Part shown: one piece after another, positions 1-58,941 of the stretch
Layout of the letters: each line of letters begins with the position of its first letter
Numbering within the stretch: position 1 is the stretch's first letter
Source: Aneurinibacillus terranovensis DSM 18919
Lineage (GTDB): Bacteria > Bacillota > Bacilli > Aneurinibacillales > Aneurinibacillaceae
Assembly: GCF_000430625.1 (NCBI RefSeq)
Contig: NZ_KE387179.1
Span: 1 to 58,941 of the forward strand
Direction of reading: 5' to 3'
Length of the DNA stretch: 58,941 nt
The notes under the pieces: generated by a model
Seen by the model: only the letters and a program-made list of their open reading frames with translations
What the model was told of the DNA's origin: nothing
Database searches by the model: none
Made by a program: the position numbers and the translations under genes

Positions 1-74
1 CGATATTTCACACACCATACAATATGGTATTGGATAGAGTACACATATCCTCTACCATGTTTGACTTCTGCCAT
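1..74 (-). CDS. tnpA: IS200/IS605-family transposase TnpA, N-terminal part (cut by window edge)
   Basis: Reading leftward from the ATG at 74-72, the first 24 codons begin MAEVKHGRGYVYS and continue QYHIVWCVKYR. This matches the N-terminus of IS200-type Y1 transposases, where the HIVW-type strand starts the single-domain fold; such enzymes excise and insert single-stranded DNA. A GAGGTGG ribosome site lies 7 bases before the ATG. The catalytic HUH motif and Tyr would lie beyond the window start, so intactness cannot be judged. Hairpins upstream (186-242) could belong to the element end. Confidence 0.8.
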   Translation of the reverse strand, partial: MAEVKHGRGYVYSIQYHIVWCVKY

Positions 75-370
75 GTTATCCACCTCAATCACAGGATAAC
101 ATATGTCAAATATTTTTTAAATCATTATCGCTAAATATCAGTGTTTTTTTGTTAATAGATAAGTCAACATATGTCGAACAATTGACGTGTCAAAAGACAC
201 GCCTTGTCCGAAGCTGATTCATCTCATGACGGAAGTCACGAGTGTTCTCGGCTAATTCATAAACTCGGCGCCTATTGGGCATAAAAGGTTAAAAAAATCC
301 ACATACTCCGCCCTGCTGTGATCTGAAAGTAAACCCTCTTTAACATTTCCATTAGCTCTCCCAAATATAT
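75..370 (-). mobile_element. IS200/IS605-type end region with two hairpins and possible tnpB tail remnant
   Basis: There is no intact gene here. Two perfect or near-perfect hairpins are visible: CGTGTC-AAAA-GACACG at 186-201, and an 8-bp stem with a 4-base loop at 223-242 (one G-T pair). The second, read on the minus strand, has the form CTCGTGAC-TTCC-GTCATGAG, the kind of palindrome seen near ends of TnpB-bearing elements. Further upstream on the minus strand (about 358-255) an open stretch contains NVKEGLL, faintly like the C-terminal NI..EGL of TnpB. Family-level reading is from memory, so the tnpB assignment is weak and the hairpins are certain. Confidence 0.45.
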
Positions 371-535
371 TTATTTTGAACGGTCAACAGTAACTGAGCC
401 GTCAACAACAAGTTTCCATTCGCCTTGGTCTTCCTGAAGTGGAAGAGCTATATTGAATGTTTTTCCATCCTCTGAAATTTGATTTGCTTTCAACGTTGAA
501 TGGTACTCTACGGCTTTATAATAATGGCGTAGATA
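371..535 (-). pseudogene. C-terminal fragment of a small secreted/lipoprotein-like gene
   Basis: About 54 codons stay open on the minus strand from 535 to a TAA at 371, with no start codon or ribosome site. The peptide (YKAVEYHST at its start, GEWKLVVDGS near the end, ending VDRSK) has the alternating beta-strand look and the W-K-L-V-V-D-G ending common to DUF4878/DUF4352-like extracellular lipoproteins of Firmicutes. Nothing upstream extends the frame, so it is a broken remnant beside the insertion-sequence end. From 536 to 680 I see no supported gene; a 34-codon open stretch ending at about 683 is unidentifiable. Confidence 0.4.
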
Positions 536-680
536 TTACAAACCAATGCATTCATCTCTTCCCGATGATTTATTAACCGGATCAAATCGTCTCGTATATG
601 GATGAATGTTTTCGGCAATTTTTGGAATGTATGAAGAGCAACGAGGTCGTCGTCAAAAGTTCTGTACCAGATCAGTTTCA

Positions 681-709
681 TTGACAAATCAATGAAAATC
701 CTATAGTAT
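681..709 (+). promoter_or_regulatory. Promoter of the tRNA Val-fMet-Asp cluster
   Basis: A consensus -35 TTGACA at 681-686 is followed by a 17-base spacer and a -10 TAGTAT at 704-709. The predicted start is near 716, about 37 bases before the first tRNA. It fits a housekeeping sigma-A promoter driving the three tRNA genes. Confidence 0.7.
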
Positions 710-752
710 AAGTATTGTTCTTAATGGACAGTGCGTTTAGTTTTTAATGACT

Positions 753-828
753 GGAGGATTAGCTCAGCTGGGAGAGCATCTGCCTTACAAGCAGAGGGTC
801 GGCGGTTCGAGCCCGTCATCCTCCACCA
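753..828 (+). tRNA. tRNA-Val (anticodon TAC)
   Basis: A complete cloverleaf: acceptor stem GGAGGAT pairs with ATCCTCC, the D-arm carries AGCTCAG, the anticodon loop CTTACAA gives TAC, the T-arm carries GGTTCGAGCC, and CCA is encoded. First gene of a three-tRNA cluster. Confidence 0.97.
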
Positions 829-845
829 GATCTACACCCAATGAT

Positions 846-921
846 CGCGGGGTGGAGCAGTTGGCAGCTCGTCGGGCTCATAACCCGAAGGCCGCAGGTT
901 CAAGTCCTGCCCCCGCAACCA
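846..921 (+). tRNA. Initiator tRNA-fMet (anticodon CAT)
   Basis: The acceptor stem starts CGCGGGG and ends CCCCGCA, so base 1 (C) and base 72 (A) do not pair; that mismatch marks bacterial initiator tRNA. The anticodon loop CTCATAA is flanked by GGG/CCC pairs, another initiator hallmark. CCA is encoded. It lies 17 bases after tRNA-Val. Confidence 0.96.
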
Positions 922-1012
922 AAACCATTTGTATTGCGTCGAATAATCACCATTGTTGGAATGAAATCAGTAGTACCCGATAGGGTGCAACCAAAATATT
1001 CATTGCAATTAT

Positions 1013-1089
1013 GGAGCTGTGGTGAAGTTGGAGTTCACGCTGGACTGTCACTCCGGAGGTCGCGGGTTCGAGTCCCGTCAGCTCCGCCA
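1013..1089 (+). tRNA. tRNA-Asp (anticodon GTC)
   Basis: Acceptor stem GGAGCTG/CAGCTCC, anticodon loop CTGTCAC giving GTC, T-arm GGGTTCGAGTCCC, and encoded CCA. It is the last tRNA of the cluster. No terminator follows directly; the first good one is at 1298. Confidence 0.96.
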
Positions 1090-1149
1090 TCTATTCAAAA
1101 AACATCGCCTGCGATGTGCGATTCATTTTTTTGTTTCGAACCTTACTAT

Positions 1150-1297
1150 TTATTCGGGAGTTCCATATTAAACAGTGGACACTATGCTCACCCTTTCGCG
1201 TGAGACAGGGGAAATTGTTTTGCGAACACCCATCTGCGAGAGCGGGTTATGAAACAATCTGATGAGTCGGCATAGGCGGGGGTATACATAACACGCC
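1150..1297 (+). other. Hairpin-rich intergenic stretch, possible structured RNA of unknown class
   Basis: No gene is visible between the tRNA cluster and the terminator at 1298. The stretch can form CTCAC/GTGAG near 1190 and a 7-bp stem ATTGTTT/AAACAAT (about 1214-1257) that encloses ACCC/GGGT. It then runs directly into a strong intrinsic terminator. That layout, aptamer-like folding followed by a terminator, is what a riboswitch or small RNA would show. I do not recognise a known class (glycine, T-box, c-di-GMP, TPP, cobalamin, purine and preQ1 signatures are absent). It could also simply be trailer sequence. Confidence 0.3.
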
Positions 1298-1327
1298 AGT
1301 CCTTTTCCATAGGAAAAGGACTTTTTT
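1298..1327 (+). terminator. Strong intrinsic terminator before repeat copy 1
   Basis: An 11-bp perfect stem (AGTCCTTTTCC and its complement) with a 3-base loop is followed by a run of six T. It ends transcription from the tRNA cluster or from the hairpin-rich stretch before it. Confidence 0.85.
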
Positions 1328-1329
1328 GC

Positions 1330-1427
1330 CGTTAAAGAAAGTATATGTTGCTTTACAGTGTTAAAGCAACATATACTTTCCTCCATGGGTCACCTGAGAA
1401 AAACTTGCGGGAGTGTGCCGAACGTTG
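1330..1427 (+). repeat. 98-bp dispersed repeat with 19-bp perfect hairpin, copy 1
   Basis: This stretch is 94/98 identical, without gaps, to 53228-53325 in the gcv leader. It opens with a perfect 19-bp stem (1337-1355 with 1362-1380) around the loop CAGTGT, followed by about 47 shared bases containing GGTCACCTGAGAAAAACT. No T-run follows the hairpin, so it is not a plain terminator. In both places the repeat begins 2-3 bases after the T-run of a terminator. Here it lies about 107 bases before a broken dehydrogenase gene. Confidence 0.9.
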
Positions 1428-1533
1428 TTATTCCGCCTATTCGTACATGAGTTTCCCTCACTTGCAGGAATACTAATGGCTGTCCACGAATTGTTTATTC
1501 ATAAAGAAAAATACATACATAAGGAGGGTCCGG

Positions 1534-1777
1534 ATGTTTCTGCCATCTTTTCAATTGACAAACAAAATTGCTTTCGTCACAGGCGCAGGCCGGGGAATTG
1601 GACGGGCGCTGGCGATTGGGTTAGCCGAGGCCGGAGCGGATGTGATGATTGTATCACGCACAGCTTCCAATTTAGAGGAAGTAGCTGGTGGAATCAACAA
1701 AACGGGAAGAAAAGCGTGAATGTTTCCGGGTAACATCGGCCAGGTTGACGAAATTTACGGATCTAGTTGGAAAAACA
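1534..1777 (+). pseudogene. Broken short-chain dehydrogenase/reductase (SDR) gene, N-terminal part only
   Basis: From the ATG at 1534 (AAGGAGG 8 bases upstream) a Rossmann-fold start is clear: VTGAGRGIGRALAIGLAEAG, the TGxxxGIG cofactor motif of SDR enzymes, then VMIVSRTASNLEEVAGGI. The frame stops at a TGA at 1717. Reading across frames, the continuation VNVSGNIGQVDEIY and then DLVGKT can be recovered, which implies a one-base loss near 1717, an extra G near 1730 and an extra G near 1760. The gene then ends in a terminator belonging to the opposite strand, so the catalytic Tyr-x-x-x-Lys half (about 190 residues) is missing. It is a decayed fragment beside repeat copy 1. Confidence 0.85.
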
Positions 1778-1805
1778 AAAACTCTCATCCCCCGATGAGA
1801 GTTTT
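1778..1805 (-). terminator. Intrinsic terminator of the YqzM-like gene
   Basis: A perfect 12-bp stem AAAACTCTCATC with loop CCCC. Read on the minus strand it is followed by TTTTTGTTTTT. It sits 7 bases after the stop codon at 1813. Confidence 0.85.
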
Positions 1806-1812
1806 GTACCTC

Positions 1813-1938
1813 TTACTTAAAGTACTGAATGATCGTAAACACGATAAAAATTAACATTAAAATTCCGAAAGAATAGTTAAAGCCGCGTGATGAATCCACG
1901 ACATCATGCTGGTTCTTATCTAATTCAGGATTTGTCAC
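1813..1938 (-). CDS. YqzM-like small membrane protein
   Basis: A 41-residue peptide, starting at a GTG (1938) because GGAGGTGAGG lies at the right distance before it; longer readings begin inside that site. It has a charged N-terminal half (NPELDKNQHDVVDSSRG) followed by FNYSFGILMLIFIVFTIIQY, one hydrophobic helix, and a basic end. Length, the D-x-x-DSxxGF pattern and the single C-terminal helix resemble B. subtilis YqzM, a small membrane protein of unknown role. Monocistronic, with its own terminator. Confidence 0.7.
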   Translation of the reverse strand: MTNPELDKNQHDVVDSSRGFNYSFGILMLIFIVFTIIQYFK

Positions 1939-2032
1939 AGTCCTCACCTCCGTCCCCCATCTTATTATAGTATAGCTTTTCGCCCATGAATAGAAGGGTA
2001 CAGTAGAAGCCATGCGCGAATTTAATAAAAAT

Positions 2033-2587
2033 TTACTGAATTATTTGCTTGACTGCATCCTCCATTTCAGCAGGGGGAAGTAATCCAGAGGTGATTTTGA
2101 CAATTTCTCTAGTTTTGCTGATGAAAATATTGGTTGGATAGTACTGCAGCTGGTACAGGTTGCCCACATCTCCTTTCTTATCAAGCAGAACCGGAAATGT
2201 GAAACCAAACTTCCGGGCAAACTGTCGCGCATTTGTCTCTTTATCTTCAATCGTTGAGTTAACGGATACGATTTCAAACTTTCCGTTATATTTTTTGTAC
2301 AGTTCTTCAAGGCGAGGCGACTCCATGCGGCACGGTCTGCACCATGATGCCCAGAAATTAAGCAGAATTGGCTTATGGATGTCAGACAGTTTGTATGTCT
2401 TTCCATCCATGCCTGGAAGTGAAAAATCAGGGGCAAGATATCCAACGGCCATTTTTTCTTCTTTTTTAGCTGCTCCGGCTGTGGACGCCTTAGCAGACTG
2501 GACGGTTGGAGTGCCATCCGTGTTATGGTAAATGGTATAGGCGACAAGTCCGACGGCAAGCAGCAGGATGACAATTCCTTTCTTCAT
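2033..2587 (-). CDS. ResA/TlpA-like membrane-anchored thiol-disulfide oxidoreductase
   Basis: 184 residues. A lysine-led hydrophobic segment (about 4-20) anchors the protein to the outer face of the membrane. A thioredoxin fold follows, with the opening APDFSL (52-57), LLNFWASWCRPCRMESP carrying the redox pair C83-x-x-C86, and a cis-proline before TNIFI (P151). Family members (ResA, StoA, TlpA) reduce or oxidise protein disulfides outside the membrane, for example apocytochrome c heme sites or spore cortex enzymes. No res, ccd or stoA neighbours are visible, so the exact partner cannot be named. Ribosome site GGAGGCC upstream. Confidence 0.88.
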   Translation of the reverse strand: MKKGIVILLLAVGLVAYTIYHNTDGTPTVQSAKASTAGAAKKEEKMAVGYLAPDFSLPGMDGKTYKLSDIHKPILLNFWASWCRPCRMESPRLEELYKKYNGKFEIVSVNSTIEDKETNARQFARKFGFTFPVLLDKKGDVGNLYQLQYYPTNIFISKTREIVKITSGLLPPAEMEDAVKQIIQ

Positions 2588-2680
2588 ATAAACAGGCCTC
2601 CTCTACTATGTGAAACGGTATGTATTTACTACAAGTATATATAATTTACAGTCATCCAAAAAATAAAAATAAGTAAAAAA

Positions 2681-3442
2681 TTATGGACGTGGACGCTTTC
2701 TTTTTTTTATCCCGGCATTTAGCAGGCGGTGAACTAAGCGGGGATGTGGGGTAATGACACCATCTACCCCCAGATCAATCATACGTTTAATTTCTGTAAG
2801 AGAGTCAACCTGGTATGGTACAATTTTTAGCCCTTTTTCACGGGACGTAGTGACAAACGCCTCATTAACTTCATGAACCGGCGGATGGATATAGGCGCAT
2901 CTATATTCCAATGCGTATTCCCACGGGTCACTCAGCAAGCCTAAGTATAAAAAAGCCCGCTGGATGTGGTCTGCCTGATTTTGCAGAATGCGAAGACTTA
3001 GCGGATTGAAGGTGGAGATGACGACCCTATCCGACATATTGTGTTCCTTTATTAATTCAATGACACGCTGTTCAAGCCCGTTTTTCATAGCTAACAGATT
3101 TTTCAATTCAATGTTTATCATAATTTTTTGTTTAGCGGCTAGGCGCAGTACTTCATGTAAGGTAGGTATTTTCGCTCCCTTGAAGCGAGCATGCTTCCAT
3201 ACTCCGGCATCGAATTGTTGGATCTCTTTAAGCGTATAATTGCTGATTTGTCCTGTTCTCCGGATGATTCGTTTGAGAGACAAATCATGAAAAACAACTA
3301 CTTGGTTATCTTTTGTTAATTGAACGTCAAGCTCGATGCCGTTGGCTCCTTCTTTAATTGCCCTTGAGAAAGCAAGTAGCGTATTCTCAGGATATTTGAT
3401 GGAAGATCCCCGGTGAGCATATGTGATAAAAACATCCTTCAT
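2681..3442 (-). CDS. Glycerophosphodiester phosphodiesterase
   Basis: 253 residues with the complete GDPD signature: YAHRGSS (H10, R11), PENT (E19), GIELDVQ (E37, D39), VVFHD (H52), MINIELKN around 135, and a C-terminal GVDGVITPHPR. The enzyme hydrolyses glycerophosphodiesters, from phospholipid or teichoic-acid turnover, to glycerol-3-phosphate and an alcohol. There is no signal peptide, so a cytoplasmic UgpQ-like form is more likely than a secreted GlpQ. The start is supported by a GGAGTTATCC-type site weaker than usual. A lone minus-strand gene, convergent with nothing nearby. Confidence 0.92.
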   Translation of the reverse strand: MKDVFITYAHRGSSIKYPENTLLAFSRAIKEGANGIELDVQLTKDNQVVVFHDLSLKRIIRRTGQISNYTLKEIQQFDAGVWKHARFKGAKIPTLHEVLRLAAKQKIMINIELKNLLAMKNGLEQRVIELIKEHNMSDRVVISTFNPLSLRILQNQADHIQRAFLYLGLLSDPWEYALEYRCAYIHPPVHEVNEAFVTTSREKGLKIVPYQVDSLTEIKRMIDLGVDGVITPHPRLVHRLLNAGIKKRKRPRP

Positions 3443-3516
3443 GGAGTTATCCTCACTTTTTTAATATTACTTGTTGTATAAAAATATGCGGGCTCAACCA
3501 TACTAATGAATGTAGT

Positions 3517-3591
3517 TGGGCAGTAGCCAAGAGGTAAGGCGCTGGACTTTGACTCCATTATGCGTAGGTTCGATCCCTTCCTGCCCAGCCA
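3517..3591 (+). tRNA. tRNA-Gln (anticodon TTG)
   Basis: Acceptor stem TGGGCAG/CTGCCCA, D-arm TAGCCAAGAGGTAAGGC, anticodon loop CTTTGAC giving TTG, T-loop GGTTCGATCC, and encoded CCA. A solitary tRNA gene followed by its own terminator. Confidence 0.97.
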
Positions 3592-3635
3592 CCTCTTTTT
3601 CTTTTCGCAGGTGCTTGTTTATCAATATATCCATA

Positions 3636-3669
3636 AAAAATCCAGGCTCTTGGCCTGGATTTCGTTTTT
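3636..3669 (+). terminator. Intrinsic terminator after tRNA-Gln
   Basis: The stem AAATCCAGGC/GCCTGGATTT around a short loop is followed by CGTTTTTA. Confidence 0.8.
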
Positions 3670-3800
3670 AGGGTATAAAAAGATATAGCTTTCTTTAGGA
3701 TTTTATTTCTGCATTCACTGGACTGGAAACAGCATATTTAAAATGTACGCGGCCCGGAATTATCTTTATACTAGATCTAGAGAGAAACGGGGGTATAGTG

Positions 3801-4532
3801 ATGGATGCAAACTGGTATGAAAAATCGTTTCAGGAAGATTATACAACCCTTTACCAGCATAGAGATGAACTTTCCGCTCAGCGGGAAATTTCCAGCCTTC
3901 TGCAGCATTTGCCTCTGCCGCGAAGCGGAAAAGTTCTAGACCTGTGCTGTGGGGACGGTCGGCATTCCCGTGCGCTGGCCAGTCACGGATACGATGTGAC
4001 TGGAGTAGACTTATCCTCTTATTTGCTGGAACGGGCAAAACAGAAAAGCAAGGAATATCACATATCATTTTATCAATATGACATGCGGGAAATCCCGTTT
4101 GTTAATGAGTTTGATATTCTTTTTAATCTATTCACCAGCTTTGGTTATTTTATAGAAGATGAAGAACATCAGAAAGTGGCGCAGCGCATGGCGCGGGCGT
4201 TAAAACCAAGCGGATACCTTGTCATGGATTTTTTAAATCCGATTTTTGTGAAAGAAAATCTCATTCCTTATTCGGAAAGAGAGGTTGAAGGAATGAAAAT
4301 TGAAGAAAGGAGAAAAATCGAAAACGAATTTGTAATTAAAGAGATTCGCATAATCGAAAATGGTGAGGAACGCAAACAATGGGAGCGGGTTCGTCTCTAT
4401 TCAGAAGACCAAATGAGGCAAATCCTCAACAGTGCGGGGTTTATCATCCACAATGTGTATGGAGATTACGATTTTACACCGTATTCTTCGGAAAGCAAGC
4501 GAATGATTCTGTATGGACAACGCCAGAAATAA
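3801..4532 (+). CDS. Class I SAM-dependent methyltransferase, unknown substrate
   Basis: 243 residues, or one more if the adjacent GTG at 3798 is used. SAM motif I is clear, VLDLCCGDGRHSRALA (about 45-60), followed by the acidic VTGVDLS that binds the ribose, motif II around YDMREIPF and NLFTSFGYF, and LKPSGYLVMDF. The Leu-Asp-Leu-x-Cys-Gly-x-Gly form with Cys is frequent in Bacillales YdaC/YodH-like small-molecule methyltransferases. The substrate cannot be told. Transcribed alone, between the tRNA-Gln terminator and the terminator at 4556. Confidence 0.85.
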   Translation: MDANWYEKSFQEDYTTLYQHRDELSAQREISSLLQHLPLPRSGKVLDLCCGDGRHSRALASHGYDVTGVDLSSYLLERAKQKSKEYHISFYQYDMREIPFVNEFDILFNLFTSFGYFIEDEEHQKVAQRMARALKPSGYLVMDFLNPIFVKENLIPYSEREVEGMKIEERRKIENEFVIKEIRIIENGEERKQWERVRLYSEDQMRQILNSAGFIIHNVYGDYDFTPYSSESKRMILYGQRQK

Positions 4533-4555
4533 CTCAAATTGTGTGTATGCTTTCG

Positions 4556-4592
4556 GACTTTGTTTCTTGCAAGGAGAAACAAAGTCTTTTTT
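4556..4592 (+). terminator. Intrinsic terminator after the methyltransferase gene
   Basis: The perfect 12-bp stem GACTTTGTTTCT / AGAAACAAAGTC with a 7-base loop is followed by TTTTTTA. Confidence 0.9.
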
Positions 4593-4608
4593 ATTTCTAA
4601 AACTATGA

Positions 4609-4630
4609 TATAATGTTAGAAAATTTAACA
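4609..4630 (+). promoter_or_regulatory. -10 element and GlnR/TnrA box in front of the coiled-coil/ammonium transporter operon
   Basis: TATAAT at 4609-4614 is a consensus -10, though the -35 is poor and lies in the preceding terminator. TGTTA-N7-TAACA at 4614-4630 exactly fits the GlnR/TnrA consensus TGTNAN7TNACA. It overlaps the predicted start site (near 4621), a position expected for repression rather than activation. Confidence 0.65.
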
Positions 4631-4651
4631 TATCAGGTAAGGTGATTTAAC

Positions 4652-5065
4652 ATGAGGGTGGAGGTTGAAGCAACGGACCGCGTTCTTTTCGAAGAAGGGG
4701 AGGAAGAGAAAATACTTACTTGCCTGACCAAAATGCAGAATACAAGAAAAGAAATGGTCAGAAGCTTACGGGAGAGAATCGAGCATTATGAAAAAAAACG
4801 CGCAAAGGAGCAGGCGGCATACCAAAAAATGTCCGCGCTGCGGAGATGGATTGCCGGTAAAACACCGGATCATCATCTGGCCGTTGAAAATCTAGTATAT
4901 ATAAAGCAGCCTATGCAGGAAATTGAACGGATCAATGCTGAATTGCAGCGCCTGCAGCGCCTGGCGGAAGCCGCCGCCAAGCGTTTCGATGAAATATCCA
5001 TCCCCTTGGTATTTATTGACGAATTTCTCGAATTCTATATGGAAGGAACACAACTTTATGAATAA
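4652..5065 (+). CDS. Coiled-coil protein of unknown function, translationally coupled to an ammonium transporter
   Basis: 137 residues, starting at an ATG with AGGTGATTTAAC before it. I do not recognise a family. Residues 20-60 and 88-115 are charged heptad-like helices (KEMVRSLRERIEHYEKKRA; EIERINAELQRLQRLAEAAA) linked by a short basic region with LRRWIAGKTPDHHLA. There is no membrane segment or signal, so it is predicted cytoplasmic. It is the first gene behind the GlnR/TnrA box, and its last 8 bases overlap the start of the ammonium transporter gene. It stands where a PII (glnK) gene often does but is not PII: the T-loop and the ferredoxin-like pattern are absent. A role with the transporter is inferred from position only. 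Confidence 0.7.
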   Translation: MRVEVEATDRVLFEEGEEEKILTCLTKMQNTRKEMVRSLRERIEHYEKKRAKEQAAYQKMSALRRWIAGKTPDHHLAVENLVYIKQPMQEIERINAELQRLQRLAEAAAKRFDEISIPLVFIDEFLEFYMEGTQLYE

Positions 5066-6287
5066 GATCGCTACATTAAGCGCGGGCATGGATACCGTAT
5101 GGGTCGTCTTGACGGCTGCCATGATTTTGTTGATGGAAGGCGGCTTTGCTCTGCTTGAAGCGGGATTTGTCCGGCGAAAAAATGCTGTGAGTATTATTAT
5201 GAAGGTTTTCGTTGACATTACGTTTGGTACGCTCTGCTATTATATAATCGGTTTTGCCCTTATGTATGGGAAAGATGCTTTTTCATTTATCGGAACGAGC
5301 GGGTTTATGTTAAAAGGCGATTTAAGCCATCTGGCTTATCCATTCAGCTACGATACTTTTTTTGTGTTTCAGGCTGCTTTTGTTATCGCAGTAATTTCGA
5401 TTGTTTCCGGGGCGGTAGCGGAGCGTTTTCAATTTCGTGCGTATATTCTATATGCGATTTTTATGACTGCGTTTCTGTATCCATTATCCGGCCACTGGGT
5501 CTGGGGCGGGGGGTGGCTTGGCAAAATGGGAATGCTGGATTTTGCAGGTTCAGCTACGATCCATGCGCTCGGTGGTTTCGGTGCGTTAGCTGCTGCGATT
5601 CTGGTAGGTCCGCGTCATGACAAGTACCGGGAAAATGGCGGGATTATTATTCCAAGCAATATTCCCCTCGCGTCCGTTGGAGCGTTCCTGCTCTGGTTTG
5701 GCTGGTTCGGGTTTAACGCCGGTTCCACGTTAAGTGCATCCGATACGCGAATTGGCCATATCGCATTAACGACAATGCTTGCGGCTTCTTCAGGGGGAGC
5801 GGTAACCCTGCTGTATACGTTGTTTCGTTATAAAAAAGCCGATGCACCGTCCGTCATCAACGGATCTCTTGCCGGTCTGGTTGGTATTACTGCGGGCTGT
5901 GCGTTCGTGAGTGATAACGCGGCTATCATTATCGGTATTGTCTGTGGGATGGCGATGATGGGGGCAACGTCACTTCTTGATGTTTTTAAAGTGGATGATC
6001 CGGTTGGGGCTTTTCCTGTTCATGGGGTTTCAGGGATGATCGGTACGCTCGCCGTTGGTTTATTTGCCAGCAACGGAGGGTTATTTTCCGGCGGGGGCTG
6101 GCATTTACTTGCCGTGCAGATGCTCGGACTTGTGACCCTTTGTACATGGGGATTTGTCGGAACCTGGGTATTTTTAAAGGTGACATCGTTTTTTATGCCG
6201 CTGCGCGTGTCAACGATGGAAGAAAAAGTAGGGTTGGATATCGCTGCCCACGGCATCATGGCCGTCAGCGATGCGGACACCATCTAA
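5058..6287 (+). CDS. amt: Ammonium transporter (Amt/Rh family), copy 1
   Basis: 409 residues and about 11 membrane segments. Amt hallmarks are all present: FALLEAGFVRRKN, the DFAGSATIHALGG block with pore His 169, DPVGAFPVHG with pore His 322, and GHWVWGGGWLGKMG. The family conducts ammonium/ammonia inward under nitrogen limitation. The start at 5058 is chosen because it follows GGAAGGAAC and overlaps the upstream gene, and because a longer reading would add a non-homologous tail. It is co-transcribed with the coiled-coil protein and ends at a terminator at 6329. A second, diverged copy lies at 43853-45172. Confidence 0.95.
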   Translation: MNKIATLSAGMDTVWVVLTAAMILLMEGGFALLEAGFVRRKNAVSIIMKVFVDITFGTLCYYIIGFALMYGKDAFSFIGTSGFMLKGDLSHLAYPFSYDTFFVFQAAFVIAVISIVSGAVAERFQFRAYILYAIFMTAFLYPLSGHWVWGGGWLGKMGMLDFAGSATIHALGGFGALAAAILVGPRHDKYRENGGIIIPSNIPLASVGAFLLWFGWFGFNAGSTLSASDTRIGHIALTTMLAASSGGAVTLLYTLFRYKKADAPSVINGSLAGLVGITAGCAFVSDNAAIIIGIVCGMAMMGATSLLDVFKVDDPVGAFPVHGVSGMIGTLAVGLFASNGGLFSGGGWHLLAVQMLGLVTLCTWGFVGTWVFLKVTSFFMPLRVSTMEEKVGLDIAAHGIMAVSDADTI

Positions 6288-6328
6288 TGCAACACATGCA
6301 TCATTTTTAAAACGTTTCTCTGCAGCAA

Positions 6329-6361
6329 AAAAACGGGCACAAAGGCGTGCTCGTTTTTTTA
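6329..6361 (+). terminator. Intrinsic terminator after amt copy 1
   Basis: The stem AACGGGCAC/GTGCTCGTT (one G-T pair) is followed by T7. Confidence 0.8.
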
Positions 6362-6463
6362 TCACCTTTCAAACGTGCTAAAGTTTCTTTCTTTATGATT
6401 TTTGTCACAGAAGATTATTGAAATTAGTGGTACGTTGTTTAAAAATAGTAGGTAGGTAGGAAT

Positions 6464-6752
6464 ATGGGCTGGTTTACAAAAAATATGCCAAGCGAAACAC
6501 GTGAAAATAAATGTGATTCCACCGGAGAAACCGCTAGTGAAACGAATGAACTTTCAAATAAAAGGAATGAATCACCGCTCAGTGGGCTGCAGAATTACAC
6601 GAACACATGCAGGTAATTATTGCGAAGCATGAGATTGTTAACAAGCAGCATGGTGAGCTGGCCACGTGCATAATGCCAGCATTGTTGATCAAAAATTAGA
6701 GGAGAGTATCCGTAATATTTCTGATTATATACAGGTTGCCTCAAAAATTTGA
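6464..6752 (+). pseudogene. Decayed coding remnant, family uncertain (coiled-coil, possibly chemoreceptor-like)
   Basis: An ATG at 6464 after GGTAGGTAGG opens 49 codons (MGWFTKNMPSE...) and stops at 6613. In shifted frames a plausible continuation is readable: AELHEHMQVIIAKHEIVNKQHGELA, then HNASIVDQKLEESIRNISDYIQVASK to 6752. The HEIVNKQHGELA and EESIRNISD stretches have helical coiled-coil character like the segment preceding signalling domains of soluble chemoreceptors, but that is a weak resemblance. At least two frame changes separate the parts, so no full protein is made. The whole 6362-6763 interval contains nothing else I can support. Confidence 0.45.
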
Positions 6753-6778
6753 TACAATAGGGGTTGGAGGTGATGGGG

Positions 6779-7087
6779 TTGGATTACAGTAAAATGTGTC
6801 CCAAGTATGAAGCTGCGATTGAGTTGTTAGGAAAGAAATGGTCCGGCCTGATCATTCGCGTATTGCTTGGCGGCCCTCGCCGTTTTAAAGATATTAAAGC
6901 GCAAATCCCGGATATGAGTGACCGAATGTTAACCGAAAGAATCCGCGAATTTGAGGAAGCAGATATTATTGAGCGGAAGGTGTACCCGGAGACACCTGTA
7001 CGCATTGAATATGAGTTAACGGAAAAAGGCAGAAACTTAGAAAACGTGATTCTTTCGATACAAAACTGGGGAGAACGGTGGATGTAA
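6779..7087 (+). CDS. HxlR-family winged-helix transcriptional regulator
   Basis: About 102 residues. The conserved core is complete: CPKYEAAIELLGKKWSGLIIRVL, GPRRFKDIKAQIPDMSDRML, then ERIREFEEADIIERKVYPETP with V-R-I-E-Y-E-L-T at the wing. HxlR proteins bind DNA as dimers and often respond to aldehydes, thiol stress or quinones through a Cys near the N-terminus, present here in MCPKY. The start is uncertain: GGAGGT is 7 bases before the TTG at 6779, whereas the in-frame ATG at 6773 is almost touching that site. The target may be the small membrane protein gene downstream (7146). Confidence 0.88.
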   Translation: MDYSKMCPKYEAAIELLGKKWSGLIIRVLLGGPRRFKDIKAQIPDMSDRMLTERIREFEEADIIERKVYPETPVRIEYELTEKGRNLENVILSIQNWGERWM

Positions 7088-7145
7088 ACAGCCTGCCGGA
7101 TTTCTTTTGCGCACATATGAAAACGTATAAAATGGGGGAGACATT

Positions 7146-7400
7146 GTGGTACTTCAGCTTGCTGTATATTTCGGGGGACTTGTTACATTTGCTGTTTCTT
7201 TTGTCGCTTTTTTTGCGACAAAGCGCGCCTGGACGGTGCCTATTGTTTTAATGCCGATGTTTATTTTCGTCTCGGTTTTTGCTGCGGACGAACAGAATTC
7301 CATTCTATGGGTTGGTGCCGGGTTTTCTCTGATAGGGTATTTAATTGCACTAACTATTAAAATTCTGGTAAATAGAGAAAAAAAATTCGGGCAGCAATGA
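7146..7400 (+). CDS. Small integral membrane protein, unknown function
   Basis: 84 residues starting at a GTG with GGGGGAG five bases upstream. Three hydrophobic helices are evident (about 4-24, 31-47 and 52-73), with the short charged stretch ADEQNS between the second and third and a basic tail NREKKFGQQ. No family recognised. It follows the HxlR regulator by 58 bases on the same strand without a clear terminator, so the two are probably co-transcribed. Confidence 0.65.
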   Translation: MVLQLAVYFGGLVTFAVSFVAFFATKRAWTVPIVLMPMFIFVSVFAADEQNSILWVGAGFSLIGYLIALTIKILVNREKKFGQQ

Positions 7401-7454
7401 CCCGCTGTTTGGCGGGGAACGTTGCCTGCATGTAAGCGGGAAAAGGAGATTTAC

Positions 7455-7898
7455 ATGAAGACCATTAACTGTCCACATTGTGGAAAAGAGCTTACCGGAA
7501 ATCACAACTATGAGGTCAGATGCTACCACTGTGGCCGCTACAGCTACCTGTTAGACGGACTGCCGTTTGCCGCAGAAAAAGCCAGGCTGCATGATATGGC
7601 AGCGCAATATGCGTATGCGTACGTCCCAAAAAATGTTCGGGAATATGTCGATAAATACGGTCTGGCACAATCTGGACCCACTATATTGAAGTGGTTTAAA
7701 GATAACGAAGCCGAAGCAAAGACTAAATTAGAGCAGTTTGTCAAAGAACATGTGACAACGGAGTCTCTTCGGGAGCTTCATCGTGAGTATACAGGGAAGG
7801 AGCCCTTTCTCCTGTTTGTACTCGACCATCTTAACTTTCCGATTGAACGTGCTTCGTTAGAGTGGGACCTCGATAGTTCTGATTCGAGTGATTTTTGA
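7455..7898 (+). CDS. Zinc-ribbon protein of unknown function
   Basis: 147 residues. The start ATG at 7455 follows AAAAGGAGATTTAC, a strong ribosome site. The N-terminus carries a zinc ribbon: CPHCGKEL (Cys 5 and 8) and CYHCG (Cys 21 and 24). The rest is mixed alpha helix, with KYGLAQSGPTILKWFKD, a charged middle and an acidic Asp/Ser-rich end (DLDSSDSSDF). The zinc-ribbon start suggests nucleic-acid or protein binding. No catalytic motif is visible, and the family was not recognised. Followed by a terminator at 7923. Confidence 0.7.
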   Translation: MKTINCPHCGKELTGNHNYEVRCYHCGRYSYLLDGLPFAAEKARLHDMAAQYAYAYVPKNVREYVDKYGLAQSGPTILKWFKDNEAEAKTKLEQFVKEHVTTESLRELHREYTGKEPFLLFVLDHLNFPIERASLEWDLDSSDSSDF

Positions 7899-7922
7899 AC
7901 ATGAATACAAATAAAAACAATG

Positions 7923-7961
7923 AAAGTCCTTACTTTTCTTATGAAAGATAAGGACTTTTTT
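7923..7961 (+). terminator. Intrinsic terminator after the zinc-ribbon gene
   Basis: The stem AAAGTCCTT-ACTTT pairs with AAAGAT-AAGGACTTT (one mismatch), followed by a T6 run. Confidence 0.8.
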
Positions 7962-7978
7962 GTTTAGCGTATAGGAAA

Positions 7979-8047
7979 GTGTAACTAAGGTTATCGCCTG
8001 CGCCTGTGGCTTGGCGCTAGTTTTCTTTAGGAAAACGTAAGAAGCAT
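7979..8047 (+). repeat. Dispersed palindromic intergenic repeat, copy A
   Basis: It shares AACTAAG, TCGCC-GCGCC, GGCTTGG-GCTA and GTTTTCTTTAG in the same order and spacing with copy B (36099-36173), and the central part with copy C (49952-50008). The palindromic core here is GCGCC/GGCGC (8000-8004 with 8013-8017). It lies between a terminator and the ppk2 gene. Confidence 0.7.
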
Positions 8048-8117
8048 AGAGGTAGATGGAGCCTGTTTGTTTAACCTATATAAGTGGAAAAAGTTTGGAA
8101 GAGAGGAGAGACTTAGT

Positions 8118-8843
8118 ATGGGAATTTTAAGTAACGTGGATGTAACAAAAAAATTCGAGACAAAAAAAGAGTACAAAGAGGAATTAAAGCGTTACCAGCT
8201 TCAGCTTCTATATCTGCAGCGTAAGCTTGCCCAATTAAAAATCCCGGTTATTCTTGTTTTTGAAGGCTGGGATGCCGGAGGCAAAGGTGGTGCCATCCGT
8301 CGTTTAACGGAAAAATTAGACCCGCGCGGGTTTCGGGTGCATGCCATTAGCGCTCCGAACGAAGTCGAAAAACAGTACCACTATCTCTGGCGTTTCTGGA
8401 GGGATATTCCTCCCAGAGGAACATTCGCTATCTTTGACCGTTCATGGTATGGACGCGTACTTGTTGAACGAGTGGAACAATTCGCCACAAAGGAAGAATG
8501 GCAGCGAGCCTATGAAGAAATTAATCAGTTCGAAAAACTGCATACGAATGACGGGGCTATTGTGCTTAAATTCTGGCTGCACATCAGTAAAGATGAACAG
8601 CTTCGCCGCTTTGAAGAGCGAGTAACGAATCCGTTTAAAAACTGGAAAATTACAGACGAAGACTGGCGCAACCGGGAAAAGTGGGAGGAGTATTATGAAG
8701 CGGCGGAAGAAATGCTTGCAAAAACAGATACAGATATTGCCCCGTGGGTTGTGGTAGGAGGCAATTATAAATGGTATGCGCGGGTCAAAATTCTTAAGTC
8801 AGTCGTAAAAACACTGGAGAATAAACTGAAAGAGTACGAGTAG
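8118..8843 (+). CDS. ppk2: Polyphosphate kinase 2 (PPK2 family)
   Basis: 241 residues from the ATG at 8118, preceded by GAGAGGAGAG. Walker A is FEGWDAGGKGGAIRRL (about 48-63, Lys 56). The lid and Walker B segment is FDRSWYGRVLVERVE (about 106-120), with the catalytic Asp 107. PPK2 enzymes transfer phosphate from polyphosphate to nucleoside di- or monophosphates, so the protein recycles energy or nucleotides from polyP. Length is a little below the typical 250-300, consistent with a one-domain class I/III enzyme; nucleotide preference cannot be told. It lies 83 bases upstream of dynA on the same strand. Confidence 0.92.
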   Translation: MGILSNVDVTKKFETKKEYKEELKRYQLQLLYLQRKLAQLKIPVILVFEGWDAGGKGGAIRRLTEKLDPRGFRVHAISAPNEVEKQYHYLWRFWRDIPPRGTFAIFDRSWYGRVLVERVEQFATKEEWQRAYEEINQFEKLHTNDGAIVLKFWLHISKDEQLRRFEERVTNPFKNWKITDEDWRNREKWEEYYEAAEEMLAKTDTDIAPWVVVGGNYKWYARVKILKSVVKTLENKLKEYE

Positions 8844-8926
8844 GGGTCTTGCGCCACCCTGGCTGTGATGATAGATTAAGAAAATAAAACAAACGCACCA
8901 AAGAGTACGGTAGTGGAGTGTGAGAC

Positions 8927-11900
8927 ATGATTCATACAGAAGAACGACCGGGGCGGACAAGTGAGACAAAGCCGGAAGTACTGTGTTTTCGGCTGGAGGA
9001 GCTGATGCACCGGTTTGAAAAAGCAGGGGATCGGAGCGTTGTGAAGAAAGCCGTTCAACTGTTAGAGAAGCTTAGAAATAAAGAGATTACGGTCACATTT
9101 TGCGGGCATTTCTCAGCCGGAAAATCAAGCATGATTAACGCCCTGTTGGGAAGTGAAGTATTGCCTTCCAGCCCGATTCCGACGAGTGCCAATGTGGTAC
9201 AAATTAAAACCGGAAAAAAGGGTGCGAAAATTTATTTAAAGAGCGGGAAAGAAATCCTGTTTGGCCCCGATTATGATTTGAGTGAGCTGAAAAAATATGC
9301 GGTAAACGGTGAAGAGGTAGAATCCATCGAATTGTTTCACCCTTCGAATCTGTTAAATGTACCGTTAACGATTATGGATACGCCGGGTATTGATTCAACG
9401 GATGATGCCCATAAAGTAGCGACGGAATCTTCTCTGCATCTTGCCGATATTGTGCTTTATGTCATGGATTATAACCACGTCCAATCAGAGGTTAATTTTC
9501 AGTTTACAAAAACGCTAAAGGACAGAGAAAAAACCGTTTTTCTCGTCATTAACCAGATCGATAAGCATGTCGATTTTGAATTGAGTTTTGCGGACTACCG
9601 CAAGAGCGTTATCGAAGCGTTTAAACATTGGGACATTCATCCTGACGGTATCTATTTCACATCGTTAAAAGATGCGGCACACATAGAAAATCAATGGCCG
9701 AATTTGCTGCGTAAACTTACAGACATCGCTGCCGAAAAAGATGAATGGTTGACGAAAAGCATTCTATCCTCGTCGTTATACCTTATCGAACAGCACCATA
9801 AATTTTTACAGAGTAAACATGAGCAAGAGCGTGAGAATTGCGAACAGGCCCTCGCGGGGTATCCGCCGGCAGACATTCTTTCGCGATATAATGACCTAAG
9901 CAGGCAACTGGAAGAGATCATGGGGCCTGTTACCCGCATGGAAGCAGCAGCGAAGGCCGAACTGCAAACCATCCTTGACAATGCTCCGCTAATTCCTTTT
10001 GCAACACGGGAGCTGGCCCGTCTGTTTCTCGAAAGCAGGCAGTCAGGCTTTAAGGTAGGTTTTCTTTTCTCTTCCGGAAAAACGAAAGAGGAGCAGCAGC
10101 GGCGCCTGCAGGCTCTCTTTTCGGATATTCAAGAGAAAGCCTTCGCTCATCTGGAATGGCATATTAAAGAAATGCTGCGCCAGGTACCTGAGAAATACGG
10201 GTATGATAGCCCCGCCTATCAACAACAGGTGATGGATTTTCAGGTGTCGTTTCTGCCGGAGCTGTTGATTGATGCGGTTAAACCAGGTGCGATGAATAAT
10301 GGGGAATATGTCCTTAACTATTCAAAAGACGTTGCGGAAAAAATCAAGGGGCTGTATCGCCGTGCTGCGCTTGATTTGCTGAAACAAGCCGTTCTTTCCC
10401 TGCGGTCAAAGCTTTCGGATCAGTCGCGGGCGATTGAGCAGCAAATGAAAGAGATGAAGGAACTCAGGCAGGCAAGCGAACGTTTAATGAAGCTGGAGGA
10501 AAGCGAAACTCAGGCGATTGCTTCTCTGGAAAGAGTAATGATGAAAGGGGTTCCCGGGGAAGAAAATGCCCGGCCGCTTGCTCCGCAGGATCAACCGGTA
10601 GTAAAACCCGTTGAATGGAACGAAACGGCCATACCGATCACGCCAGGTCCGAATCGACCGGTTGAACTGACGAGAAGGGAAGACGGTGAAGGAAAAAGTC
10701 GACAGGCCAATGGACAATTTTCCTCGGCCATGCAAAAGGATTATAAAGGCCAATTGCTGCATACAGCCAACATTCTCCGCGAGAGTGCCGCACGAATTGA
10801 CGGCATACCAGGGTTGAGCGCGGCGGGCCGGTCTATGGTCCAACGGGCTGAACGCCTTGAACAAAACCGCTTTACTGTAGCGCTATTTGGCGCATTTAGT
10901 GCAGGCAAGTCATCTTTCGCGAATGCCCTGCTGGGAGATTATATTCTTCCGGTATCACCGAATCCGACGACCGCTGCGATCAATAAAATTGTCCCGCCGG
11001 ATGAGGAGAATCCTCACGGAACCGTTCGCGTCCGTTTGAAAACCCGCGAAGATATTTCATCGGATGTGGTTGCGTCTCTGGAGATTTTCGATTTGACAGC
11101 CCAAACGGTTGAAGAGGGAATGGAATTTGTTAACGACCTTGACCCGGCTGATATCCATCCGGCGGCCAAACCCCATTACAGTTTTTTACGGGCTGTAAAA
11201 AAGGGGTATGCCGACATTCAAGACCGGCTTGGCACGGATATATTGATTGGCCTCAAGGAATTTCAGGAGTTTGTCGCGCACGAGGAAAAAGCCTGTTTTG
11301 TCGAGTGGATTGAGCTCTATTATGATTGTCCGCTTACGAGGCAGGGGATTATTCTGGTTGATACACCGGGGGCTGACTCGATCAACGCGAGACATACCGG
11401 CGTTGCCTTTGAATATATCAAAAATGCGGACGCGATTCTGTTTGTGACGTATTATAATCATGCTTTTTCCCATGCCGATCGGGAATTTTTAATTCAATTA
11501 GGCCGCGTTAAAGATACGTTTGCGATGGACAAAATGTTTTTTATTGTAAATGCGGCCGATCTTGCCAGAAGCGAGGAAGAATTAGACGGGGTTGTCCGGC
11601 ATGTTAAGGAGAATTTGGAATCGTGCCGTATCGTTAACCCGCGCATTTATTCGGTATCCTCTCAGACGGCGCTGCTCGCCCGCATGGCAGAGGCAGGTAC
11701 CCTATCAGCGTCCTCTGAACAAATTTACCGCAAAAGGTTAGGTCTTACACCGGACCAGCCTCTGCCGGATATTGAGCAGGCACTGCGTGTTGCAGGGCTG
11801 CGGATTTTTGAAGAAGAGTTTATTGCTTTTACCCTGGAGGAACTGACACAAATTGCAATTACGTCTTCTTTAGAGGAACTTTCCCGCACCACCGATACGC

Positions 11901-12718
11901 TGCAGGATTTAATAATACGGGCACGGCAGGATGAAAATACGCGCAAAAGCGAATACGTTCGGGCCAAACAGGAAAGAGCGCGCTGTCTTGAAGTGATTGA
12001 CCGACTTGATACACGGGTTGAGGTCGAATTATTGCAAAAGGAGATCATGGAGCTTACGTATTATGTAAAACAGCGTGTGATGCTCAGGTTTAGCGAAGCG
12101 TTCCGTTATTCATTTAACCCGGCGACCTTAAAAAGTGACAGTCAAAATTTACAAAAGCTGCTGCTTGGCAGTCTGGATGAATTATCCCGGTTTCTTTCCT
12201 TTGATTTATCCCAGGAAATGAGAGCCACCGCGCTTCGAATTGAGAACTTTATGCACAAAGCAGGAAACCATGTGCTTGAAAAACTCAACAAAAAATTAGC
12301 AGTTGAAGATTTCAAACTGCGCCAGTGGGAGAAATCAACGTACGATACACCTGAATTTCCTGGCCGCTTCCCGGAACAAACAACGAGGGAATTGGCCGGC
12401 CCGCTGCGTCTGTTTAAAAATCCGAAACAGTTTTTTGAACAGGGCGGGCAAGAAAAAATGAAAGAGCAGCTCGAACAATTGTACCAGCTTCCTGTCGACG
12501 AGTATGTTGAGCAGGGACAAACGGTGTTGTTAGCTTATTATGTTCAGGCGTTCGAACAGCAGATGTTCGGGCAAAAGGAACGTGCCGGAAAAGAAGTCGC
12601 CGAACATTTTGCCGGACAGCTTGCTGCTTTATCTGAAGATATCGACGTGGAACAATTAATGGAAGTTCGGAAAACGCTGGATAACTTGTTACAAAATGCT
12701 CAAAAAATAGATTGCTGA
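8927..12718 (+). CDS. dynA: Bacterial dynamin-like protein with two fused dynamin units (DynA)
   Basis: 1263 residues, close to B. subtilis DynA (about 1190). Two GTPase domains are visible. The first has G1 GHFSAGKSSMINALLGS (60-76), G3 DTPGIDS near 151 and G4 NQID. The second has G1 GAFSAGKSSFANALLGD near 654 and G3 DTPGADS near 812. Long helical stretches follow each, with hydrophobic patches such as PLIPFATRELARLF likely forming membrane paddles. In B. subtilis DynA tethers and fuses membranes and protects them from pore-forming antibiotics and phage. Each unit keeps its nucleotide-binding residues, so both are probably active. Confidence 0.94.
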   Translation: MIHTEERPGRTSETKPEVLCFRLEELMHRFEKAGDRSVVKKAVQLLEKLRNKEITVTFCGHFSAGKSSMINALLGSEVLPSSPIPTSANVVQIKTGKKGAKIYLKSGKEILFGPDYDLSELKKYAVNGEEVESIELFHPSNLLNVPLTIMDTPGIDSTDDAHKVATESSLHLADIVLYVMDYNHVQSEVNFQFTKTLKDREKTVFLVINQIDKHVDFELSFADYRKSVIEAFKHWDIHPDGIYFTSLKDAAHIENQWPNLLRKLTDIAAEKDEWLTKSILSSSLYLIEQHHKFLQSKHEQERENCEQALAGYPPADILSRYNDLSRQLEEIMGPVTRMEAAAKAELQTILDNAPLIPFATRELARLFLESRQSGFKVGFLFSSGKTKEEQQRRLQALFSDIQEKAFAHLEWHIKEMLRQVPEKYGYDSPAYQQQVMDFQVSFLPELLIDAVKPGAMNNGEYVLNYSKDVAEKIKGLYRRAALDLLKQAVLSLRSKLSDQSRAIEQQMKEMKELRQASERLMKLEESETQAIASLERVMMKGVPGEENARPLAPQDQPVVKPVEWNETAIPITPGPNRPVELTRREDGEGKSRQANGQFSSAMQKDYKGQLLHTANILRESAARIDGIPGLSAAGRSMVQRAERLEQNRFTVALFGAFSAGKSSFANALLGDYILPVSPNPTTAAINKIVPPDEENPHGTVRVRLKTREDISSDVVASLEIFDLTAQTVEEGMEFVNDLDPADIHPAAKPHYSFLRAVKKGYADIQDRLGTDILIGLKEFQEFVAHEEKACFVEWIELYYDCPLTRQGIILVDTPGADSINARHTGVAFEYIKNADAILFVTYYNHAFSHADREFLIQLGRVKDTFAMDKMFFIVNAADLARSEEELDGVVRHVKENLESCRIVNPRIYSVSSQTALLARMAEAGTLSASSEQIYRKRLGLTPDQPLPDIEQALRVAGLRIFEEEFIAFTLEELTQIAITSSLEELSRTTDTLQDLIIRARQDENTRKSEYVRAKQERARCLEVIDRLDTRVEVELLQKEIMELTYYVKQRVMLRFSEAFRYSFNPATLKSDSQNLQKLLLGSLDELSRFLSFDLSQEMRATALRIENFMHKAGNHVLEKLNKKLAVEDFKLRQWEKSTYDTPEFPGRFPEQTTRELAGPLRLFKNPKQFFEQGGQEKMKEQLEQLYQLPVDEYVEQGQTVLLAYYVQAFEQQMFGQKERAGKEVAEHFAGQLAALSEDIDVEQLMEVRKTLDNLLQNAQKIDC

Positions 12719-12805
12719 TTCTCTTGGGAACGTTTTTTTACTATACTTTAAATGAGTAAAAAATAGAGGGAACAAATAAACTAATTTTTGGGTGGGTGAA
12801 AAACA

Positions 12806-13228
12806 ATGAAAATCATCGAAACAAATTTGATTGGAAAAGAATTTTCCTTTGATTTGGTGGATACACTGCTCCATGATATCGGATTTAACAGAGGCGGCAT
12901 GTTCGATTATGATTGGGCAGCCTATGATTACACTCTTGCCGGGTCTAAAATTGGGGAATACGTTTATCTGCGTATTTTCACTACAGCGACTTCCGGCGTT
13001 ATTGAGCGCAGCCATTGCACTGTAAAAATCGAGGATGTGTGCATCACAGGTGCAAGGTACCATGAAGGATTGGATTTCAGAAAAAAAATTGAGACCCCCC
13101 TTGTAAATGAGGCGAAAGCCATTTTAAACAAAGTAGCGGAAGGACTGGACGTTCCGCTTGAGTTGAACGTTCGCGACGCGGATGAAACTGATTTTGAAAA
13201 CCGCAGCGGGTTGCGCCCTGCTTTTTAG
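12806..13228 (+). CDS. yugN: YugN-like family protein
   Basis: 140 residues, all soluble. The N-terminus MKIIETNLIGKEFSFDLVD, the central GGMFDYDWAAYDY and the extended KIGEYVYLRIFT pattern match the YugN-like family of Bacillales (about 130 residues, unknown function). The ribosome site GGGTGGGTGA lies upstream. It starts 88 bases after dynA without a clear terminator between, so co-transcription is possible. The 204 bases to the next gene hold a short decayed-looking open stretch and the terminator at 13384. Confidence 0.8.
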   Translation: MKIIETNLIGKEFSFDLVDTLLHDIGFNRGGMFDYDWAAYDYTLAGSKIGEYVYLRIFTTATSGVIERSHCTVKIEDVCITGARYHEGLDFRKKIETPLVNEAKAILNKVAEGLDVPLELNVRDADETDFENRSGLRPAF

Positions 13229-13383
13229 AGGGTTACCATGGAAGGTGACCAGTGAAATCGTCATTACGAAAGAACAAGCTGCGAAGATTAAAGCCGGTAT
13301 AATTTATTGAAAAAGGCGGTCAAAGAGGCCGCTTAAGTAAAAAGAAATTTTCCTAATGCAGAAATGAAATAAGAACAAAAAAA

Positions 13384-13421
13384 AGGATGACCCAATTGTC
13401 TATTTAGACTTTTGGGTCATC
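13384..13421. terminator. Bidirectional terminator between yugN and the YjcZ-type gene
   Basis: AAAAGGATGACCCAA pairs with TTGGGTCATCCCCTTTT (11-12 bp), with A and T runs on the two sides, so it can serve both the plus-strand yugN and the minus-strand yjcZ-type gene. Confidence 0.8.
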
Positions 13422-13432
13422 CCCTTTTCACG

Positions 13433-13561
13433 TTAGCAAGGTGTTGCCGGCCCTACTACATGACAAGAACAAGCAATAACCACCAGAAGGATAAACAGTA
13501 CCAGAATTACCCCAATCTCATTTCCAGGACCAAAAAAACTACCTAAACCGCTGTATGCCAT
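13433..13561 (-). CDS. YjcZ-family sporulation-associated small protein
   Basis: A 42-residue peptide beginning MAYSGLGSFFGPGNE, then a hydrophobic helix GVILVLFILLVVIACSC and ending PATPC. The AAAGGAGG ribosome site is 8 bases before the ATG. The Tyr/Gly/Phe-rich lead followed by ALIVVLFILLIIVG-like helix is the YjcZ family signature (small proteins made in spore-forming Bacillales). Three cysteines near the end are unusual for the family and might be modified or cross-linked. Confidence 0.78.
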   Translation of the reverse strand: MAYSGLGSFFGPGNEIGVILVLFILLVVIACSCHVVGPATPC

Positions 13562-13726
13562 ATGAAATGCCTCCTTTCGTAACGTCTAAGGTAAAATATG
13601 CAAAAGTACGTCATTGGGTATGTGCAATCGCCTTTTTTTTTCAAAATTAGACATCCGTCCAGAGATGGACTTTTGTGTATCGTTTGTTTACTATAGGGAT
13701 GAGATTGAAAGACGGGAGATAATGGG

Positions 13727-14194
13727 ATGGGAAAAAGGATGGTTCGATTTGCTGTTTTATTATGTATTTTCTTATTCGGGTTATCCGCTTGCAGCTCGCC
13801 TGATACAAAAGAAGCGAATGTCAGCGACGGCGGGTTCCGGATAGAGTTAAGTAAGCCGGATACGATTAAAGCGGGGGAAAAAATCGAGTATACGGTTACA
13901 GTATCCAAAGACGGGGTACCGGTTACGAATGCGGAGGTCATTGTCAATTTGGAAATGGCTGATATGGACCATGGAAAGAATGGATTTCGCGCGAAAATGA
14001 TCAATCATGTGTATAAAGGACAGGCTTCCCTGCCCATGGGAGGAAACTGGATTGCGTATGTCCATGTTAAATCGGGCGGCGTAAATAGCACGAAAGCGTT
14101 CCCTTTTAAGGTGACGGGAGATATGCTTTCTCCTGAAGAATTGAAAAGGGCCGGGTTGAATGAAAATGGAGCCCTGCCGCATCCTGATTTTTAA
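13727..14194 (+). CDS. YtkA/FixH-like lipoprotein
   Basis: 155 residues. A signal peptide with lipobox LSAC (Cys 22) marks an exported lipoprotein. The mature part is a beta-sandwich: GFRIELSKPDTIKAGEKIEYTV, a GVPVTNAEVIVNLEMADMDHG segment, and GQASLPMGGNWIAYVHV. The M-x-x-M-D-H segment is the pattern of YtkA/FixH domains, which resemble copper-binding or chaperone folds. A part in cytochrome oxidase copper delivery is possible but no cox genes are near. Starts at the ATG following GGGAGATAATGGG. Confidence 0.75.
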   Translation: MGKRMVRFAVLLCIFLFGLSACSSPDTKEANVSDGGFRIELSKPDTIKAGEKIEYTVTVSKDGVPVTNAEVIVNLEMADMDHGKNGFRAKMINHVYKGQASLPMGGNWIAYVHVKSGGVNSTKAFPFKVTGDMLSPEELKRAGLNENGALPHPDF

Positions 14195-14217
14195 TCAGAA
14201 ATGTAAAGGAGAAAAAG

Positions 14218-14613
14218 TTACAGAAGGAAGCTGAGGAGCATGCGGTGTTTTCGGGAAAAAATCTCCAGAAAACCAAGCTTTTCTTCATTCTCAATAAGAA
14301 CCGGCTGTTTGCGCCTGAAAAAAATCTCTTCGTCCGAAAATGTGTGAAACAATTCTTCGTTTTCATCATAAAAAAAGATGGAATGACTTTGCATGCAGGT
14401 GCAAAATCCGTGAAAATTTTTTTGTTCTCCCTGATGAATGGAAGACCAATTTAGGCCTTCTTTTTCCGAGATGCCTTTATGGCGATACTCTGAAAGAGAC
14501 ACAACCGACATGCGAATAAGGTGAGAATACTTTTTCTCTGATAACAGGATGGAGACATGGATTAATTCTTTGAGATCGCGCGTAAGATTAAAGAAACGGA
14601 TGGAAGGGGGCAC
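14218..14613 (-). CDS. Hypothetical protein
   Basis: 131 residues if the GTG at 14613 is used, since AGGAG lies 7 bases before it; an ATG at 14619 is nearly touching the same site. No family recognised. The sequence alternates short basic and hydrophobic stretches (FNLTRDLKELIHVSILLSE) with aromatic, extended segments (HSIFFYDENEELFHTF), and has two Cys (CTCM). There is no signal or membrane helix. Convergent with the lipoprotein gene. Coding status is likely from length and ribosome site but not certain. Confidence 0.5.
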   Translation of the reverse strand: MPPSIRFFNLTRDLKELIHVSILLSEKKYSHLIRMSVVSLSEYRHKGISEKEGLNWSSIHQGEQKNFHGFCTCMQSHSIFFYDENEELFHTFSDEEIFFRRKQPVLIENEEKLGFLEIFSRKHRMLLSFLL

Positions 14614-14817
14614 GTTCATTCTCCTCACAAGACATTTTCCACCATTATTCCCCAGAGAAAGACATTGTAAACCGTGTCAAACGTCAGCAGGGAGCAGCCA
14701 AAAGTAAGAATTTTAGAACATTAAGTAATCGTATAAATAATTCTAGGTTCCGTGTGACAAATTTGTTACAATTAATGAAAAGATAAATCGAAATATTAAA
14801 CGGTTGGAGGTTACCTT

Positions 14818-15321
14818 ATGCCTGAAATTCAACTGAAGGAAATTTGCGAGGAGTCCTACCACGGCTTAAAGAAAGTTTGCAGGGAAGTAGAGAAATTCCT
14901 GAATTCCAACACGCTGGCCCAACTTGTCCAATCATCTCCGGAACCGGAAGAGTATGACGAATATTACAGTAATTATTTATCTGATCTCCGCCACTTGCTT
15001 GTCAATTGCGAAAATGCTTATGAACGGCTTGGTATTTGCCTGCGTCGGGCGCAATTTAACAAGGAATTTGCAGAAGAGGCCTTGTACCATGTTTATCATT
15101 CATGTGTAAACTTATTCTTCTATCCAAAAGGCGAAGTATACGAAGAAGATGGACGCAATTCCTACACGGGACGGGATGCTATCATCTTCCGTAAAGAAGT
15201 TACGCCTCCTCTGAAAGAGTTAACGCTCGGGTTATCGAAAATATTCGAATATTTGCGCGATGAGCTCCAGTATTACGAAACGGATTATATAACCATGAAG
15301 CGAATGTCAGCTGCCCGCTAA
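14818..15321 (+). CDS. ypuI: YpuI/DUF3907-family protein
   Basis: 167 residues starting at an ATG after GGTTGGAGG. A helical soluble protein; LRHLLVNCENAYERLGICLRR, EALYHVYHSCVNLFFYPKGEVYEEDGR and the C-terminal LRDELQYYETDY match the YpuI-like DUF3907 family of Bacillales. Function unknown. It stands alone, with a terminator at 15343. Confidence 0.8.
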   Translation: MPEIQLKEICEESYHGLKKVCREVEKFLNSNTLAQLVQSSPEPEEYDEYYSNYLSDLRHLLVNCENAYERLGICLRRAQFNKEFAEEALYHVYHSCVNLFFYPKGEVYEEDGRNSYTGRDAIIFRKEVTPPLKELTLGLSKIFEYLRDELQYYETDYITMKRMSAAR

Positions 15322-15342
15322 TCAGATAGGATTGATGCTTAA

Positions 15343-15383
15343 ATAGCTCGTGTCACGTTTACGTGATCACGGGCTATTTTTTG
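15343..15383 (+). terminator. Intrinsic terminator after ypuI
   Basis: AGCTCGTGTCACG pairs with CGTGATCACGGGCT with one or two weak positions, followed by ATTTTTTG. Confidence 0.8.
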
Positions 15384-15630
15384 TTCCTTCTTTCGCTTCT
15401 TCCGGTAACGTTAAGTGTGATCGAAACGTAAATTTGTCAAAGGGGATGGGTAATGAAATGGAGCATTTTTATTTTTGCAGGGTCTTCCCTTGCAGGGAAG
15501 CGTTACCATGATGTTTCGGACCGGTCCCCAAACGGAAGAGATGCACGGACATTAATCGCTTCACTGCAAGGGAAAACTTCGCAAAAATACAACGGATCTC
15601 GATGCATCTCGTACCGTTCCTTTTATTTGG
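15384..15630. other. Intergenic stretch with a doubtful open frame
   Basis: An ATG at 15453 with AAAGGGG upstream opens 72 codons (MKWSIFIFAGSS...), but the composition after the first 10 residues is not protein-like and the frame runs into the antisense of the protease gene. A different frame here also reads plausibly for about 20 codons (VTMMFRTGPQTEE), so this may be a frameshifted remnant. I do not call a gene. Confidence 0.3.
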
Positions 15631-17064
15631 CTATCTGCTTAATCGGCTTCTCAATTCCGTATACAGGATGAGAATCGGGCCGCTGTCGGCCTGGTTTATT
15701 ATCTGTACCGGTGTTTGGTTCTGGTTGGCGCCGGCAAGTTGAAGAGCGTGGGAAACGTTAATAAGCCCGTATCCATAATAAGGATCCCAACCGGTGGAAC
15801 CGAGTTCATCCGCTGAATTCTGAATGATGTTCATCACGTCCCGGTTGGATAATCCCGGGTTAACGGAGCGGATGAGAGCAGCGACACCGGTGACGTGCGG
15901 GCAGGCCATGGAAGTACCGGATAAAGCCGCATAGTCACTGTGGATGTAGGTGCTCGGAATGTTGACGCCGGGTGCCATAATGTCGAGATAGGAACCGTAG
16001 TTGGAAAAATCGGCCCGTTTGCCGCCGACATCCACGGCTCCGACGCTGAGAACTTCCGGATAAGCAGCCGGATAGCTTGGCTGTGACGTATTATCATTGC
16101 CCGAAGCAGCTACAAGAACCACATTTTTGCTGTAGGCATAACGGATGGCATCGTGCAGAGCCTGGGAAGGATGATAATTTCCAATGCTCATGTTAATGAC
16201 GCTGGCCCCGTGGTCAGTCGCCCATACGATTCCTTTTGCAATATCAAGCGAGGAACCGCTGCCGTCCGCGCCAATTCCTTTTACAGGCATAATGTTACTG
16301 TTCCAGCTAACTCCTGCGACGCCTTCTCTGTTGTTTGTTTTTGCCCCGATAATTCCGGCTACATGCGTTCCATGCCCGTTATCATCCTGCGGCTGCGAGC
16401 TGCCATTCAATACATTGTATCCCTGAGTGATTTTTCCGTTGAATTCGGGATGGTCATAATCAATACCTGTATCAACGGTTGCAACCACAACATTGGAACT
16501 TCCTTTGCTAATGTCCCACGCGCGTTCCATATCCATCATTGGCATATTCCATTGGTACTGGTAATAAAGTGTGTCATCGGGCACGGTCGTATGAGATAGC
16601 AATAAAAAATTGGGTTCTGCATAGTCTACATCTTTGCGTTTCTTGAAATAGGTAATTAACTGCCGTGTGGAAAGAGTTTTCGATTGGAATGTGTACGTCG
16701 ATTGGTGAACGTTTTTTATCTGCGCGCTTATCTCCCGGCAAATCACACGTACTTCCCGGGAGGAAAGTGACTTTTTAAATTTTACAGTCACCTCACGCTT
16801 CATGTAATGGCTTTTGCTTTTGTTGTTATGGTGAATCGTCACCACATGGGTGCTATTGTCGAGCTTCATTTTCGCTTCGTTGATTCGGTTCATATTATTG
16901 ATTTTTACAAAGTTTGCTTTTACTTTTTGGGGGGGAGCAGACTGTTGTTTAACAGTTGATGGCCCATTATCCGACGGGGCATGACCCCGATCAGGGACAA
17001 ACACGAGATAGGCTAATACCATAATTAACAAAGTGGCGGCACCGTACGTGATACGTTTCTTCAT
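15631..17064 (-). CDS. Secreted subtilisin-like serine protease (S8 family)
   Basis: 477 residues. An N-terminal signal segment (ATLLIMVLAYLVFV) is followed by an I9-type propeptide (EVTVKFKKSL ... DVDYAEPNF). The S8 domain has the full triad: Asp in VATVDTGIDYDHPEF, His in NGHGTHVAGIIGA, Ser in LSGTSMACPHVTGVAALI, and the oxyanion Asn in VAASGNDN. It is an extracellular endoprotease made as a zymogen. After the expected fold end (YGYGLINVSHALQLA) about 35 residues follow, ending in a basic tail; the tail may come from loss of the original stop. Confidence 0.93.
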   Translation of the reverse strand: MKKRITYGAATLLIMVLAYLVFVPDRGHAPSDNGPSTVKQQSAPPQKVKANFVKINNMNRINEAKMKLDNSTHVVTIHHNNKSKSHYMKREVTVKFKKSLSSREVRVICREISAQIKNVHQSTYTFQSKTLSTRQLITYFKKRKDVDYAEPNFLLLSHTTVPDDTLYYQYQWNMPMMDMERAWDISKGSSNVVVATVDTGIDYDHPEFNGKITQGYNVLNGSSQPQDDNGHGTHVAGIIGAKTNNREGVAGVSWNSNIMPVKGIGADGSGSSLDIAKGIVWATDHGASVINMSIGNYHPSQALHDAIRYAYSKNVVLVAASGNDNTSQPSYPAAYPEVLSVGAVDVGGKRADFSNYGSYLDIMAPGVNIPSTYIHSDYAALSGTSMACPHVTGVAALIRSVNPGLSNRDVMNIIQNSADELGSTGWDPYYGYGLINVSHALQLAGANQNQTPVQIINQADSGPILILYTELRSRLSR

Positions 17065-17326
17065 CTCACTTTACCTCCGTGGGCTATAAAAGGCTTTTTT
17101 ATAGCATGGGGTAAGGGGGCGAGAAGTATGAAAGGTGAATTTTAACAGGGTATCCATCTCACAAATCCGCAAAATGAAAAAAGAAAAAAATAAAAAAGTC
17201 GCAATTTTTAAAAGGAATTTTTGATATCCTGTCGAAAGAAATAGATAAGTGTTGTATAACAAGAATAGACAGAGTAATACACGTTGATAAAACGGAGAGA
17301 AAAAACTTCAGATGGGGGTTGGTACC

Positions 17327-19048
17327 ATGGCTACACAGGAAAGACTTCAGGAAGTTATGATGTTGGATGATTCAGCTAACTTAAAGAATTATGATGAAGC
17401 CGCAAATACAGCAAACTGGAAAGATGCTGAAGTTAATTTTTCGTGGCACGAAACAGGAAATGTTAACATCGTGTATGAAGCGATTGACAGGCACGTGGAT
17501 AGCGGACAGGGAGATAAACTGGCCCTGCTGTATACGGACGGTGTGCGGGAAGAACAGTATACGTACCGGCAACTGAGCGAGCTTTCCTGCCGTTTTGCAA
17601 ACGGGCTTCGTTCGAAAGGAATAAAGAAGGGTGACCGCGTATTTATTTTTATGCCAAGAAGCCCGGAACTGTATATTGCGCTACTGGGGATCGTCCGAAT
17701 TGGCGCGATCGCCGGGCCGCTGTTTGAAGCGTTTATGGAAGATGCCGTGAAAGACCGCTTGCTTGATAGCGGTTCTCTTGCAGTTGTTACAACCCCTGCT
17801 TTATTGTATCGCATCCCGGTAAACAGCCTGCCGGATTTAAAGTATGTTATTCTGGCAGATGCTGAGGAGAAGACGGCCGACAATGAAGTGTTGTTTGAAG
17901 AACTCATGGAGGTATCCGATGAGTATGTCATAGAGTGGGTAGACAGGGAAGATGGAATGCTGCTTCATTACACCTCCGGTTCAACCGGAAAGCCAAAAGG
18001 AGTATACCAGGTACATGATGCAATGATTCATCAGTATATGTCGGGAAAATGGACATATGATTTGCGGGAAGGGGATATTTACTGGTGTACCGCCGATCCC
18101 GGATGGGTAACAGGCACGTCTGCCGGAATGTGGTCCCCATGGTTAAACGGTGTGACCGTCGTACTGCGCGGCGGACGATTTAAGCCGGCCGACTGGTATG
18201 CCACACTGGATAAGTATAAAGTAAATGTTTGGTTTAGCGCGCCAACGGCGCTTCGTATGCTGATGGGTGAAGGGGATCAACTTCCCCGGCAGTTTGATTT
18301 ATCGAACCTGCGCCATATGCTGTCCGCCGGTGAGCCGCTCAATCCTGAGGTTATCCGTTGGGGGCTTGAAGTCCTTGGGCATCGCATTCATGATAACTGG
18401 TGGATGACTGAAACGGGCTCGTCTATTTGCGGCAACTACCGCTGTATGCCAATTCGCCCGGGCTCTATGGGAAAACCGCTTCCCGGCATAAAGATGGCCA
18501 TCGTTGATGACGAAGGAAAAGAACTTCCTCCTAATACGATGGGGAATCTGGCTATTATGCCTCCATGGCCTGCAATGATGCGTAAAATCTGGAACAATCC
18601 TGCTAAATACGAAGAATATTTTAAAACAGGATGGTATATGTCCGGTGATTCGGCGTATATGGATCAAGACGGTTATTTCTGGTTTGAAGGACGGGTGGAT
18701 GACGTCATTAATACGTCCGGCGAGCGGGTAGGGCCGTTCGAAGTTGAGAGTAAGCTTGTTGAACATCCCGCTGTTGCCGAGGCCGGTGTCATCGGCGTAC
18801 CTGACCCGGTTCGCGGAGAAATAATTAAAGCATTTATCACCCTCCGCAGTGGATTTGAAGAAACAGATGAATTGAAAGATGAAATACGCCTTTTTGTAAA
18901 AGAACGTCTGGCCGCGCATGCTGCGCCGCGGCAGATTGAGTTTAGAGATAAACTGCCGAAAACCCGTTCGGGTAAAATTATGCGCCGGGTATTAAAGGCG
19001 TGGGAACTGGGACTTCCGACAGGCGATATTTCTACAATGGAAGACTAA
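17327..19048 (+). CDS. acsA: Acetyl-CoA synthetase (acetate-CoA ligase)
   Basis: 573 residues from the ATG at 17327, 7 bases after GGGGGTT; an ATG at 17312 would add five residues but is poorly spaced from a ribosome site. Adenylation motifs are complete: HYTSGSTGKPKGVYQVH, WWMTETGSSICGN, GDSAYMDQDGYFWFEGR and the C-terminal LPKTRSGKIMRRVLKAW, whose Lys is the one acetylated to switch the enzyme off. It makes acetyl-CoA from acetate, ATP and CoA. No acuABC operon is adjacent. A terminator lies at 19129. Confidence 0.94.
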   Translation: MATQERLQEVMMLDDSANLKNYDEAANTANWKDAEVNFSWHETGNVNIVYEAIDRHVDSGQGDKLALLYTDGVREEQYTYRQLSELSCRFANGLRSKGIKKGDRVFIFMPRSPELYIALLGIVRIGAIAGPLFEAFMEDAVKDRLLDSGSLAVVTTPALLYRIPVNSLPDLKYVILADAEEKTADNEVLFEELMEVSDEYVIEWVDREDGMLLHYTSGSTGKPKGVYQVHDAMIHQYMSGKWTYDLREGDIYWCTADPGWVTGTSAGMWSPWLNGVTVVLRGGRFKPADWYATLDKYKVNVWFSAPTALRMLMGEGDQLPRQFDLSNLRHMLSAGEPLNPEVIRWGLEVLGHRIHDNWWMTETGSSICGNYRCMPIRPGSMGKPLPGIKMAIVDDEGKELPPNTMGNLAIMPPWPAMMRKIWNNPAKYEEYFKTGWYMSGDSAYMDQDGYFWFEGRVDDVINTSGERVGPFEVESKLVEHPAVAEAGVIGVPDPVRGEIIKAFITLRSGFEETDELKDEIRLFVKERLAAHAAPRQIEFRDKLPKTRSGKIMRRVLKAWELGLPTGDISTMED

Positions 19049-19128
19049 AGGAGTAAAACCTTCTATAGTCAGAATGGTTGACGTCCGATGGAATTGCCTG
19101 TACGATAAAAATATTGAATTATGTATCT

Positions 19129-19157
19129 CGCCACCTCCATCAGAGGTGGCTTTCGTC
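19129..19157 (+). terminator. Hairpin terminator after acsA
   Basis: GCCACCTC-CATCA-GAGGTGGC, a perfect 8-bp stem followed by TTTCGT. The T-run is short, so it may be weak or partly read through into the kinase gene. Confidence 0.6.
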
Positions 19158-19183
19158 ATTTGGATAAATAGGAGTGAAGCTAT

Positions 19184-20005
19184 ATGGGAACGTATCGGGC
19201 ACTGACTATTGCAGGATCAGACAGCGGTGGAGGAGCGGGTATTCAAGCCGATCTTAAAACGTTTCAGGAACTTGACGTGTATGGCATGTCGGTTCTGACG
19301 GCTTTAACCGCACAGAATACGCTGGGTGTACAGGATGTACTGCCAATTCCCCCGGAGTTTGTAGCCAAACAAATTGATTCCGTCCTTTCTGATATCGGGG
19401 TGGATGCAATCAAAACAGGCATGCTGTTTAATCGGCCGATCATTGAAACGGTAGTGGAAAAAATAAAACAGTATGAAATCAAAAATCTTGTTGTCGATCC
19501 GGTGATGATTGCGAAGGGGGGAGCTCCACTTCTATTGGAGGAAGCCATCGCGGCAGTCCGCGTTCATTTGCTGCCTATTGCAGAAGTCGTTACGCCCAAC
19601 ATTCCGGAAGCGGAAGTGTTGACCGGGCTGACGATTACAAATGTCGAACAAATGAAGGAAGCAGCCCGTATATTACACGGATGGGGAGCACAGCATGTGG
19701 TGGTAAAAGGGGGGCATGGCGGCGGAGCAGAAGTGACAGATATTCTATTTGACGGGTCGGCGTTTGTGGAATTCACAGGCACGCGGATTGAAACGCAACA
19801 TACACACGGGACAGGGTGTACCTTTGCCGCTGCCATTGCCGCGGGTCTCGCGGCACGGAAAACCGTCCGGGAAGCAGTGGAGCAGGCAAAAGCTTTTATC
19901 ACGGCCGCAATATCCGATACGCTGGGCATCGGTTCCGGCCACGGGCCGACTAATCATTGGGCTTACAAGCGTAGACGAAATTTGCAGGACATGGAGTCCA
20001 GATAA
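19184..20005 (+). CDS. thiD: Hydroxymethylpyrimidine (phosphate) kinase / pyridoxal kinase (ThiD/PdxK type)
   Basis: 273 residues. The ribokinase-like fold is clear: ALTIAGSDSGGGAGIQADLKTF at the start, VDPVMIAKGGAPLL, the anion-hole motif HTHGTGCTFAAAIAAGLA near 210, and the VTPNIPEAEVLTG segment. The enzyme phosphorylates HMP and HMP-P for thiamine synthesis; Bacillales copies outside thi operons often act as PdxK on pyridoxine. No thi gene and no TPP riboswitch is adjacent, so the PdxK role is possible. Start supported by AGGAGTGAAGCT. Confidence 0.88.
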   Translation: MGTYRALTIAGSDSGGGAGIQADLKTFQELDVYGMSVLTALTAQNTLGVQDVLPIPPEFVAKQIDSVLSDIGVDAIKTGMLFNRPIIETVVEKIKQYEIKNLVVDPVMIAKGGAPLLLEEAIAAVRVHLLPIAEVVTPNIPEAEVLTGLTITNVEQMKEAARILHGWGAQHVVVKGGHGGGAEVTDILFDGSAFVEFTGTRIETQHTHGTGCTFAAAIAAGLAARKTVREAVEQAKAFITAAISDTLGIGSGHGPTNHWAYKRRRNLQDMESR

Positions 20006-20060
20006 GCAGGTGAGTATAAATCTTAATGTGGAGTCCACATAAAACAGTAAATGCAGATGG

Positions 20061-20096
20061 AAGAAGACGGCTTATGATAGCCGTCTTCCGGTTTTT
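20061..20096. terminator. Terminator between thiD and the phasin-like gene
   Basis: A perfect 10-bp stem GAAGACGGCT/AGCCGTCTTC with 6-base loop followed by CGGTTTTTA. Convergent genes flank it. Confidence 0.8.
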
Positions 20097-20132
20097 ATTT
20101 TGTCAGCGTATTTTTCAAGTCTTCCGCGGTGT

Positions 20133-20510
20133 CTAGGATTTGGTTTTCGCCAGATTTTCTCCTGCTGTCGTTAATTTGTCGACCGCTGCGTGGATCGCAT
20201 GCAGCTTGGGAAATAATTCGTCGTCGAGCCGGTCATCTAATTTTTCTACTTTATCTTCCAGTTGAATCACAAGTTGGGCGAGGCGCGCAATTTCATCTTT
20301 GCTGGGGAGATTGTTTTCAGCCAGGATTTGATCAACCGTTTTTTTATAGTGATCCTGAGAATAGAAAAACCATTTCTGCAATTGGCCGACCCAGGCTGCG
20401 TACTCGTCGGTCTTCACCCAGTCATCAATCGTCTTCCCCCATGTTTTTTCCACCATATCATACCAGCTCTTCCATACTTGAATCGGATCGAATGTTTGAT
20501 TCACTATCAT
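20133..20510 (-). CDS. Phasin/PhaE-like helical protein (probable PHA granule-associated)
   Basis: 125 residues, all helical and soluble. The N-terminal half is rich in Trp (VWKSWYDMVEKTWGKTIDDWVK; WVGQLQKWFF), and the second half holds NNLPSKDEIARLAQLVIQLEDKVEKLDDRLD. That segment closely resembles the C-terminal part of PhaE/PhaR and class III phasins (LPxxxEI.....I..LE..V..L). Such proteins coat polyhydroxyalkanoate granules or stabilise PHA synthase. No phaC is in the window. Ribosome site AGGAGGAGATTTGA. The family is inferred from pattern only. Confidence 0.6.
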   Translation of the reverse strand: MIVNQTFDPIQVWKSWYDMVEKTWGKTIDDWVKTDEYAAWVGQLQKWFFYSQDHYKKTVDQILAENNLPSKDEIARLAQLVIQLEDKVEKLDDRLDDELFPKLHAIHAAVDKLTTAGENLAKTKS

Positions 20511-20763
20511 TCAAATCTCCTCCTGTTCCTCATTTTTCCTAACTCCTACTCTTATAGCAATAAGTACTCGCTAATGATACAAATATTGCTTATCTGTTGA
20601 TTTCGAGTTATCTGTTAAATGATATCGTCACGAAATTTTCCATAAAATCAACAAAATATTTTTATATATTTATATTCAATCAGGAGGTGTTTATTCGTCT
20701 GCGCCGAAATTAACTAGGAAGAATGTATTACGTGCTTGCTTTATGATTGGGGGAGGACAGCTG

Positions 20764-22434
20764 ATGTTTACAAAAATAAACGATTTATCTATTAAAGTGA
20801 AATTAACGGTTACTATCCTGCTGATAACGATTATCCCGTTAATGGTATCCGGTTTTTTAAGTTATCGGGAGGCTAATACGGCGGTATACAATATGACGGT
20901 AGAGGATTTAAAGTATATTACTTCAATTAAATCCCAGCAGTTGGAACCGCTGACACAAAGCAGTCAGGTTGATCAGGCAGTCAAGGATAAAATAGATAAA
21001 ATCGTAAAAGACGTGCAGGACCATTATTATAAGCCAAACGGCCTCGGTGGATATGCCTACATCCTTAATGATAAAGGACAAATCGTTTTTCATCCTGATT
21101 CATCGATGATTGGGCAAAGTCTGGCACAGGAATCTTTTGTAAAAGATATAATGAGCCAAAAAAGCGGTTATATTACCTATCCATGGAAAGGTGAAGAAAA
21201 AGTGGCTTCCTTTGTCCAACTGCCGAATGGCTGGGAATTTGTCATCGGCAGCTATTATAAGGATATGACCCATTCTATTGCAGCGATTCAAACACAAATG
21301 TTTATCATCAGCCTGATTGCTGCTGTCCTGTCTGTTGTTGTGGGTTATTTCATTGTCTATGCGATTACAAGGCCGATTAAAGAGCTGGTGGCCGCGATGC
21401 ATAAGGCGGAGGCAGGGGATGTAACGGTTTCCGTCAAGCAGGGTTCAAACGACGAAATCGGCCAATTAACGCATATATTTAACGCGATGATTTCGGAATT
21501 CCGGCGTTTGCTTACGACGGTGCACCAGGTGTCGGAGCAGGTTGCGGCTTCTTCTGAAGAACTTACAGCCAGCGCTCATGAAAGCACGCGTGCTTCTGAA
21601 CAAATCGCGCAGGCTTCCCAGGAAATTGCCAGCGGAACAGAAGCCCAGATGGAAAGCGTTCGCAATACAAGCACATCTTTGCATGAAATGAGCGGTAAGA
21701 TTAAAGAAATCGCCGATAAGATTCATGCGGTTAAACACGATTCCCATGTAGCGATTCAATATGCCCACGACGGGGAAAAGTCTCTAGAGAAAGTGGGCTG
21801 GGAAATGAACGATATCTCAGAGAAGGTAAGTCAGACGGAACATCAGATTCGGGACCTCGGTAACCGTTCGGAATCCATCATAGGGATTATCAGCACCATC
21901 CGGGAAATAAGCGACCAGACCAATCTTCTTGCCTTGAATGCGGCTATTGAAGCAGCCCGCGCTGGCGATCAGGGTAAAAGCTTTGCGGTTGTTGCCCAGG
22001 AGATTCGTAAACTGGCAGAACAGTCCGGCCGTTCCGCGAGTGAGATTGCGGATCTGATCTCGGATATCCACAGCAAAATCAATACGTCTGTCACTTCTAT
22101 GTCAGAAAGCAGTGCGGCTGTTTCGGAAGGTCGGGAAGTCGTGGAAAAGGCGGGAGGCGCATTCACAAGTATATTAAAAGCGATTGAGGACTTAAATCTT
22201 CAGATTGAGCAGGTTACTATGTCTGCGGAAATTATTGCGGGAGGAACGGCGCGCATCGTGCAGCAGGGAGATGAGATTTCCCGGCTTGCCGCAGTCGCTT
22301 CGGCTGATACACAGGAGGTCGCAGCTGCGTCCCAGGAGCAGACCGCAACGATGCAGGAGATTAATGCCGCATCTGAAATGCTTGCCAAGATGGCCGAAGA
22401 GCTTCAGCAGCATGTGAGCCGTTTTAAAATTTAG
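20764..22434 (+). CDS. Methyl-accepting chemotaxis protein with extracellular Cache domain
   Basis: 556 residues from the ATG at 20764, after GGGGGAGG. TM1 (about 12-34) precedes a single Cache domain of about 140 residues ([34 protein letters not shown]-like strand; [13 protein letters not shown]). TM2 (about 182-205) leads to a HAMP domain ([21 protein letters not shown]) and the signalling hairpin tip [21 protein letters not shown]. Single-Cache receptors of this form sense small organic acids or amines; the ligand cannot be told. Alone on the plus strand, with about 250 AT-rich bases upstream where I find no clear sigma-D promoter. Confidence 0.93.
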
Positions 22435-22493
22435 GATGTAGAATTCCCCCTGTTTCTCCGGTAAAATGAAGGAACAGGGCGGAGGTGAAACAA

Positions 22494-23078
22494 TTGGATT
22501 ATGTAGATCGCAACCGCGCATCCTTTAATAAATTAGCAAATCAATCCTTAGCCAAATGGCGGCACAGGGATTTAACCATGCAGTTTATTTCCGCTTTCCA
22601 AATGCTGCTCGGGGGAAACAGGGTGCTCGATTTAGGATGCGGGGCAGGACACGATGCATTACGATTAAAGCGGTATGACTTACAGGTGCAGGGTTTGGAT
22701 ATTAGTGAAGTAATGCTCGAACAGGCGAAGCAGCAGGTCAGCGGGGTGGAATTCATTCAAGGAGACTTTCGCAGCATTCCTACAGAGGAGGGCCTGTATG
22801 ACGGCGTCTGGGCCAACGCCTCCCTTATTTATTTAACAAAGGATGACCTGCAAAAGGCGCTCGATGAAGTATATCGCGTTCTTAAGACGGGTGGTGTTTT
22901 CTTTTCATCTTATCGCATAGGTCAGGGCAGCCTCGTTGTCGATAACATTTTTCATCAGTTTTATGAGCAGGAAGAAATTGAGAATATTCTCCGGCGGCAT
23001 GGGTTTCGCATTTTTGACAGGACGAACACCGGACAGCAGGACGAATTATTTTTAAGTCTTTCTGCCATTAAACAATAA
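22494..23078 (+). CDS. Class I SAM-dependent methyltransferase
   Basis: 194 residues. The TTG at 22494 is chosen because GGAGGT lies 7 bases before it; an upstream GTG overlaps that site. Motif I VLDLGCGAGHDALRL (about 45-59), the ribose-binding acidic VQGLDISEVML, FIQGDFRSIP and LKTGGVFFSSYR mark a Methyltransf_11/25 small-molecule enzyme. The substrate is unknown. Followed by a terminator at 23088, and only 60 bases after the chemoreceptor. Confidence 0.85.
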   Translation: MDYVDRNRASFNKLANQSLAKWRHRDLTMQFISAFQMLLGGNRVLDLGCGAGHDALRLKRYDLQVQGLDISEVMLEQAKQQVSGVEFIQGDFRSIPTEEGLYDGVWANASLIYLTKDDLQKALDEVYRVLKTGGVFFSSYRIGQGSLVVDNIFHQFYEQEEIENILRRHGFRIFDRTNTGQQDELFLSLSAIKQ

Positions 23079-23087
23079 ACGTACATA

Positions 23088-23122
23088 ATGGGCCATGGGT
23101 TCTTTCTCCATGGCCCTTCGTT
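23088..23122 (+). terminator. Hairpin terminator after the methyltransferase
   Basis: GGGCCATGG pairs with CCATGGCCC (9 bp) around TTCTTTCT and is followed by TTCGTTTCG, a weak T-run. Confidence 0.6.
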
Positions 23123-23299
23123 TCGTACGAGCCAGGTTTTCTTTTACATAAAAAGCATGAAAATTATTTCCAAACTGAAAATAATAACATTTTGTGTTTC
23201 ATGCTACAGGCCTTGGATGACAGGAAAGATCATGATAGGATAAAAATAGCAATACGTTACATATAATTAAAATAATCTATATTATAGAGGTGTAAAACA

Positions 23300-23809
23300 A
23301 TGGAAGCAAAAACTGTCAAACAATCCCGTACGATTAACGCCTCACTTGTTCTTCCATCGGACACCAATAACCGTGGAACGATTTTTGGAGGAAATGTGAT
23401 GAGCTACATAGATGAGGTAGCAGCGATTACCGCTATGCGGCACTCACGCAGATCAGTGGTTACAGCCTCCACAGATTCCGTCGATTTCATCACACCGGCA
23501 AACGTCGGAAACTCTGTTTGCCTGGAAGCGAGTGTCGCCTCGGTGGGGAGAACCTCGATGGAGATTTTTGTTAAAGTAATTTCGGAAGATTTATTTACCG
23601 GAAAGCGCGAGCTTACTACCACCGCTTTTACAACGTTTGTTGCTCTGGATGAAAAAGGAAACCCCACGGAAGTTCCGGGAATTATCCCTGAAACGGAAGA
23701 AGAAAAGCTCCTGTTTGAGACAGCGCCCCAGCGCAAGAAAATGCGTGATGAAAGAAGAAAGCATAACAATGACTTCGTAAAAAACTTGCGGATTGACAAG
23801 ATGATTTAA
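23300..23809 (+). CDS. Acyl-CoA thioesterase (hotdog fold, YkhA/BACH-like)
   Basis: 169 residues with one hotdog domain: SLVLPSDTNNRGTIFGGNVMSYIDEVAA places the catalytic Asn/Asp-bearing helix, followed by SVDFITPANVGNSVCLEASV. Enzymes of this group hydrolyse medium/long acyl-CoA to free acid and CoA. The basic tail RKKMRDERRKHNNDFV resembles YkhA of Bacillus. Ribosome site GAGGTG. An imperfect hairpin with T-run follows (23823-23876). Confidence 0.9.
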   Translation: MEAKTVKQSRTINASLVLPSDTNNRGTIFGGNVMSYIDEVAAITAMRHSRRSVVTASTDSVDFITPANVGNSVCLEASVASVGRTSMEIFVKVISEDLFTGKRELTTTAFTTFVALDEKGNPTEVPGIIPETEEEKLLFETAPQRKKMRDERRKHNNDFVKNLRIDKMI

Positions 23810-23822
23810 TTGAACTTAAAAA

Positions 23823-23876
23823 AACCCGTGTAACGATGCTCCTGGTAAACAGGAAGAAACCTTACCGGGTTTTTTG
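23823..23876 (+). terminator. Branched terminator after the thioesterase gene
   Basis: An outer stem AACCCG-TGTAA/TTA-CCGGGTT encloses a small inner hairpin CCTG-CAGG and is followed by T6. A second hairpin (CGCC..TAGGCA / TGCCTA..GGCG) lies at about 23911-23942 before the coat-like gene. Confidence 0.6.
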
Positions 23877-23999
23877 TTTTTCTTTTGCCTTTATGGGCGA
23901 ATCCCTAATTTATCGCCGCATAGGCAAACGTCGTGCCTACGGGCGTTTGACCTGAATAAGGTGTAAAAAGATTTATTTTCAATAACTGGAGGGTTGAGC

Positions 24000-24359
24000 A
24001 TGGATCATTATTATGGACCCGATATGGGCTATATGGGCAATGAATACATCATGAAATACTATTACCATATGGAAAAAACAAAGTATTACCAACTTCAATG
24101 CCGAAAATATTGGTATCACAAAGGGTACTACAGGAAGTTCTATAGCATGTATGTCTATCATAAGAGAATGTATGAACGATTTTATAAAAAAATAATTGAA
24201 ATACCGTCTTTCCAATCGTATGGGATGATGCCAACCTGGCAAATGGAAGCGGCAATGCCGATGGCAGAGTATGTCTACCCGTTGTCGGGAAATCCGAGTG
24301 AGCCGACCCATCCCGTTCCGCTCCCGGGCTATATGTGGGGCGAATCCAGCAGCAGCTAG
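24000..24359 (+). CDS. Tyr/Met-rich spore coat-like protein
   Basis: 119 residues, start ATG at 24000 after GGAGGG. The composition is striking: about 23 Tyr and 15 Met, arranged as YYYHMEKTKYYQLQCRKYWYHKG and YYRKFYSMYVYHK, then a Pro-rich C-terminus (VYPLSGNPSEPTHPVPLPGY) ending in SSSS. Such Tyr-rich, low-complexity proteins are typical of spore coats (CotE/CotX/SafA-dependent layers), where tyrosines are oxidatively cross-linked. No homologue is recognised, so coat function is inferred from composition only. Confidence 0.6.
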   Translation: MDHYYGPDMGYMGNEYIMKYYYHMEKTKYYQLQCRKYWYHKGYYRKFYSMYVYHKRMYERFYKKIIEIPSFQSYGMMPTWQMEAAMPMAEYVYPLSGNPSEPTHPVPLPGYMWGESSSS

Positions 24360-24389
24360 CAATTAAACCCCGTACAGAAAACATAATGT

Positions 24390-25148
24390 TTACTCTTTCG
24401 GCCACCCCAAGAATTGGTGGGCCCGGGTGAACAGAGCAGGATAAATGAGAAAGCCAAGCAGGATACTGGTTAACGCGGCGGCCGCGGTGAAAGAGAACAT
24501 GATAAGGAGCTGGTAGCGGACCGCCGTAACCGGGCTTGTTCCACCGATGATTAAGCCGGTCATCATGCCCGGAAGTTGGACAAGTCCCACCGTTTTCAGC
24601 GAGTCGATAGTGGGAATCATCCCCGCTTTAATGGACTCTACATTCATTCGTTCGCTTGCCTGATGTGATGTTGCACCCAGGGAAAGGGCAACCAGGATTT
24701 CCTGCTGCATCGATTCAGCCCGCTGTTTCATCTGGTTGAGCAGCAAAGAGGAAACAACCATAGCATTGCCGATAATCATGCCGCTAATCGGAATAATCGA
24801 TTGAGGTTGAGGCTTCACCAGGTGCAGAACTAGCATCAATCCCATGGTAACAGCTGTCACAAAACCGATCACAAAAAAAATCCGCCAAAAAATATACGGT
24901 ATCCCTTTTCCACGGGTTGCGGAATTCCTTGCCGCAACGAGTACCATGACGAGCAGCATTAGCAGGATAAACAACGCATTATGGGCGGAAAACACGAAGG
25001 ACAATACATAGCCTACAGCCACTAACTGAATAGCGGCGCGCACCGTACCTATCAGTAAATCCCGCTCAAGTTGTAGATGGAGCCGGAGAGAAATAGCCAT
25101 CGCAATAAAAACAAAGCCTACGGTGATAAACGTGTCTGTTACGCTCAT
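24390..25148 (-). CDS. fetB: ABC transporter permease, UPF0014/FetB family
   Basis: 252 residues, about 7 membrane helices (VGFVFIAMAISLRLHLQLERDLLIGTVRAAIQLVAVGYVL at the start). The block GMIIGNAMVVSSLLLNQM and the motif SLGATSHQASE are characteristic of FetB/YbbM permeases. E. coli FetAB exports iron and protects from oxidative stress; B. subtilis YjkAB is related. The ATG at 25148 overlaps the stop of the ATPase gene (ATGA), so the two are coupled. There is a short extension option upstream, not preferred. Confidence 0.85.
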   Translation of the reverse strand: MSVTDTFITVGFVFIAMAISLRLHLQLERDLLIGTVRAAIQLVAVGYVLSFVFSAHNALFILLMLLVMVLVAARNSATRGKGIPYIFWRIFFVIGFVTAVTMGLMLVLHLVKPQPQSIIPISGMIIGNAMVVSSLLLNQMKQRAESMQQEILVALSLGATSHQASERMNVESIKAGMIPTIDSLKTVGLVQLPGMMTGLIIGGTSPVTAVRYQLLIMFSFTAAAALTSILLGFLIYPALFTRAHQFLGWPKE

Positions 25149-25843
25149 TGGGCAACCGCCTTCCGCACGAAATCCCCGTCTTTCAGGCGCCAGACTATTT
25201 CCCCCAGCCGTTCCGCTTGTTCCGGGTGGTGTGTAATCCATAAAACCGTATGTCCTTGCGCATGGTAGGATTTGATTGTTTTTTCGATTTGAACGGTACT
25301 GTCCGGATCGAGTGAAGCTGTCGGTTCATCAAGCAGGAGAACGTTAGGGGTGAGTGAAAGGGAACGCGCGAGATTAACCCGCTGTCTTTCACCACCGGAT
25401 AATTGGTCAATGGGACGTTTTAAATAAACAGGAGATAATGCACACTGTGTGAGCAGGTCCGTCATTTCCTTCTCTGTCGGCATCTCTCCTTTTAGTTTGT
25501 ACGGATATGTAAGGTTGTCTTCTACCGTATGCGGAAATAAAACCGGCGTCTGAAATACATAATGGACTTCCCTGCGTAAAAGGGTGGGGGCGTAAAAAGA
25601 CAGCGGGTTACCTTTATAATAGATACGTCCTTTATCCGGTTCTTCCAGACGTGTAAGCAAACGAAAAAGAGTGCTCTTTCCAGCCCCAGAGTGCCCCATA
25701 AGGATAACGAAAGCACCCGCGGGAATACTGGCGCTTATTCCTTTTAAAGGCGTAAGGGTGCCGTCGGTTGTGTCGTACGATTTATATACATTTTCCAGAT
25801 ATAGTACGTCTTCTTTGAAGGACAAATCATTCACCTCTCCCAT
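25145..25843 (-). CDS. fetA: ABC transporter ATP-binding protein, FetA-like
   Basis: 232 residues. Walker A GHSGAGKSTL, signature LSGGERQRVNLARSL, Walker B VLLLDEPTASLD and the H-loop VLWITHHPEQ are all present. It is one half of a two-gene exporter with the FetB-like permease; together they resemble iron exporters. Start at the ATG at 25843 after GGGAGAGG-like sequence. Divergent from fumarase (189 bases). Confidence 0.87.
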   Translation of the reverse strand: MGEVNDLSFKEDVLYLENVYKSYDTTDGTLTPLKGISASIPAGAFVILMGHSGAGKSTLFRLLTRLEEPDKGRIYYKGNPLSFYAPTLLRREVHYVFQTPVLFPHTVEDNLTYPYKLKGEMPTEKEMTDLLTQCALSPVYLKRPIDQLSGGERQRVNLARSLSLTPNVLLLDEPTASLDPDSTVQIEKTIKSYHAQGHTVLWITHHPEQAERLGEIVWRLKDGDFVRKAVAQ

Positions 25844-26032
25844 GTTCTAATCCAATTATATGGATTTATTCCCTGATAGAAAAGGAAGTATCCAGGATTT
25901 ACAAGTAGTTAATTGTATATGGTTCTAAATGGTACTCCCTTCAAAAGCCGATAAATTCCTTTTCCCTACGTTAAATGTTCTATATAATAAAGAGGAATAG
26001 TAGTGATTTTCCACAAAAAGGGGTAGGGGAGA

Positions 26033-27565
26033 ATGAAACAATTTAAAGATAGTGTATATCAGTTGATTGTGGAGACATCAACGAATTTGCCTCCCGATGT
26101 TCGCCGTGCGATCGTAAGCGCTCGCCAGAAGGAAAACGCGGGGACAAGATCCGCTCTCTCGCTGGCGACGATCAGCCAGAACATAAAGATGGCGGAAGAG
26201 AACGTATCGCCAATTTGCCAGGATACAGGCATGCCAACTTTTGAAATTCACACACCTGTCGGCGCCAATCAAATCGAAATGAAGAAGGCGATTTACGAGG
26301 CGCTTGTAGAAGCGACGAAAAACGGAAAGCTTCGCCCGAACTCGGTTGATTCCTTAACCGGAGAAAACAGCGGGACAAACTTAGGGCCGGGAACTCCTGT
26401 TATTCATTTTAGCCAGTGGGAACGCGATGATATAGAAGTTAAGCTTATTTTAAAAGGCGGCGGCTGTGAGAATAAAAATATTCAGTACAGTCTGCCGGCC
26501 GAACTTGAAGGACTGGGCAAAGCAGGGCGTGACCTTGATGGCATTCGCAAATGTATTCTGCACAGCGTCTACCAGGCGCAAGGACAGGGATGCAGCGCAG
26601 GCTTTATCGGCGTAGGTATCGGGGGAGACCGCACAACCGGATACGCGCTTGCCAAAGAACAGCTGTTCCGCAAGGCGGACGATGTCAATTCCATCCCTGA
26701 ATTAGCTGAACTGGAATCGTATATTATGGACAAAGCCAATGAACTTGGAATTGGCACGATGGGTTTCGGTGGGGAAACAACGCTGCTTGGCTGTAAGATC
26801 GGGGTCATGAACCGCCTGCCGGCCAGCTTTTTCGTATCTGTCGCCTATAATTGCTGGGCGTTCCGCCGTCAGGGAGTGATGATCGATGCAGCCACAGGCG
26901 CTATCCAGGAGTGGTTGTATAAAGAGGGCGAAGTCGACCTCAACGAAGGCGTGGCCGCTGCGCAGGAGCAAGCGGAAGAACGTCGTCCGGCTGTCCTGCA
27001 GTATCCGATTAGCGAGGAACAAGTACGCAGCCTGAAAGTAGGCGACGTTGTCATGATTAACGGTCTCATGCATACGGGACGCGACGCCTTCCATAAATAC
27101 ATGATGGAACACGATTGCCCGATCGATTTAAATGGCGGTGTCCTTTATCACTGTGGACCCGTTATGTTAAAAGACGGCACAGGTGAATGGCATGTGAAAG
27201 CGGCAGGACCGACCACAAGTATCCGTGAGGAGCCTTATCAGGCCGATATCATGAAAAAATTCGGCATCCGCGTTGTCATCGGAAAAGGCGGGATGGGTCC
27301 GAAGACGCTCAAAGGCTTACAGGAGCATGGCGGTGTATATCTGAACGCGATCGGCGGCGCGGCGCAATATTATGCGGACTGTGTGAAAAAGGTAGAAGGT
27401 GTCGACTATATGGAATTCGGAATTCCGGAAGCAATGTGGCACCTGCAGGTTGAAGGGTTTGCTGCTATTGTGACCATGGATTCGCACGGCAACAGTCTTC
27501 ACGCCGATGTTGACAAAAGTTCGTTTGAGAAGCTTGCCAGGTTTGCCGAACCTGTTTTTAAATAA
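26033..27565 (+). CDS. fumA: Fumarate hydratase, class I (iron-sulfur)
   Basis: 510 residues, alpha and beta parts fused. Cluster-ligand and active-site blocks are visible: CQDTGMPTFEIH, LTGENSGTNLGPGTPVIHF, QGQGCSAGFIGVGIGGD, and GGETTLLGCKIG in the alpha part; HTGRDAFHKY and VVIGKGGMGPKTLKGL in the beta part. The oxygen-labile [4Fe-4S] enzyme interconverts fumarate and malate in the TCA cycle. Start ATG after GGGGTAGGGGAGA. Terminator at 27585. Confidence 0.94.
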   Translation: MKQFKDSVYQLIVETSTNLPPDVRRAIVSARQKENAGTRSALSLATISQNIKMAEENVSPICQDTGMPTFEIHTPVGANQIEMKKAIYEALVEATKNGKLRPNSVDSLTGENSGTNLGPGTPVIHFSQWERDDIEVKLILKGGGCENKNIQYSLPAELEGLGKAGRDLDGIRKCILHSVYQAQGQGCSAGFIGVGIGGDRTTGYALAKEQLFRKADDVNSIPELAELESYIMDKANELGIGTMGFGGETTLLGCKIGVMNRLPASFFVSVAYNCWAFRRQGVMIDAATGAIQEWLYKEGEVDLNEGVAAAQEQAEERRPAVLQYPISEEQVRSLKVGDVVMINGLMHTGRDAFHKYMMEHDCPIDLNGGVLYHCGPVMLKDGTGEWHVKAAGPTTSIREEPYQADIMKKFGIRVVIGKGGMGPKTLKGLQEHGGVYLNAIGGAAQYYADCVKKVEGVDYMEFGIPEAMWHLQVEGFAAIVTMDSHGNSLHADVDKSSFEKLARFAEPVFK

Positions 27566-27584
27566 GGTTCAACAAACGGCAGCG

Positions 27585-27619
27585 AAAAAAAGAAGCCAGC
27601 ACATGCCGGCTTCTTTTTT
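27585..27619 (+). terminator. Intrinsic terminator after fumA
   Basis: AAGAAGCC/GGCTTCTT stem with an inner pair, preceded by A-run and followed by T6. Confidence 0.85.
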
Positions 27620-27739
27620 GATCACAATCTTTACTGTGAATGGTTTAGGTACTGTGGTATGTCTGGGAGTAGTTTACAGACAAAATATTCTACTTTGTAG
27701 TAGAATAAAAAGGGACGAATGAAAAGAAAGGGGGTTGCC

Positions 27740-28636
27740 ATGGTTTATTGGCGTTCGGTTCTGCTTGTATTTTTAGGTTCATGCAGTTATGGAATTCTTT
27801 CCACGTTTGTAAAATTCGCGTACAGGGAAGGGTTTACAGCTGGTGAAATCAACGGAAGCCAGATGTTTCTTGGAGCTTGCATGATGTGGCTTCTCACGTT
27901 TTTTATGTCGCGGGGCAAAGCAGGTGCAAGACAGTGGCTGCTGTTAGTCGGAATCGGAGTTTGTGTTGGACTTACAGGGATTTTTTATTATCGCTCATTA
28001 AAATATATACCCGCATCGGTCGGGATCGTTCTTTTGTTCCAGTTTACCTGGATTGGCGTGTTGGCAGAAGCGTTGATTGAACGAAAGTGGCCTGGCGTTG
28101 AAAAGATAGCCGCACTTGTTTTTTTATTTGTAGGAACAATACTTGCGGGTGACATCTTTCATGGCGGTCTGCAGCAGTTTACTTTGGCCGGGGTGGTGTT
28201 AGGGCTGTTATCTGCTGTCACGTATGCCTTTTTTATTTTGTGCAGCGGAAGAGTTTCCACCACAATGAACCCATGGCTTCGCAGTTCCATTATGCTTACC
28301 GGCTCCGCTCTTATTACGTTTATCATTTATCCACCCGTTTTTCTAACGAATGGTTCGTTGAGCCATGGGCTGTTGAAGTGGGGGCTTTTGCTGGCATTCT
28401 TTGGTGCATTCATTCCTACTTTATTCTTTGTGTATGGGGCCCCCTACATTGGGAGCGGCCTTGCCACCATTCTCGGAGCGTCGGAACTGCCGATGGCTGT
28501 TTTTATGTCGAAATTTGTGTTAAAAGAATCCGTAAGCGTTTTGCAGTGGATCGGTGTTATTATTATTTTAGCAGGAGTAGGAATGCCGGAGTTGTTGAAT
28601 CGGAAACGGAAAAAGATCCGAGAACAATCACCGTAA
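27740..28636 (+). CDS. DMT-superfamily (EamA) exporter
   Basis: 298 residues from the ATG at 27740, after AAAGGGGG; an ATG at 27719 would add seven residues. Ten hydrophobic helices in two EamA repeats: helix 1-5 with GSCSYGILSTFVKFAYREGFTAGEI, and the second half starting near VLGLLSAVTYAFFILCSGR and ending PMAVFMSKFVLKESVSVLQWIGVIIILAGV. Substrates of the family (amino acids, nucleobases, metabolites) cannot be predicted. Ends in a basic tail. Confidence 0.87.
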   Translation: MVYWRSVLLVFLGSCSYGILSTFVKFAYREGFTAGEINGSQMFLGACMMWLLTFFMSRGKAGARQWLLLVGIGVCVGLTGIFYYRSLKYIPASVGIVLLFQFTWIGVLAEALIERKWPGVEKIAALVFLFVGTILAGDIFHGGLQQFTLAGVVLGLLSAVTYAFFILCSGRVSTTMNPWLRSSIMLTGSALITFIIYPPVFLTNGSLSHGLLKWGLLLAFFGAFIPTLFFVYGAPYIGSGLATILGASELPMAVFMSKFVLKESVSVLQWIGVIIILAGVGMPELLNRKRKKIREQSP

Positions 28637-28696
28637 CTATTATTTCTCGTTTGTTTTATGGAGAGAATAGGATAAAGATAGAGAAGGAGTGAAAAA

Positions 28697-29764
28697 ATGG
28701 ATTCTCAAATGGAATTGTTTAAACGCTTAACAGAGGCAAACGCAGCGCCTGGTTCTGAAAATGAAGTGCGGGAAATTATGCGGGAATACATAAGCAAGAC
28801 AACAGATGAAATCGTAACTGATAATCTTGGATCATTATTCGGCGTATTGCGCGGCAATGAACCGGGGCCGACGATTATGGTGGCGGGCCATATGGACGAG
28901 GTGGCTTTTATGCTAACGCGCATTTCAGATGAAGGATTTCTTCAGTTCCAGCCGCTTGGGGGCTGGTGGAGTCAGGTACTGCTGGCTCAACGTGTACAGG
29001 TGATCACAGAGAGAGGGCCGGTTATCGGAGTAATCAGCTCGATCCCGCCGCATGTGCTGCCGGAAGGTACAAAGAATAAGCCGATGGACATCAAAAACAT
29101 GTTTATCGACGTTGGGGCGGATAATAAAGAAGACGCCGAGAAAATGGGTCTTCACCCCGGGCAGCCTATTCTGCCGATTTGCCCGTTTACTGTCATGGGC
29201 AATCCGGATAAACTCATGGCTAAAGCGTGGGATAACCGGTATGGGTGTGCTCTGGCGGTTGAAATGATGAACGAAATGAAGAATGAGCAGCACCCTAACA
29301 TTATATATGGAGGCGCAAATGTCCAGGAAGAAGTAGGGTTGCGTGGAGCCGGGACAGCGGCTGCGATGATTGAGCCTGATCTATTCTTCGCGCTTGATGC
29401 AAGCCCGGCCGGAGACATTCCAGGGATCAAAGAAGGAATGGGCAAGCTTGGAGACGGGGTTCTGATGCGCATCATGGACCGTACGATGGTGACAATGCCG
29501 GGGCTGCGGGATTTTATGATTGATACGGCAGAAGAGCTGCATATCCCTTACCAGTTCTTTGTCTCTCCAGGTGGAACGGACGCCGGGAAAGTCCACGTAA
29601 CAGGAAAAGGGGTTCCTTCCGCAGTTGTCGGAATTCCTGCCCGCTATATTCACAGCCATGCAGCCATCATCCATAAAGCCGATTATGAGGCCGCAAAACG
29701 CCTGCTGCTGGCTCTGCTGAAAAAAATCGACCAACCAACACTGGAACGCATCAAAGCCCGCTAA
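28697..29764 (+). CDS. M42-family metallopeptidase (glutamyl/deblocking aminopeptidase type)
   Basis: 355 residues. Metal ligands and catalytic residues are in place: [10 protein letters not shown] (His), [13 protein letters not shown] (Asp bridging), [11 protein letters not shown] (Glu base), [11 protein letters not shown] (Asp) and [11 protein letters not shown] (His). M42 enzymes are self-compartmentalising cobalt/zinc aminopeptidases that clear peptides in the cytoplasm; YsdC of Bacillus is the nearest described type. Ribosome site AGAAGGAGTG. It follows the DMT exporter by 60 bases and may share its transcript. Confidence 0.92.
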
Positions 29765-29808
29765 CGCCAGTTTTCTTTCCAGTTTTCTTTAATGACAGGA
29801 GACGACTT

Positions 29809-30309
29809 ATGCAATATATATTTTTACAACGTGTGCACGATTCAGCCGGCACCGTGAAATATGTTTACCACTATGATGATCATACTCTGTCACCCGGGAA
29901 CCTTGTTTTACGCAATCTGTTTTTTTGCATGCTCGATACCGTTGAAGATGAGGTAGATGAAATTGAGGTGGAATACAACGATGTCGAAATGGTAAAGGTG
30001 ATGGGGCTGGAACGGGCGGTTGCCTGGTTAAAAAAAATGGGCGCGGATACGGTTAAGCAGACCGAGAAGTGGGAGAAGGGAATTCTCTTAAGCCGGACAT
30101 TTATTGTACCGGCGACACAGGAGCGTTTGGAATATCTTCATACGGTAAAAGACCTGGATGAGGTATATTGCCTCCGGCTGCTTGGAAAGGGTCGGGAAAA
30201 AATTTGCAACTACTTTTCTACGACTCTATCATTGTCGATACCGGGTGAAAAAGAAGCGGGTTTCCTCTCTTTGCTGCAAAAAAGGAACGTTCCACACAAA
30301 ATTTTATAG
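29809..30309 (+). CDS. Hypothetical protein
   Basis: 166 residues with an ATG after CAGGAGACGACTT. No family recognised. A soluble acidic protein (EDEVDEIEVEYNDVEMV at 45-61), helix MGLERAVAWLKKMGADTV and a basic C-terminal KKRNVPHKIL-like tail preceded by alternating beta segments. It starts 44 bases after the peptidase on the same strand and is probably co-transcribed. It is followed by 340 bases lacking a clear gene except the repeat and small peptide described below. Confidence 0.6.
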   Translation: MQYIFLQRVHDSAGTVKYVYHYDDHTLSPGNLVLRNLFFCMLDTVEDEVDEIEVEYNDVEMVKVMGLERAVAWLKKMGADTVKQTEKWEKGILLSRTFIVPATQERLEYLHTVKDLDEVYCLRLLGKGREKICNYFSTTLSLSIPGEKEAGFLSLLQKRNVPHKIL

Positions 30310-30442
30310 CGAAATGAGTAAAAAACGTCGAATTTTGGACAAAAATCGCCTTCTTTCCTTAATTTCCTATTGTACAAAGCCCGGTTTTATATTATTCTTT
30401 TAATGACAACTTAATCAAATAGGTTGAGAGTTGTCTTTCATT

Positions 30443-30470
30443 GCCTCGATAGAATCTATCGGGGTTTTTT
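30443..30470 (+). terminator. Intrinsic terminator after the hypothetical gene
   Basis: CCTCGATAGA/TCTATCGGGG stem (perfect apart from G-T pairs) and T7. Confidence 0.8.
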
Positions 30471-30569
30471 TATTTTATTCACTGATTTGGTTTGAGGGGT
30501 TGGAATTATGAGTAACGATTATTGGTTGAAACCGGTCACACTCATGATACGTATAGTATACTGAGAAGA

Positions 30570-30629
30570 GGAATAGGAATAGGAATAGGAATAGGAATAG
30601 GAATAGGAATAGGAATAGGAAGAGGAAGA
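30570..30629 (+). repeat. Hexanucleotide tandem repeat (GGAATA)8 plus degenerate units
   Basis: Eight exact GGAATA units from 30570 to 30617 are followed by two GGAAGA units. The repeat lies immediately before the ribosome site of a 33-residue peptide gene and after a possible -10 (TATAGT/TATACT at about 30553-30561). Copy number of such repeats can change by slippage; if this one is in the leader it could shift spacing or structure. Confidence 0.9.
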
Positions 30630-30652
30630 TGTAGCGAATAGGAGGAAACAGG

Positions 30653-30754
30653 ATGGAACAACGAGCACGTCGCGTGCTGGGCCTGATCATGTCAGCCTGT
30701 TGTGTAGTCGCTACATTTGTAGTGATAACAGGTATCGTTAAGATGGCTCTGTAA
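30653..30754 (+). CDS. Small membrane peptide, unknown function
   Basis: 33 residues from an ATG, preceded by AGGAGGAAACAGG, a strong ribosome site. The N-terminus is basic (MEQRARRVLGL), followed by one membrane helix (IMSACCVVATFVVITGIVKM). Codon spacing, the ribosome site and the terminator downstream (30773) support a real gene. The adjacent Cys-Cys in the helix could be lipidated. Family not recognised; small single-helix proteins of this kind are often sporulation or stress genes. Confidence 0.65.
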   Translation: MEQRARRVLGLIMSACCVVATFVVITGIVKMAL

Positions 30755-30772
30755 AGAACAAACAGGAAAATA

Positions 30773-30816
30773 AAAATCCACCCCTGCCCGTCGCCCGGGT
30801 GAGGGTGGATTTTTTG
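30773..30816. terminator. Terminator shared by the small peptide gene and the acyl-CoA ligase gene
   Basis: AAAATCCACC pairs with GGTGGATTTT around a GC-rich loop containing a second small hairpin. T-runs on both strands suit convergent genes. Confidence 0.8.
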
Positions 30817-30826
30817 GCTTGTTGCA

Positions 30827-32419
30827 TTAATTCACGCGGCGGCCGGCTTCTTTCCAGAAAGGTTCACGAAGAACCACCTTTTGGATTTTGCCGGAAGCGG
30901 TTTTTGGCAGCTCTTTTACAAACTGTACAGATTTCGGGCATTTGAAGTGAGCGATTTTTCCCCGGCAGAATGCCATTACCTCTTCTTCTGTCACCGTATG
31001 CTCTGGATGAACGACACAGACCGCATGCGGAACCTCTCCCCATTTTTCATGGGGGATCGCAACCACGGCGGCTTCGAGAATTGCGGGGTGCTCGTACAAA
31101 GCGCCTTCAATTTCAATGGACGAAATGTTCTCTCCGCCGCTGATAATGATGTCCTTTTTTCTGTCAACGACATCGATATAACCGTTCTCATCGATTGTTC
31201 CCATATCCCCTGTATAGTACCAGCCGTTTACGATCGATTTGGCTGTCTCTTCCGGTTGCTGCCAGTAGCCTTCCATTACCGAGTTAGAGCGGCAAATGAT
31301 TTCCCCTGTTTCCTGTCCGTTTGGTGTTACATCTTCGCCTTCTTCGTTGACTACCCGGACTTCCATGTTGATCATGCTGATACCGGCCTTTGCTTTCAGC
31401 ATGTGGATGCGTTCTTCCTCCGCTTCCTTTTGAATATGATGCTTAATATGTGACACGGTAAGGAACGGGGAAACTTCGGTCATGCCGTATACCTGAACAA
31501 ACGTCCAGCCGAGTTCTTTTTCAACGGCTCTAACGAACGACGGAGGCGGGGCAGACCCTGCGATAACGACCCGGACGTCCTGTTCAATCTGTGCGGTTTT
31601 CGCTCCCGGTTCATGTAAAATCATATTCAGCACAGTAGGGGCCATACAAGCAACGGTAACGCCTTCTTGTTCGATTAACTCCAGAATGTGTGCCGGGATG
31701 ATTTTGCGAATCATCACGTGCGCCGCACCCATGCCGGTAAAGGAAAAGGGTGTGCCCCAGCCGTTTACGTGAAACATCGGCAGTGTATGAAGCAGCACGT
31801 CACTGTCGTCGGCTTTTACATGAATAATCGTGTTGATTGCGTTCGTATAGAGGCTGCGATGCGTCTGGATGACACCTTTAGGGCGCCCGGTTGTTCCGCT
31901 TGTATAGAGGATGGTGGCCATATCGCTTTCATCCATCGTGGTATAAACAGGAGAGTCTGAAGCGCTTTCAAAGAATTCATCATAAGACGTCCAGCTTTCC
32001 GGGACAGGATAACCGGCGACTGGCAAAGAAATATAAGTCTCTACGTTTTTTAAGTTAGCGAGCACGGGCTTCACAAGGGCAATAAGTTCGGCGTCGACCA
32101 TAAATAGCTTTGCCCCTGAATGGTTGACAATGTAGTCATAATCCCCGGGGACGAGGCGGGTATTAAGCGGTACAACAACCGCCCCTAGCTGGAAGGCCGC
32201 GTAGAACGTTTCAAACATTTCCACCCGGTTCGGTGATAGAACCGCAATGCGATCCCCTTTTTCGATTCCTCTTTCCTTTAGGGCGTTGGACAGACGATTC
32301 ACGCGTTTTTCTATCTCCTTGTACGTAAAGCGGCGGTCGCCGTCAACGATAGCCGTCTTGTCCGGATAGTGATACACGGCGCGTTTTAAAAAATCCTGCA
32401 GCAAAAAAGGTACATGCAT
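30827..32419 (-). CDS. Long- or medium-chain acyl-CoA synthetase (AMP-forming)
   Basis: 530 residues with ANL-family motifs: ILYTSGTTGRPKGVIQTH (P-loop), MFHVNGWGTPF, VYGMTEVSPF, YTGDMGTIDENGYIDVVDRKKDIIISGGENISSIEIE and PKTASGKIQKVVLR with the catalytic Lys. It activates a fatty or other carboxylic acid with ATP and CoA. The overall pattern resembles fatty acyl-CoA ligases of the FadD/AlkK group rather than AcsA. Single gene with AAAGGGAGAGG before the ATG. I see no FadR box in the 190-base upstream gap. Confidence 0.9.
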   Translation of the reverse strand: MHVPFLLQDFLKRAVYHYPDKTAIVDGDRRFTYKEIEKRVNRLSNALKERGIEKGDRIAVLSPNRVEMFETFYAAFQLGAVVVPLNTRLVPGDYDYIVNHSGAKLFMVDAELIALVKPVLANLKNVETYISLPVAGYPVPESWTSYDEFFESASDSPVYTTMDESDMATILYTSGTTGRPKGVIQTHRSLYTNAINTIIHVKADDSDVLLHTLPMFHVNGWGTPFSFTGMGAAHVMIRKIIPAHILELIEQEGVTVACMAPTVLNMILHEPGAKTAQIEQDVRVVIAGSAPPPSFVRAVEKELGWTFVQVYGMTEVSPFLTVSHIKHHIQKEAEEERIHMLKAKAGISMINMEVRVVNEEGEDVTPNGQETGEIICRSNSVMEGYWQQPEETAKSIVNGWYYTGDMGTIDENGYIDVVDRKKDIIISGGENISSIEIEGALYEHPAILEAAVVAIPHEKWGEVPHAVCVVHPEHTVTEEEVMAFCRGKIAHFKCPKSVQFVKELPKTASGKIQKVVLREPFWKEAGRRVN

Positions 32420-32578
32420 GTTTTCCTCTCCCTTTCTAATCTACCTGGATGTAACGAATGCTGCCGCATACTTGCGGTTGGCGGCTGCCTCGCTTTTATT
32501 ATCTTCCTATAATCAAAATACCATAAAAATTCAAAATAGAAATACGTTTGCGTAGCCGTATTATGAAATTTATTGAAA

Positions 32579-32612
32579 CAAAAAACGCGGGCACGTGAGT
32601 CCCGCGTTTTTA
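32579..32612 (-). terminator. Terminator after the unknown gene of the Ca2+/H+ antiporter operon
   Basis: AAAAACGCGGGC/GTCCCGCGTTTTT stem with T-run on both strands; it ends the minus-strand pair 34193-32613. Confidence 0.8.
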
Positions 32613-33110
32613 TTAAGCAACAGTAAAAGATATAATTCCTGTAATCGGATGGCCCATGTTTCGTCCGTTTCCGAAAAACAGCTGAATCGGACCGCCTTCC
32701 TTGATGGGCTTGCCGTCGATCGCAAAGCAGAGAATTGCTTCCTGTGCGTCTTTAAGAGAAATGGTTGTTTCGGTACCGTTTTGCTGCTTGCAAATGACGC
32801 TCTGTGCATCTGTATGAACCTCGGCATTTTTCAGAAAAGGGGAGAAGGGGATACCGTAGTCGCCGGCGATTTTTTTCTTTTCGACAAACAATGTTTCGCT
32901 TTGTTTTGTCGGAGTAGAACCTTCTGCCAATGCTTTGTCCCACCGGCGCGCCGCGGAGATAAGCGTTTCATCCTGATTCGCTTCGACTTCCTCACCGATT
33001 CGGGCAAAAAAATCTTCCATTTTACATTTGCGGTCGTCAAAAATCCATACGCTCGGATCAAGTGTAATCGAATAATTCACTTTGCCGTTTATCGTTACAA
33101 TCGCATCCAT
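32613..33110 (-). CDS. Hypothetical protein, co-transcribed with the Ca2+/H+ antiporter
   Basis: 165 residues, no membrane segment. It begins MDAIVTINGKVNYSITLDPSVW, a beta hairpin, and contains IFDDRKCKMEDFFAR; its end DGKPIKEGGPIQLFFGNG...GHPITGIISF has a faint likeness to the surface loop of molybdopterin oxidoreductase folds. The family is conserved among Bacillales by my recollection but without known function. It starts 22 bases after the antiporter gene, so it is probably translated from the same mRNA and may serve the antiporter. GGGAGAGAAAATAAG precedes the ATG. Confidence 0.7.
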   Translation of the reverse strand: MDAIVTINGKVNYSITLDPSVWIFDDRKCKMEDFFARIGEEVEANQDETLISAARRWDKALAEGSTPTKQSETLFVEKKKIAGDYGIPFSPFLKNAEVHTDAQSVICKQQNGTETTISLKDAQEAILCFAIDGKPIKEGGPIQLFFGNGRNMGHPITGIISFTVA

Positions 33111-33131
33111 CTTATTTTCTCTCCCTTTATA

Positions 33132-34193
33132 TTAAATAAAGTAAAAGGCAGCCCCAAGTATCGTGTAGACAACGAGGAGGAGAACCCCTTCATACCAGTT
33201 AGTGCTTCCGTCGCGGGAAATCGAGGAGGCGATAAATGCCGCTACCGCGATCGCCGCTATTTCATAGGAAGTGAATACCAAATCCATTGTTTTGCCGAAA
33301 AACAGGCTGATAAAAACAAGCGTGGGGGCCACAAATAAGGCAATCTGCAGACTGCTTCCCACCGCGATTTCAACCGAGGCGCCGATTTTATTTTTCATCG
33401 CGAGAAAAACAGCCGCGCTGTGTTCTGCAGCGTTGCCGACAATCGCGATGACAAAAGCTCCGACAAAGGCTTCAGACCAGCCGAGATTTCGTGCTACCTG
33501 CTCAATGCTATGTACAAGCCATTCGCTTGCAACGGCGACCAGCACCGTGGCGCCGAGCAGAACGAGAAACGACGTTACTTTCCCCCATGCTTCTTTTTCC
33601 TCTTCATTATCGAGTGAAGGGTCAGATAGTTCGTCTTTGTGAGTAATCATGGAGAAAATCAGCCAGAGAATATAAGCGACAATTAACAGACCGGAAATAA
33701 TTAAGCTTAAGTTTGCAATTTGTGAGCGGTCAAACTGTTTTAAGAAAACGGCCGGAATAAAGAGGGCGATGACCGCCAGCATCATAAGGGATGAATTGTG
33801 TCCTGCCAGCATGGCGTTAAATTTCTGGGTTTTAAATTTCAGGCCCCCCGCGACCACGCTTAAGCCAAGCACAAACAGCAAATTGCCAATGATGGACCCG
33901 GTAATGCTCGCTTTTACCATATCAAACAATCCGGCTTTGATCAAAAAAACAGCAATAATTAGTTCCGCAGCGTTTCCAAATGTGGCGTTGAGAAATCCTC
34001 CGACGCGCTCCCCGGCGTAATAGGCCACATTTTCAGTCGCTCTTCCAAGCAGGGCGGCAAGGCCGATAATAGCCAGTGAAGTCGTCACGAACTGCAGGGT
34101 TGAAGAATGGGTAAAATAATGCGCCCAGGCACTCATTGCACTAAATCCGACAATGGCGGAAATAAACAGCTTTTGTCTTATTTTTCTCATCAC
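33132..34193 (-). CDS. cax: Calcium/proton antiporter (CaCA family, YfkE-like)
   Basis: 353 residues and about 11 hydrophobic helices. The two alpha repeats are visible: GGFLNATFGNAAELIIAVFLIKAG and FVIAIVGNAAEHSAAVFLAMKNKIGASVEIAVGSS; these G-N-A-A-E motifs bind the ion. A charged loop (DELSDPSLDNEEEKEAWGK, about 190-208) separates the halves. The antiporter exports Ca2+ against H+. Followed by a co-transcribed unknown gene. Start ATG after AGGTGAAGGGTG. Confidence 0.92.
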   Translation of the reverse strand: MMRKIRQKLFISAIVGFSAMSAWAHYFTHSSTLQFVTTSLAIIGLAALLGRATENVAYYAGERVGGFLNATFGNAAELIIAVFLIKAGLFDMVKASITGSIIGNLLFVLGLSVVAGGLKFKTQKFNAMLAGHNSSLMMLAVIALFIPAVFLKQFDRSQIANLSLIISGLLIVAYILWLIFSMITHKDELSDPSLDNEEEKEAWGKVTSFLVLLGATVLVAVASEWLVHSIEQVARNLGWSEAFVGAFVIAIVGNAAEHSAAVFLAMKNKIGASVEIAVGSSLQIALFVAPTLVFISLFFGKTMDLVFTSYEIAAIAVAAFIASSISRDGSTNWYEGVLLLVVYTILGAAFYFI

Positions 34194-34302
34194 CCTTCAC
34201 CTCTAGTCAGAATCTACTCCCACTTCATAGTGTAATTCAAGCAGGAAGAAAAAAGCAAAAAAAGATGCGCCCGAATTCGGTGCAAGTTTTTTTCTGCCAA
34301 GT

Positions 34303-34340
34303 AAAAAAGGCGCTGTTCTTATTAAGAAAGACAGCGCCTG
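34303..34340 (-). terminator. Terminator after sleB
   Basis: AGGCGCTGT/ACAGCGCCT stem, 9 bp; on the minus strand it is followed by TTTTTTAC. Confidence 0.75.
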
Positions 34341-34345
34341 AATGT

Positions 34346-35152
34346 TTATTTGCAGAATATGTGTTTGCCGATTTTCTTAATTTGGGGACGGGACCAGATC
34401 CATCCGGATGTTGCCGTATCAGGGTTGAAATAGTAGAGGGCTCCGCCCGTCGGGTCCCAGCCGTTGAGAGCGTCCAGTACGGCTTTCTTGGCGCGCGCGT
34501 TGGGTTTAAGATAAATTTGCCCGTCAGAGACAGCCGTGAAAGCGCCCGGTTCAAAGATAACAGACGTCGGAGATTTTGGAAAAGAAGGGCTGTGGGTGCG
34601 GTTGAGGATAACGGCTGCCACTGCTACCTGACCGATGAACGGTTCCCCACGGGCTTCCCCGTAAACCGCGTTGGCCATCATGTTGATCTCGTTTTCTGAA
34701 AGGCCGTGGTTCGAACGGGGGAGAGAAGCCGTCCTGTCCGAATTGTTAGCCGTACTGTTAGCAGCAGAACTACCCTTGGCAGAACCATTGGTGCCATTCG
34801 CAGCTGTGCCTGTGCCATTAATTCCCGCATCGGGACGCCAGTTTTTTGTGGCATTCCAAAGGGCTACTTTGCTCCGGGGTCCGAGAACCCCGTCTGTTCG
34901 CAAGCCAAACTCGTATTGAAAGTTTCTCAGCGCCCAGTATGTACGCCAGTTAAATGTTCCGTCAACCGGACCGGTATAGAAACCAAGATGCTTTAAGCGC
35001 CCCTGAAGTTCAGATACATCACCGCCTGACTGTCCGACGGTCACGATGCGTTTGCTAAACGCTTCCGCCGGTATAAGAGAGGGGATGATAAAGAAACTAG
35101 GGATAAGGAATGTAAGAACAATGATTGTCGCTATCCATTTTTTTTTGTTCAT
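34346..35152 (-). CDS. sleB: Spore cortex-lytic enzyme SleB
   Basis: 268 residues. A signal peptide (IATIIVLTFLIPSFFIIPSLIPAEAFS) is followed by a peptidoglycan-binding repeat (VSELQGRLKHLGFYTGPVDGTFNWRT ... LRNFQYEFGLRTDGVLG), a Gly/Asn/Ala/Ser linker, and a Hydrolase_2 catalytic domain (NEINMMANAVYGEARGEPF with the catalytic Glu, VAAVILNRTHSPSFP, GALYYFNPD). SleB is a lytic transglycosylase that degrades spore cortex during germination. In Bacillus, ypeB follows sleB and stabilises it; here no ypeB is visible. The gene is divergent from an ArsR regulator. Confidence 0.94.
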   Translation of the reverse strand: MNKKKWIATIIVLTFLIPSFFIIPSLIPAEAFSKRIVTVGQSGGDVSELQGRLKHLGFYTGPVDGTFNWRTYWALRNFQYEFGLRTDGVLGPRSKVALWNATKNWRPDAGINGTGTAANGTNGSAKGSSAANSTANNSDRTASLPRSNHGLSENEINMMANAVYGEARGEPFIGQVAVAAVILNRTHSPSFPKSPTSVIFEPGAFTAVSDGQIYLKPNARAKKAVLDALNGWDPTGGALYYFNPDTATSGWIWSRPQIKKIGKHIFCK

Positions 35153-35267
35153 GGTGGCCTCCTTCGCGAAATTTTACAAGTGGTTATCCATATTTTGAAC
35201 GATAAATAGTAAAATCATGTGTATAATGGTAATCGAAAAGAAGGTAATGATTGGAGACAAGATCACG

Positions 35268-35540
35268 ATGGACAAGACCCTTGAAAGTATGGCAAAAGTG
35301 TGCAAAGCTTTGGGACATCCTGTTAGGCTTACCATTCTTCAACTGCTTGCCCGTCAGGATAGCTATTACTGCGGAGACATTGTTGCCCTGGTCGGGATGG
35401 CCCAGTCCACAGTCTCCCACCATCTCAAAATTTTAAAGGAAGCCGGACTTGTGGTAACGGAGGAAGAAGGAACCTTTGTCTGTTATAAAGTCGAACGGGA
35501 AAAAATGAAGGAAGTTGCCGGGTTGCTTTTGAAATTTTGA
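35268..35540 (+). CDS. ArsR-family winged-helix regulator
   Basis: 90 residues if started at the ATG at 35268; an in-frame ATG at 35247 is also possible. The wHTH is clear: LGHPVRLTILQLLARQDSYYCGDIVALVGMAQSTVSHHLKILKEAGLV. Classic ELCVCDL metal-site residues are absent; a single Cys (YYCGDI) is in their place, so the protein may not sense metal, or may sense it differently. Divergent from sleB; its target is not known. Confidence 0.85.
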   Translation: MDKTLESMAKVCKALGHPVRLTILQLLARQDSYYCGDIVALVGMAQSTVSHHLKILKEAGLVVTEEEGTFVCYKVEREKMKEVAGLLLKF

Positions 35541-35635
35541 CTTTAAAAAGTTTGAGTTTTCCTTCGAAACAAGTTGCGATTGCCTATTCGAACGAATAAA
35601 ATGGAAATTAAACAGATATAGAAGGAGGAGTTCCG

Positions 35636-36022
35636 ATGGCCGATGCAAAAGAAAATGGGGTAGTTAGAATCGCCGATGATGTAGTAGCCGTTATCGCAGG
35701 AATCGCAGCCAGTGAAACAGAAGGAATCGCAGGAATGTCAGGTGGTATTACGGAAGGATTGGCCCGCCGGGTTAGCGGAAAGAATGTACAAAAGGGTGTG
35801 CAGGTTGAAGTAGGTGAATTCGAAGCAGCCATTGACCTTCGCGTCATCGTTACATACGGAACACGAATTGATGAAACATGCCGCATCCTGCAGCAGAAGG
35901 TGAAAGAAGCGGTAGAATCTATGACAGGGCTGCGGGTTGTGGAAGTGAATATAAAAGTCGAGGGTGTTGAATTCCCGAAAGAGGAGAAAGAAGCGATTGT
36001 AGAAGCGAATCGCGTCCGATAA
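35636..36022 (+). CDS. Asp23/Gls24-family protein
   Basis: 128 residues: NGVVRIADDVVAVIAGIAASETEGIAGMSGG and the GVQVEVGEFEAAIDLRVIVTYGTRI strand match the Asp23/Gls24 (YqhY/YloU) family. Members are membrane-associated cell-envelope stress or acyl-biosynthesis-linked proteins; YqhY is linked to fatty-acid synthesis in B. subtilis. Here there are no accBC neighbours. The ribosome site GAAGGAGGAG and the terminator at 36041 define a single-gene unit. Confidence 0.9.
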   Translation: MADAKENGVVRIADDVVAVIAGIAASETEGIAGMSGGITEGLARRVSGKNVQKGVQVEVGEFEAAIDLRVIVTYGTRIDETCRILQQKVKEAVESMTGLRVVEVNIKVEGVEFPKEEKEAIVEANRVR

Positions 36023-36040
36023 CGTATAGTGTGGGCTGTC

Positions 36041-36064
36041 GGCTGCTGCTGGCAGCTTTTTTTT
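36041..36064 (+). terminator. Intrinsic terminator after the Asp23-family gene
   Basis: GCTGC-TGCTG-GCAGC stem and a run of eight T. Confidence 0.85.
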
Positions 36065-36066
36065 CC

Positions 36067-36173
36067 ATAGATAAGAAAGCATAACTTTCTTATCTATAAG
36101 TGCAACTAAGACGATCGCCAGCGCCTTTGGCTTGGTGCTAGCCAAGTTTTCTTTAGCGTGTAGAAAAGCATAC
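36067..36173 (+). repeat. Perfect 13-bp hairpin followed by dispersed palindromic repeat, copy B
   Basis: ATAGATAAGAAAG (36067-36079) pairs perfectly with 36085-36097. It is followed by repeat copy B (36099-36173) with its core GCCAGCGCC (36117-36125) opposite GGTGCTAGC (36134-36142), and the shared AACTAAG and GTTTTCTTTAG. Copy A is at 7979 and copy C at 49952. Confidence 0.75.
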
Positions 36174-36225
36174 AAGTCTACATACATAAGCAGATCGGTG
36201 AAAGGAGAGAGGGGACGGAGAAATA

Positions 36226-36429
36226 ATGAATCGTACAAAGGCAACCTGGATTTTTTTAGCTGGAGTCGTTTTGCTCACTGTACTGGTGTGGAAGGAATTA
36301 GGGTTATCGGAGATGTTTGGACTTCAGGTGAAGGATTTGTTACAGGCAAAGTACCTTTATACGTTCTTGTTTAGCTCATTTCTTGCCATTGGGGTTGGTG
36401 TGGTTTTTTATATTATTCGTAAAATGTAG
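36226..36429 (+). CDS. Small two-helix membrane protein, unknown function
   Basis: 67 residues: basic start, helix ATWIFLAGVVLLTVLVWKE, a short loop ending in LQAKYLYTF, then FLFSSFLAIGVGVVFYIIRK. Start after GGAGAGAGGGGACGGAG. No family recognised. Confidence 0.65.
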   Translation: MNRTKATWIFLAGVVLLTVLVWKELGLSEMFGLQVKDLLQAKYLYTFLFSSFLAIGVGVVFYIIRKM

Positions 36430-36513
36430 CCTCTATATAAAGCTTGGCTCTTTGTATGATACATTTTCCAACAGGGCATGCTATACGTGATTTCAACAAG
36501 GAGGTCTTTATTC

Positions 36514-36969
36514 ATGGCAAAAAAACTGCGTGATATTATGACGGCGTCCGTTGAGTGCGTAACCCTTAAAGATAATATTTATGAAGTGGCTGTAAAAATG
36601 AAGGAAAACGATGTAGGGGTCATTCCTGTTGTGGACGAGCAACAGCGCTGTATTGGGCTTATTACGGATCGGGACATTGTGATAAGAAGTGTCGCGGAAA
36701 AAAAACCGAATTCCATATCCGTTGACGATATTATGAGCAAAAAGCTTATTACGGCTCATCCGGATATGACGGCGGAAGATGCGAGCCATTTAATGGCCAG
36801 AGAGCAAATCCGCCGGTTGCCGGTAGTAGAGAATGATAAGCTGGTTGGTATGGTAGCGATGAGAGACCTTGCCACCCACCGCACAACGCATGATGAAGCT
36901 GGCTACGCCATTCAGGAAATTTCTGAAACAGAGGGCGAACACAGCCAGGGTTCTCAATTTGTTCAGTAA
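36514..36969 (+). CDS. CBS-domain protein (YhcV-like)
   Basis: 151 residues from the ATG at 36514 after AAGGAGG. Two CBS repeats: LRDIMTASVECVTLKDNIYEVAVKMKENDVGVIPVVD and VDDIMSKKLITAHPDMTAEDASHLMAREQIRRLPVVEND, ending LVGMVAMRDLATH. Stand-alone CBS pairs bind adenine nucleotides; YhcV/YlbB of Bacillus are of this type. Function beyond nucleotide binding unknown. Terminator at 36979. Confidence 0.9.
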   Translation: MAKKLRDIMTASVECVTLKDNIYEVAVKMKENDVGVIPVVDEQQRCIGLITDRDIVIRSVAEKKPNSISVDDIMSKKLITAHPDMTAEDASHLMAREQIRRLPVVENDKLVGMVAMRDLATHRTTHDEAGYAIQEISETEGEHSQGSQFVQ

Positions 36970-36978
36970 TGCTGTTTC

Positions 36979-37010
36979 ACTCTACCTCCTTTACAGGTAG
37001 AGCTTTTTTG
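36979..37010 (+). terminator. Intrinsic terminator after the CBS gene
   Basis: CTCTACCT-CCTTTAC-AGGTAGAG, an 8-bp perfect stem followed by CTTTTTTG. Confidence 0.85.
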
Positions 37011-37100
37011 TGTCCACCTCTTTCTTGATTCCTATTGCTTTACGTGTATATACTGTAGCAAGGAAACTTGAGCATTTCTATCATTAAATGGAGTGTAAAC

Positions 37101-39080
37101 ATGAACGTGCAATCATTGCTTGAACAAATAAACGGCCGTGTCCTCCGGCAAATCCTTAGTGAAAACGGGTTGGAACTGCCGGGCGAACTAGGGGAAACGG
37201 AATGTGAAGAGGAAGCAATTCGTTTCCTGCTCAGCGAAAACACGATTGCCGCACAATGGCGGACGATGAACCGCAGCGAAAAAGGAATACTGAACCTTTT
37301 TCTTTTTGGGATCGGACAGGATATGATCACCTATCGTCAGTTGGAAGGATTGGCAAAATCGGCGGCTTTTCCTGTATACGCCGGATTTACCGGCCTGCGC
37401 CGAAAAGGAATCATTTATACGCTGCGGCGTTTATGGGGAGAAGTGGGATATGTCATGCCGTACGACTTACAGCAGGCATGGCGGGCTTATCTCTGGTCCC
37501 TTATGGCTGAACCTGAACGGTTATACCCTGCCGGGGAAGGGCCGGCGGCGGGAGGTGCGCAATCGCCCATGCTTTGCGAGGTCGTTTTTGAACTGCTGCA
37601 GCATTCGCGTTTCCAGGGTCTGCCTTTGACCAAGCGGGGCCAATTAAGTGCGAAAGTACATAGAATATGGGGAACTATTATTCCTTACAACGAAAATTTA
37701 TTTACTTCATTTTATCCGGCGGTGCAGGCGGGAGATGCGAGAGATTCATTTTTTCTTGAACTGTTGTTGGAAATAGGGCTGTTAGTCCATCGGAAAGCTG
37801 AGGCCGCCGGGCAATTGATCACACACGAAGAAAACGCAGCCGCTTTATTTACAGGAAGACAAGATGAGGTTCAATTTCGCTTATACGATTCGGTTAAAAA
37901 ACGGATCGTTAGACTGAATCCGTTATATGCGGTGTTATTTGACTGGCTTGAAGTGGCTTCCAAACGAGCTTCTCAGCATTGTTGTGTTTCTATCAGGCAG
38001 ATACAGGCGGAGTGGAACCGTCAGCTGGTGGGGTACGCGTCCGGTCTGTTAGATGATAAGGTAATGGGCGAATACAGGCAAGCTACCAATCAAGCCATTG
38101 AAGAATTTGCAGTCAAAATGGCACCGGTTCTTGCTGCATTCGGATTTGTTTCCATTGGGCAGACACACAGCCAAGAGATAGATCAATTGAGGTGGAACTT
38201 TCCACCGTTATCTTCTTCATCTGCAGCGGATGCAGATATAAAATCATTGCCCGGGAGATTCGGATATGTTCAACCAACATTTGAAGTGCTCCTGCTTCCT
38301 GACAGTCCGTACGAAGTGCGCTGGAAGACGGGGGAAGCAGCGGAATTAAAAAGCCGCCAGGAGGTTTGGAATTTCCAGATTACTAAACAATCGGTGAAGC
38401 GAGCTTCCCGTGAAGGGGCGCAATCAACAATTGATTTGCTTATGAGTATACAGGGCGGCTCAATTCCAGATAACGTTGCAATTCAGATAAAAGAATGGTG
38501 CCGCTCACTTACAACCGTTATGATACAGACGGTAACACTCATTCGCTGTCCAAATCAGGAGGCAGCGCAATGGATTGCTCAGGAAAGCAGCTTCGCCCGG
38601 TATATACAGGAACGTATTGGAGATTGCGATTTTATCATTCATAAGAATGCAGAGGAATTGGTTAAAGAGGCGCTTGAAAAGTTAAATATTAATGTTGCCC
38701 GGCCCCCCTTTGTCGCCGAAGTCGATACAGAGGAAGAAATTAATCATAAAGAAGAAGCCGTGGCAGGGGATGGATACAGAGTCGAATCTGTTTTTCCTGT
38801 GCTGGAAGATATACTTCCCGAACTAAAGGAAATCCCGGTTATCTGGTATAAGAACTGGCAGCGGTATCATGGTTCCACTCTTCGCAACTTATTGAAACAG
38901 GCTTATTCTCTGGCTATTCCTATTTGTATGGAATATGAGGGACAAGAGCGCCACGTACAGGTTATCGGTTTTGAAACAAGAAATGTACAGCAGCATGTGA
39001 TAGTTCACGAAGGACAGGTGGAATTTTCCTGTGCTTTAAGCGGAATTGGAAGAATAAAAATGCTCTTCCCCCACGAGTAG
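37101..39080 (+). CDS. Helicase-associated domain protein (XPB/Ssl2 N-terminal-like), no helicase motor
   Basis: 659 residues from the ATG at 37101, after GGAG. The N-terminal region has winged-helix-like segments (FLLSENTIAAQWRTMNRSEKGILNLFLFG; ITYRQLEGLAKSAAFPVYAGF). At about 385-520 the stretch FGYVQPTFEVLLLPDSPYEVRW, QITKQSVKRASREG and GSIPDNVAIQIKEWCRS matches the PF13625-type helicase-associated domain seen next to XPB helicases. There is no Walker A or DEAD box, so it is not itself a motor. A role with a separate UvsE/XPB-like helicase or in DNA repair is possible. It precedes ylbF by 52 bases. Confidence 0.7.
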   Translation: MNVQSLLEQINGRVLRQILSENGLELPGELGETECEEEAIRFLLSENTIAAQWRTMNRSEKGILNLFLFGIGQDMITYRQLEGLAKSAAFPVYAGFTGLRRKGIIYTLRRLWGEVGYVMPYDLQQAWRAYLWSLMAEPERLYPAGEGPAAGGAQSPMLCEVVFELLQHSRFQGLPLTKRGQLSAKVHRIWGTIIPYNENLFTSFYPAVQAGDARDSFFLELLLEIGLLVHRKAEAAGQLITHEENAAALFTGRQDEVQFRLYDSVKKRIVRLNPLYAVLFDWLEVASKRASQHCCVSIRQIQAEWNRQLVGYASGLLDDKVMGEYRQATNQAIEEFAVKMAPVLAAFGFVSIGQTHSQEIDQLRWNFPPLSSSSAADADIKSLPGRFGYVQPTFEVLLLPDSPYEVRWKTGEAAELKSRQEVWNFQITKQSVKRASREGAQSTIDLLMSIQGGSIPDNVAIQIKEWCRSLTTVMIQTVTLIRCPNQEAAQWIAQESSFARYIQERIGDCDFIIHKNAEELVKEALEKLNINVARPPFVAEVDTEEEINHKEEAVAGDGYRVESVFPVLEDILPELKEIPVIWYKNWQRYHGSTLRNLLKQAYSLAIPICMEYEGQERHVQVIGFETRNVQQHVIVHEGQVEFSCALSGIGRIKMLFPHE

Positions 39081-39132
39081 GATACTATGAAGAAGGCCGG
39101 GTCCATGATACAATAAGATAAGAGGTGAGATT

Positions 39133-39606
39133 ATGTCAAGTAGTATGACCGCTCCCACTCCTGTTAATTATAGTGAAGTGATTGAGCGAGCTTATAAAAT
39201 AGGTGAAGAATTACTTTTGTCGAAAGAAATTCAGCAATACGTAGCCGCACGCCAGCAGATGGAAAACGATTCGGAAGCTGTCGCTCAAATTGCTTCTTTT
39301 ACTAAAATGAAGCAAGTATACGAAGAAGTCCGGCGTTTTGGCAAATACCATCCCGATTATAAGCGGGTGACCGCGGACATTCGCCAGAAGAAGCGGGAAA
39401 TGGATAAAACGGCGTCGATTGCTTCCTTTAAGAAAGCAGAAGACAATTTGGATGAATTATTATATCGTGTTAGCCGTACAATTGCGGATGCCATTTCAGA
39501 TAAAATAAAAGTGCCAAGCAATAATCCCCTCTATGAAATAGGAGGCGGATGCGGCACAGGAGGCGGCTGTAGTACAGGGGGAAGCTGCGGGTGCAGCACA
39601 AAATAA
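39133..39606 (+). CDS. ylbF: YlbF (RicF) component of the RicAFT complex
   Basis: 157 residues. Helical YlbF/YmcA fold (ERAYKIGEELLLSKEIQQYVAARQQMENDSEAVAQIASF) followed by a Gly/Cys-rich tail with five Cys in GGGCGTGGGCSTGGSCGCS-like order. In B. subtilis YlbF, YmcA and YaaT form a complex that carries [4Fe-4S] clusters held partly by C-terminal YlbF cysteines; it activates RNase Y and promotes sporulation, competence and biofilm formation. Ribosome site GAGGTG. Followed by ylbG as in B. subtilis. Confidence 0.9.
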   Translation: MSSSMTAPTPVNYSEVIERAYKIGEELLLSKEIQQYVAARQQMENDSEAVAQIASFTKMKQVYEEVRRFGKYHPDYKRVTADIRQKKREMDKTASIASFKKAEDNLDELLYRVSRTIADAISDKIKVPSNNPLYEIGGGCGTGGGCSTGGSCGCSTK

Positions 39607-39674
39607 CTCCGACACCCCTCTCGGAAACAACAGGGGGCGATACCATCCAAGAAAATGTGGAGGAGAAGTCTATC

Positions 39675-39992
39675 ATGAGAGAACGCAGAATTGGGCTGGC
39701 TGTCTTTGTTAAAAATATAAAATCGGCCCGAAATCTCAGGAAATTTGGCAATGTGCATTTTATATCACGCCGCTTAAATTATGTCACCATGTACGTTTCC
39801 GCTGACACCATTGACCAAACGATCGACCGTATTTCCCGTCTCGATTTTGTTACCCGGGTAGAGCGTTCCCACCGTCATGAAATCTCGACGACGTATAATA
39901 ATGCAAAACCGGACAAAGCAAAAGAATTCGATTATAAAATGGAAGAACATCATCTCCTGTCCATTATCAAAGGGGAACAGCCGGTAGAATAG
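39675..39992 (+). CDS. ylbG: YlbG (DUF2129) family protein
   Basis: 105 residues from the ATG at 39675, after GTGGAGGAG. The core RIGLAVFVKNIKSARNLRKFGNVHFISRRLNYVTMYV and DQTIDRISRLDFVTRVERSHR matches the small YlbG family (DUF2129), conserved next to ylbF. Function unknown. A longer in-frame extension upstream overlaps ylbF and is rejected. Terminator at 40048. Confidence 0.88.
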   Translation: MRERRIGLAVFVKNIKSARNLRKFGNVHFISRRLNYVTMYVSADTIDQTIDRISRLDFVTRVERSHRHEISTTYNNAKPDKAKEFDYKMEEHHLLSIIKGEQPVE

Positions 39993-40047
39993 TAGGAGAT
40001 ACGATGGAGGCAGTCCCACCACTTACTCAGACAAAAATAGGACTATT

Positions 40048-40076
40048 AAAGCGACCAAAGAGCGGTTGCTTTTTTT
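40048..40076 (+). terminator. Intrinsic terminator after ylbG
   Basis: AAAGC-GACC/GGTT-GCTTT stem and T7. Confidence 0.8.
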
Positions 40077-40084
40077 ATTTTTCG

Positions 40085-40114
40085 TCACATTTTGTTACAT
40101 TTTGTTACATTTGA
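40085..40114 (+). promoter_or_regulatory. Three 10-bp direct repeats upstream of the HD-GYP gene
   Basis: TCACATTTTG, TTACATTTTG and TTACATTTGA follow each other with a 10-base period. TTxACA-type direct repeats spaced by one helical turn are the pattern bound by PhoP-type response regulators. A TATAAT at about 40152-40157 may be the promoter -10. Confidence 0.45.
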
Positions 40115-40198
40115 CGGATAATTTCTCATACTAATGTAATTCTTCGCATGCTATAATTACTTTAAATTTAGCGAGATGCTTTGAAAGAAGGCTATAGG

Positions 40199-41338
40199 AT
40201 GCAGAATCACATCAAAAGCAGGCTCCGTTTTACCTCCTTGACAGCTATCACACTGACCTATTTTATCATTCGTGACAATCCAACCTTTTCTGCACTTACT
40301 TTCTGGGGTTTAACGGTTATCGGATGGGGCATTGCCCTGATTGTCTATACTTGGAAAAAGAAGGAAACAAGAGAGTTTTTAGCTTCCAATGAAAAGGTAT
40401 TGCGGGTGTTTGATTTTTTATTCGTATTGGGATATATGTTTATTTCCGGGGGAGTAGGAGACAGCCCTTATCTAATGTTAATTTACCTTGGGATCGCTTC
40501 CATCGGAATCTATGACGAGAAAAGAGACGGCCTTATTTACTCGATTCTGGCGGTCATTGTTCTTGTTTTATATAGCGTGTGTTATCACAAGTACTGGGAT
40601 GGGATATGGACAACGACATCACACGAGATGGCCCGTTTAATTCTTCTCCCGTTGTTTGGCGTACTGGCTGATTTACTCATTGCACACTTTCAACAGAAAA
40701 AAAGGGAAGAAGAAGAGGTGCTGGATGAACTGGTTACCAGCCTTGCTAAAGCAATTGGCAGCAAGGATTCCTATACACTGGGGCATTCAACGCGGGTTCA
40801 ACATTATGCGCTGGCGATTGGAAAAGAACTTGGTTTGGGAAAGGAAGAGATGTTTACCCTTAAGTATGGGGCTTTGCTTCATGATATTGGGAAAATTCAC
40901 ATTCCGACAAGCCTGTTAAACAAACCCGGACGGCTCAATGAGCAGGAATGGGTGGAAATACGCAACCATACGACAGAAGGAGCCAAAATTATCGGCAGCC
41001 TGAAGAAGCTTGAAGGAGTAAGGGACATTATTTTACACCATCATGAGCATTTTAATGGAAAAGGCTATCCTGAAGGGTTAAAAGGGAACGAAATTCCATT
41101 TCTCGCTGCCATTGTACACGTAGCGGACGCGTTTGATGCGATGACCACCACCCGCTCATATAATCAGCCTGAGACGTTTGAAGAAGCGATGGACGAAATT
41201 GAACGATGCAGCGGTACGGATTTCCACCCTATGGCCGCTGAGGCCGCTTTATCAGCTTATCGGAAAGGGAAGTGGCCTGATTTTAAGCTGGTCCATTGTT
41301 CTCATTCAAATCAAGTTCTTGTCTCCATTGTTGAATGA
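40199..41338 (+). CDS. Membrane HD-GYP domain protein (probable cyclic di-GMP phosphodiesterase)
   Basis: 379 residues from the ATG at 40199, preceded by GAAGG. Four to five membrane helices at the N-terminus (TYFIIRDNP ... WGLTVIGWGIALIVYTW ... IYSILAVIVLVLYSV) are followed by a linker helix and an HD-GYP domain: GHSTRVQHYALAIGKELGLG, LLHDIGKIHIP, HHHEHFNGKGYPEGLKGNEIP, VADAFDAMTTTRSYN. The HD and GYP motifs are intact. Enzymes of this family degrade c-di-GMP. The membrane part may sense a signal; PhoP-like repeats lie upstream. Confidence 0.9.
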   Translation: MQNHIKSRLRFTSLTAITLTYFIIRDNPTFSALTFWGLTVIGWGIALIVYTWKKKETREFLASNEKVLRVFDFLFVLGYMFISGGVGDSPYLMLIYLGIASIGIYDEKRDGLIYSILAVIVLVLYSVCYHKYWDGIWTTTSHEMARLILLPLFGVLADLLIAHFQQKKREEEEVLDELVTSLAKAIGSKDSYTLGHSTRVQHYALAIGKELGLGKEEMFTLKYGALLHDIGKIHIPTSLLNKPGRLNEQEWVEIRNHTTEGAKIIGSLKKLEGVRDIILHHHEHFNGKGYPEGLKGNEIPFLAAIVHVADAFDAMTTTRSYNQPETFEEAMDEIERCSGTDFHPMAAEAALSAYRKGKWPDFKLVHCSHSNQVLVSIVE

Positions 41339-41353
41339 CAATTTTGCCACAAT

Positions 41354-41369
41354 AATGACAATCGTCATT
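41354..41369 (+). promoter_or_regulatory. Dyad upstream of uspA
   Basis: AATGAC-AATC-GTCATT is a perfect 6-bp palindrome 74 bases before the uspA start, near a possible promoter. It may be an operator. Confidence 0.4.
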
Positions 41370-41442
41370 CTATACAAAATGTACATAACTGCGGTACAAT
41401 AAAAACGGAAACATTACACAGTAGCGGGAGGAATTGAGAATT

Positions 41443-41889
41443 ATGTTTGAAAAAATTGTGGTAGCCGTTGATGGTTCGGAATTAGGTAATAAAGCACTGG
41501 AAGCTGCGATTGCGATTGGAAAACAGCAGCAGGCAATGCTTCAAGTTTTACATATTATTAAACAGGTAGTAGTTGCCCCGTATGTGGTCGGGGAGATGGC
41601 CTACGTTTCAAGAGAGTATGATGAAGAAATTATGGCCGCGATGAAAAAAGAAGGGCAGGAATTGGTGGACAATGCAAAAGCTAAAGCGGAGGCGGAAGGC
41701 CTTACTGTTTCCACTCATGTGATTACAGGTGATCCGGCCCGCCAAATTCTGGACTTCTCAAAGGAAAACCATGCCAAGCTTATCGTAATGGGCAGCCGCG
41801 GACTCGGCCCCTTTAAAGAAATGATGCTGGGCAGCGTAAGCCACAGGGTGTCTCAACTGTCCGAATGCCCGGTTTTAATTGTGAAGTAG
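41443..41889 (+). CDS. Universal stress protein UspA family
   Basis: 148 residues from the ATG at 41443, after GGGAGG. One Usp domain: IVVAVDGSELGNKALEAAIAI at the start and the ATP-binding GSRGLGPFKEMMLGSVSHRVSQLSECPVLIV at the end (G-x2-G-x9-G-S pattern). ATP-binding Usp proteins of this type respond to stationary phase or stress. Convergent with the exonuclease gene; a terminator sits between (41917). Confidence 0.92.
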   Translation: MFEKIVVAVDGSELGNKALEAAIAIGKQQQAMLQVLHIIKQVVVAPYVVGEMAYVSREYDEEIMAAMKKEGQELVDNAKAKAEAEGLTVSTHVITGDPARQILDFSKENHAKLIVMGSRGLGPFKEMMLGSVSHRVSQLSECPVLIVK

Positions 41890-41916
41890 CTCCAACGAAA
41901 TTAAACAGCGGAAAAC

Positions 41917-41960
41917 GAAAGAGAACCTTTTCTGAAATCGGGAGAGGTTCTCTTTCCTTT
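41917..41960. terminator. Terminator between uspA and the amt-DUF294-exonuclease operon
   Basis: AAAGAGAACCTTTT pairs with GAGGTTCTCTTT around a 12-base loop, with A and T runs on both sides, serving convergent genes. Confidence 0.85.
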
Positions 41961-41972
41961 TAGTGGTGTACG

Positions 41973-42728
41973 TCAGGACATGAGGATATACAAATCCTGC
42001 AGCGTTCGAATGCCGCGGTTTCCACATTCTTTTAATAACGTCAGCCATAACTGGGATGTCATTTTTACATCTCCCATTGCCGTATGGCGTTGTTCAGGGC
42101 GGATAGAGAAAAACTGGAGTGCATCATCCAGCGTAGTAAACCCTCCGTTAAACCTCATCCCTTCCATCACCTTTTGGATTTCGATAATGCGCTGCGTCAT
42201 TCTCATGCGATGGTTTTTCCAGAGAAACGCATTGAGAAACGCGATATCATGGGCTATATGATACCCGACAATTGTTCCGTGGTTTATGAATGCTAATAAC
42301 TCAGGGACAACCTCTGACAGACGGGGGGCGGATTCCACCTCTTTATCCGATAAGCCGGTTAAAACCGCAACCGCTTCCGGGATAGGAACGGTTGGATTAA
42401 TATGCGTCGAAAATATAGGTTCAACCGTTTCGAATTGGACCACTTTTGCCGCGGCAATCGAGATAATCTCATCACCGTGTTCAGGGTGGAATCCCGTCGT
42501 TTCGGTATCTAGAACGATAAATTCGATATCCCCCAGAGGTGTATTCATCTCCTGGTGGTTCTTTCCCGCTTCTTTTAATAAATTTCGTATGAAAGCCTGG
42601 TGCTCCAAACCGGCGGTAGGTCCTCCTTTGCTTACCATAGTAAGCTCATTCCGGTTAAAACCAAGAGAAAGCAAACGGGAAATAGCCATTCTCCAATTGC
42701 CGCCCGGACTGGGTCCATTTCGGTTCAT
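41973..42728 (-). CDS. DnaQ-like 3'-5' exonuclease (DEDDh)
   Basis: 251 residues. The exonuclease core has EFIVLDTETTGFHPEHGDEIISIAAAKV (Exo I with D-x-E), HDIAFLNAFL (Exo II Asp) and HTAMGDVKMT (Exo III, DEDDh). The N-terminal about 75 residues (NRNGPSPGGNWRMAISRLLSLGFN) are specific to this gene. It is the last gene of an operon with a DUF294 nucleotidyltransferase (20 bases upstream) and an ammonium transporter. DUF294-exonuclease gene pairs are known elsewhere beside acetate transporters; the joint function is unknown. Confidence 0.85.
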   Translation of the reverse strand: MNRNGPSPGGNWRMAISRLLSLGFNRNELTMVSKGGPTAGLEHQAFIRNLLKEAGKNHQEMNTPLGDIEFIVLDTETTGFHPEHGDEIISIAAAKVVQFETVEPIFSTHINPTVPIPEAVAVLTGLSDKEVESAPRLSEVVPELLAFINHGTIVGYHIAHDIAFLNAFLWKNHRMRMTQRIIEIQKVMEGMRFNGGFTTLDDALQFFSIRPEQRHTAMGDVKMTSQLWLTLLKECGNRGIRTLQDLYILMS

Positions 42729-42748
42729 GTCTATACCTCTTGAATGAA

Positions 42749-43831
42749 TTAAAATTTTCGGATAAACTGACGTTGTATTTCATGCTGAACTTTTTTAATT
42801 TGCTTCATCGCTTGACGTAAATGCTTGAAATCGTCTGCAGGGATTTTCTTAAGATTAATATGATGGTCAAGTAAATCTGTCTTCTGTTCCTGATAGAGGT
42901 GGCTCTGCAACCGGAGATGAAGAATATGCGAGAAAGCGGTTCGAATAGAATCCGCAAATGCATGATCCCATACGCCTTTTTCCTCGAGAAGCCCGATTCT
43001 TTCTATGGTGGATGTTTCGGCAATGCCGTAAGTTAATGCGAAAAGCCGTATACAATTAACAAACTGCATATACACTCCGCGCTTCAGGTTAAACTTGCCC
43101 GCATTCTCCCCCCAGCGTTCTACAAGAACTTGCCCGAAGATACTGAGAGGAACCGTGTGACCCGCAGCGTGCTGCGCAAGCCGCTTCAGTAAAGGGCGGT
43201 TGTTTTTAGCCAGCGAGCACAAATACTTTCGCAAAGATTCCCCGGGTTTTTTGCTTCCATAAAGAATGCGGAAGTCAGCAGCAATCAACAGAAAACGCAC
43301 ATCATCGGGTGAGAGGTTTTCCTCCCACCCTTTGAGCATGTTTTTCCATTCGTCTTCTGACTTACACCATTTTTTATTGGTGGCCATTACATTTCCCTGG
43401 CACAGAGGGTAACCGACTTGTTGTAAATTGTTTACGCCGTATTCAGCCATTCGCCGGACATACGCTTCTGCCTGCTTAGGGTCCTGGGAAGGGGAAAGCC
43501 GGTAAACAATGCCGTTGTCCTGATCGGTCCAAACGGTATGCTCCCTTCTTCCTCCGCTTCCCATAATGACCCAGCTCCACTCCTCCGGTGGTGAACCGGT
43601 TCCTTCCCGAATGACTAATTGTTCCGCGTGCTGCAGGGCTTTTTGCATAATTACATCATGGATATGGCTTAAAAACAAATAGATTTGACAGGTTTCAGTT
43701 GAATTGCATTGCATGGATTGCAAAACAGGAGACAAGGACAGCTGGACTTTTTTCAGTTCTTCTATTGTCCTTGTGTTTGCCACTTGAGACGTTAATGCCT
43801 CCCATTCTTTCCGGTCATCGATACTACGCAC
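42749..43831 (-). CDS. DUF294 nucleotidyltransferase, GlnD-like, without CBS domains
   Basis: 360 residues from the GTG at 43831, 4 bases after AAAGGAGG; the longer ATG-less start at 43852 is rejected. The core nucleotidyltransferase motif GSGGRREHTVWTDQDNGIVY (91-110; G91, S92, acidic D103 and D105) matches DUF294/GlnD enzymes, and the C-terminal half is the DUF294_C helical domain. In other bacteria DUF294 proteins carry N-terminal cNMP/CBS domains; here these are absent. Position between an ammonium transporter and a DnaQ exonuclease suggests a nitrogen-linked modification system, which is inference. No PII (glnB/glnK) gene is present to be its substrate in this window. Confidence 0.85.
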   Translation of the reverse strand: MRSIDDRKEWEALTSQVANTRTIEELKKVQLSLSPVLQSMQCNSTETCQIYLFLSHIHDVIMQKALQHAEQLVIREGTGSPPEEWSWVIMGSGGRREHTVWTDQDNGIVYRLSPSQDPKQAEAYVRRMAEYGVNNLQQVGYPLCQGNVMATNKKWCKSEDEWKNMLKGWEENLSPDDVRFLLIAADFRILYGSKKPGESLRKYLCSLAKNNRPLLKRLAQHAAGHTVPLSIFGQVLVERWGENAGKFNLKRGVYMQFVNCIRLFALTYGIAETSTIERIGLLEEKGVWDHAFADSIRTAFSHILHLRLQSHLYQEQKTDLLDHHINLKKIPADDFKHLRQAMKQIKKVQHEIQRQFIRKF

Positions 43832-43852
43832 AATGCCTCCTTTGTGGCACAA

Positions 43853-45172
43853 TTACAGGGAACTCACTTTATTTTCCACTTTATTTTCTTTTGTGTTCAA
43901 ATGCTCAGGATATCCGTAAGCACCGTGTTCGCTAAGATCCAGGCCGATAATTTCTTCCTCCGCAGTTACCCGAAGCCCCATGACCAACTTCAAAACGTAG
44001 AGGATAACAAAGCTGACAACTGCAACATACAGGGTAGCGCCCAGTACACCTGTTATTTGCACGAGTAACTGGTGCCATCCGCCACCGTAGAACAGTCCCG
44101 CGTTCCCTACGCCTGTCGCTTTCACGAGGCGCGGAGAAGCGAAGAATCCTGTAGAAATTGTGCCCCAAATTCCGGCAATTCCATGAACGGAAAACGCGCA
44201 GATTGGGTCGTCGATTCCTTTGCGTTCAAAGTACAGGGAAGTAAAGAAAGTAATAATTCCTGCCAATGCTCCAATCACGACGGAAGCCCACGGTTCAACA
44301 AAGGCACAGGAGGCTGTAATGGCAACAAGTGCTGCTAATACGCCGTTAATCATGCTCGTTATATCGGCTTTGCCGAGAACTGCCCATGCAATTAACATAG
44401 CAGCAACAGCGCCGGCAGCGGTCGCAAGATTGGTTGTTAACGCGATGTACCCGAAGAAACCGTCTTTCACCGACAATGTTGACCCGGGGTTAAAACCGAA
44501 CCAGCCAACCCACAATACGATGGCACCCAGTACGGAATAAACCTGATTATGGCCTGGGAGTAAATTTGGTTTCCCTTTACTGGTAAATTTCCCAATGCGA
44601 GGTCCGAGCAGAAGAGTAGCAACGAGCGCCGCAATTCCACCTTGCAGGTGAACGACGGTTGACCCGGCAAAATCTTGCATACCCATCTGACCGAGCCATC
44701 CGCCGCCCCATACCCAGTGGCCGATGACAGGGTAGATAACAATGGTAAAAAGAGTACCGAAGACAAAATATACGGAGAGTTTAGCCCGTTCAGCAAAACC
44801 TCCCCAGGCAATGGCCAGGGAAACCGCAGCGAAAGACAATTGGAATAAGAATTTTAAAGAAAGCGGGACGTGCGCCCATGAGAGGGAAGAAAACACTTTA
44901 TCAACCTGGCTGTCGGGGACATTTAACATCCAGCCGCTTAATCCTATAAAACTATTTCCATCCCCGAATGTAATCGCAAACCCGAATAACCAGAAACAAA
45001 TACTGGCTATCGCAAAACTAAGTACTTGCTTTCCTGCAACGTGTCCGGCATTCTTCATCCGGGTGGAACCTGCCTCAAGTAAAGCAAATCCGGCTTGCAT
45101 AGAAATAACTAAAATTGCGGCAACAAACGTATAAAACGGATCGATAAGCCCCAAAATTTGGTCCATTTTCAT
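43853..45172 (-). CDS. amt: Ammonium transporter (Amt/Rh family), copy 2
   Basis: 439 residues, about 11 helices, twin pore His at 175 (AGSTVVHLQGG) and 330 (CAFSVHGIAG). Start at the ATG following GGGAGGAGTAGTA. Its C-terminal tail (RVTAEEEIIGLDLSEHGAYGYPEHL) is the usual regulatory C-terminus seen in Amt proteins. It is diverged from copy 1 (409 residues, 5058-6287) and is the first gene of the operon with DUF294 and the exonuclease. A GlnR/TnrA box lies upstream at the activator position. Confidence 0.95.
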   Translation of the reverse strand: MKMDQILGLIDPFYTFVAAILVISMQAGFALLEAGSTRMKNAGHVAGKQVLSFAIASICFWLFGFAITFGDGNSFIGLSGWMLNVPDSQVDKVFSSLSWAHVPLSLKFLFQLSFAAVSLAIAWGGFAERAKLSVYFVFGTLFTIVIYPVIGHWVWGGGWLGQMGMQDFAGSTVVHLQGGIAALVATLLLGPRIGKFTSKGKPNLLPGHNQVYSVLGAIVLWVGWFGFNPGSTLSVKDGFFGYIALTTNLATAAGAVAAMLIAWAVLGKADITSMINGVLAALVAITASCAFVEPWASVVIGALAGIITFFTSLYFERKGIDDPICAFSVHGIAGIWGTISTGFFASPRLVKATGVGNAGLFYGGGWHQLLVQITGVLGATLYVAVVSFVILYVLKLVMGLRVTAEEEIIGLDLSEHGAYGYPEHLNTKENKVENKVSSL

Positions 45173-45204
45173 TACTACTCCTCCCTTGTGTTATGTTTTA
45201 TGAC

Positions 45205-45255
45205 ATTATAATGTTGATTTAGTAGGGAGTGCAAATGATGTTACATTAGTTAACA
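45205..45255 (-). promoter_or_regulatory. Promoter and GlnR/TnrA box of the amt copy 2 operon
   Basis: On the minus strand -10 TATAAT (plus-strand 45205-45210) has TTGCAC 18 bases upstream as a -35; the predicted start is near 45198. TGTTA-N7-TAACA lies at 45239-45255, its centre about 49 bases upstream of that start. This is the position from which TnrA activates nrgAB (amtB-glnK) in B. subtilis. Confidence 0.7.
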
Positions 45256-45322
45256 TGTGTTTTCTTTCTGTTTTCACCTTTTTAAATCGTTTTTCATGCT
45301 TTTTCGCTCTTTTTTAATGTAA

Positions 45323-45370
45323 CCATACCTGACATGACAGCTGTCTCCATACCTGTCATAACAGTTATTC
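45323..45370 (+). repeat. Two 24-bp direct repeats upstream of comGA
   Basis: CCATACCTG-CAT-ACAG- units at 45323-45346 and 45347-45370 match at most positions with a perfect 24-base period. They lie about 82-130 bases before the comGA start and may be regulator sites. Confidence 0.6.
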
Positions 45371-45386
45371 TCATTCTAGCGGCTAA

Positions 45387-45411
45387 ATATATGTAAATTA
45401 TTTACATATAT
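45387..45411 (+). promoter_or_regulatory. Perfect 11-bp palindrome upstream of comGA
   Basis: ATATATGTAAA-TTA-TTTACATATAT lies 40 bases before the comGA start. It is a candidate operator of the competence pilus operon. Confidence 0.55.
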
Positions 45412-45451
45412 AAAAATATATGGTAAATTATAGGAAAGGAGTTGATGTCAC

Positions 45452-46570
45452 ATGACGGATATAAGCGAATATGTACACGATCTCATTGAAAAAGGAATTC
45501 AGGCCGGAGCAAGCGATATTCACATTGATCCGATTTCCGATGGAGTATTGGTTCGTTTCAGAATGGATGGTTTTCTTAAGGAAATAGAATGGAAAGAAGA
45601 AATGTGGGGACCGCCTGTTGTGTCGAGAATTAAGTTGATGAGCGGTATGGATATCGGCGATAGAAGGATGCCGCAGGACGGAGGTTTTTCCTTTGAGCTT
45701 CAGAGAGATGGGGAGAAGGAGACGATTGATATACGGGTAGCGACCCTGCCCACCATTTATGGCGAAAAAATCGTTCTTCGCTTACTGCCGCACAATACCT
45801 GCTACCACTCTCTTTCCTCGCTCGGAATGAAGCCGGAGCATGTACAAGCTGTCCGGGAGATGCTGGTGCAGTCGCAGGGCATGATTCTAATTGCCGGACC
45901 AACGGGGAGCGGAAAGACGACAACGATGTACGCGATGCTGCATGAGTTGCAGCGTGAAGGTCGCAACGTCGTTTCGCTTGAACAGCCCGTTGAATATAGA
46001 ATTGCCGGTGTGAATCAGGTGCAAATTCATCCTCGTTCCGGGTTGTCTTTTCATGAAGGGTTACGGGCGGTTCTAAGGCAGGATCCGGATGTGATTTTAG
46101 TAGGAGAAATACGGGACAAGCAGACGGCGGAAGTGGCCATTCGCGCCGCGCTGACAGGACATCTAATCATTACAACCGTCCATACGTTTGATTCCGTCAG
46201 CACGATTATCCGCTTGCTGGATATGGGGATTGAACCGTATTTAGTAAGTTCTGCTATTACAGGAATAATTGCTCAGCGACTAATTCGAAAAGTTTGCATC
46301 CATTGCTTCGGAAAAGATGCTTCGTGCAGCCGGTGCAAGGGAGCGGGCTTTTTTGGGAGAACGGGAATCTATGAGGTGCTTGCAGTGGACGAGAGCCTGC
46401 ACCCGTATATTTTGAATTGCAGTTCTGCCGAAGTGATGCGTAAATATATGGTTTCCAATGGCTTTGTGACTCTATCCTCTATTCTGGAGGAAAAGGTTGC
46501 TCAGGGAGTAGCTGAACCGACCGAGTGTCAGCGATATATGACTTATGGTCATAAAAGCACGGTGGTCTGA
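45452..46570 (+). CDS. comGA: ComGA, competence type IV pilus ATPase
   Basis: 372 residues. GspE/PilB-type ATPase: Walker A IAGPTGSGKTTTMYAML (around 150), Asp box VILVGEIRD, Walker B and His boxes (GHLIITTVHTFD), and a tetracysteine zinc motif CIHCFGKDASCSRCKGAGF near 290. It powers assembly of the ComGC pseudopilus for DNA uptake. First gene of the comG operon; GGAAAGGAG before ATG. Repeats and a palindrome lie upstream. Confidence 0.95.
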   Translation: MTDISEYVHDLIEKGIQAGASDIHIDPISDGVLVRFRMDGFLKEIEWKEEMWGPPVVSRIKLMSGMDIGDRRMPQDGGFSFELQRDGEKETIDIRVATLPTIYGEKIVLRLLPHNTCYHSLSSLGMKPEHVQAVREMLVQSQGMILIAGPTGSGKTTTMYAMLHELQREGRNVVSLEQPVEYRIAGVNQVQIHPRSGLSFHEGLRAVLRQDPDVILVGEIRDKQTAEVAIRAALTGHLIITTVHTFDSVSTIIRLLDMGIEPYLVSSAITGIIAQRLIRKVCIHCFGKDASCSRCKGAGFFGRTGIYEVLAVDESLHPYILNCSSAEVMRKYMVSNGFVTLSSILEEKVAQGVAEPTECQRYMTYGHKSTVV

Positions 46571-47588
46571 CCGTAAGCTGGCGCAATTGAGTTATCGACT
46601 GTCCTATTTACTTGAATCCGGTATTCCTCTTTTGGACAGCATTGATCTCGTCATGCGCCACTTCGCCGGCAGAGAAAAAGAACAGCTTCAAATGGTGCGT
46701 AAAAATCTGGAACAGGGACAGTCACTTTCAAAAGCGATTTGCCATTTGTCTGTTCCGCCGCTTTTTGTATCGTTAATTGTTGCTGGCGAGCAGCATGGTC
46801 ATTATGCCTCTAGTTTTTCGTTTGCCGAACGATATTATCATGTACGGGCCAGGTGGAAGCATCAGATATATCAGTTGGTAAGCTATCCGGCGCTGTTATT
46901 TTTACTGTCACTTGCCAGCTTATGGTTTTTATTTTCGTTTATTTTCCCCCAGATAAGCGCAATGTACAGGACGTTGAATGTTTCTCTGCCGTTAGTGACA
47001 CGTATCATGGTTTATATGTATGCTATTTGTTCTTCTTATGGATGGCCAATCGCAAGTTTGATCTTTCTTCTCGTATGCTTTTTCTTTATTGTCCGGAACC
47101 AAGCAGGGATCGTCTCCCGACTAACGCGGCTGTTATTTGCCATGCCTGTCACTAACACATGGATGAAACTGCGATACAGCCACTACTTTTCGATGCAGGC
47201 AGGATTATTGCTCGAATCAGGAATTTCTATTCTGGAAGTAGGTGAATTATTTTATGAAAAAGCGCCATGGCCAGTTTTTCGGCAGATTATGAGTCAGATG
47301 GTGGATAAACTTCAGGAGGGAAGGCCGTTAAGCAAGATTCTTGCGGGTTTTACCTTATATTTTACAGCTGAGATGGTGAAATATATTGAACTTGGCGAAG
47401 AAGGCGGGCAGGTGGGGCAGTGCTTGTTTTTTTACGCCGGTCAGGCTGAAGAAGAAATAAAGCAAATGGTTCAAAGGATGACGCGCTGGCTGGAGCCGCT
47501 GATTCTATTGTTAATCGGAATGATTGTTCTTGTTGTTGTCCTGTCTTTTTTCCTTCCTGTACTGCATATGGTCAGTTCATTAAAGTAA
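46545..47588 (+). CDS. comGB: ComGB, competence pilus inner-membrane platform protein
   Basis: 347 residues, GspF-like with two T2SSF domains: LSYRLSYLLESGIPLLDSIDLVMRHF and YSHYFSMQAGLLLESGISILEVGELFYEK. Hydrophobic helices at about 105-130, 150-180 and the C-terminal LILLLIGMIVLVVVLSFFLPV. Overlaps comGA by 26 bases. It anchors the pilus machinery in the membrane. Confidence 0.93.
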   Translation: MVIKARWSDRKLAQLSYRLSYLLESGIPLLDSIDLVMRHFAGREKEQLQMVRKNLEQGQSLSKAICHLSVPPLFVSLIVAGEQHGHYASSFSFAERYYHVRARWKHQIYQLVSYPALLFLLSLASLWFLFSFIFPQISAMYRTLNVSLPLVTRIMVYMYAICSSYGWPIASLIFLLVCFFFIVRNQAGIVSRLTRLLFAMPVTNTWMKLRYSHYFSMQAGLLLESGISILEVGELFYEKAPWPVFRQIMSQMVDKLQEGRPLSKILAGFTLYFTAEMVKYIELGEEGGQVGQCLFFYAGQAEEEIKQMVQRMTRWLEPLILLLIGMIVLVVVLSFFLPVLHMVSSLK

Positions 47589-47604
47589 GAAAAGAGGGTG
47601 AAAA

Positions 47605-47961
47605 ATGAAAATGTTTCCTCCAAAAGTAAAGTCCGAACGCGGATTTACGTTGATTGAAATGTTAATTGTGATTGCCATTATTGGTATTTTTCTTTCGTTG
47701 GCACTGCCTGATTATAAGGGAACGGTTGTAAAAGCCCAAGAGCGCAGCTGCAAACTTACCCAGCAGATGATTCTTACAGCCTTGGATTCGTATTATATTG
47801 ACCATAATAATCAGTATCCTCCCGGCGCAACGGCGTTTCAGGTTTTGGTGGATAATCACTACCTTCAATCGGTGCCCAAATGCCCCGGCAATGGAACGAT
47901 TAGCGTGAAAATTGCCGCAGACGGTTTATCTGCCGCCGTTACATGCAGCGAGCATCCTTAG
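47605..47961 (+). CDS. comGC: ComGC, major competence pseudopilin
   Basis: 118 residues. Prepilin leader with basic residues, then the type IV cleavage site RG-FTLIEMLIVIAIIGIFLSLALPDY. Two Cys in the mature part (CKLTQQ, KCPGNG) and a third near the end are typical of ComGC-type disulfides. Ribosome site GAGGGTG. Processed by a ComC-type peptidase not in this window. Confidence 0.95.
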   Translation: MKMFPPKVKSERGFTLIEMLIVIAIIGIFLSLALPDYKGTVVKAQERSCKLTQQMILTALDSYYIDHNNQYPPGATAFQVLVDNHYLQSVPKCPGNGTISVKIAADGLSAAVTCSEHP

Positions 47962-47963
47962 TG

Positions 47964-48410
47964 ATGAAGCTGCAAAAGGATAAAGGTTTCAGCTTGCTGG
48001 AAGTCATTGTCGCTGTGCTCATTGCCGGGAGTGTAATGCTGGTGGCATTGCCTGACATGAGCAGCGAATTTCAAAGAATATACAGAAAGCAATACATCGA
48101 AGAGTTGACGGCAGATTTATATGTGGCGTCCAACTATGCCTTATCCCGCAAAGAACGTATCACGGTGTATTTAAATTCTTATACCGGGATCATTAAAATT
48201 CTTCCCTGGCGGCCGCATACAGTAAAAGTTATTTCACCTCCTCCCGGCTTTTGGCTAGATTACAGCTTTTCTGCGGATGAATTCGAATTTACACCGCAGG
48301 GGCACATTACAAAGGCAGGAACGGTCTGGATTGTCTCTCCAAACAAGGAAGAATGCCATATTACCATTTATATGGCAGGTGGACGCTTTACCGTTCAGCA
48401 ATCTCCGTAA
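47964..48410 (+). CDS. comGD: ComGD, minor competence pseudopilin
   Basis: 148 residues from the ATG at 47964; an overlapping ATG at 47943 would add seven residues within comGC. Leader MKLQKDKG then FSLLEVIVAVLIAGSVMLV, the prepilin type IV N-terminus. The rest is beta-rich (ITVYLNSYTGIIKILPW). Homologous to ComGD/GspH. Confidence 0.9.
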   Translation: MKLQKDKGFSLLEVIVAVLIAGSVMLVALPDMSSEFQRIYRKQYIEELTADLYVASNYALSRKERITVYLNSYTGIIKILPWRPHTVKVISPPPGFWLDYSFSADEFEFTPQGHITKAGTVWIVSPNKEECHITIYMAGGRFTVQQSP

Positions 48411-48423
48411 AGAAGGAATCGAT

Positions 48424-48825
48424 TTGAATAAGAAATTGAACCAAAAAGGTTTTATGTATCTCGAGTCGGTGTTTACTCTTTTTCTTTTGCTGCTTTTGTT
48501 AGGAGTCGTGAACCAAACGATAGAGACTATCGATCAAAAAAGGATGGACAGCCAGGACAATACGGCAAGTTATCTGCTAGCCCGGTCCCTTATCGAACAA
48601 TGGAAAGCGAAGGGCAGTCTGGTGGATGCAGAGGATCACTTTATCCATGGAAAATGTTATGCTGTTCGTGCGAGACTGATGGTTGTTTCGGAAATGGTAG
48701 AGAAATGTGAGGTCGAAGTAAGTTGGCAGAGTTCAGGATCGGAAGAAAAGAAGGTAACGATGGAAGGATACCGGTTTGCCCCCGTCAATCCCCCGCCTTC
48801 TACTGGAGCGGCCAGCGTGGAATGA
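48424..48825 (+). CDS. comGE: ComGE-like minor pseudopilin
   Basis: 133 residues with a TTG start at 48424 after AAGGAATCGAT. Prepilin-like leader NKKLNQKG-FMYLESVFTLFLLLLLLGVV; the Glu at position 5 after the cut is conserved. Mature part has two Cys. ComGE identity comes from position in the operon and leader. Confidence 0.8.
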   Translation: MNKKLNQKGFMYLESVFTLFLLLLLLGVVNQTIETIDQKRMDSQDNTASYLLARSLIEQWKAKGSLVDAEDHFIHGKCYAVRARLMVVSEMVEKCEVEVSWQSSGSEEKKVTMEGYRFAPVNPPPSTGAASVE

Positions 48826-49244
48826 CGCTTATAGAAGTTCTTGTTTCCTCTATGGTTGTGATGATGATCACGGTTTGTCTGCTCGCATTTTATATGCAGA
48901 GCAGCAGGCATATTCAGAATGTAAAAGATACATCGATTCTGGATGCGGAAGCACGTGCTTTCTTTGCTTATATCGAAGGTGAAATGCATGGTGGACATGG
49001 TTTTTTGCCTCTTAGCGACCGGCTGCAATTTTACGATAAATACAATAACCTGATTTTTTATGAGGTGAGGGACAAAAAGATTCGTCGAAGGGTAAATTTC
49101 ACAGGCTATGTTGTGTTATTGACATACGTCCGTTCCGCAGCATTTGAATCCGCTGGGAACGGATGCTGGTTTCACCTTGTTTTAGAGCGCAATCATGTGT
49201 ATTGGCGGGGGAGTTTTTTTATCGCAGGGAGAGTGATCCGGTGA
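48723..49244 (+). CDS. comGF: ComGF-like minor pseudopilin
   Basis: The frame starts at a TTG at 48723 inside comGE. The pilin signature SGQRG-MTLIEVLVSSMVVMMITVCLLAFY begins at about residue 30. The start is uncertain because an ATGA overlap at 48822 would leave no leader before the cleavage site. The rest (FFAYIEGEMHGGHGFLPL; LTYVRSAAFES) fits ComGF (PF15980-like). Confidence 0.75.
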   Translation: MAEFRIGRKEGNDGRIPVCPRQSPAFYWSGQRGMTLIEVLVSSMVVMMITVCLLAFYMQSSRHIQNVKDTSILDAEARAFFAYIEGEMHGGHGFLPLSDRLQFYDKYNNLIFYEVRDKKIRRRVNFTGYVVLLTYVRSAAFESAGNGCWFHLVLERNHVYWRGSFFIAGRVIR

Positions 49245-49636
49245 GTAAGCCTCATGCTATAATAAATGAGCGAGGTTCGTCGCTTATCGTTTCTTTATTG
49301 TATACTCATATTATTCTGCTGCTCCTTTTGCATGCGGTTTCTCTCCTTTCCACCATGCATGAAATTGCCCATAATGATTTGGAAAGAAGCAAGGTTTACT
49401 ATGCGGCTGAAGCGGGGCTGTACATGGCAGGTGAGCAGTTATTGAAACAAAGCAAATGCACGGCTTTTCATTTTGACATGAACGGTAACGCGGTTGAAGT
49501 TAAAGTCACGCAGCGTCAGCCGACTGAAGTCATTCTTACCGCAACAGCGGCACGGCCTCCTGATTATGCGGCAGGAATTGTCATGACATTGAATCCCGTG
49601 ACCGGAGACATAACGAATTGGGAGGATACGAAATAG
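49241..49636 (+). CDS. comGG: ComGG-like protein, last gene of the comG pilus operon
   Basis: 131 residues starting at a GTG at 49241 that overlaps the comGF stop. The N-terminus INERGSSLIVSLLYTHIILLLLLHAVSLL is PilX-like, followed by a soluble part with YYAAEAGLYMAGEQLLKQ. No typical GFTLIE site is present, as in B. subtilis ComGG. Confidence 0.8.
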   Translation: MSKPHAIINERGSSLIVSLLYTHIILLLLLHAVSLLSTMHEIAHNDLERSKVYYAAEAGLYMAGEQLLKQSKCTAFHFDMNGNAVEVKVTQRQPTEVILTATAARPPDYAAGIVMTLNPVTGDITNWEDTK

Positions 49637-49656
49637 GGGTCACCGTTGAGGAGATT

Positions 49657-49716
49657 ATGGACGATTTATGGACAAATCCTATTTTCCAACGGTATATCCT
49701 GGAAAAGAATGATTGA
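49657..49716 (+). CDS. Possible 19-residue peptide between comGG and yqzE
   Basis: MDDLWTNPIFQRYILEKND, read from an ATG with GAGGAG close before. Too short to prove; may be spurious. Confidence 0.25.
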   Translation: MDDLWTNPIFQRYILEKND

Positions 49717-49772
49717 AAAAAGTATGAAACGGATAGCCTATAAGTAAAATCATCTGCAGAGGGCGATTAAGA

Positions 49773-49940
49773 ATGTCTTCTTCCCAGGAATATGTCCGTT
49801 ATTTAACGGAACGTATCGTGAAATATATGGAAACTCCAAAGGACCAGCGGGTAAAAAAGCCCAAAGAGCCTTGGACATATCGTTGGTTTGGGATTTTGCC
49901 GTTGGCGCTCCGCATGATGTTCCGGTGGAAAGTGAAGTAG
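49773..49940 (+). CDS. yqzE: YqzE-family small protein
   Basis: 55 residues: SSSQEYVRYLTERIVKYMETPKDQR, KEPWTYRWFGILPLALRMMF and a basic tail. The RWFG-x-LP-x-A pattern matches YqzE, which follows the comG operon in B. subtilis. The ribosome site is weak (GAGGGCGATTAAG); function unknown. Confidence 0.85.
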   Translation: MSSSQEYVRYLTERIVKYMETPKDQRVKKPKEPWTYRWFGILPLALRMMFRWKVK

Positions 49941-49951
49941 AATTCAGTGGT

Positions 49952-50008
49952 CGTTTAGGTTATTGCCAGCGCCTATCTCTTGGTGCTGGCCAAGCTTTTC
50001 TATAGAAA
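49952..50008 (+). repeat. Dispersed palindromic repeat, copy C
   Basis: The core GCCAGCGCC (49965-49973) pairs with GGTGCTGGC (49982-49990), 9 bp including one G-T pair. It shares GCCAAG and TTTTCT with copy B (36099-36173). It lies between the convergent yqzE and yqhG. Confidence 0.65.
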
Positions 50009-50833
50009 CTATAAAAGGTAAAACAGTCCTCCGTTAATAATATCCACTTCAATCCGAGGTTCATACTGCCAGCGGAGTTCTTGTATGCGTTTTGTTTTAT
50101 AATCCAGTGAATTGGCTTTCTTTTCTTCTTTTTCGCTTTCGTTCGCGTCCGTCTCGCTTTTTTTATGCGCATAGAAATTTTCCACAATGGCCAACTCCTC
50201 GTTTAACCGGCGTTCTGCTTCTACCGCCCATACAGGGTTTTCTTTTGCGATTTCGTTTTGAACGTAATCTTCCAGTTTTTTTATAGCCGAGTCGATGGTG
50301 AAAATCGACTGGACGGTATAAGTATAATTTGGTAGCACGGGGTCAAGGGGGCGCTCTTGCATCCGGGAGAAGAAATCTTCCTGAATGGTTCCGTGGAGTA
50401 GATTGATGCCAAGCGATAAAAGAACGTCCTTTTTGCGGTCACATATATACGATATTTTATAATTAACGCCAAGCCATGGGATCAATGCCGCTCTTTTGAT
50501 ATCTTTTCCCGGGCATTCAAATAGCCGGATATAACGCCCACGCCTGCGGGTAGAGGCGAAAAACTGGTGCAGCCGCGGAGAACCGAACGTCATTTCTTCA
50601 CCCCGCACATCGTCCGGCGCGTTTTCTTTATCAAAAATGAATGTCATGTGCATGGGCTGAGGCTCTATGTTTAACCGCTCTACATACGTCCAGTAGAAGG
50701 GACGGTTGCCCAGGTCTTTATCGACTTCAACAGGGAGCCGGACTTGAAAATAAGAAGGGTGTACCTGTGTATAGTGGCTCTGATGCGCATCGAAATAGCG
50801 CTCAAGGTAGCGGCGAATTTCCATTTTATTCAT
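50009..50833 (-). CDS. yqhG: YqhG-family protein
   Basis: 274 residues. RRYLERYFDAHQSHYTQVHPSYFQVRLPVEVDKDLGNRPFYWTYVE matches the YqhG family (PF11079) of Bacillales, next to yqhH in B. subtilis. Soluble; function unknown. Overlaps the yqhH stop (ATGA). Confidence 0.9.
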   Translation of the reverse strand: MNKMEIRRYLERYFDAHQSHYTQVHPSYFQVRLPVEVDKDLGNRPFYWTYVERLNIEPQPMHMTFIFDKENAPDDVRGEEMTFGSPRLHQFFASTRRRGRYIRLFECPGKDIKRAALIPWLGVNYKISYICDRKKDVLLSLGINLLHGTIQEDFFSRMQERPLDPVLPNYTYTVQSIFTIDSAIKKLEDYVQNEIAKENPVWAVEAERRLNEELAIVENFYAHKKSETDANESEKEEKKANSLDYKTKRIQELRWQYEPRIEVDIINGGLFYLL

Positions 50834-52545
50834 GGCAGCACCACATTCTGCAAGGATTTCTGGACCGGTTCCGCTTGAAGATGCTGCCGGGAGTGATGTA
50901 TGACCTGGCTTAGATTATCCATTTTAATTCGTATTTCCCCTTCGCTTTCCGATTCCAGCATAATTTGAATCAGGTTCTGTTCGATCGATCGTTCAAATTG
51001 CAGACGGTCAATAATCGTGTCCAGCTCACCAATTACCATTTCAAAAAGATGGATCTTTTCATACAGCAGCCGCAGAATTTGTTCCTCAATCGTATTTATC
51101 GTAGATAGATTATAGATATAAACATCCCGTTTTTGACCGAGCCGGTGCACACGTCCGATGCGCTGTTCCACGCGCATGGGATTCCATGGCATGTCGTAAT
51201 TGATTAGTCGATTGCAAAACTGCAGGTTAATCCCTTCACCGCCGGCTTCTGTGGCAATCAGAGCCTGAGCCCGTTGTTCAAACAGTTGACTCATCCAATC
51301 TTTTTTGCCCCGCTTGAAACCGCCTCGAAATAAAACAGATGTTACACCGTGCCGAGCGAGCATATGCTGCAGGTACACCTGGGTGGCGCGGTATTCGGTG
51401 AAAATGATAACCTTATCATCCGATTCCTTGATAATTTCAATCATTTTTTCTGCTTTTGAATGGGATTTAATTCGTTTTATTATCTCGACCAGTCCGCGAA
51501 TTTTCTCCCGCACCGGTGAATTCTCCGGTGCGCGATCGTGCATGTTGGCGAGTGTGATGTACGTGGCTTCACGGCTTGAACATACTTCGCGCTGCAGCGT
51601 GATTAACGACAGCGGATTTTTATAGTACCCTGTTTCACTGTGGTATTCTTCCCGAACAAAGTTTGTAATTTCGTTATAAAGCGTTCGCTCCTCGGGCGAC
51701 AGTTCGACAGATACGGTTATGACGTGCCGCTCCGTAAACTCGACGGAACCGTCCGCCCGCCGGTTACGCACCATTACTTTTTTTAATTCATTTTTTAATA
51801 AATCTTCGTTTTTTACCTGCCGTTTCCCCTGCGAATACGACTGCTGGAAGGAATCGGAGTGGCCTAAATGTCCGGGCTTCAACAGGGTAATGAGATTATA
51901 CAATTCGTCTAGCTCATTCTGGATGGGGGTAGCGGTTAATAGTAAACAATATTTTTTTTTGATTTCCTGGATAAATTGATAATTCCGCGTCTTTTTATTT
52001 TTGAGTTTATGCGCCTCATCGATGATGACTAAATCATAGTCCTGTTCCAAAATAATGTCACGGTGAGGAGGGCGCTTCGCCGTATCCATGGAAGCGACAA
52101 CACAGTCATACTGTGTCCACATATAGGCTTTTTTCTGTGCGACCGCAGGAATGGCGAACTTGCTTGTTAACTCCCGCACCCATTGGACCACAAGGGAGGC
52201 GGGAACGAGAATCAATACTTTTTTAATCAGTCCGCGGATCATATATTCTTTCATAATAAGCCCGGCTTCAATCGTTTTTCCCAAACCAACTTCATCCGCT
52301 AACAAAGCCCGGCCGTGCATTTCCTGAATCACACGGCGGGCGGTTTCAATCTGATGCGGAAGGGGGCTTAATCCCGGAAGGTGACGGAGACACTGGAGAT
52401 CGTTAAAGTTGCCAATCGACGTTGCCTGCTCCGCTTCCCACGCAAGCTTATACAGTTCAGGATGATGCCACGGTCCGTCCGTTTGGATTCGCTGCTTCAA
52501 CTCATCAAACCACTCGCGGTTGAAGGATACAGGAGCGTTTGTCAC
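50830..52545 (-). CDS. yqhH: SNF2-family helicase YqhH
   Basis: 571 residues, GTG start at 52545 after GGAGGTGAG. Complete SF2/SNF2 core: Walker A ALLADEVGLGKTIEAGLIM, DEAH LVIIDEAHKLKN, motif III LLLTATPIQNELDELYNLI, motif V ATEAGGEGINLQFCN and VI QRIGRVHRLGQKRDVYIYN. It is a RapA/Snf2-like ATPase that may remodel RNA polymerase or DNA-bound proteins. Coupled with yqhG and divergent from the gcv operon, as in B. subtilis. Confidence 0.92.
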   Translation of the reverse strand: MTNAPVSFNREWFDELKQRIQTDGPWHHPELYKLAWEAEQATSIGNFNDLQCLRHLPGLSPLPHQIETARRVIQEMHGRALLADEVGLGKTIEAGLIMKEYMIRGLIKKVLILVPASLVVQWVRELTSKFAIPAVAQKKAYMWTQYDCVVASMDTAKRPPHRDIILEQDYDLVIIDEAHKLKNKKTRNYQFIQEIKKKYCLLLTATPIQNELDELYNLITLLKPGHLGHSDSFQQSYSQGKRQVKNEDLLKNELKKVMVRNRRADGSVEFTERHVITVSVELSPEERTLYNEITNFVREEYHSETGYYKNPLSLITLQREVCSSREATYITLANMHDRAPENSPVREKIRGLVEIIKRIKSHSKAEKMIEIIKESDDKVIIFTEYRATQVYLQHMLARHGVTSVLFRGGFKRGKKDWMSQLFEQRAQALIATEAGGEGINLQFCNRLINYDMPWNPMRVEQRIGRVHRLGQKRDVYIYNLSTINTIEEQILRLLYEKIHLFEMVIGELDTIIDRLQFERSIEQNLIQIMLESESEGEIRIKMDNLSQVIHHSRQHLQAEPVQKSLQNVVLP

Positions 52546-52846
52546 CTATACTCACCTCCAGATAAAGGTAGTCAAAGTTTGTGTCAAGCTGTTCATATTT
52601 ATGTATATGGTAAAGAAAAAAGCTGAGGATCATACGAAGTACAAATGGTAAACCCAGATGATTGAATGGAAACTACTTAGAACATAACAAAACCCCGGAT
52701 TCGGCGAATTTACAATAAATCCTTCTCCACAAGATTAGCTTGTCGGGCTTGTCTTATCAAATCTCTATTGGATTCACTCGATACGTTTCTGATTAAGCTT
52801 TTATATGGAAACGTTCGTTATTTCAGGGAAAAATACGGTTTATATC
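52546..52846. other. Intergenic region upstream of the gcv leader; no gene seen
   Basis: AT-rich with no ribosome-site-bearing open frame. It contains the upstream region for divergent yqhH and no clear repeat. Confidence 0.6.
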
Positions 52847-52875
52847 TTGATTTGTGCGGTTGATATACGTATAAT
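52847..52875 (+). promoter_or_regulatory. Promoter of the gcv operon
   Basis: TTGATT, 17 bases, TATAAT at 52870-52875. A second weaker candidate is TTGAAA at 52933 with TAGGAT at 52955. Either drives the glycine riboswitch leader. Confidence 0.7.
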
Positions 52876-53017
52876 CATAACAATCAATCCTAATTCAGTG
52901 AATTCATTCACTTTTTATTTTTAAAAAAAGGATTGAAATTTTTCTGAATCATGTTAGGATTAAAGAGGTCAGAGGTTATACCATTTTAAATGAACGTACA
53001 TAATGGCGGATGATAAC

Positions 53018-53194
53018 AGAGGGAGAGAACGCGAACACTCGAATCGCGTCGCCGAAGGAGCAAGTGATACCTTTCTAATCTCTCAGGCAAAAGAACTTCT
53101 GTTGGACGCAACTCTGGAGAGAGCCGGTAGGAAGCCGGTCACCAAAGGGGAAACCGGACCGTTCCGGGTAGCTCTCAGGTATAAAGGACAGAGA
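53018..53194 (+). ncRNA. Tandem glycine riboswitch of the gcvT operon
   Basis: Two aptamers lie in tandem. The first has GGGAGAGAAC, CGCCGAAGGAGCAA and AATCTCTCAGGCAAAAGAAC; the second has TGGAGAGAG, TCACCAAAGGGGAAA and GTAGCTCTCAGGTATAAAGGACAG. These are the conserved glycine-riboswitch blocks. The P1 strand of the second aptamer (CTTCTGT/ACAGAG) overlaps the terminator stem at 53186, so glycine binding should prevent termination and turn the operon on. Confidence 0.93.
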
Positions 53195-53226
53195 TAGGGA
53201 TGACACCCTATTTCTGTCCTTTTTTA
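53186..53226 (+). terminator. Riboswitch-controlled terminator
   Basis: GGACAGAGATAGGG pairs with CCCTATTTCTGTCC around ATGACA, followed by T6. Confidence 0.9.
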
Positions 53227-53227
53227 T

Positions 53228-53325
53228 CGTTAAGGAAAGTATATGTTGCTTTACAGTGTTAAAGCAACATATACTTTCTTCCATTGGTCACCTGAGAAAA
53301 ACTCGCGGGAGTGTGCCGAACGTTG
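53228..53325 (+). repeat. 98-bp dispersed repeat with 19-bp perfect hairpin, copy 2
   Basis: 94/98 identical to 1330-1427. Perfect stem 53235-53253 with 53260-53278 around CAGTGT. It follows the riboswitch terminator T-run by two bases. Confidence 0.9.
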
Positions 53326-53489
53326 CTTTTTCGATGTGGAGCGTGTGGCCGGAAGGTCGATCAGACCGACAATTGTCTCCATCATTGAGGTACCCGGATG
53401 TTTTGTCGGTCCGACCTTCCGGTCACTAAGCGGCCGTTTCGCTACCCTGCAGAAAAAGGACGAGCGGCAACGCCCGCGAGTTTTTCTCA
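53293..53489 (+). other. Large fold-back structure in the gcv leader
   Basis: A 17-bp perfect inverted repeat closes it: TGAGAAAAACTCGCGGG (53293-53309) with 53473-53489. CGTTGC/GCAACG and a 13-bp GTGGCCGGAAGGT/ACCTTCCGGTCAC stem lie inside, then ACCGAC/GTCGGT. The shape may be a structured leader RNA or a miniature transposable element. It overlaps repeat copy 2. Confidence 0.75.
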
Positions 53490-53541
53490 ATGCAGATAGG
53501 AAAGCATAATAACAGCATCATTAATGGAGGTGAGCCTATAC

Positions 53542-54642
53542 ATGTCAGATCTAAAGAAGACACCGCTTCACGCTTTATATAAAGAAGGCGGAGCGAAAAC
53601 GATTGATTTCGGCGGTTGGGATTTGCCGGTTCAATTTACGAGTATTATCGAAGAACATGAAGCGGTTCGTAATAAAGCGGGATTGTTTGATGTATCCCAT
53701 ATGGGTGAGGTTGAAGTAACCGGGCCGGATGCCCTTTCCTTTATTCAAAAAATTACAACCAATGATGCGGCAAAGCTTGGAATTGGGCAGGCACAGTATT
53801 CGATTATGTGCTATCCGGACGGCGGAACCGTGGATGACCTGCTTGTTTACAAACTGGCGGATGACCGGTATCTGCTTGTGATTAACGCGGCAAATATTGA
53901 TAAAGATGTGGCATGGATGCAGGAGCATGCTGCCGGTGACATGCAGTTAAAAAATATTTCTGATTTGACTGCGCAACTGGCACTGCAGGGACCACTCGCC
54001 GTGCATGTGCTGCAGAAGCTAACCGGTGAAAACGTGGCGGGTCTGCGGCCGTTCCATTTTATCGAAAATGCTGAGGTTGGAGGCGTTAAGGCTCTTGTTT
54101 CGCGCAGCGGGTATACCGGAGAAGACGGATTTGAGTTGTATGTAAAGCCCGAAAACGCCCGGAGGTTGTGGTGTAAAATCCTGGAAGCTGGTGGGGGAGA
54201 CGTACTGCCGTGCGGCCTTGGTGCGCGTGATACGCTTCGCTTTGAAGCAAGGCTCCCGTTGTACGGGCAGGAACTCAGCAAAGAAATAAGCCCGATTGAA
54301 GCTGGCGTTGGTTTTGCGGTAAAAGTTGACAAAGAAACACCGTTTATCGGCCAGGATGTGCTACGCAAGCAAAAAGCAGAAGGGGCGAAGAGAAAGCTGG
54401 TCGGCCTCGAAATGATCGAACGCGGAATACCGCGGTCCCATTATGCGGTGTACGCGGGTGAGGAGAAGATTGGGGAAGTTACAACAGGCACCCAGTCGCC
54501 TACCCTGAAGAAAAATGTCGGGCTGGCGCTCATTAAAGTGGAATACAGCGGGATCGATACCGAGGTAGAAGTAGAAATTCGCGGAAAGCGCGTCAAAGCA
54601 AAGGTAGTGCCTACACCTTTTTATAAACGTCCAAAACAATGA
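53542..54642 (+). CDS. gcvT: Glycine cleavage system T protein (aminomethyltransferase)
   Basis: 366 residues from the ATG at 53542 after [42 protein letters not shown], and [19 protein letters not shown] are standard GcvT. It transfers the methylene from the GcvH aminomethyl arm to tetrahydrofolate and frees ammonia. First gene of the riboswitch operon. Confidence 0.96.
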
Positions 54643-54658
54643 TAGGGGAGAAAGAACA

Positions 54659-55051
54659 ATGGGTCAAATTTGTGCAGCATTAAAATACAGTAAGGAACAT
54701 GAATGGGTAGAAGTGCTGGAGGAAGGCAAAGTCCGCGTCGGGATTACCGATTTTGCCCAGCATCAATTAGGGGATATTGTATTTGTAGAACTTCCGCAGA
54801 TCGGGGCGGAGGTTGAGGCGGATGAAAGCATGGGAACCGTTGAATCAGTCAAGGCAGTTTCCGACATCTACTCGCCCGTTTCAGGCCAAGTGTTGGAAGT
54901 GAACCAATTGCTCGAAGATTCGCCGGAAACGATTAACACCGACCCTTATAAAGCAGGATGGATGGCCGTGATTACGCTGAACGATCCGGCTCAACTGGAT
55001 GGATTAATGACGGCTGAAGAATACGAAGTGTATGTAAAAGAGGAGGAATAA
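54659..55051 (+). CDS. gcvH: Glycine cleavage system H protein
   Basis: 130 residues with the lipoyl site GTVESVKAVSDIYSPVSG (the Lys in ESVKA) and LKYSKEHEWV at the start. Carries the lipoyl arm between GcvP, GcvT and dihydrolipoamide dehydrogenase. In B. subtilis gcvH is elsewhere; here it sits in the gcv operon. Confidence 0.96.
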   Translation: MGQICAALKYSKEHEWVEVLEEGKVRVGITDFAQHQLGDIVFVELPQIGAEVEADESMGTVESVKAVSDIYSPVSGQVLEVNQLLEDSPETINTDPYKAGWMAVITLNDPAQLDGLMTAEEYEVYVKEEE

Positions 55052-55053
55052 GG

Positions 55054-56406
55054 GTGAAGTATCGCTACCTTCCCACAACGATAGAAGACCGTAAAGACAT
55101 GTTCGAGGTGCTTGGCATCTCTGATATTTCCGAGTTGTTCTCCGATATTCCGGCAGACGTCCGCTTTACGGGTGAACTCAATATCCCGGAAGCGCTGCCG
55201 GAGCCTGAATTAGCCAAGTACATGGCCCGGCTCGCCGGGAAGAATGCAAATGCGGCGGAATATGCGTACTTTCTTGGGGCCGGGACGTATGATCATTACA
55301 TTCCGAGCATTGTAAACCATGTAATTTCACGCTCTGAATTTTATACAGCTTACACGCCGTATCAGCCTGAGATTAGCCAGGGTGAGCTGCAGGCGATTTT
55401 TGAATTTCAAACGATGATTTGTGAATTAACGGCCATGGATGTCGCCAACTCTTCGATGTATGACGGCCCGACAGCCCTCGCGGAGGCGGCTGCCATGGCG
55501 GCAGGCAAAACAAAGAGAAAGAAAATCGTCGTGTCCCGTGCTGTTCACCCAGAATCACGCTCGATTCTGCGGACAAATGCCAGGGGGCTGGGGCTTGAAA
55601 TTGTCGAGGTTGGCTGTGCCAACGGCGTGACGGATATGGAGGCGCTCAGTGCCGCGGTTAATGAAGACACGGCGGCGGTTCTCGTACAATATCCAAACTT
55701 TTTTGGCGCTATTGAAGATCTTGCTGCGATGGAACAAATTGCGCATAAACATAAGGGGCTGTTTGTTGTCAGTTCAAACCCGCTGTCTCTTGGTGTTCTC
55801 CAACCGCCCGGTGCATTCGGCGCGGATGTTGTTGTTGGTGACGCGCAGCCGTTTGGCATCCCGATGTCTTTTGGCGGTCCGCACTGCGGCTATTTTGCAG
55901 TAAAAAAAGAATTGATGCGTCAGATTCCGGGACGGATTGTAGGCCAGACGAAGGATGAACAGGGTCGACGCGGATTTGTGCTGACGCTCCAGGCGCGGGA
56001 ACAGCACATTCGCCGGGAAAAGGCGACGTCAAACATCTGCTCGAACCAGGCTTTAAATGCATTGGCCGCTTCGGTGGCTATGACGGCATTAGGCAAAAAA
56101 GGCGTACAGGAAATGGCCATGTTGAATGTACAAAAAACCCAGTACGCCAAACGTCAGATTGCCGCCCTCGAAGGCTATGAAATTGCGTTTGATTCACCGG
56201 TCTTTAATGAATTCGTGGTCAAAGCGCCTGTTTCTGTAGGTGAGATCAATAAAAAGCTGCTGCGAGACGGAATTATCGGTGGGTTCGATTTATCCCGTGA
56301 TTATGAAGAACTCTCAAATCACATGCTGCTCGCGGTAACGGAGCTGCGAACGAAGGAAGAAATGGATCGTCTTGTAAAAGGATTGGAGGGAGCACGTCAT
56401 GTCTAA
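55054..56406 (+). CDS. gcvPA: Glycine dehydrogenase (decarboxylating) subunit 1
   Basis: 450 residues from a GTG after [51 protein letters not shown], and [18 protein letters not shown] are GcvPA hallmarks. It forms the P protein with GcvPB. Confidence 0.95.
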
Positions 56407-57859
56407 TACGAAAGAAAAAGCTCTCATATTTGAATTGAGCAAACCGGGTCGTATCGGCTACAGCCTCCCGGAGTGCGATGTGCCTGAAGTAGACGTAGCG
56501 GAAGCGGTTCCGTCTGCCTATCTGCGTGAAGTTCCAGCCGAATTGCCTGAGATTAGTGAACTGCAGATTATGCGTCATTATACCGAACTTTCCAAGCGGA
56601 ATCATGGGGTAGACTCCGGTTTTTACCCACTTGGATCCTGCACAATGAAATATAATCCGAAGATCAACGAAGATGTGGCCCGCTATCCGGGATTTGCCCG
56701 CATTCACCCTTATCAGAGCGAGGAGACTGCACAGGGAGCCCTTCAATTAATGTACGAACTCCAGGAAGACCTGGCTGAAATTACAGGTATGGATCAGGTA
56801 ACTCTTCAGCCTGCTGCCGGGGCGCAGGGCGAATGGACCGGGCTGATGATGATTCGCGCCTACCACGAAAGCCGGGGAGAAGCACGCAGCAAGGTGATCG
56901 TGCCGGATTCCGCACATGGAACCAATCCGGCTTCCGCAAGTGTCGCGGGACTGGAAACTGTTACAGTGCCTTCCGATGCAGAAGGAAATGTGGATGTTGA
57001 AGCTTTGCGCCAGGCGATGGGACCTGACACGGCTGCTCTGATGCTGACGAATCCAAATACGTTGGGGCTTTTTGAAAAAAATATTGCAGAGATCGCACAA
57101 ATTGTCCATGAAGCTGGCGGCTTGCTGTATTATGACGGAGCTAATGCCAATGCTATACTTGGCAAAGCGCGTCCCGGCGACATGGGATTTGATGTTGTGC
57201 ATTTAAACCTGCACAAAACATTTACAGGCCCCCATGGCGGCGGCGGTCCGGGCTCCGGTCCTGTCGGCGTGAAAAAAGGGTTACTTCCTTTTCTGCCTAA
57301 GCCTGTTGTAGTCAAAGACGGAGACACGTACCGCCTGGACTATGATCGCCCCGATTCCATTGGACGTGTGAAGGCGTACTATGGAAACTTTGGCATTAAC
57401 GTGCGCGCGTTTACGTACATTCGTACGATGGGGCCCGAAGGGTTGCGCCTCGTTTCCGAAAATGCCGTTCTGAATGCAAATTACATGATGCGCCGTCTGG
57501 CTGAGTATTACGACCTGCCGTTTGATCGGATATGCAAACATGAATTTGTCCTCTCAGGCAAACGCCAGAAAAAGCAGGGCGTACGGACGCTGGATATCGC
57601 AAAACGGCTGCTGGATTTCGGCTACCATCCGCCGACGATTTATTTCCCTCTCATCGTGGAGGAATGCCTAATGATTGAGCCTACGGAAACAGAATCTAAG
57701 GAAACATTGGATGAATTTATCGATGTGATGATTCAAATCGCGAAAGAGGCCGAAGAAACGCCGGATGTCGTTCTCGAAGCACCGCACCATACCGTGGTCA
57801 GCCGTCTGGATGAAGTGCAGGCCGCCCGCAAACCCGTGCTTCGCTATACAAAAGAATAA
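56399..57859 (+). CDS. gcvPB: Glycine dehydrogenase (decarboxylating) subunit 2
   Basis: 486 residues. PLP Lys lies in [20 protein letters not shown]. Overlaps gcvPA by 8 bases. Releases CO2 from glycine and loads the aminomethyl group on GcvH. Confidence 0.95.
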
Positions 57860-57982
57860 CGAAAGTGAAAGCTCAGCTTAAAACCGCTCGTATCCTCCGG
57901 GATCGCGAACGGTATTTTTATGCCCGCCGGGGAAACACTATGTACAGAACAATGGCTGTACGAACTGGAAGGAGTGAGTAAA

Positions 57983-58690
57983 TTGTTAACGCAGGAACAG
58001 CTTTCCCACTTTCGCTCCCTTTTGCAGGATCAGCGCCGGGAACTAACCGAAATGCTTGATTATAACGACCGTTTTGGCACCCAGCATTCATCGGTTCATG
58101 AATCTTTGAGTGAGTTATCCAGTTATGATAATCATCCTGCCGACTATGGGACTGAAACGTTTGAACGGGGAAAAGATATTGCCCTGAATGAGCATACGGA
58201 AGAAGAAATCAGGGATATTACGCGTGCCCTGGAAGCGATGGATAAAGGCACCTACGGAAAGTGTGAAGTGTGTGGGGAGAATATCCCTGTTGAAAGGCTG
58301 GAAGCCATTCCTTCCACCGTTCGCTGCGTAAAACATGCCGCCGACCAGTATGTCTCTCAGCGGCGGCCGGTAGAGGAGGATGTTCTGCGTCCGGAGTTCG
58401 GCCAATTTGAATATGACGAGCGGGACGCAACACTGTACGACGCCGAAGATAGCTGGCAGGAGGTGGAGCGGTACGGAACATCCGAAACGCCTTCCGATTT
58501 TTATGATACCGCCAAATTTACGTACAACGAAATGTTTGTGGAATCGGATGAAAATGTCGGTTATGTGGAAGACCTCGAAGGATTTTTAATTACCGATATG
58601 TATGGGAATTCGCTGGATGTGAACACAGATGCACCGCTGCATGAGGAATATGAAAAAAGGGTCGATCGTTCTGCCGAAGAAGACGATTGA
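57983..58690 (+). CDS. yteA: YteA-family TraR/DksA-type zinc-finger protein
   Basis: 235 residues from the TTG at 57983, after GGAAGGAGTGAGTAAA; upstream in-frame starts lack a site. LLTQEQLSHFRSLLQDQRRELTEML, SSYDNHPADYGTETFERGKD and a zinc-finger CEVCGENIPVERLEAIPSTVRCVKHA (the usual fourth Cys replaced by His) match YteA. The long acidic C-terminus is typical. Likely a sporulation-time regulator of unknown target. Confidence 0.88.
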   Translation: MLTQEQLSHFRSLLQDQRRELTEMLDYNDRFGTQHSSVHESLSELSSYDNHPADYGTETFERGKDIALNEHTEEEIRDITRALEAMDKGTYGKCEVCGENIPVERLEAIPSTVRCVKHAADQYVSQRRPVEEDVLRPEFGQFEYDERDATLYDAEDSWQEVERYGTSETPSDFYDTAKFTYNEMFVESDENVGYVEDLEGFLITDMYGNSLDVNTDAPLHEEYEKRVDRSAEEDD

Positions 58691-58768
58691 AATGAAGATG
58701 ACGATTGGGACGAAGAAGGTAACCGCGAATACAAAAGGCGTTAGACTTCAATATCCGCAAATGAAAAG

Positions 58769-58795
58769 AAGCCGGGCTATGCCCGGTTTTTCTTT
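58769..58795 (+). terminator. Intrinsic terminator after yteA
   Basis: AGCCGGGC-TAT-GCCCGGTT stem and T5. Confidence 0.85.
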
Positions 58796-58800
58796 ATTAT

Positions 58801-58840
58801 CTTATTATCTTATTATCTTATTATCTTATTATCTTATTAT
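58801..58840 (+). repeat. 8-bp tandem repeat (CTTATTAT)5
   Basis: Five exact copies of CTTATTAT, preceded by a degenerate copy and followed by TATTATT. Nothing else is seen to the window end (58841-58941), which is AT-rich and may be the upstream region of a gene outside the window. Confidence 0.9.
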
Positions 58841-58941
58841 TATTATTCACTAGTGTTGCATTAATTATATTTCAGTATTAAAAATCATCCCAATATTGAA
58901 ATTTATTGTTTTTGCCAATAAAAAAATCCTTTACAATGGAA

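Follow-up and report, generated by a model that had tools for sequence, protein, structure and literature searches.

The hallmark of the REP/TnpA-REP system is a GTAG or GGAG tetranucleotide at the foot of the hairpin together with a TnpA-REP gene, and for IS200/IS605 elements a fixed tetra- or pentanucleotide lies 5' of the insertion point. Among BOX, RUP, SPRITE and the other prokaryotic MITEs, we know of none that insert solely behind terminators. Intrinsic terminators are the insertion sites of the group IIC (bacterial class C) introns, which lie directly behind them in a single orientation and have no homing site (PMC4424553). Excision of DNA transposons takes place at terminal inverted repeats (PMC10969869). 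The repeat studied here, which we named AR1, has none between its outer ends.

The window analysed is a 58,941-nucleotide stretch of Aneurinibacillus terranovensis DSM 18919 (contig NZ_KE387179.1), and all features given below lie on its forward (+) strand. The first-pass annotation had described a 98-bp hairpin module in it. The gapless alignment of 1330-1427 with 53228-53325 at 94 of 98 positions was reproduced, with mismatches at positions 7, 52, 58 and 77. The 98 bp are not the unit, as had been assumed, and represent the 5' part of AR1, a non-coding repeat of 262 bp; the copy at 53228 runs on to 53489 and, in agreement with the annotation, AR1 contains no gene. The element opens with a 5' hairpin of 19-21 bp, which a short linker connects to a long imperfect hairpin predicted by RNAfold. 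Copy 1 (1330-1427) is 3'-truncated, comprises element positions 1-98 of 262 and diverges from AR1 after base 98; copy 2 (53228-53489) is full length, with 262 bp. The 19-bp stem and CAGTGT loop reported for both copies were confirmed in their 5' hairpins, at 1337-1380 (arms 1337-1355 and 1362-1380) in copy 1 and at 53235-53278 (arms 53235-53253 and 53260-53278) in copy 2. Both copies begin 2 nt after a T-run, corroborating the start behind a terminator described before. The terminator attributed to a glycine riboswitch is indeed that of a tandem glycine riboswitch (53186-53225; stem 53186-53219, T-run 53220-53225) and precedes copy 2, and the one targeted by copy 1 (1299-1327; stem 1299-1321, T-run 1322-1327) belongs to a 6S RNA gene, with an Rfam 6S match at 1103-1286. 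The long hairpin of copy 2 (53293-53489) has the arms GAGAAAAACTCGCGGG and CCCGCGAGTTTTTCTC, so that the 3' end of AR1 is itself a hairpin followed by a T-tract. Within it, at 53363-53413, a conserved central hairpin was detected by covariance model R1 (75.3 bits, E 2e-19), with a 9-bp covarying stem and a conserved 30-nt loop, TTGTCTCCATCATTGAGGTACCCGGATGTT.

The copy number of two given by the annotation did not hold at the genome level, where the stem sequence of AR1 occurs 80 times per strand in 4.25 Mb. Forty copies of this genome scored over 98 bp showed 95-100% identity. Two relatives, G009 and G002, each have many copies of their own version, and their best matches display 80-83% and 71-80% identity, respectively; for the full-length element, identity between this genome and the relatives, where it is also multicopy, is about 71-83%. 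A chance duplication of two copies is thus ruled out by copy number and conservation. Public contigs with the central motif came from Aneurinibacillus danicus and Aneurinibacillus sp. Ricciae_BoGa-3, and no AR1 copies were found in plasmid, phage and viral-contig collections. In the literature searched, we found no described Aneurinibacillus repeat or terminator-targeting MITE, and AR1 is undescribed as far as our searches go. A supposed long autonomous version at L107 was rejected: the 3 kb between its left and right part are ordinary chromosomal genes, indicating two separate AR1 fragments. Apparent internal deletions at element position 218 were also discarded as variants, being an artefact of assembly gaps; N runs bridge copies at eight loci (L108, L109, L112, L113, L116, L125, L134 and L142). 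Several contigs end in AR1, where the draft assembly breaks.

Two other repeat families were detected in the same genome, each at about 40 places. AR2 (L147-L176) is shorter than AR1, about 90 bp, and the outer stem of its 5' hairpin covaries. A copy located directly behind a terminator in the window (36067-36155) follows the same plan as AR1, with a 5' hairpin, a 3' hairpin and the end TTTTCTTTA. AR3 (L065-L094) contains the same central hairpin in other stems, and its own hairpin and T-tract are a target of AR1.

To define terminators, we scanned upstream of the AR1 left ends for a hairpin that closes 2-13 nt ahead of the boundary, with a T-tract after it, using non-redundant left ends with at least 60 nt upstream; one of the 73 matches listed, an antisense arm, was excluded. 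By this automatic scan, 62 of the 72 left ends in this genome directly follow an intrinsic terminator; in several of the ten missed, the stem exceeds the length that the scan allows. In the relatives, a terminator precedes 32 of 33 left ends, against 49 of 889 random positions (5.5%) and 5 of 62 positions at the mirrored right flank. For AR2, 12 of 18 scored left ends were behind a terminator, with a background of 9%. The orientation of AR1 relative to the terminator is constant; in 23 of 28 cases the upstream gene points to the element, and downstream genes lie either way. Insertion behind intrinsic terminators is therefore shared by AR1 and group IIC introns. The targets include the terminators of 6S RNA, of the glycine riboswitch and of T-boxes (L022 and L126). 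In addition, nine copies are located behind the hairpin and T-tract of another repeat (three AR3, five AR2 and one AR1, the last in tandem at L023), which indicates that the structure itself is a sufficient target. The consensus of the left flank retains only a T-tract with a preferred A, followed by a variable base. These data point to recognition of the target as a structure, a hairpin plus T-tract, and not as a sequence.

Of the two readings offered by the annotation, that of a mobile, terminator-targeting non-coding element is well supported. The roughly 80 copies are nearly identical and, with few exceptions, follow a hairpin and T-tract; they have a single orientation, and most relatives lack AR1 at one orthologous terminator. 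An ordinary MITE, according to the annotation, would show random positions and target-site duplications; both were looked for and neither was observed. For the other reading, a post-terminator processing site or anti-terminator partner, we found no direct support: the upstream terminators are varied, with no pairing partner, and presence or absence at the same riboswitch differs between species. Our analysis indicates that AR1 is a large, real family of terminator-directed non-coding mobile elements. We also observed that the copies at L022, at L126 (position ~3018) and at 53228 in the window lie between a T-box or riboswitch terminator and the regulated gene, so that transcription in the on state of the switch has to pass through them.

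The junctions were defined by comparison with empty AR3 copies, which are paralogues and not alleles of the occupied sites. The empty sites read TTTGTTC directly joined to GTAACACGG at L065 and CTCTGTTC directly joined to GTACCACGG at L070. At the occupied loci L021 and L004, AR1 separates the same two AR3 halves and is preceded on its left by a single additional base, A or C; this comparison revealed no target-site duplication. For five copies that follow an identical AR2 sequence, AAGTTTTCTTTA, the first base after that sequence is A once, T once and C three times. On the right side, a T follows AR1 in just 28 of 63. The outer ends, CGTTAAAG and TTTTTCT[C/T]A, bear no relation to each other; no terminal inverted repeats were found between them, and all inverted repeats of AR1 are internal. 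AR1 is absent behind the orthologous glycine riboswitch terminator in G001, G003, G004, G005, G007 and G009, six of the ten relatives. A right-end remnant is present there in G002 and G008 and an apparent left-hairpin remnant in G006 and G010, so that decayed AR1 occurs in up to four of the ten.

The central hairpin has 51 nt, and its 30-nt loop, YTGTCTCCATCATTGAGNTACCCRGATGTT, is common to AR1, AR3 and hairpins in other genomes, on stems that are unrelated in sequence. Among 26 sequences, the 9-bp stem is formed in 96.9% of cells, seven of its nine pairs show changes in both partners, and covariation scores 0.779, versus 0.187 in shuffles. An inner CAUC/GAUG helix proposed within the loop was dropped, with no covariation support. 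The covariance model matched all 11 genomes of the family, with multiple copies in each, and 17 of 399 genomes of the class, in a patchy distribution and often with many matches per genome; in the phylum-wide draw, the genome studied here was the sole match at E <= 1e-5. Being multicopy and patchy, the central hairpin shows the pattern of a mobile element. Members in families outside the training set repeat the whole plan, including the 3'-arm block AGCGG[AC]C...CTTC. A consensus fold of the whole element was not obtained from the MAFFT alignment of distant families, in which the outer stems do not align. Rfam 15 at the gathering score gave no match in AR1 or in the loci of other genomes carrying the central hairpin, and no neighbouring gene recurs near it beyond orthologous loci. 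For the conserved loop, a role as protein handle and one as functional RNA are both conceivable.

Changes in the arms were also detected. The loop orientation is inverted in four of 73 AR1 copies, the right arm at L014 has turned into a perfect complement of the left one, and at L129 the interior of the large hairpin is inverted. Upstream of lepA, an element with the central hairpin occupies an orthologous locus in G005 (L306) and G007 (L308), with 26% of the aligned bases different; 17 stem pairs differ in both partners and still pair, two differ in one partner and five to eight are broken. Arm conversion through template switching in hairpin DNA is expected to yield this surplus of double changes; under stepwise selection on an RNA, more G-U intermediates should remain. 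The conversions, inversions and double changes are moderate evidence for hairpin DNA, which alone does not establish how AR1 moves.

We found no enzyme that moves AR1. IS200/IS605-type Y1 transposase genes are present in every AR1-rich genome and also in genomes without full AR1 (G005 and G007), which makes the correlation between Y1 and AR1 weak. The Y1 loci of this genome and of the family were rejected as a source, having no AR1-like ends, and no autonomous element with such ends was found near any Y1 or reverse transcriptase gene examined. The foot of the AR1 hairpin reads CGTTA or GTATA, and the proteins recognised are only short ones of the TnpA-IS200 type. The Rfam search of AR1 revealed no D5/D6 ribozyme domain and no group II match, and the element starts with CGTT and not GUGYG; a group II intron as parent was rejected on the missing Rfam match and the different ends. 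Group IIC introns do occur behind terminators in G001, G002 and G008, and as a remnant in the genome studied, in the form TTTTTTTA, then GTGCG...CTCGAT, then T. They start 8-9 nt behind the terminator stems, in the same orientation as AR1. At L243 (position ~2420, G001), the end of a group IIC intron is the exact start of an AR-type left end, so that intron and repeat occupy the same terminator. Another group IIC intron (L271, G001:C1:1441500-1448500) has its reverse transcriptase ORF split by an insert of about 3 kb that encodes tyrosine recombinases, one of 348 aa and a two-domain protein of 637 aa; six or seven further loci in Aneurinibacillus sp. Ricciae_BoGa-3 have group IIC introns whose reverse transcriptase ORF is likewise split by about 3 kb.

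AR1 is probably a non-autonomous mobile element, moved in trans and directed to terminators by their structure, with an HUH enzyme as the probable route. An enzyme acting in trans would copy or move the element, which would integrate in fixed orientation about 7-8 nt behind the terminator stem, at the end of the T-tract, with no target-site duplication and with the hairpin and T-tract read as structure. The 3' hairpin and T-tract of AR1 would then restore a terminator-like sequence downstream and create a new target. Movement may occur as single-stranded, hairpin-folded DNA by means of an HUH enzyme (Y1, IS200/IS605- or TnpA-REP-like) that would mistake a terminator hairpin for the right end of AR1. 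Sites behind genes are presumably mostly harmless, which would explain the tolerance of about 80 copies. For the movement step, we infer an HUH-type single-strand reaction as first choice and retro-mobilisation as second. The inverted loops, the arm conversion at L014 and the inversion at L129 count in favour of hairpin DNA and an HUH enzyme; the missing fixed tetra- or pentanucleotide 5' of the insertion and the variable extra base at the left junction, which differs from the prediction for a precise HUH reaction, count against them. That variable base resembles an untemplated nucleotide and would suit retro-mobilisation, in which AR1 RNA is copied into terminators by the group IIC intron machinery. 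The RNA-like appearance of AR1 and the terminator position and orientation shared with group IIC introns in AR1 genomes agree with this route, which we nevertheless consider unlikely: AR1 has no ribozyme domain, ends in CGTT...TCTCA instead of GUGYG...AY and shows no prominent 5'-truncated copies, the typed reverse transcriptases of the AR1-rich G009 and G010 are of other group II types, and the T that follows the intron is invariant, against 28 of 63 for AR1.

The strong covariation of the central hairpin across several families, together with the 17 doubly compensated pairs upstream of lepA and the copies in riboswitch and T-box leaders that are necessarily read through, would also fit a functional post-terminator RNA (a processing site, terminator back-up or protein-binding element), selected in place with little or no present mobility. 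A function for the conserved central hairpin is possible. As an account of AR1 itself this is quite unlikely, since about 80 near-identical copies within one genome and species-specific versions need recent spread, AR1 is absent from the orthologous riboswitch in most relatives, the neighbouring genes are not conserved, and the excess of double over single changes fits arm conversion at least equally well. An ordinary MITE of a DDE transposase, loosely preferring T-rich intergenic DNA, would likewise be short, non-coding, multicopy, intergenic and without a gene of its own; the strict orientation, the hairpin requirement, the unrelated outer ends and the missing target-site duplication at the sites examined make it highly improbable.

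Terminator-directed insertion is known for group IIC introns, and AR1 achieves the same at about 80 places without gene or ribozyme. If confirmed, the favoured reading of AR1 as a structure-targeted element would provide a gene-sparing integration route that reads structure, a natural system to study how a recombinase recognises a hairpin and T-tract, and a new conserved structured motif as a starting point to look for a binding protein. The copies inside riboswitch and T-box leaders give it relevance for gene control. Tentatively, and with some doubt, we suggest that AR1, AR2 and AR3 may represent an undescribed kind of non-coding, structure-targeted mobile element, patchy over the class, in which any hairpin with a T-tract is recognised and the target is regenerated at the 3' end, AR1 and AR3 being built around a conserved hairpin that would serve as recombinase handle or functional RNA.

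Among the known systems, group IIC introns share with AR1 the hairpin and T-tract as target and the single orientation (PMC4424553; also seen here), and differ in being ribozymes with a reverse transcriptase and GUGYG...AY ends, neither of which is found in the 262 bp of AR1. REP/BIME sequences of the TnpA-REP system and the ends of IS200/IS605 are, like AR1, high-copy intergenic hairpins with no inverted terminal repeats, no target duplication and a short motif 5' of the hairpin foot (PMC8266576, PMC6006769). AR1 differs from REP in being a 262-bp unit of two hairpins, apparently not in the GTAG/REP format, with a fixed terminator target and no partner transposase found. The missing terminal inverted repeats and target duplication and the hairpins near both ends are IS200/IS605-like; unlike those elements, AR1 has no fixed tetra- or pentanucleotide, and no autonomous relative with TnpA and matching ends was found. 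The pneumococcal BOX, RUP and SPRITE and other prokaryotic MITEs are also small, non-coding, intergenic and mutually nesting, and SPRITE is terminator-like (PMC10969869). AR1 is therefore known in kind, both as a small non-autonomous intergenic repeat and in the terminator targeting of group IIC introns, and the combination is new.

Follow-up and report, generated by a model that had tools for sequence, protein, structure and literature searches.

Two ammonium transporter units in a stretch of 58,941 nucleotides from Aneurinibacillus terranovensis DSM 18919 share the same predicted off-switch, a GlnR/TnrA box lying over the -10 element and the start of transcription, and the only difference is that the second unit (amt2) has an extra site further upstream. 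We refer to this whole stretch as the window; it lies within contig C24 of a genome of 4.25 Mb in 98 contigs. The regulation itself is of a known kind. The anatomy of the promoters gives good support to a different dependence of the two units on it, amt1 on repression only and amt2 on repression plus activation, and we think it rather probable that both are ordinary members of the GlnR/TnrA regulon under graded, not opposite, control. The new lead is the family of the small protein ORF1 encoded in front of amt1, which is the least understood part and more interesting than the regulation.

Anatomy of the two promoters

The features of the amt1 unit and its promoter are:

4555..4587, plus strand: hairpin resembling a terminator (14-pair stem, then a T run) at the end of the preceding methyltransferase gene
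4609..4614, plus strand: predicted -10 element TATAAT of the ORF1-amt1 unit, from the sequence; TATAAT is found here in 5 of 6 orthologous loci
4614..4630, plus strand: GlnR/TnrA box, the predicted operator over -10/+1 of ORF1-amt1, from pattern match and conservation
4652..5065, plus strand: ORF1, first gene of the unit, 137 amino acids, a conserved helical-hairpin protein of unassigned function
5058..6287, plus strand: amt1, ammonium transporter (PF00909, E 1.3e-111), overlapping the end of ORF1 by 8 bases

The sequence-only reading from which we started had described perfect TGTNAN7TNACA boxes at 4614-4630 and 45239-45255 before two ammonium transporter units. A pattern search confirmed both boxes, and both units contain a transporter (PF00909, E 1e-111 for amt1 and 1e-117 for amt2). 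The first box does stand before the amt1 unit as claimed, but the first gene of this unit is the 137-amino-acid ORF1 and not the transporter: the box really belongs to ORF1, amt1 being the second gene. Its first T is the last T of the TATAAT at 4609-4614. This -10 element is extended by a TG at 4606-4607 (TG-N-TATAAT, 4606-4614), and a good -35 is absent. With the start predicted at about 4621, roughly 7 bases past the -10, the box would span about -7 to +10; the ribosome site lies between the box and the ORF1 start at 4652. The repression geometry proposed for this box stood up, as it overlaps the predicted -10 and the arrangement recurs in relatives. The spot where an upstream activating box of amt1 would sit is occupied by the hairpin at 4555-4587. 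A downstream start that would place the amt1 box at -49 was rejected, since it would fall inside ORF1, where no -10 was found by reading.

The amt2 unit reads in the other direction:

45239..45255, minus strand: distal GlnR/TnrA box, centred about -49 from the predicted start, activation position
45229..45234, minus strand: possible -35 element TTGCAC, from the sequence, 18 bp from the -10
45205..45210, minus strand: predicted -10 element TATAAT, from the sequence and the genome search for TATAAT fused to a box
45189..45205, minus strand: proximal GlnR/TnrA box over -10/+1, perfect, repression position
43853..45172, minus strand: amt2, ammonium transporter (PF00909, E 1.3e-117)
42749..43852, minus strand: DUF294 nucleotidyltransferase-like protein, second gene of the unit (PF03445, PF10335)
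41973..42728, minus strand: DnaQ-like exonuclease, third gene of the unit (PF00929)

Counting from the start predicted off the TATAAT at 45210-45205, the distal box does have its centre at about -49. The earlier reading had further set the boxes of the two units in opposite positions, which does not hold: amt2 also has a box of the amt1 type on its own -10 (45189-45205), overlooked before. It is in the same register as that of amt1, its first T again being the last T of TATAAT, and the positions are therefore not simply opposite. The contrast drawn between the amt boxes was only half right, but the boxes themselves are real and are kept in relatives. A ribosome site lies between the proximal box and the amt2 start (45172, minus strand), and a TTGCA between the two boxes is also found in three other loci (L167-L169). 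A consensus promoter scan called neither the amt1 nor the amt2 promoter because their -35 hexamers are poor; these missed calls are a weakness of the promoter prediction for both units.

In B. subtilis amtB-glnK (nrgAB) is activated by TnrA from a site at -49, a position for which our literature search returned no text. The amt2 unit is like nrgAB in combining an ammonium transporter with GlnR/TnrA boxes, the distal one at -49, and unlike it in its extra proximal box and in having no glnK/PII gene nearby or anywhere in the genome. The proposed likeness to nrgAB thus holds only for the -49 position, as the genome-wide search for PII came back empty.

Upstream of amt2, before the gene at 45452 for a comGA-like type II/IV secretion ATPase, a further perfect box TGTAACCATACCTGACA (45318-45334) lies in a 23-nt direct repeat (45318-45340 and 45342-45364; 83% identical, spacing 24). 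The box may belong to amt2 or to comGA; the repeat that contains it could form a control element of its own or have arisen by chance.

Frequency of boxes in the window and the genome

The window contains five perfect TGTNAN7TNACA sites (starts 4614, 40093, 45189, 45239 and 45318) against a chance expectation of 0.79, and five or more were reached in 0 of 100 shuffles. A lone perfect box is weak proof, because the whole genome has 85 perfect sites compared with 59 for the control pattern read backwards. The weight of evidence for the boxes rests on their conservation in relatives and not on single perfect matches. Random sequences have a perfect box in a stretch of 40 offsets in 0.13% of cases. 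TATAAT fused to a perfect box in the same register occurs three times genome-wide, at amt1, at amt2 and before the gene of a PLP enzyme.

This third fusion (L139; contig C6, 137946-137967) precedes a PLP enzyme of Cys/Met metabolism resembling methionine gamma-lyase, a possible new member of the regulon. The perfect box at 40093-40109 lies within repeated TTTTGTTACA units with CGTCA/TGACG arms on the flanks; by eye, this region (40080-40115), located upstream of an HD-domain protein gene, resembles some other operator.

Conservation of the ORF1-amt1 promoter

In a sample of only 15 genomes of the order, ORF1 is present in six, always before the amt1 orthologue. Five of these six loci carry the element TATAA[TGTTAG..] at the same place, and in the remaining one (G004) a perfect box lies 5 bp further down. 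Among the five genomes the 22-nt element is 91–100% identical, compared with 63–91% for the 60 nt upstream and 69–86% for the ORF1 coding DNA, the latter two values coming from a gapped alignment which favours them. The 300 nt read at each of the six loci, our own included, held no box with 0–1 mismatches at an activation position.

Across a sample of 398 genomes of the class, ORF1 was found in 22, in each case with an amt1-kind Amt gene (70–100% identity) downstream of it on the same strand. A box match lies at most 70 nt before ORF1 in 22 of 22 loci, 21 being perfect and one having one mismatch. These represent few independent cases, since 16 of the 22 genomes belong to one genus with near-identical sites; the four loci of this genus that were printed show TATAAT and, about 20 nt further on, a box containing the ribosome site. 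In four additional loci (L043-L046, from Paenibacillus sp. Soil750, P. alba, a Bacilli MAG and a Cohnella sp.) ORF1 is convergent to an amt1-like gene, and a perfect box again lies just before ORF1 (4/4). ORF1 is thus located beside the amt1 clade of Amt genes in all 26 loci found, with a box at each ORF1 start. For the one amt1-like gene lacking ORF1 (in G003), no box was present in the 900 nt read upstream. Since ORF1 has the box at its start even when convergent, and the G003 gene without ORF1 is boxless, the box goes with ORF1. The repression geometry of amt1 is conserved in relatives.

Arrangement of boxes at amt2-type genes

The comparison of amt2 covered 12 genes, our own and 11 from relatives; the PII-linked amt genes L176 and L184, for which no box with 0–1 mismatches was found in the 350 nt read, and other amt paralogues were left out. 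Six of the 12 have a pair of boxes 50–53 bp apart (50, 51, 51, 52, 52 and 53; one proximal box with one mismatch), and taking the likeliest -10 of each gene the distal box is centred at -47 to -50. In G014 the pair is wider, at 69 bp, and in G012 two boxes separated by 23 bp lie further upstream. The other four genes (G003, G006, G009, G010) have the distal box alone, one with a mismatch, a proximal box with 0–1 mismatches being absent; all four genomes have TnrA. The two-box design is not universal, 6 of 12 amt2-type genes departing from the 50–53 bp pair, and this counts against the scheme of control proposed below.

Three relatives (G005, G007, G008) have GlnR only: their best matches to a TnrA query adjoin glnA and match GlnR at 77%. 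As G005 and G007 are single-contig genomes, it is fairly certain that these two have no TnrA. The pair at amt2 is retained in all three genomes and the amt1 element in G005 and G007, so GlnR can presumably serve both.

Within one genus the proximal amt2 box is present in 3 of 3 TnrA-less genomes (G005, G007, G008) and absent in 4 of 4 with TnrA, a split across G003 and G005-G010 that probably reflects only two lineages. Furthermore, tnrA lies directly upstream of amt2 and in the same direction in G001 (L166, L224, L230) and G002 (L165/L217). In G001 a second tnrA has behind it a 39-residue fragment resembling the start of amt2, as a duplication would leave.

Regulators, PII and a third transporter

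The GlnR and TnrA homologues which the earlier reading presupposed were both detected by genome search. The GlnR gene (G000:C3) is located 5' of glnA with a box upstream, and its best PDB match is GlnR (E 2e-33, compared with 2e-13 for TnrA). The TnrA gene (G000:C48) likewise has a box upstream; its best PDB match is TnrA (E 6e-29, compared with 4e-16 for GlnR), and it scores 160.7 bits for NCBIfam NF053740 (cut-off 140). The sequence marks of a GlnR/TnrA regulon are present, with one box in the promoter of amt1, two in that of amt2, and genes for both regulators. The PII gene adjoining amt that marks the amtB-glnK (nrgAB) type was not found: a search for PF00543 gave no hit in the genome, including beside amt2, with a control search positive in 13 of 14 genomes. 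In the order, 4 of the 15 genomes have PII.

A third amt gene (L001, contig C60) has no perfect box in its 4.2 kb locus. A copper amine oxidase gene (PF01179) lies upstream of it and a transposase-like gene is close by; perhaps this third transporter handles ammonia freed from amines.

Proposed regulation and alternatives

At nitrogen excess, glutamine-inhibited glutamine synthetase activates GlnR and sequesters TnrA, and under limitation TnrA acts (PMC6191146, PMC5569456, PMC3412718; statements on these papers and on PMC9948412 refer to the parts of their text available to us). A box on -10/+1 should block and one near -49 should activate, so that both units should be shut at excess and amt2 further activated under limitation. 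From this we infer start sites, binding and direction of effect as follows. At nitrogen excess GlnR, activated by glutamine-bound glutamine synthetase, would sit on the ORF1-amt1 operator (-10 to about +10) and block RNA polymerase; falling nitrogen would release it. The amt2-DUF294-dnaQ unit would have the same blocking operator and a further one with its centre near -49; there TnrA, or GlnR where TnrA is absent, would recruit polymerase under limitation. A fall in nitrogen would raise both transporters, amt1 by release only and amt2 by release and activation. The scheme builds on the boxes, their geometry to the predicted promoters, their conservation, the presence of GlnR and TnrA and the absence of PII, all of them observed.

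Such a two-site layout has a counterpart in the nif promoter of P. polymyxa WLY78, where an upstream GlnR site I activates and a downstream site II represses (PMC6191146). Like nif, amt2 has upstream and downstream GlnR-type boxes flanking one promoter, in this case a predicted one, with one box upstream of the -35 and one at the start. The nif sites are 118 bp apart with site II 24 bp downstream of the start (PMC6191146), whereas those of amt2 are 50 bp apart with the proximal box on the -10; the gene is a different one, and our genome has TnrA as well. The order amtB-DUF294-dnaQ on one strand, as found in the amt2 unit, is that of known Bacillales operons (PMC3412718, Table 1 note d). The first part of section 5 of PMC3412718 marks GlnR sites per gene and makes no mention of a spaced pair on the -10.

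Opposite or sequential control is possible, if unlikely. TnrA would then repress ORF1-amt1 under limitation while activating amt2 from -49, amt1 serving sufficient or middling nitrogen and amt2 scarcity. A TnrA gene is present in the genome and, on its complementary strand, the amt1 box fits by eye the whole of the longer TnrA consensus with an ATTTT core given in the available text of PMC5569456, TGTNANATTTTNTNACA, so TnrA may bind it too; the box before the organism's own tnrA also fits all of it, and the amt2 boxes fit less well. There is also a precedent in B. subtilis alsT, on which GlnR acts as repressor at excess and TnrA under limitation (PMC5569456) and is a possible model for amt1, the transporter being a different one. 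The proximal box of amt2, however, is at the same repression position, and TnrA bound there would hinder amt2 too. In addition, the amt1 element is kept in the two TnrA-less single-contig genomes (G005, G007), so its conserved role cannot need TnrA. Their amt1 box fits repression by GlnR at excess, in the same direction as amt2 and as graded control would have it.

It is improbable that the distal amt2 box acts cooperatively with the proximal one in repression and not in activation, through two GlnR dimers separated by about five turns of the helix and possibly looped. The constant spacing of 50–53 bp in six genes would suit it, as would B. subtilis glnRA, which is repressed via cooperative two-site binding (PMC6191146), and P. 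polymyxa amtB. The latter has two GlnR sites (Table 1, PMC9948412) and behaves as GlnR-repressed: under either nitrogen condition it was reported to be higher in the glnR mutant than in the wild type, which favours repression, leaves activation by GlnR unproven and weighs against the graded scheme. The four distal-only genes among the 12 amt2-type genes speak against it, as all four genomes have TnrA and a lone far-upstream box is poor for repression; moreover, looping at nif was not supported by the authors in the available text (PMC6191146). Finally, that the boxes are functionless chance matches in AT-rich promoters is hardly credible: the 85 genome sites against 59 for the reversed control mean that many single sites are chance, but position and sequence are conserved above their surroundings, the box recurs in 22 of 22 ORF1 loci, the pairs are repeated and the random rate is 0.13%.

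The ORF1 protein family

In an alignment of 11 ORF1 members, E44, E47, Y57, S61, R64, H74, H75, A77, V78 and E79 are invariant (start residue apart). The structure model (mean pLDDT 87.5) consists of long helices at 18–59 and 73–110 with a short helix between them, a final helix, and small strands close to either end. Conservation is highest at 57–79, around the turn, where the confidence is lowest within the core (73–84). Searches of the sequence against Pfam, NCBIfam, PHROGs and PDB sequences gave no match above a curated cut-off and only weak coiled-coil-like matches (PHROGs has no cut-off; best match E 0.005), and a Foldseek search of the model against the PDB returned nothing below E 0.9. 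A second structure comparison reached Z values up to 9.8, nearly all for long helices or helical hairpins, a common arrangement, so that ORF1 was placed in no known family or fold. Among open-licence texts, as far as their content was accessible, we found nothing on this family or on paired control of two amt genes beyond PMC3412718.

A role as a plain PII substitute was rejected, since two of the six ORF1-containing genomes of the order (G001, G004) have PII beside another amt; the other four are without PII. The constant company of the amt1 clade, together with a box of its own even where ORF1 does not share an operon with amt, suggests that ORF1 has a job tied to ammonium uptake. More speculatively, and as a guess from gene position that we regard as rather unlikely, ORF1 could be a cytoplasmic partner of the Amt1 clade, made together with it under GlnR and gating or localising Amt1 as GlnK does AmtB. 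Such a partner would present an invariant hairpin tip (S61, R64, H74, H75, A77, V78, E79), and several of its hosts are PII-less.

Implications

The amt1 and amt2 promoters offer a clean two-promoter test of one box serving both repression and activation, and the relatives without TnrA are an experiment of nature that could show whether GlnR steps in for it. Where ammonium is taken up without PII, one may ask what holds the transporters in check, and the ORF1 family with its boxes offers a concrete candidate for a test.
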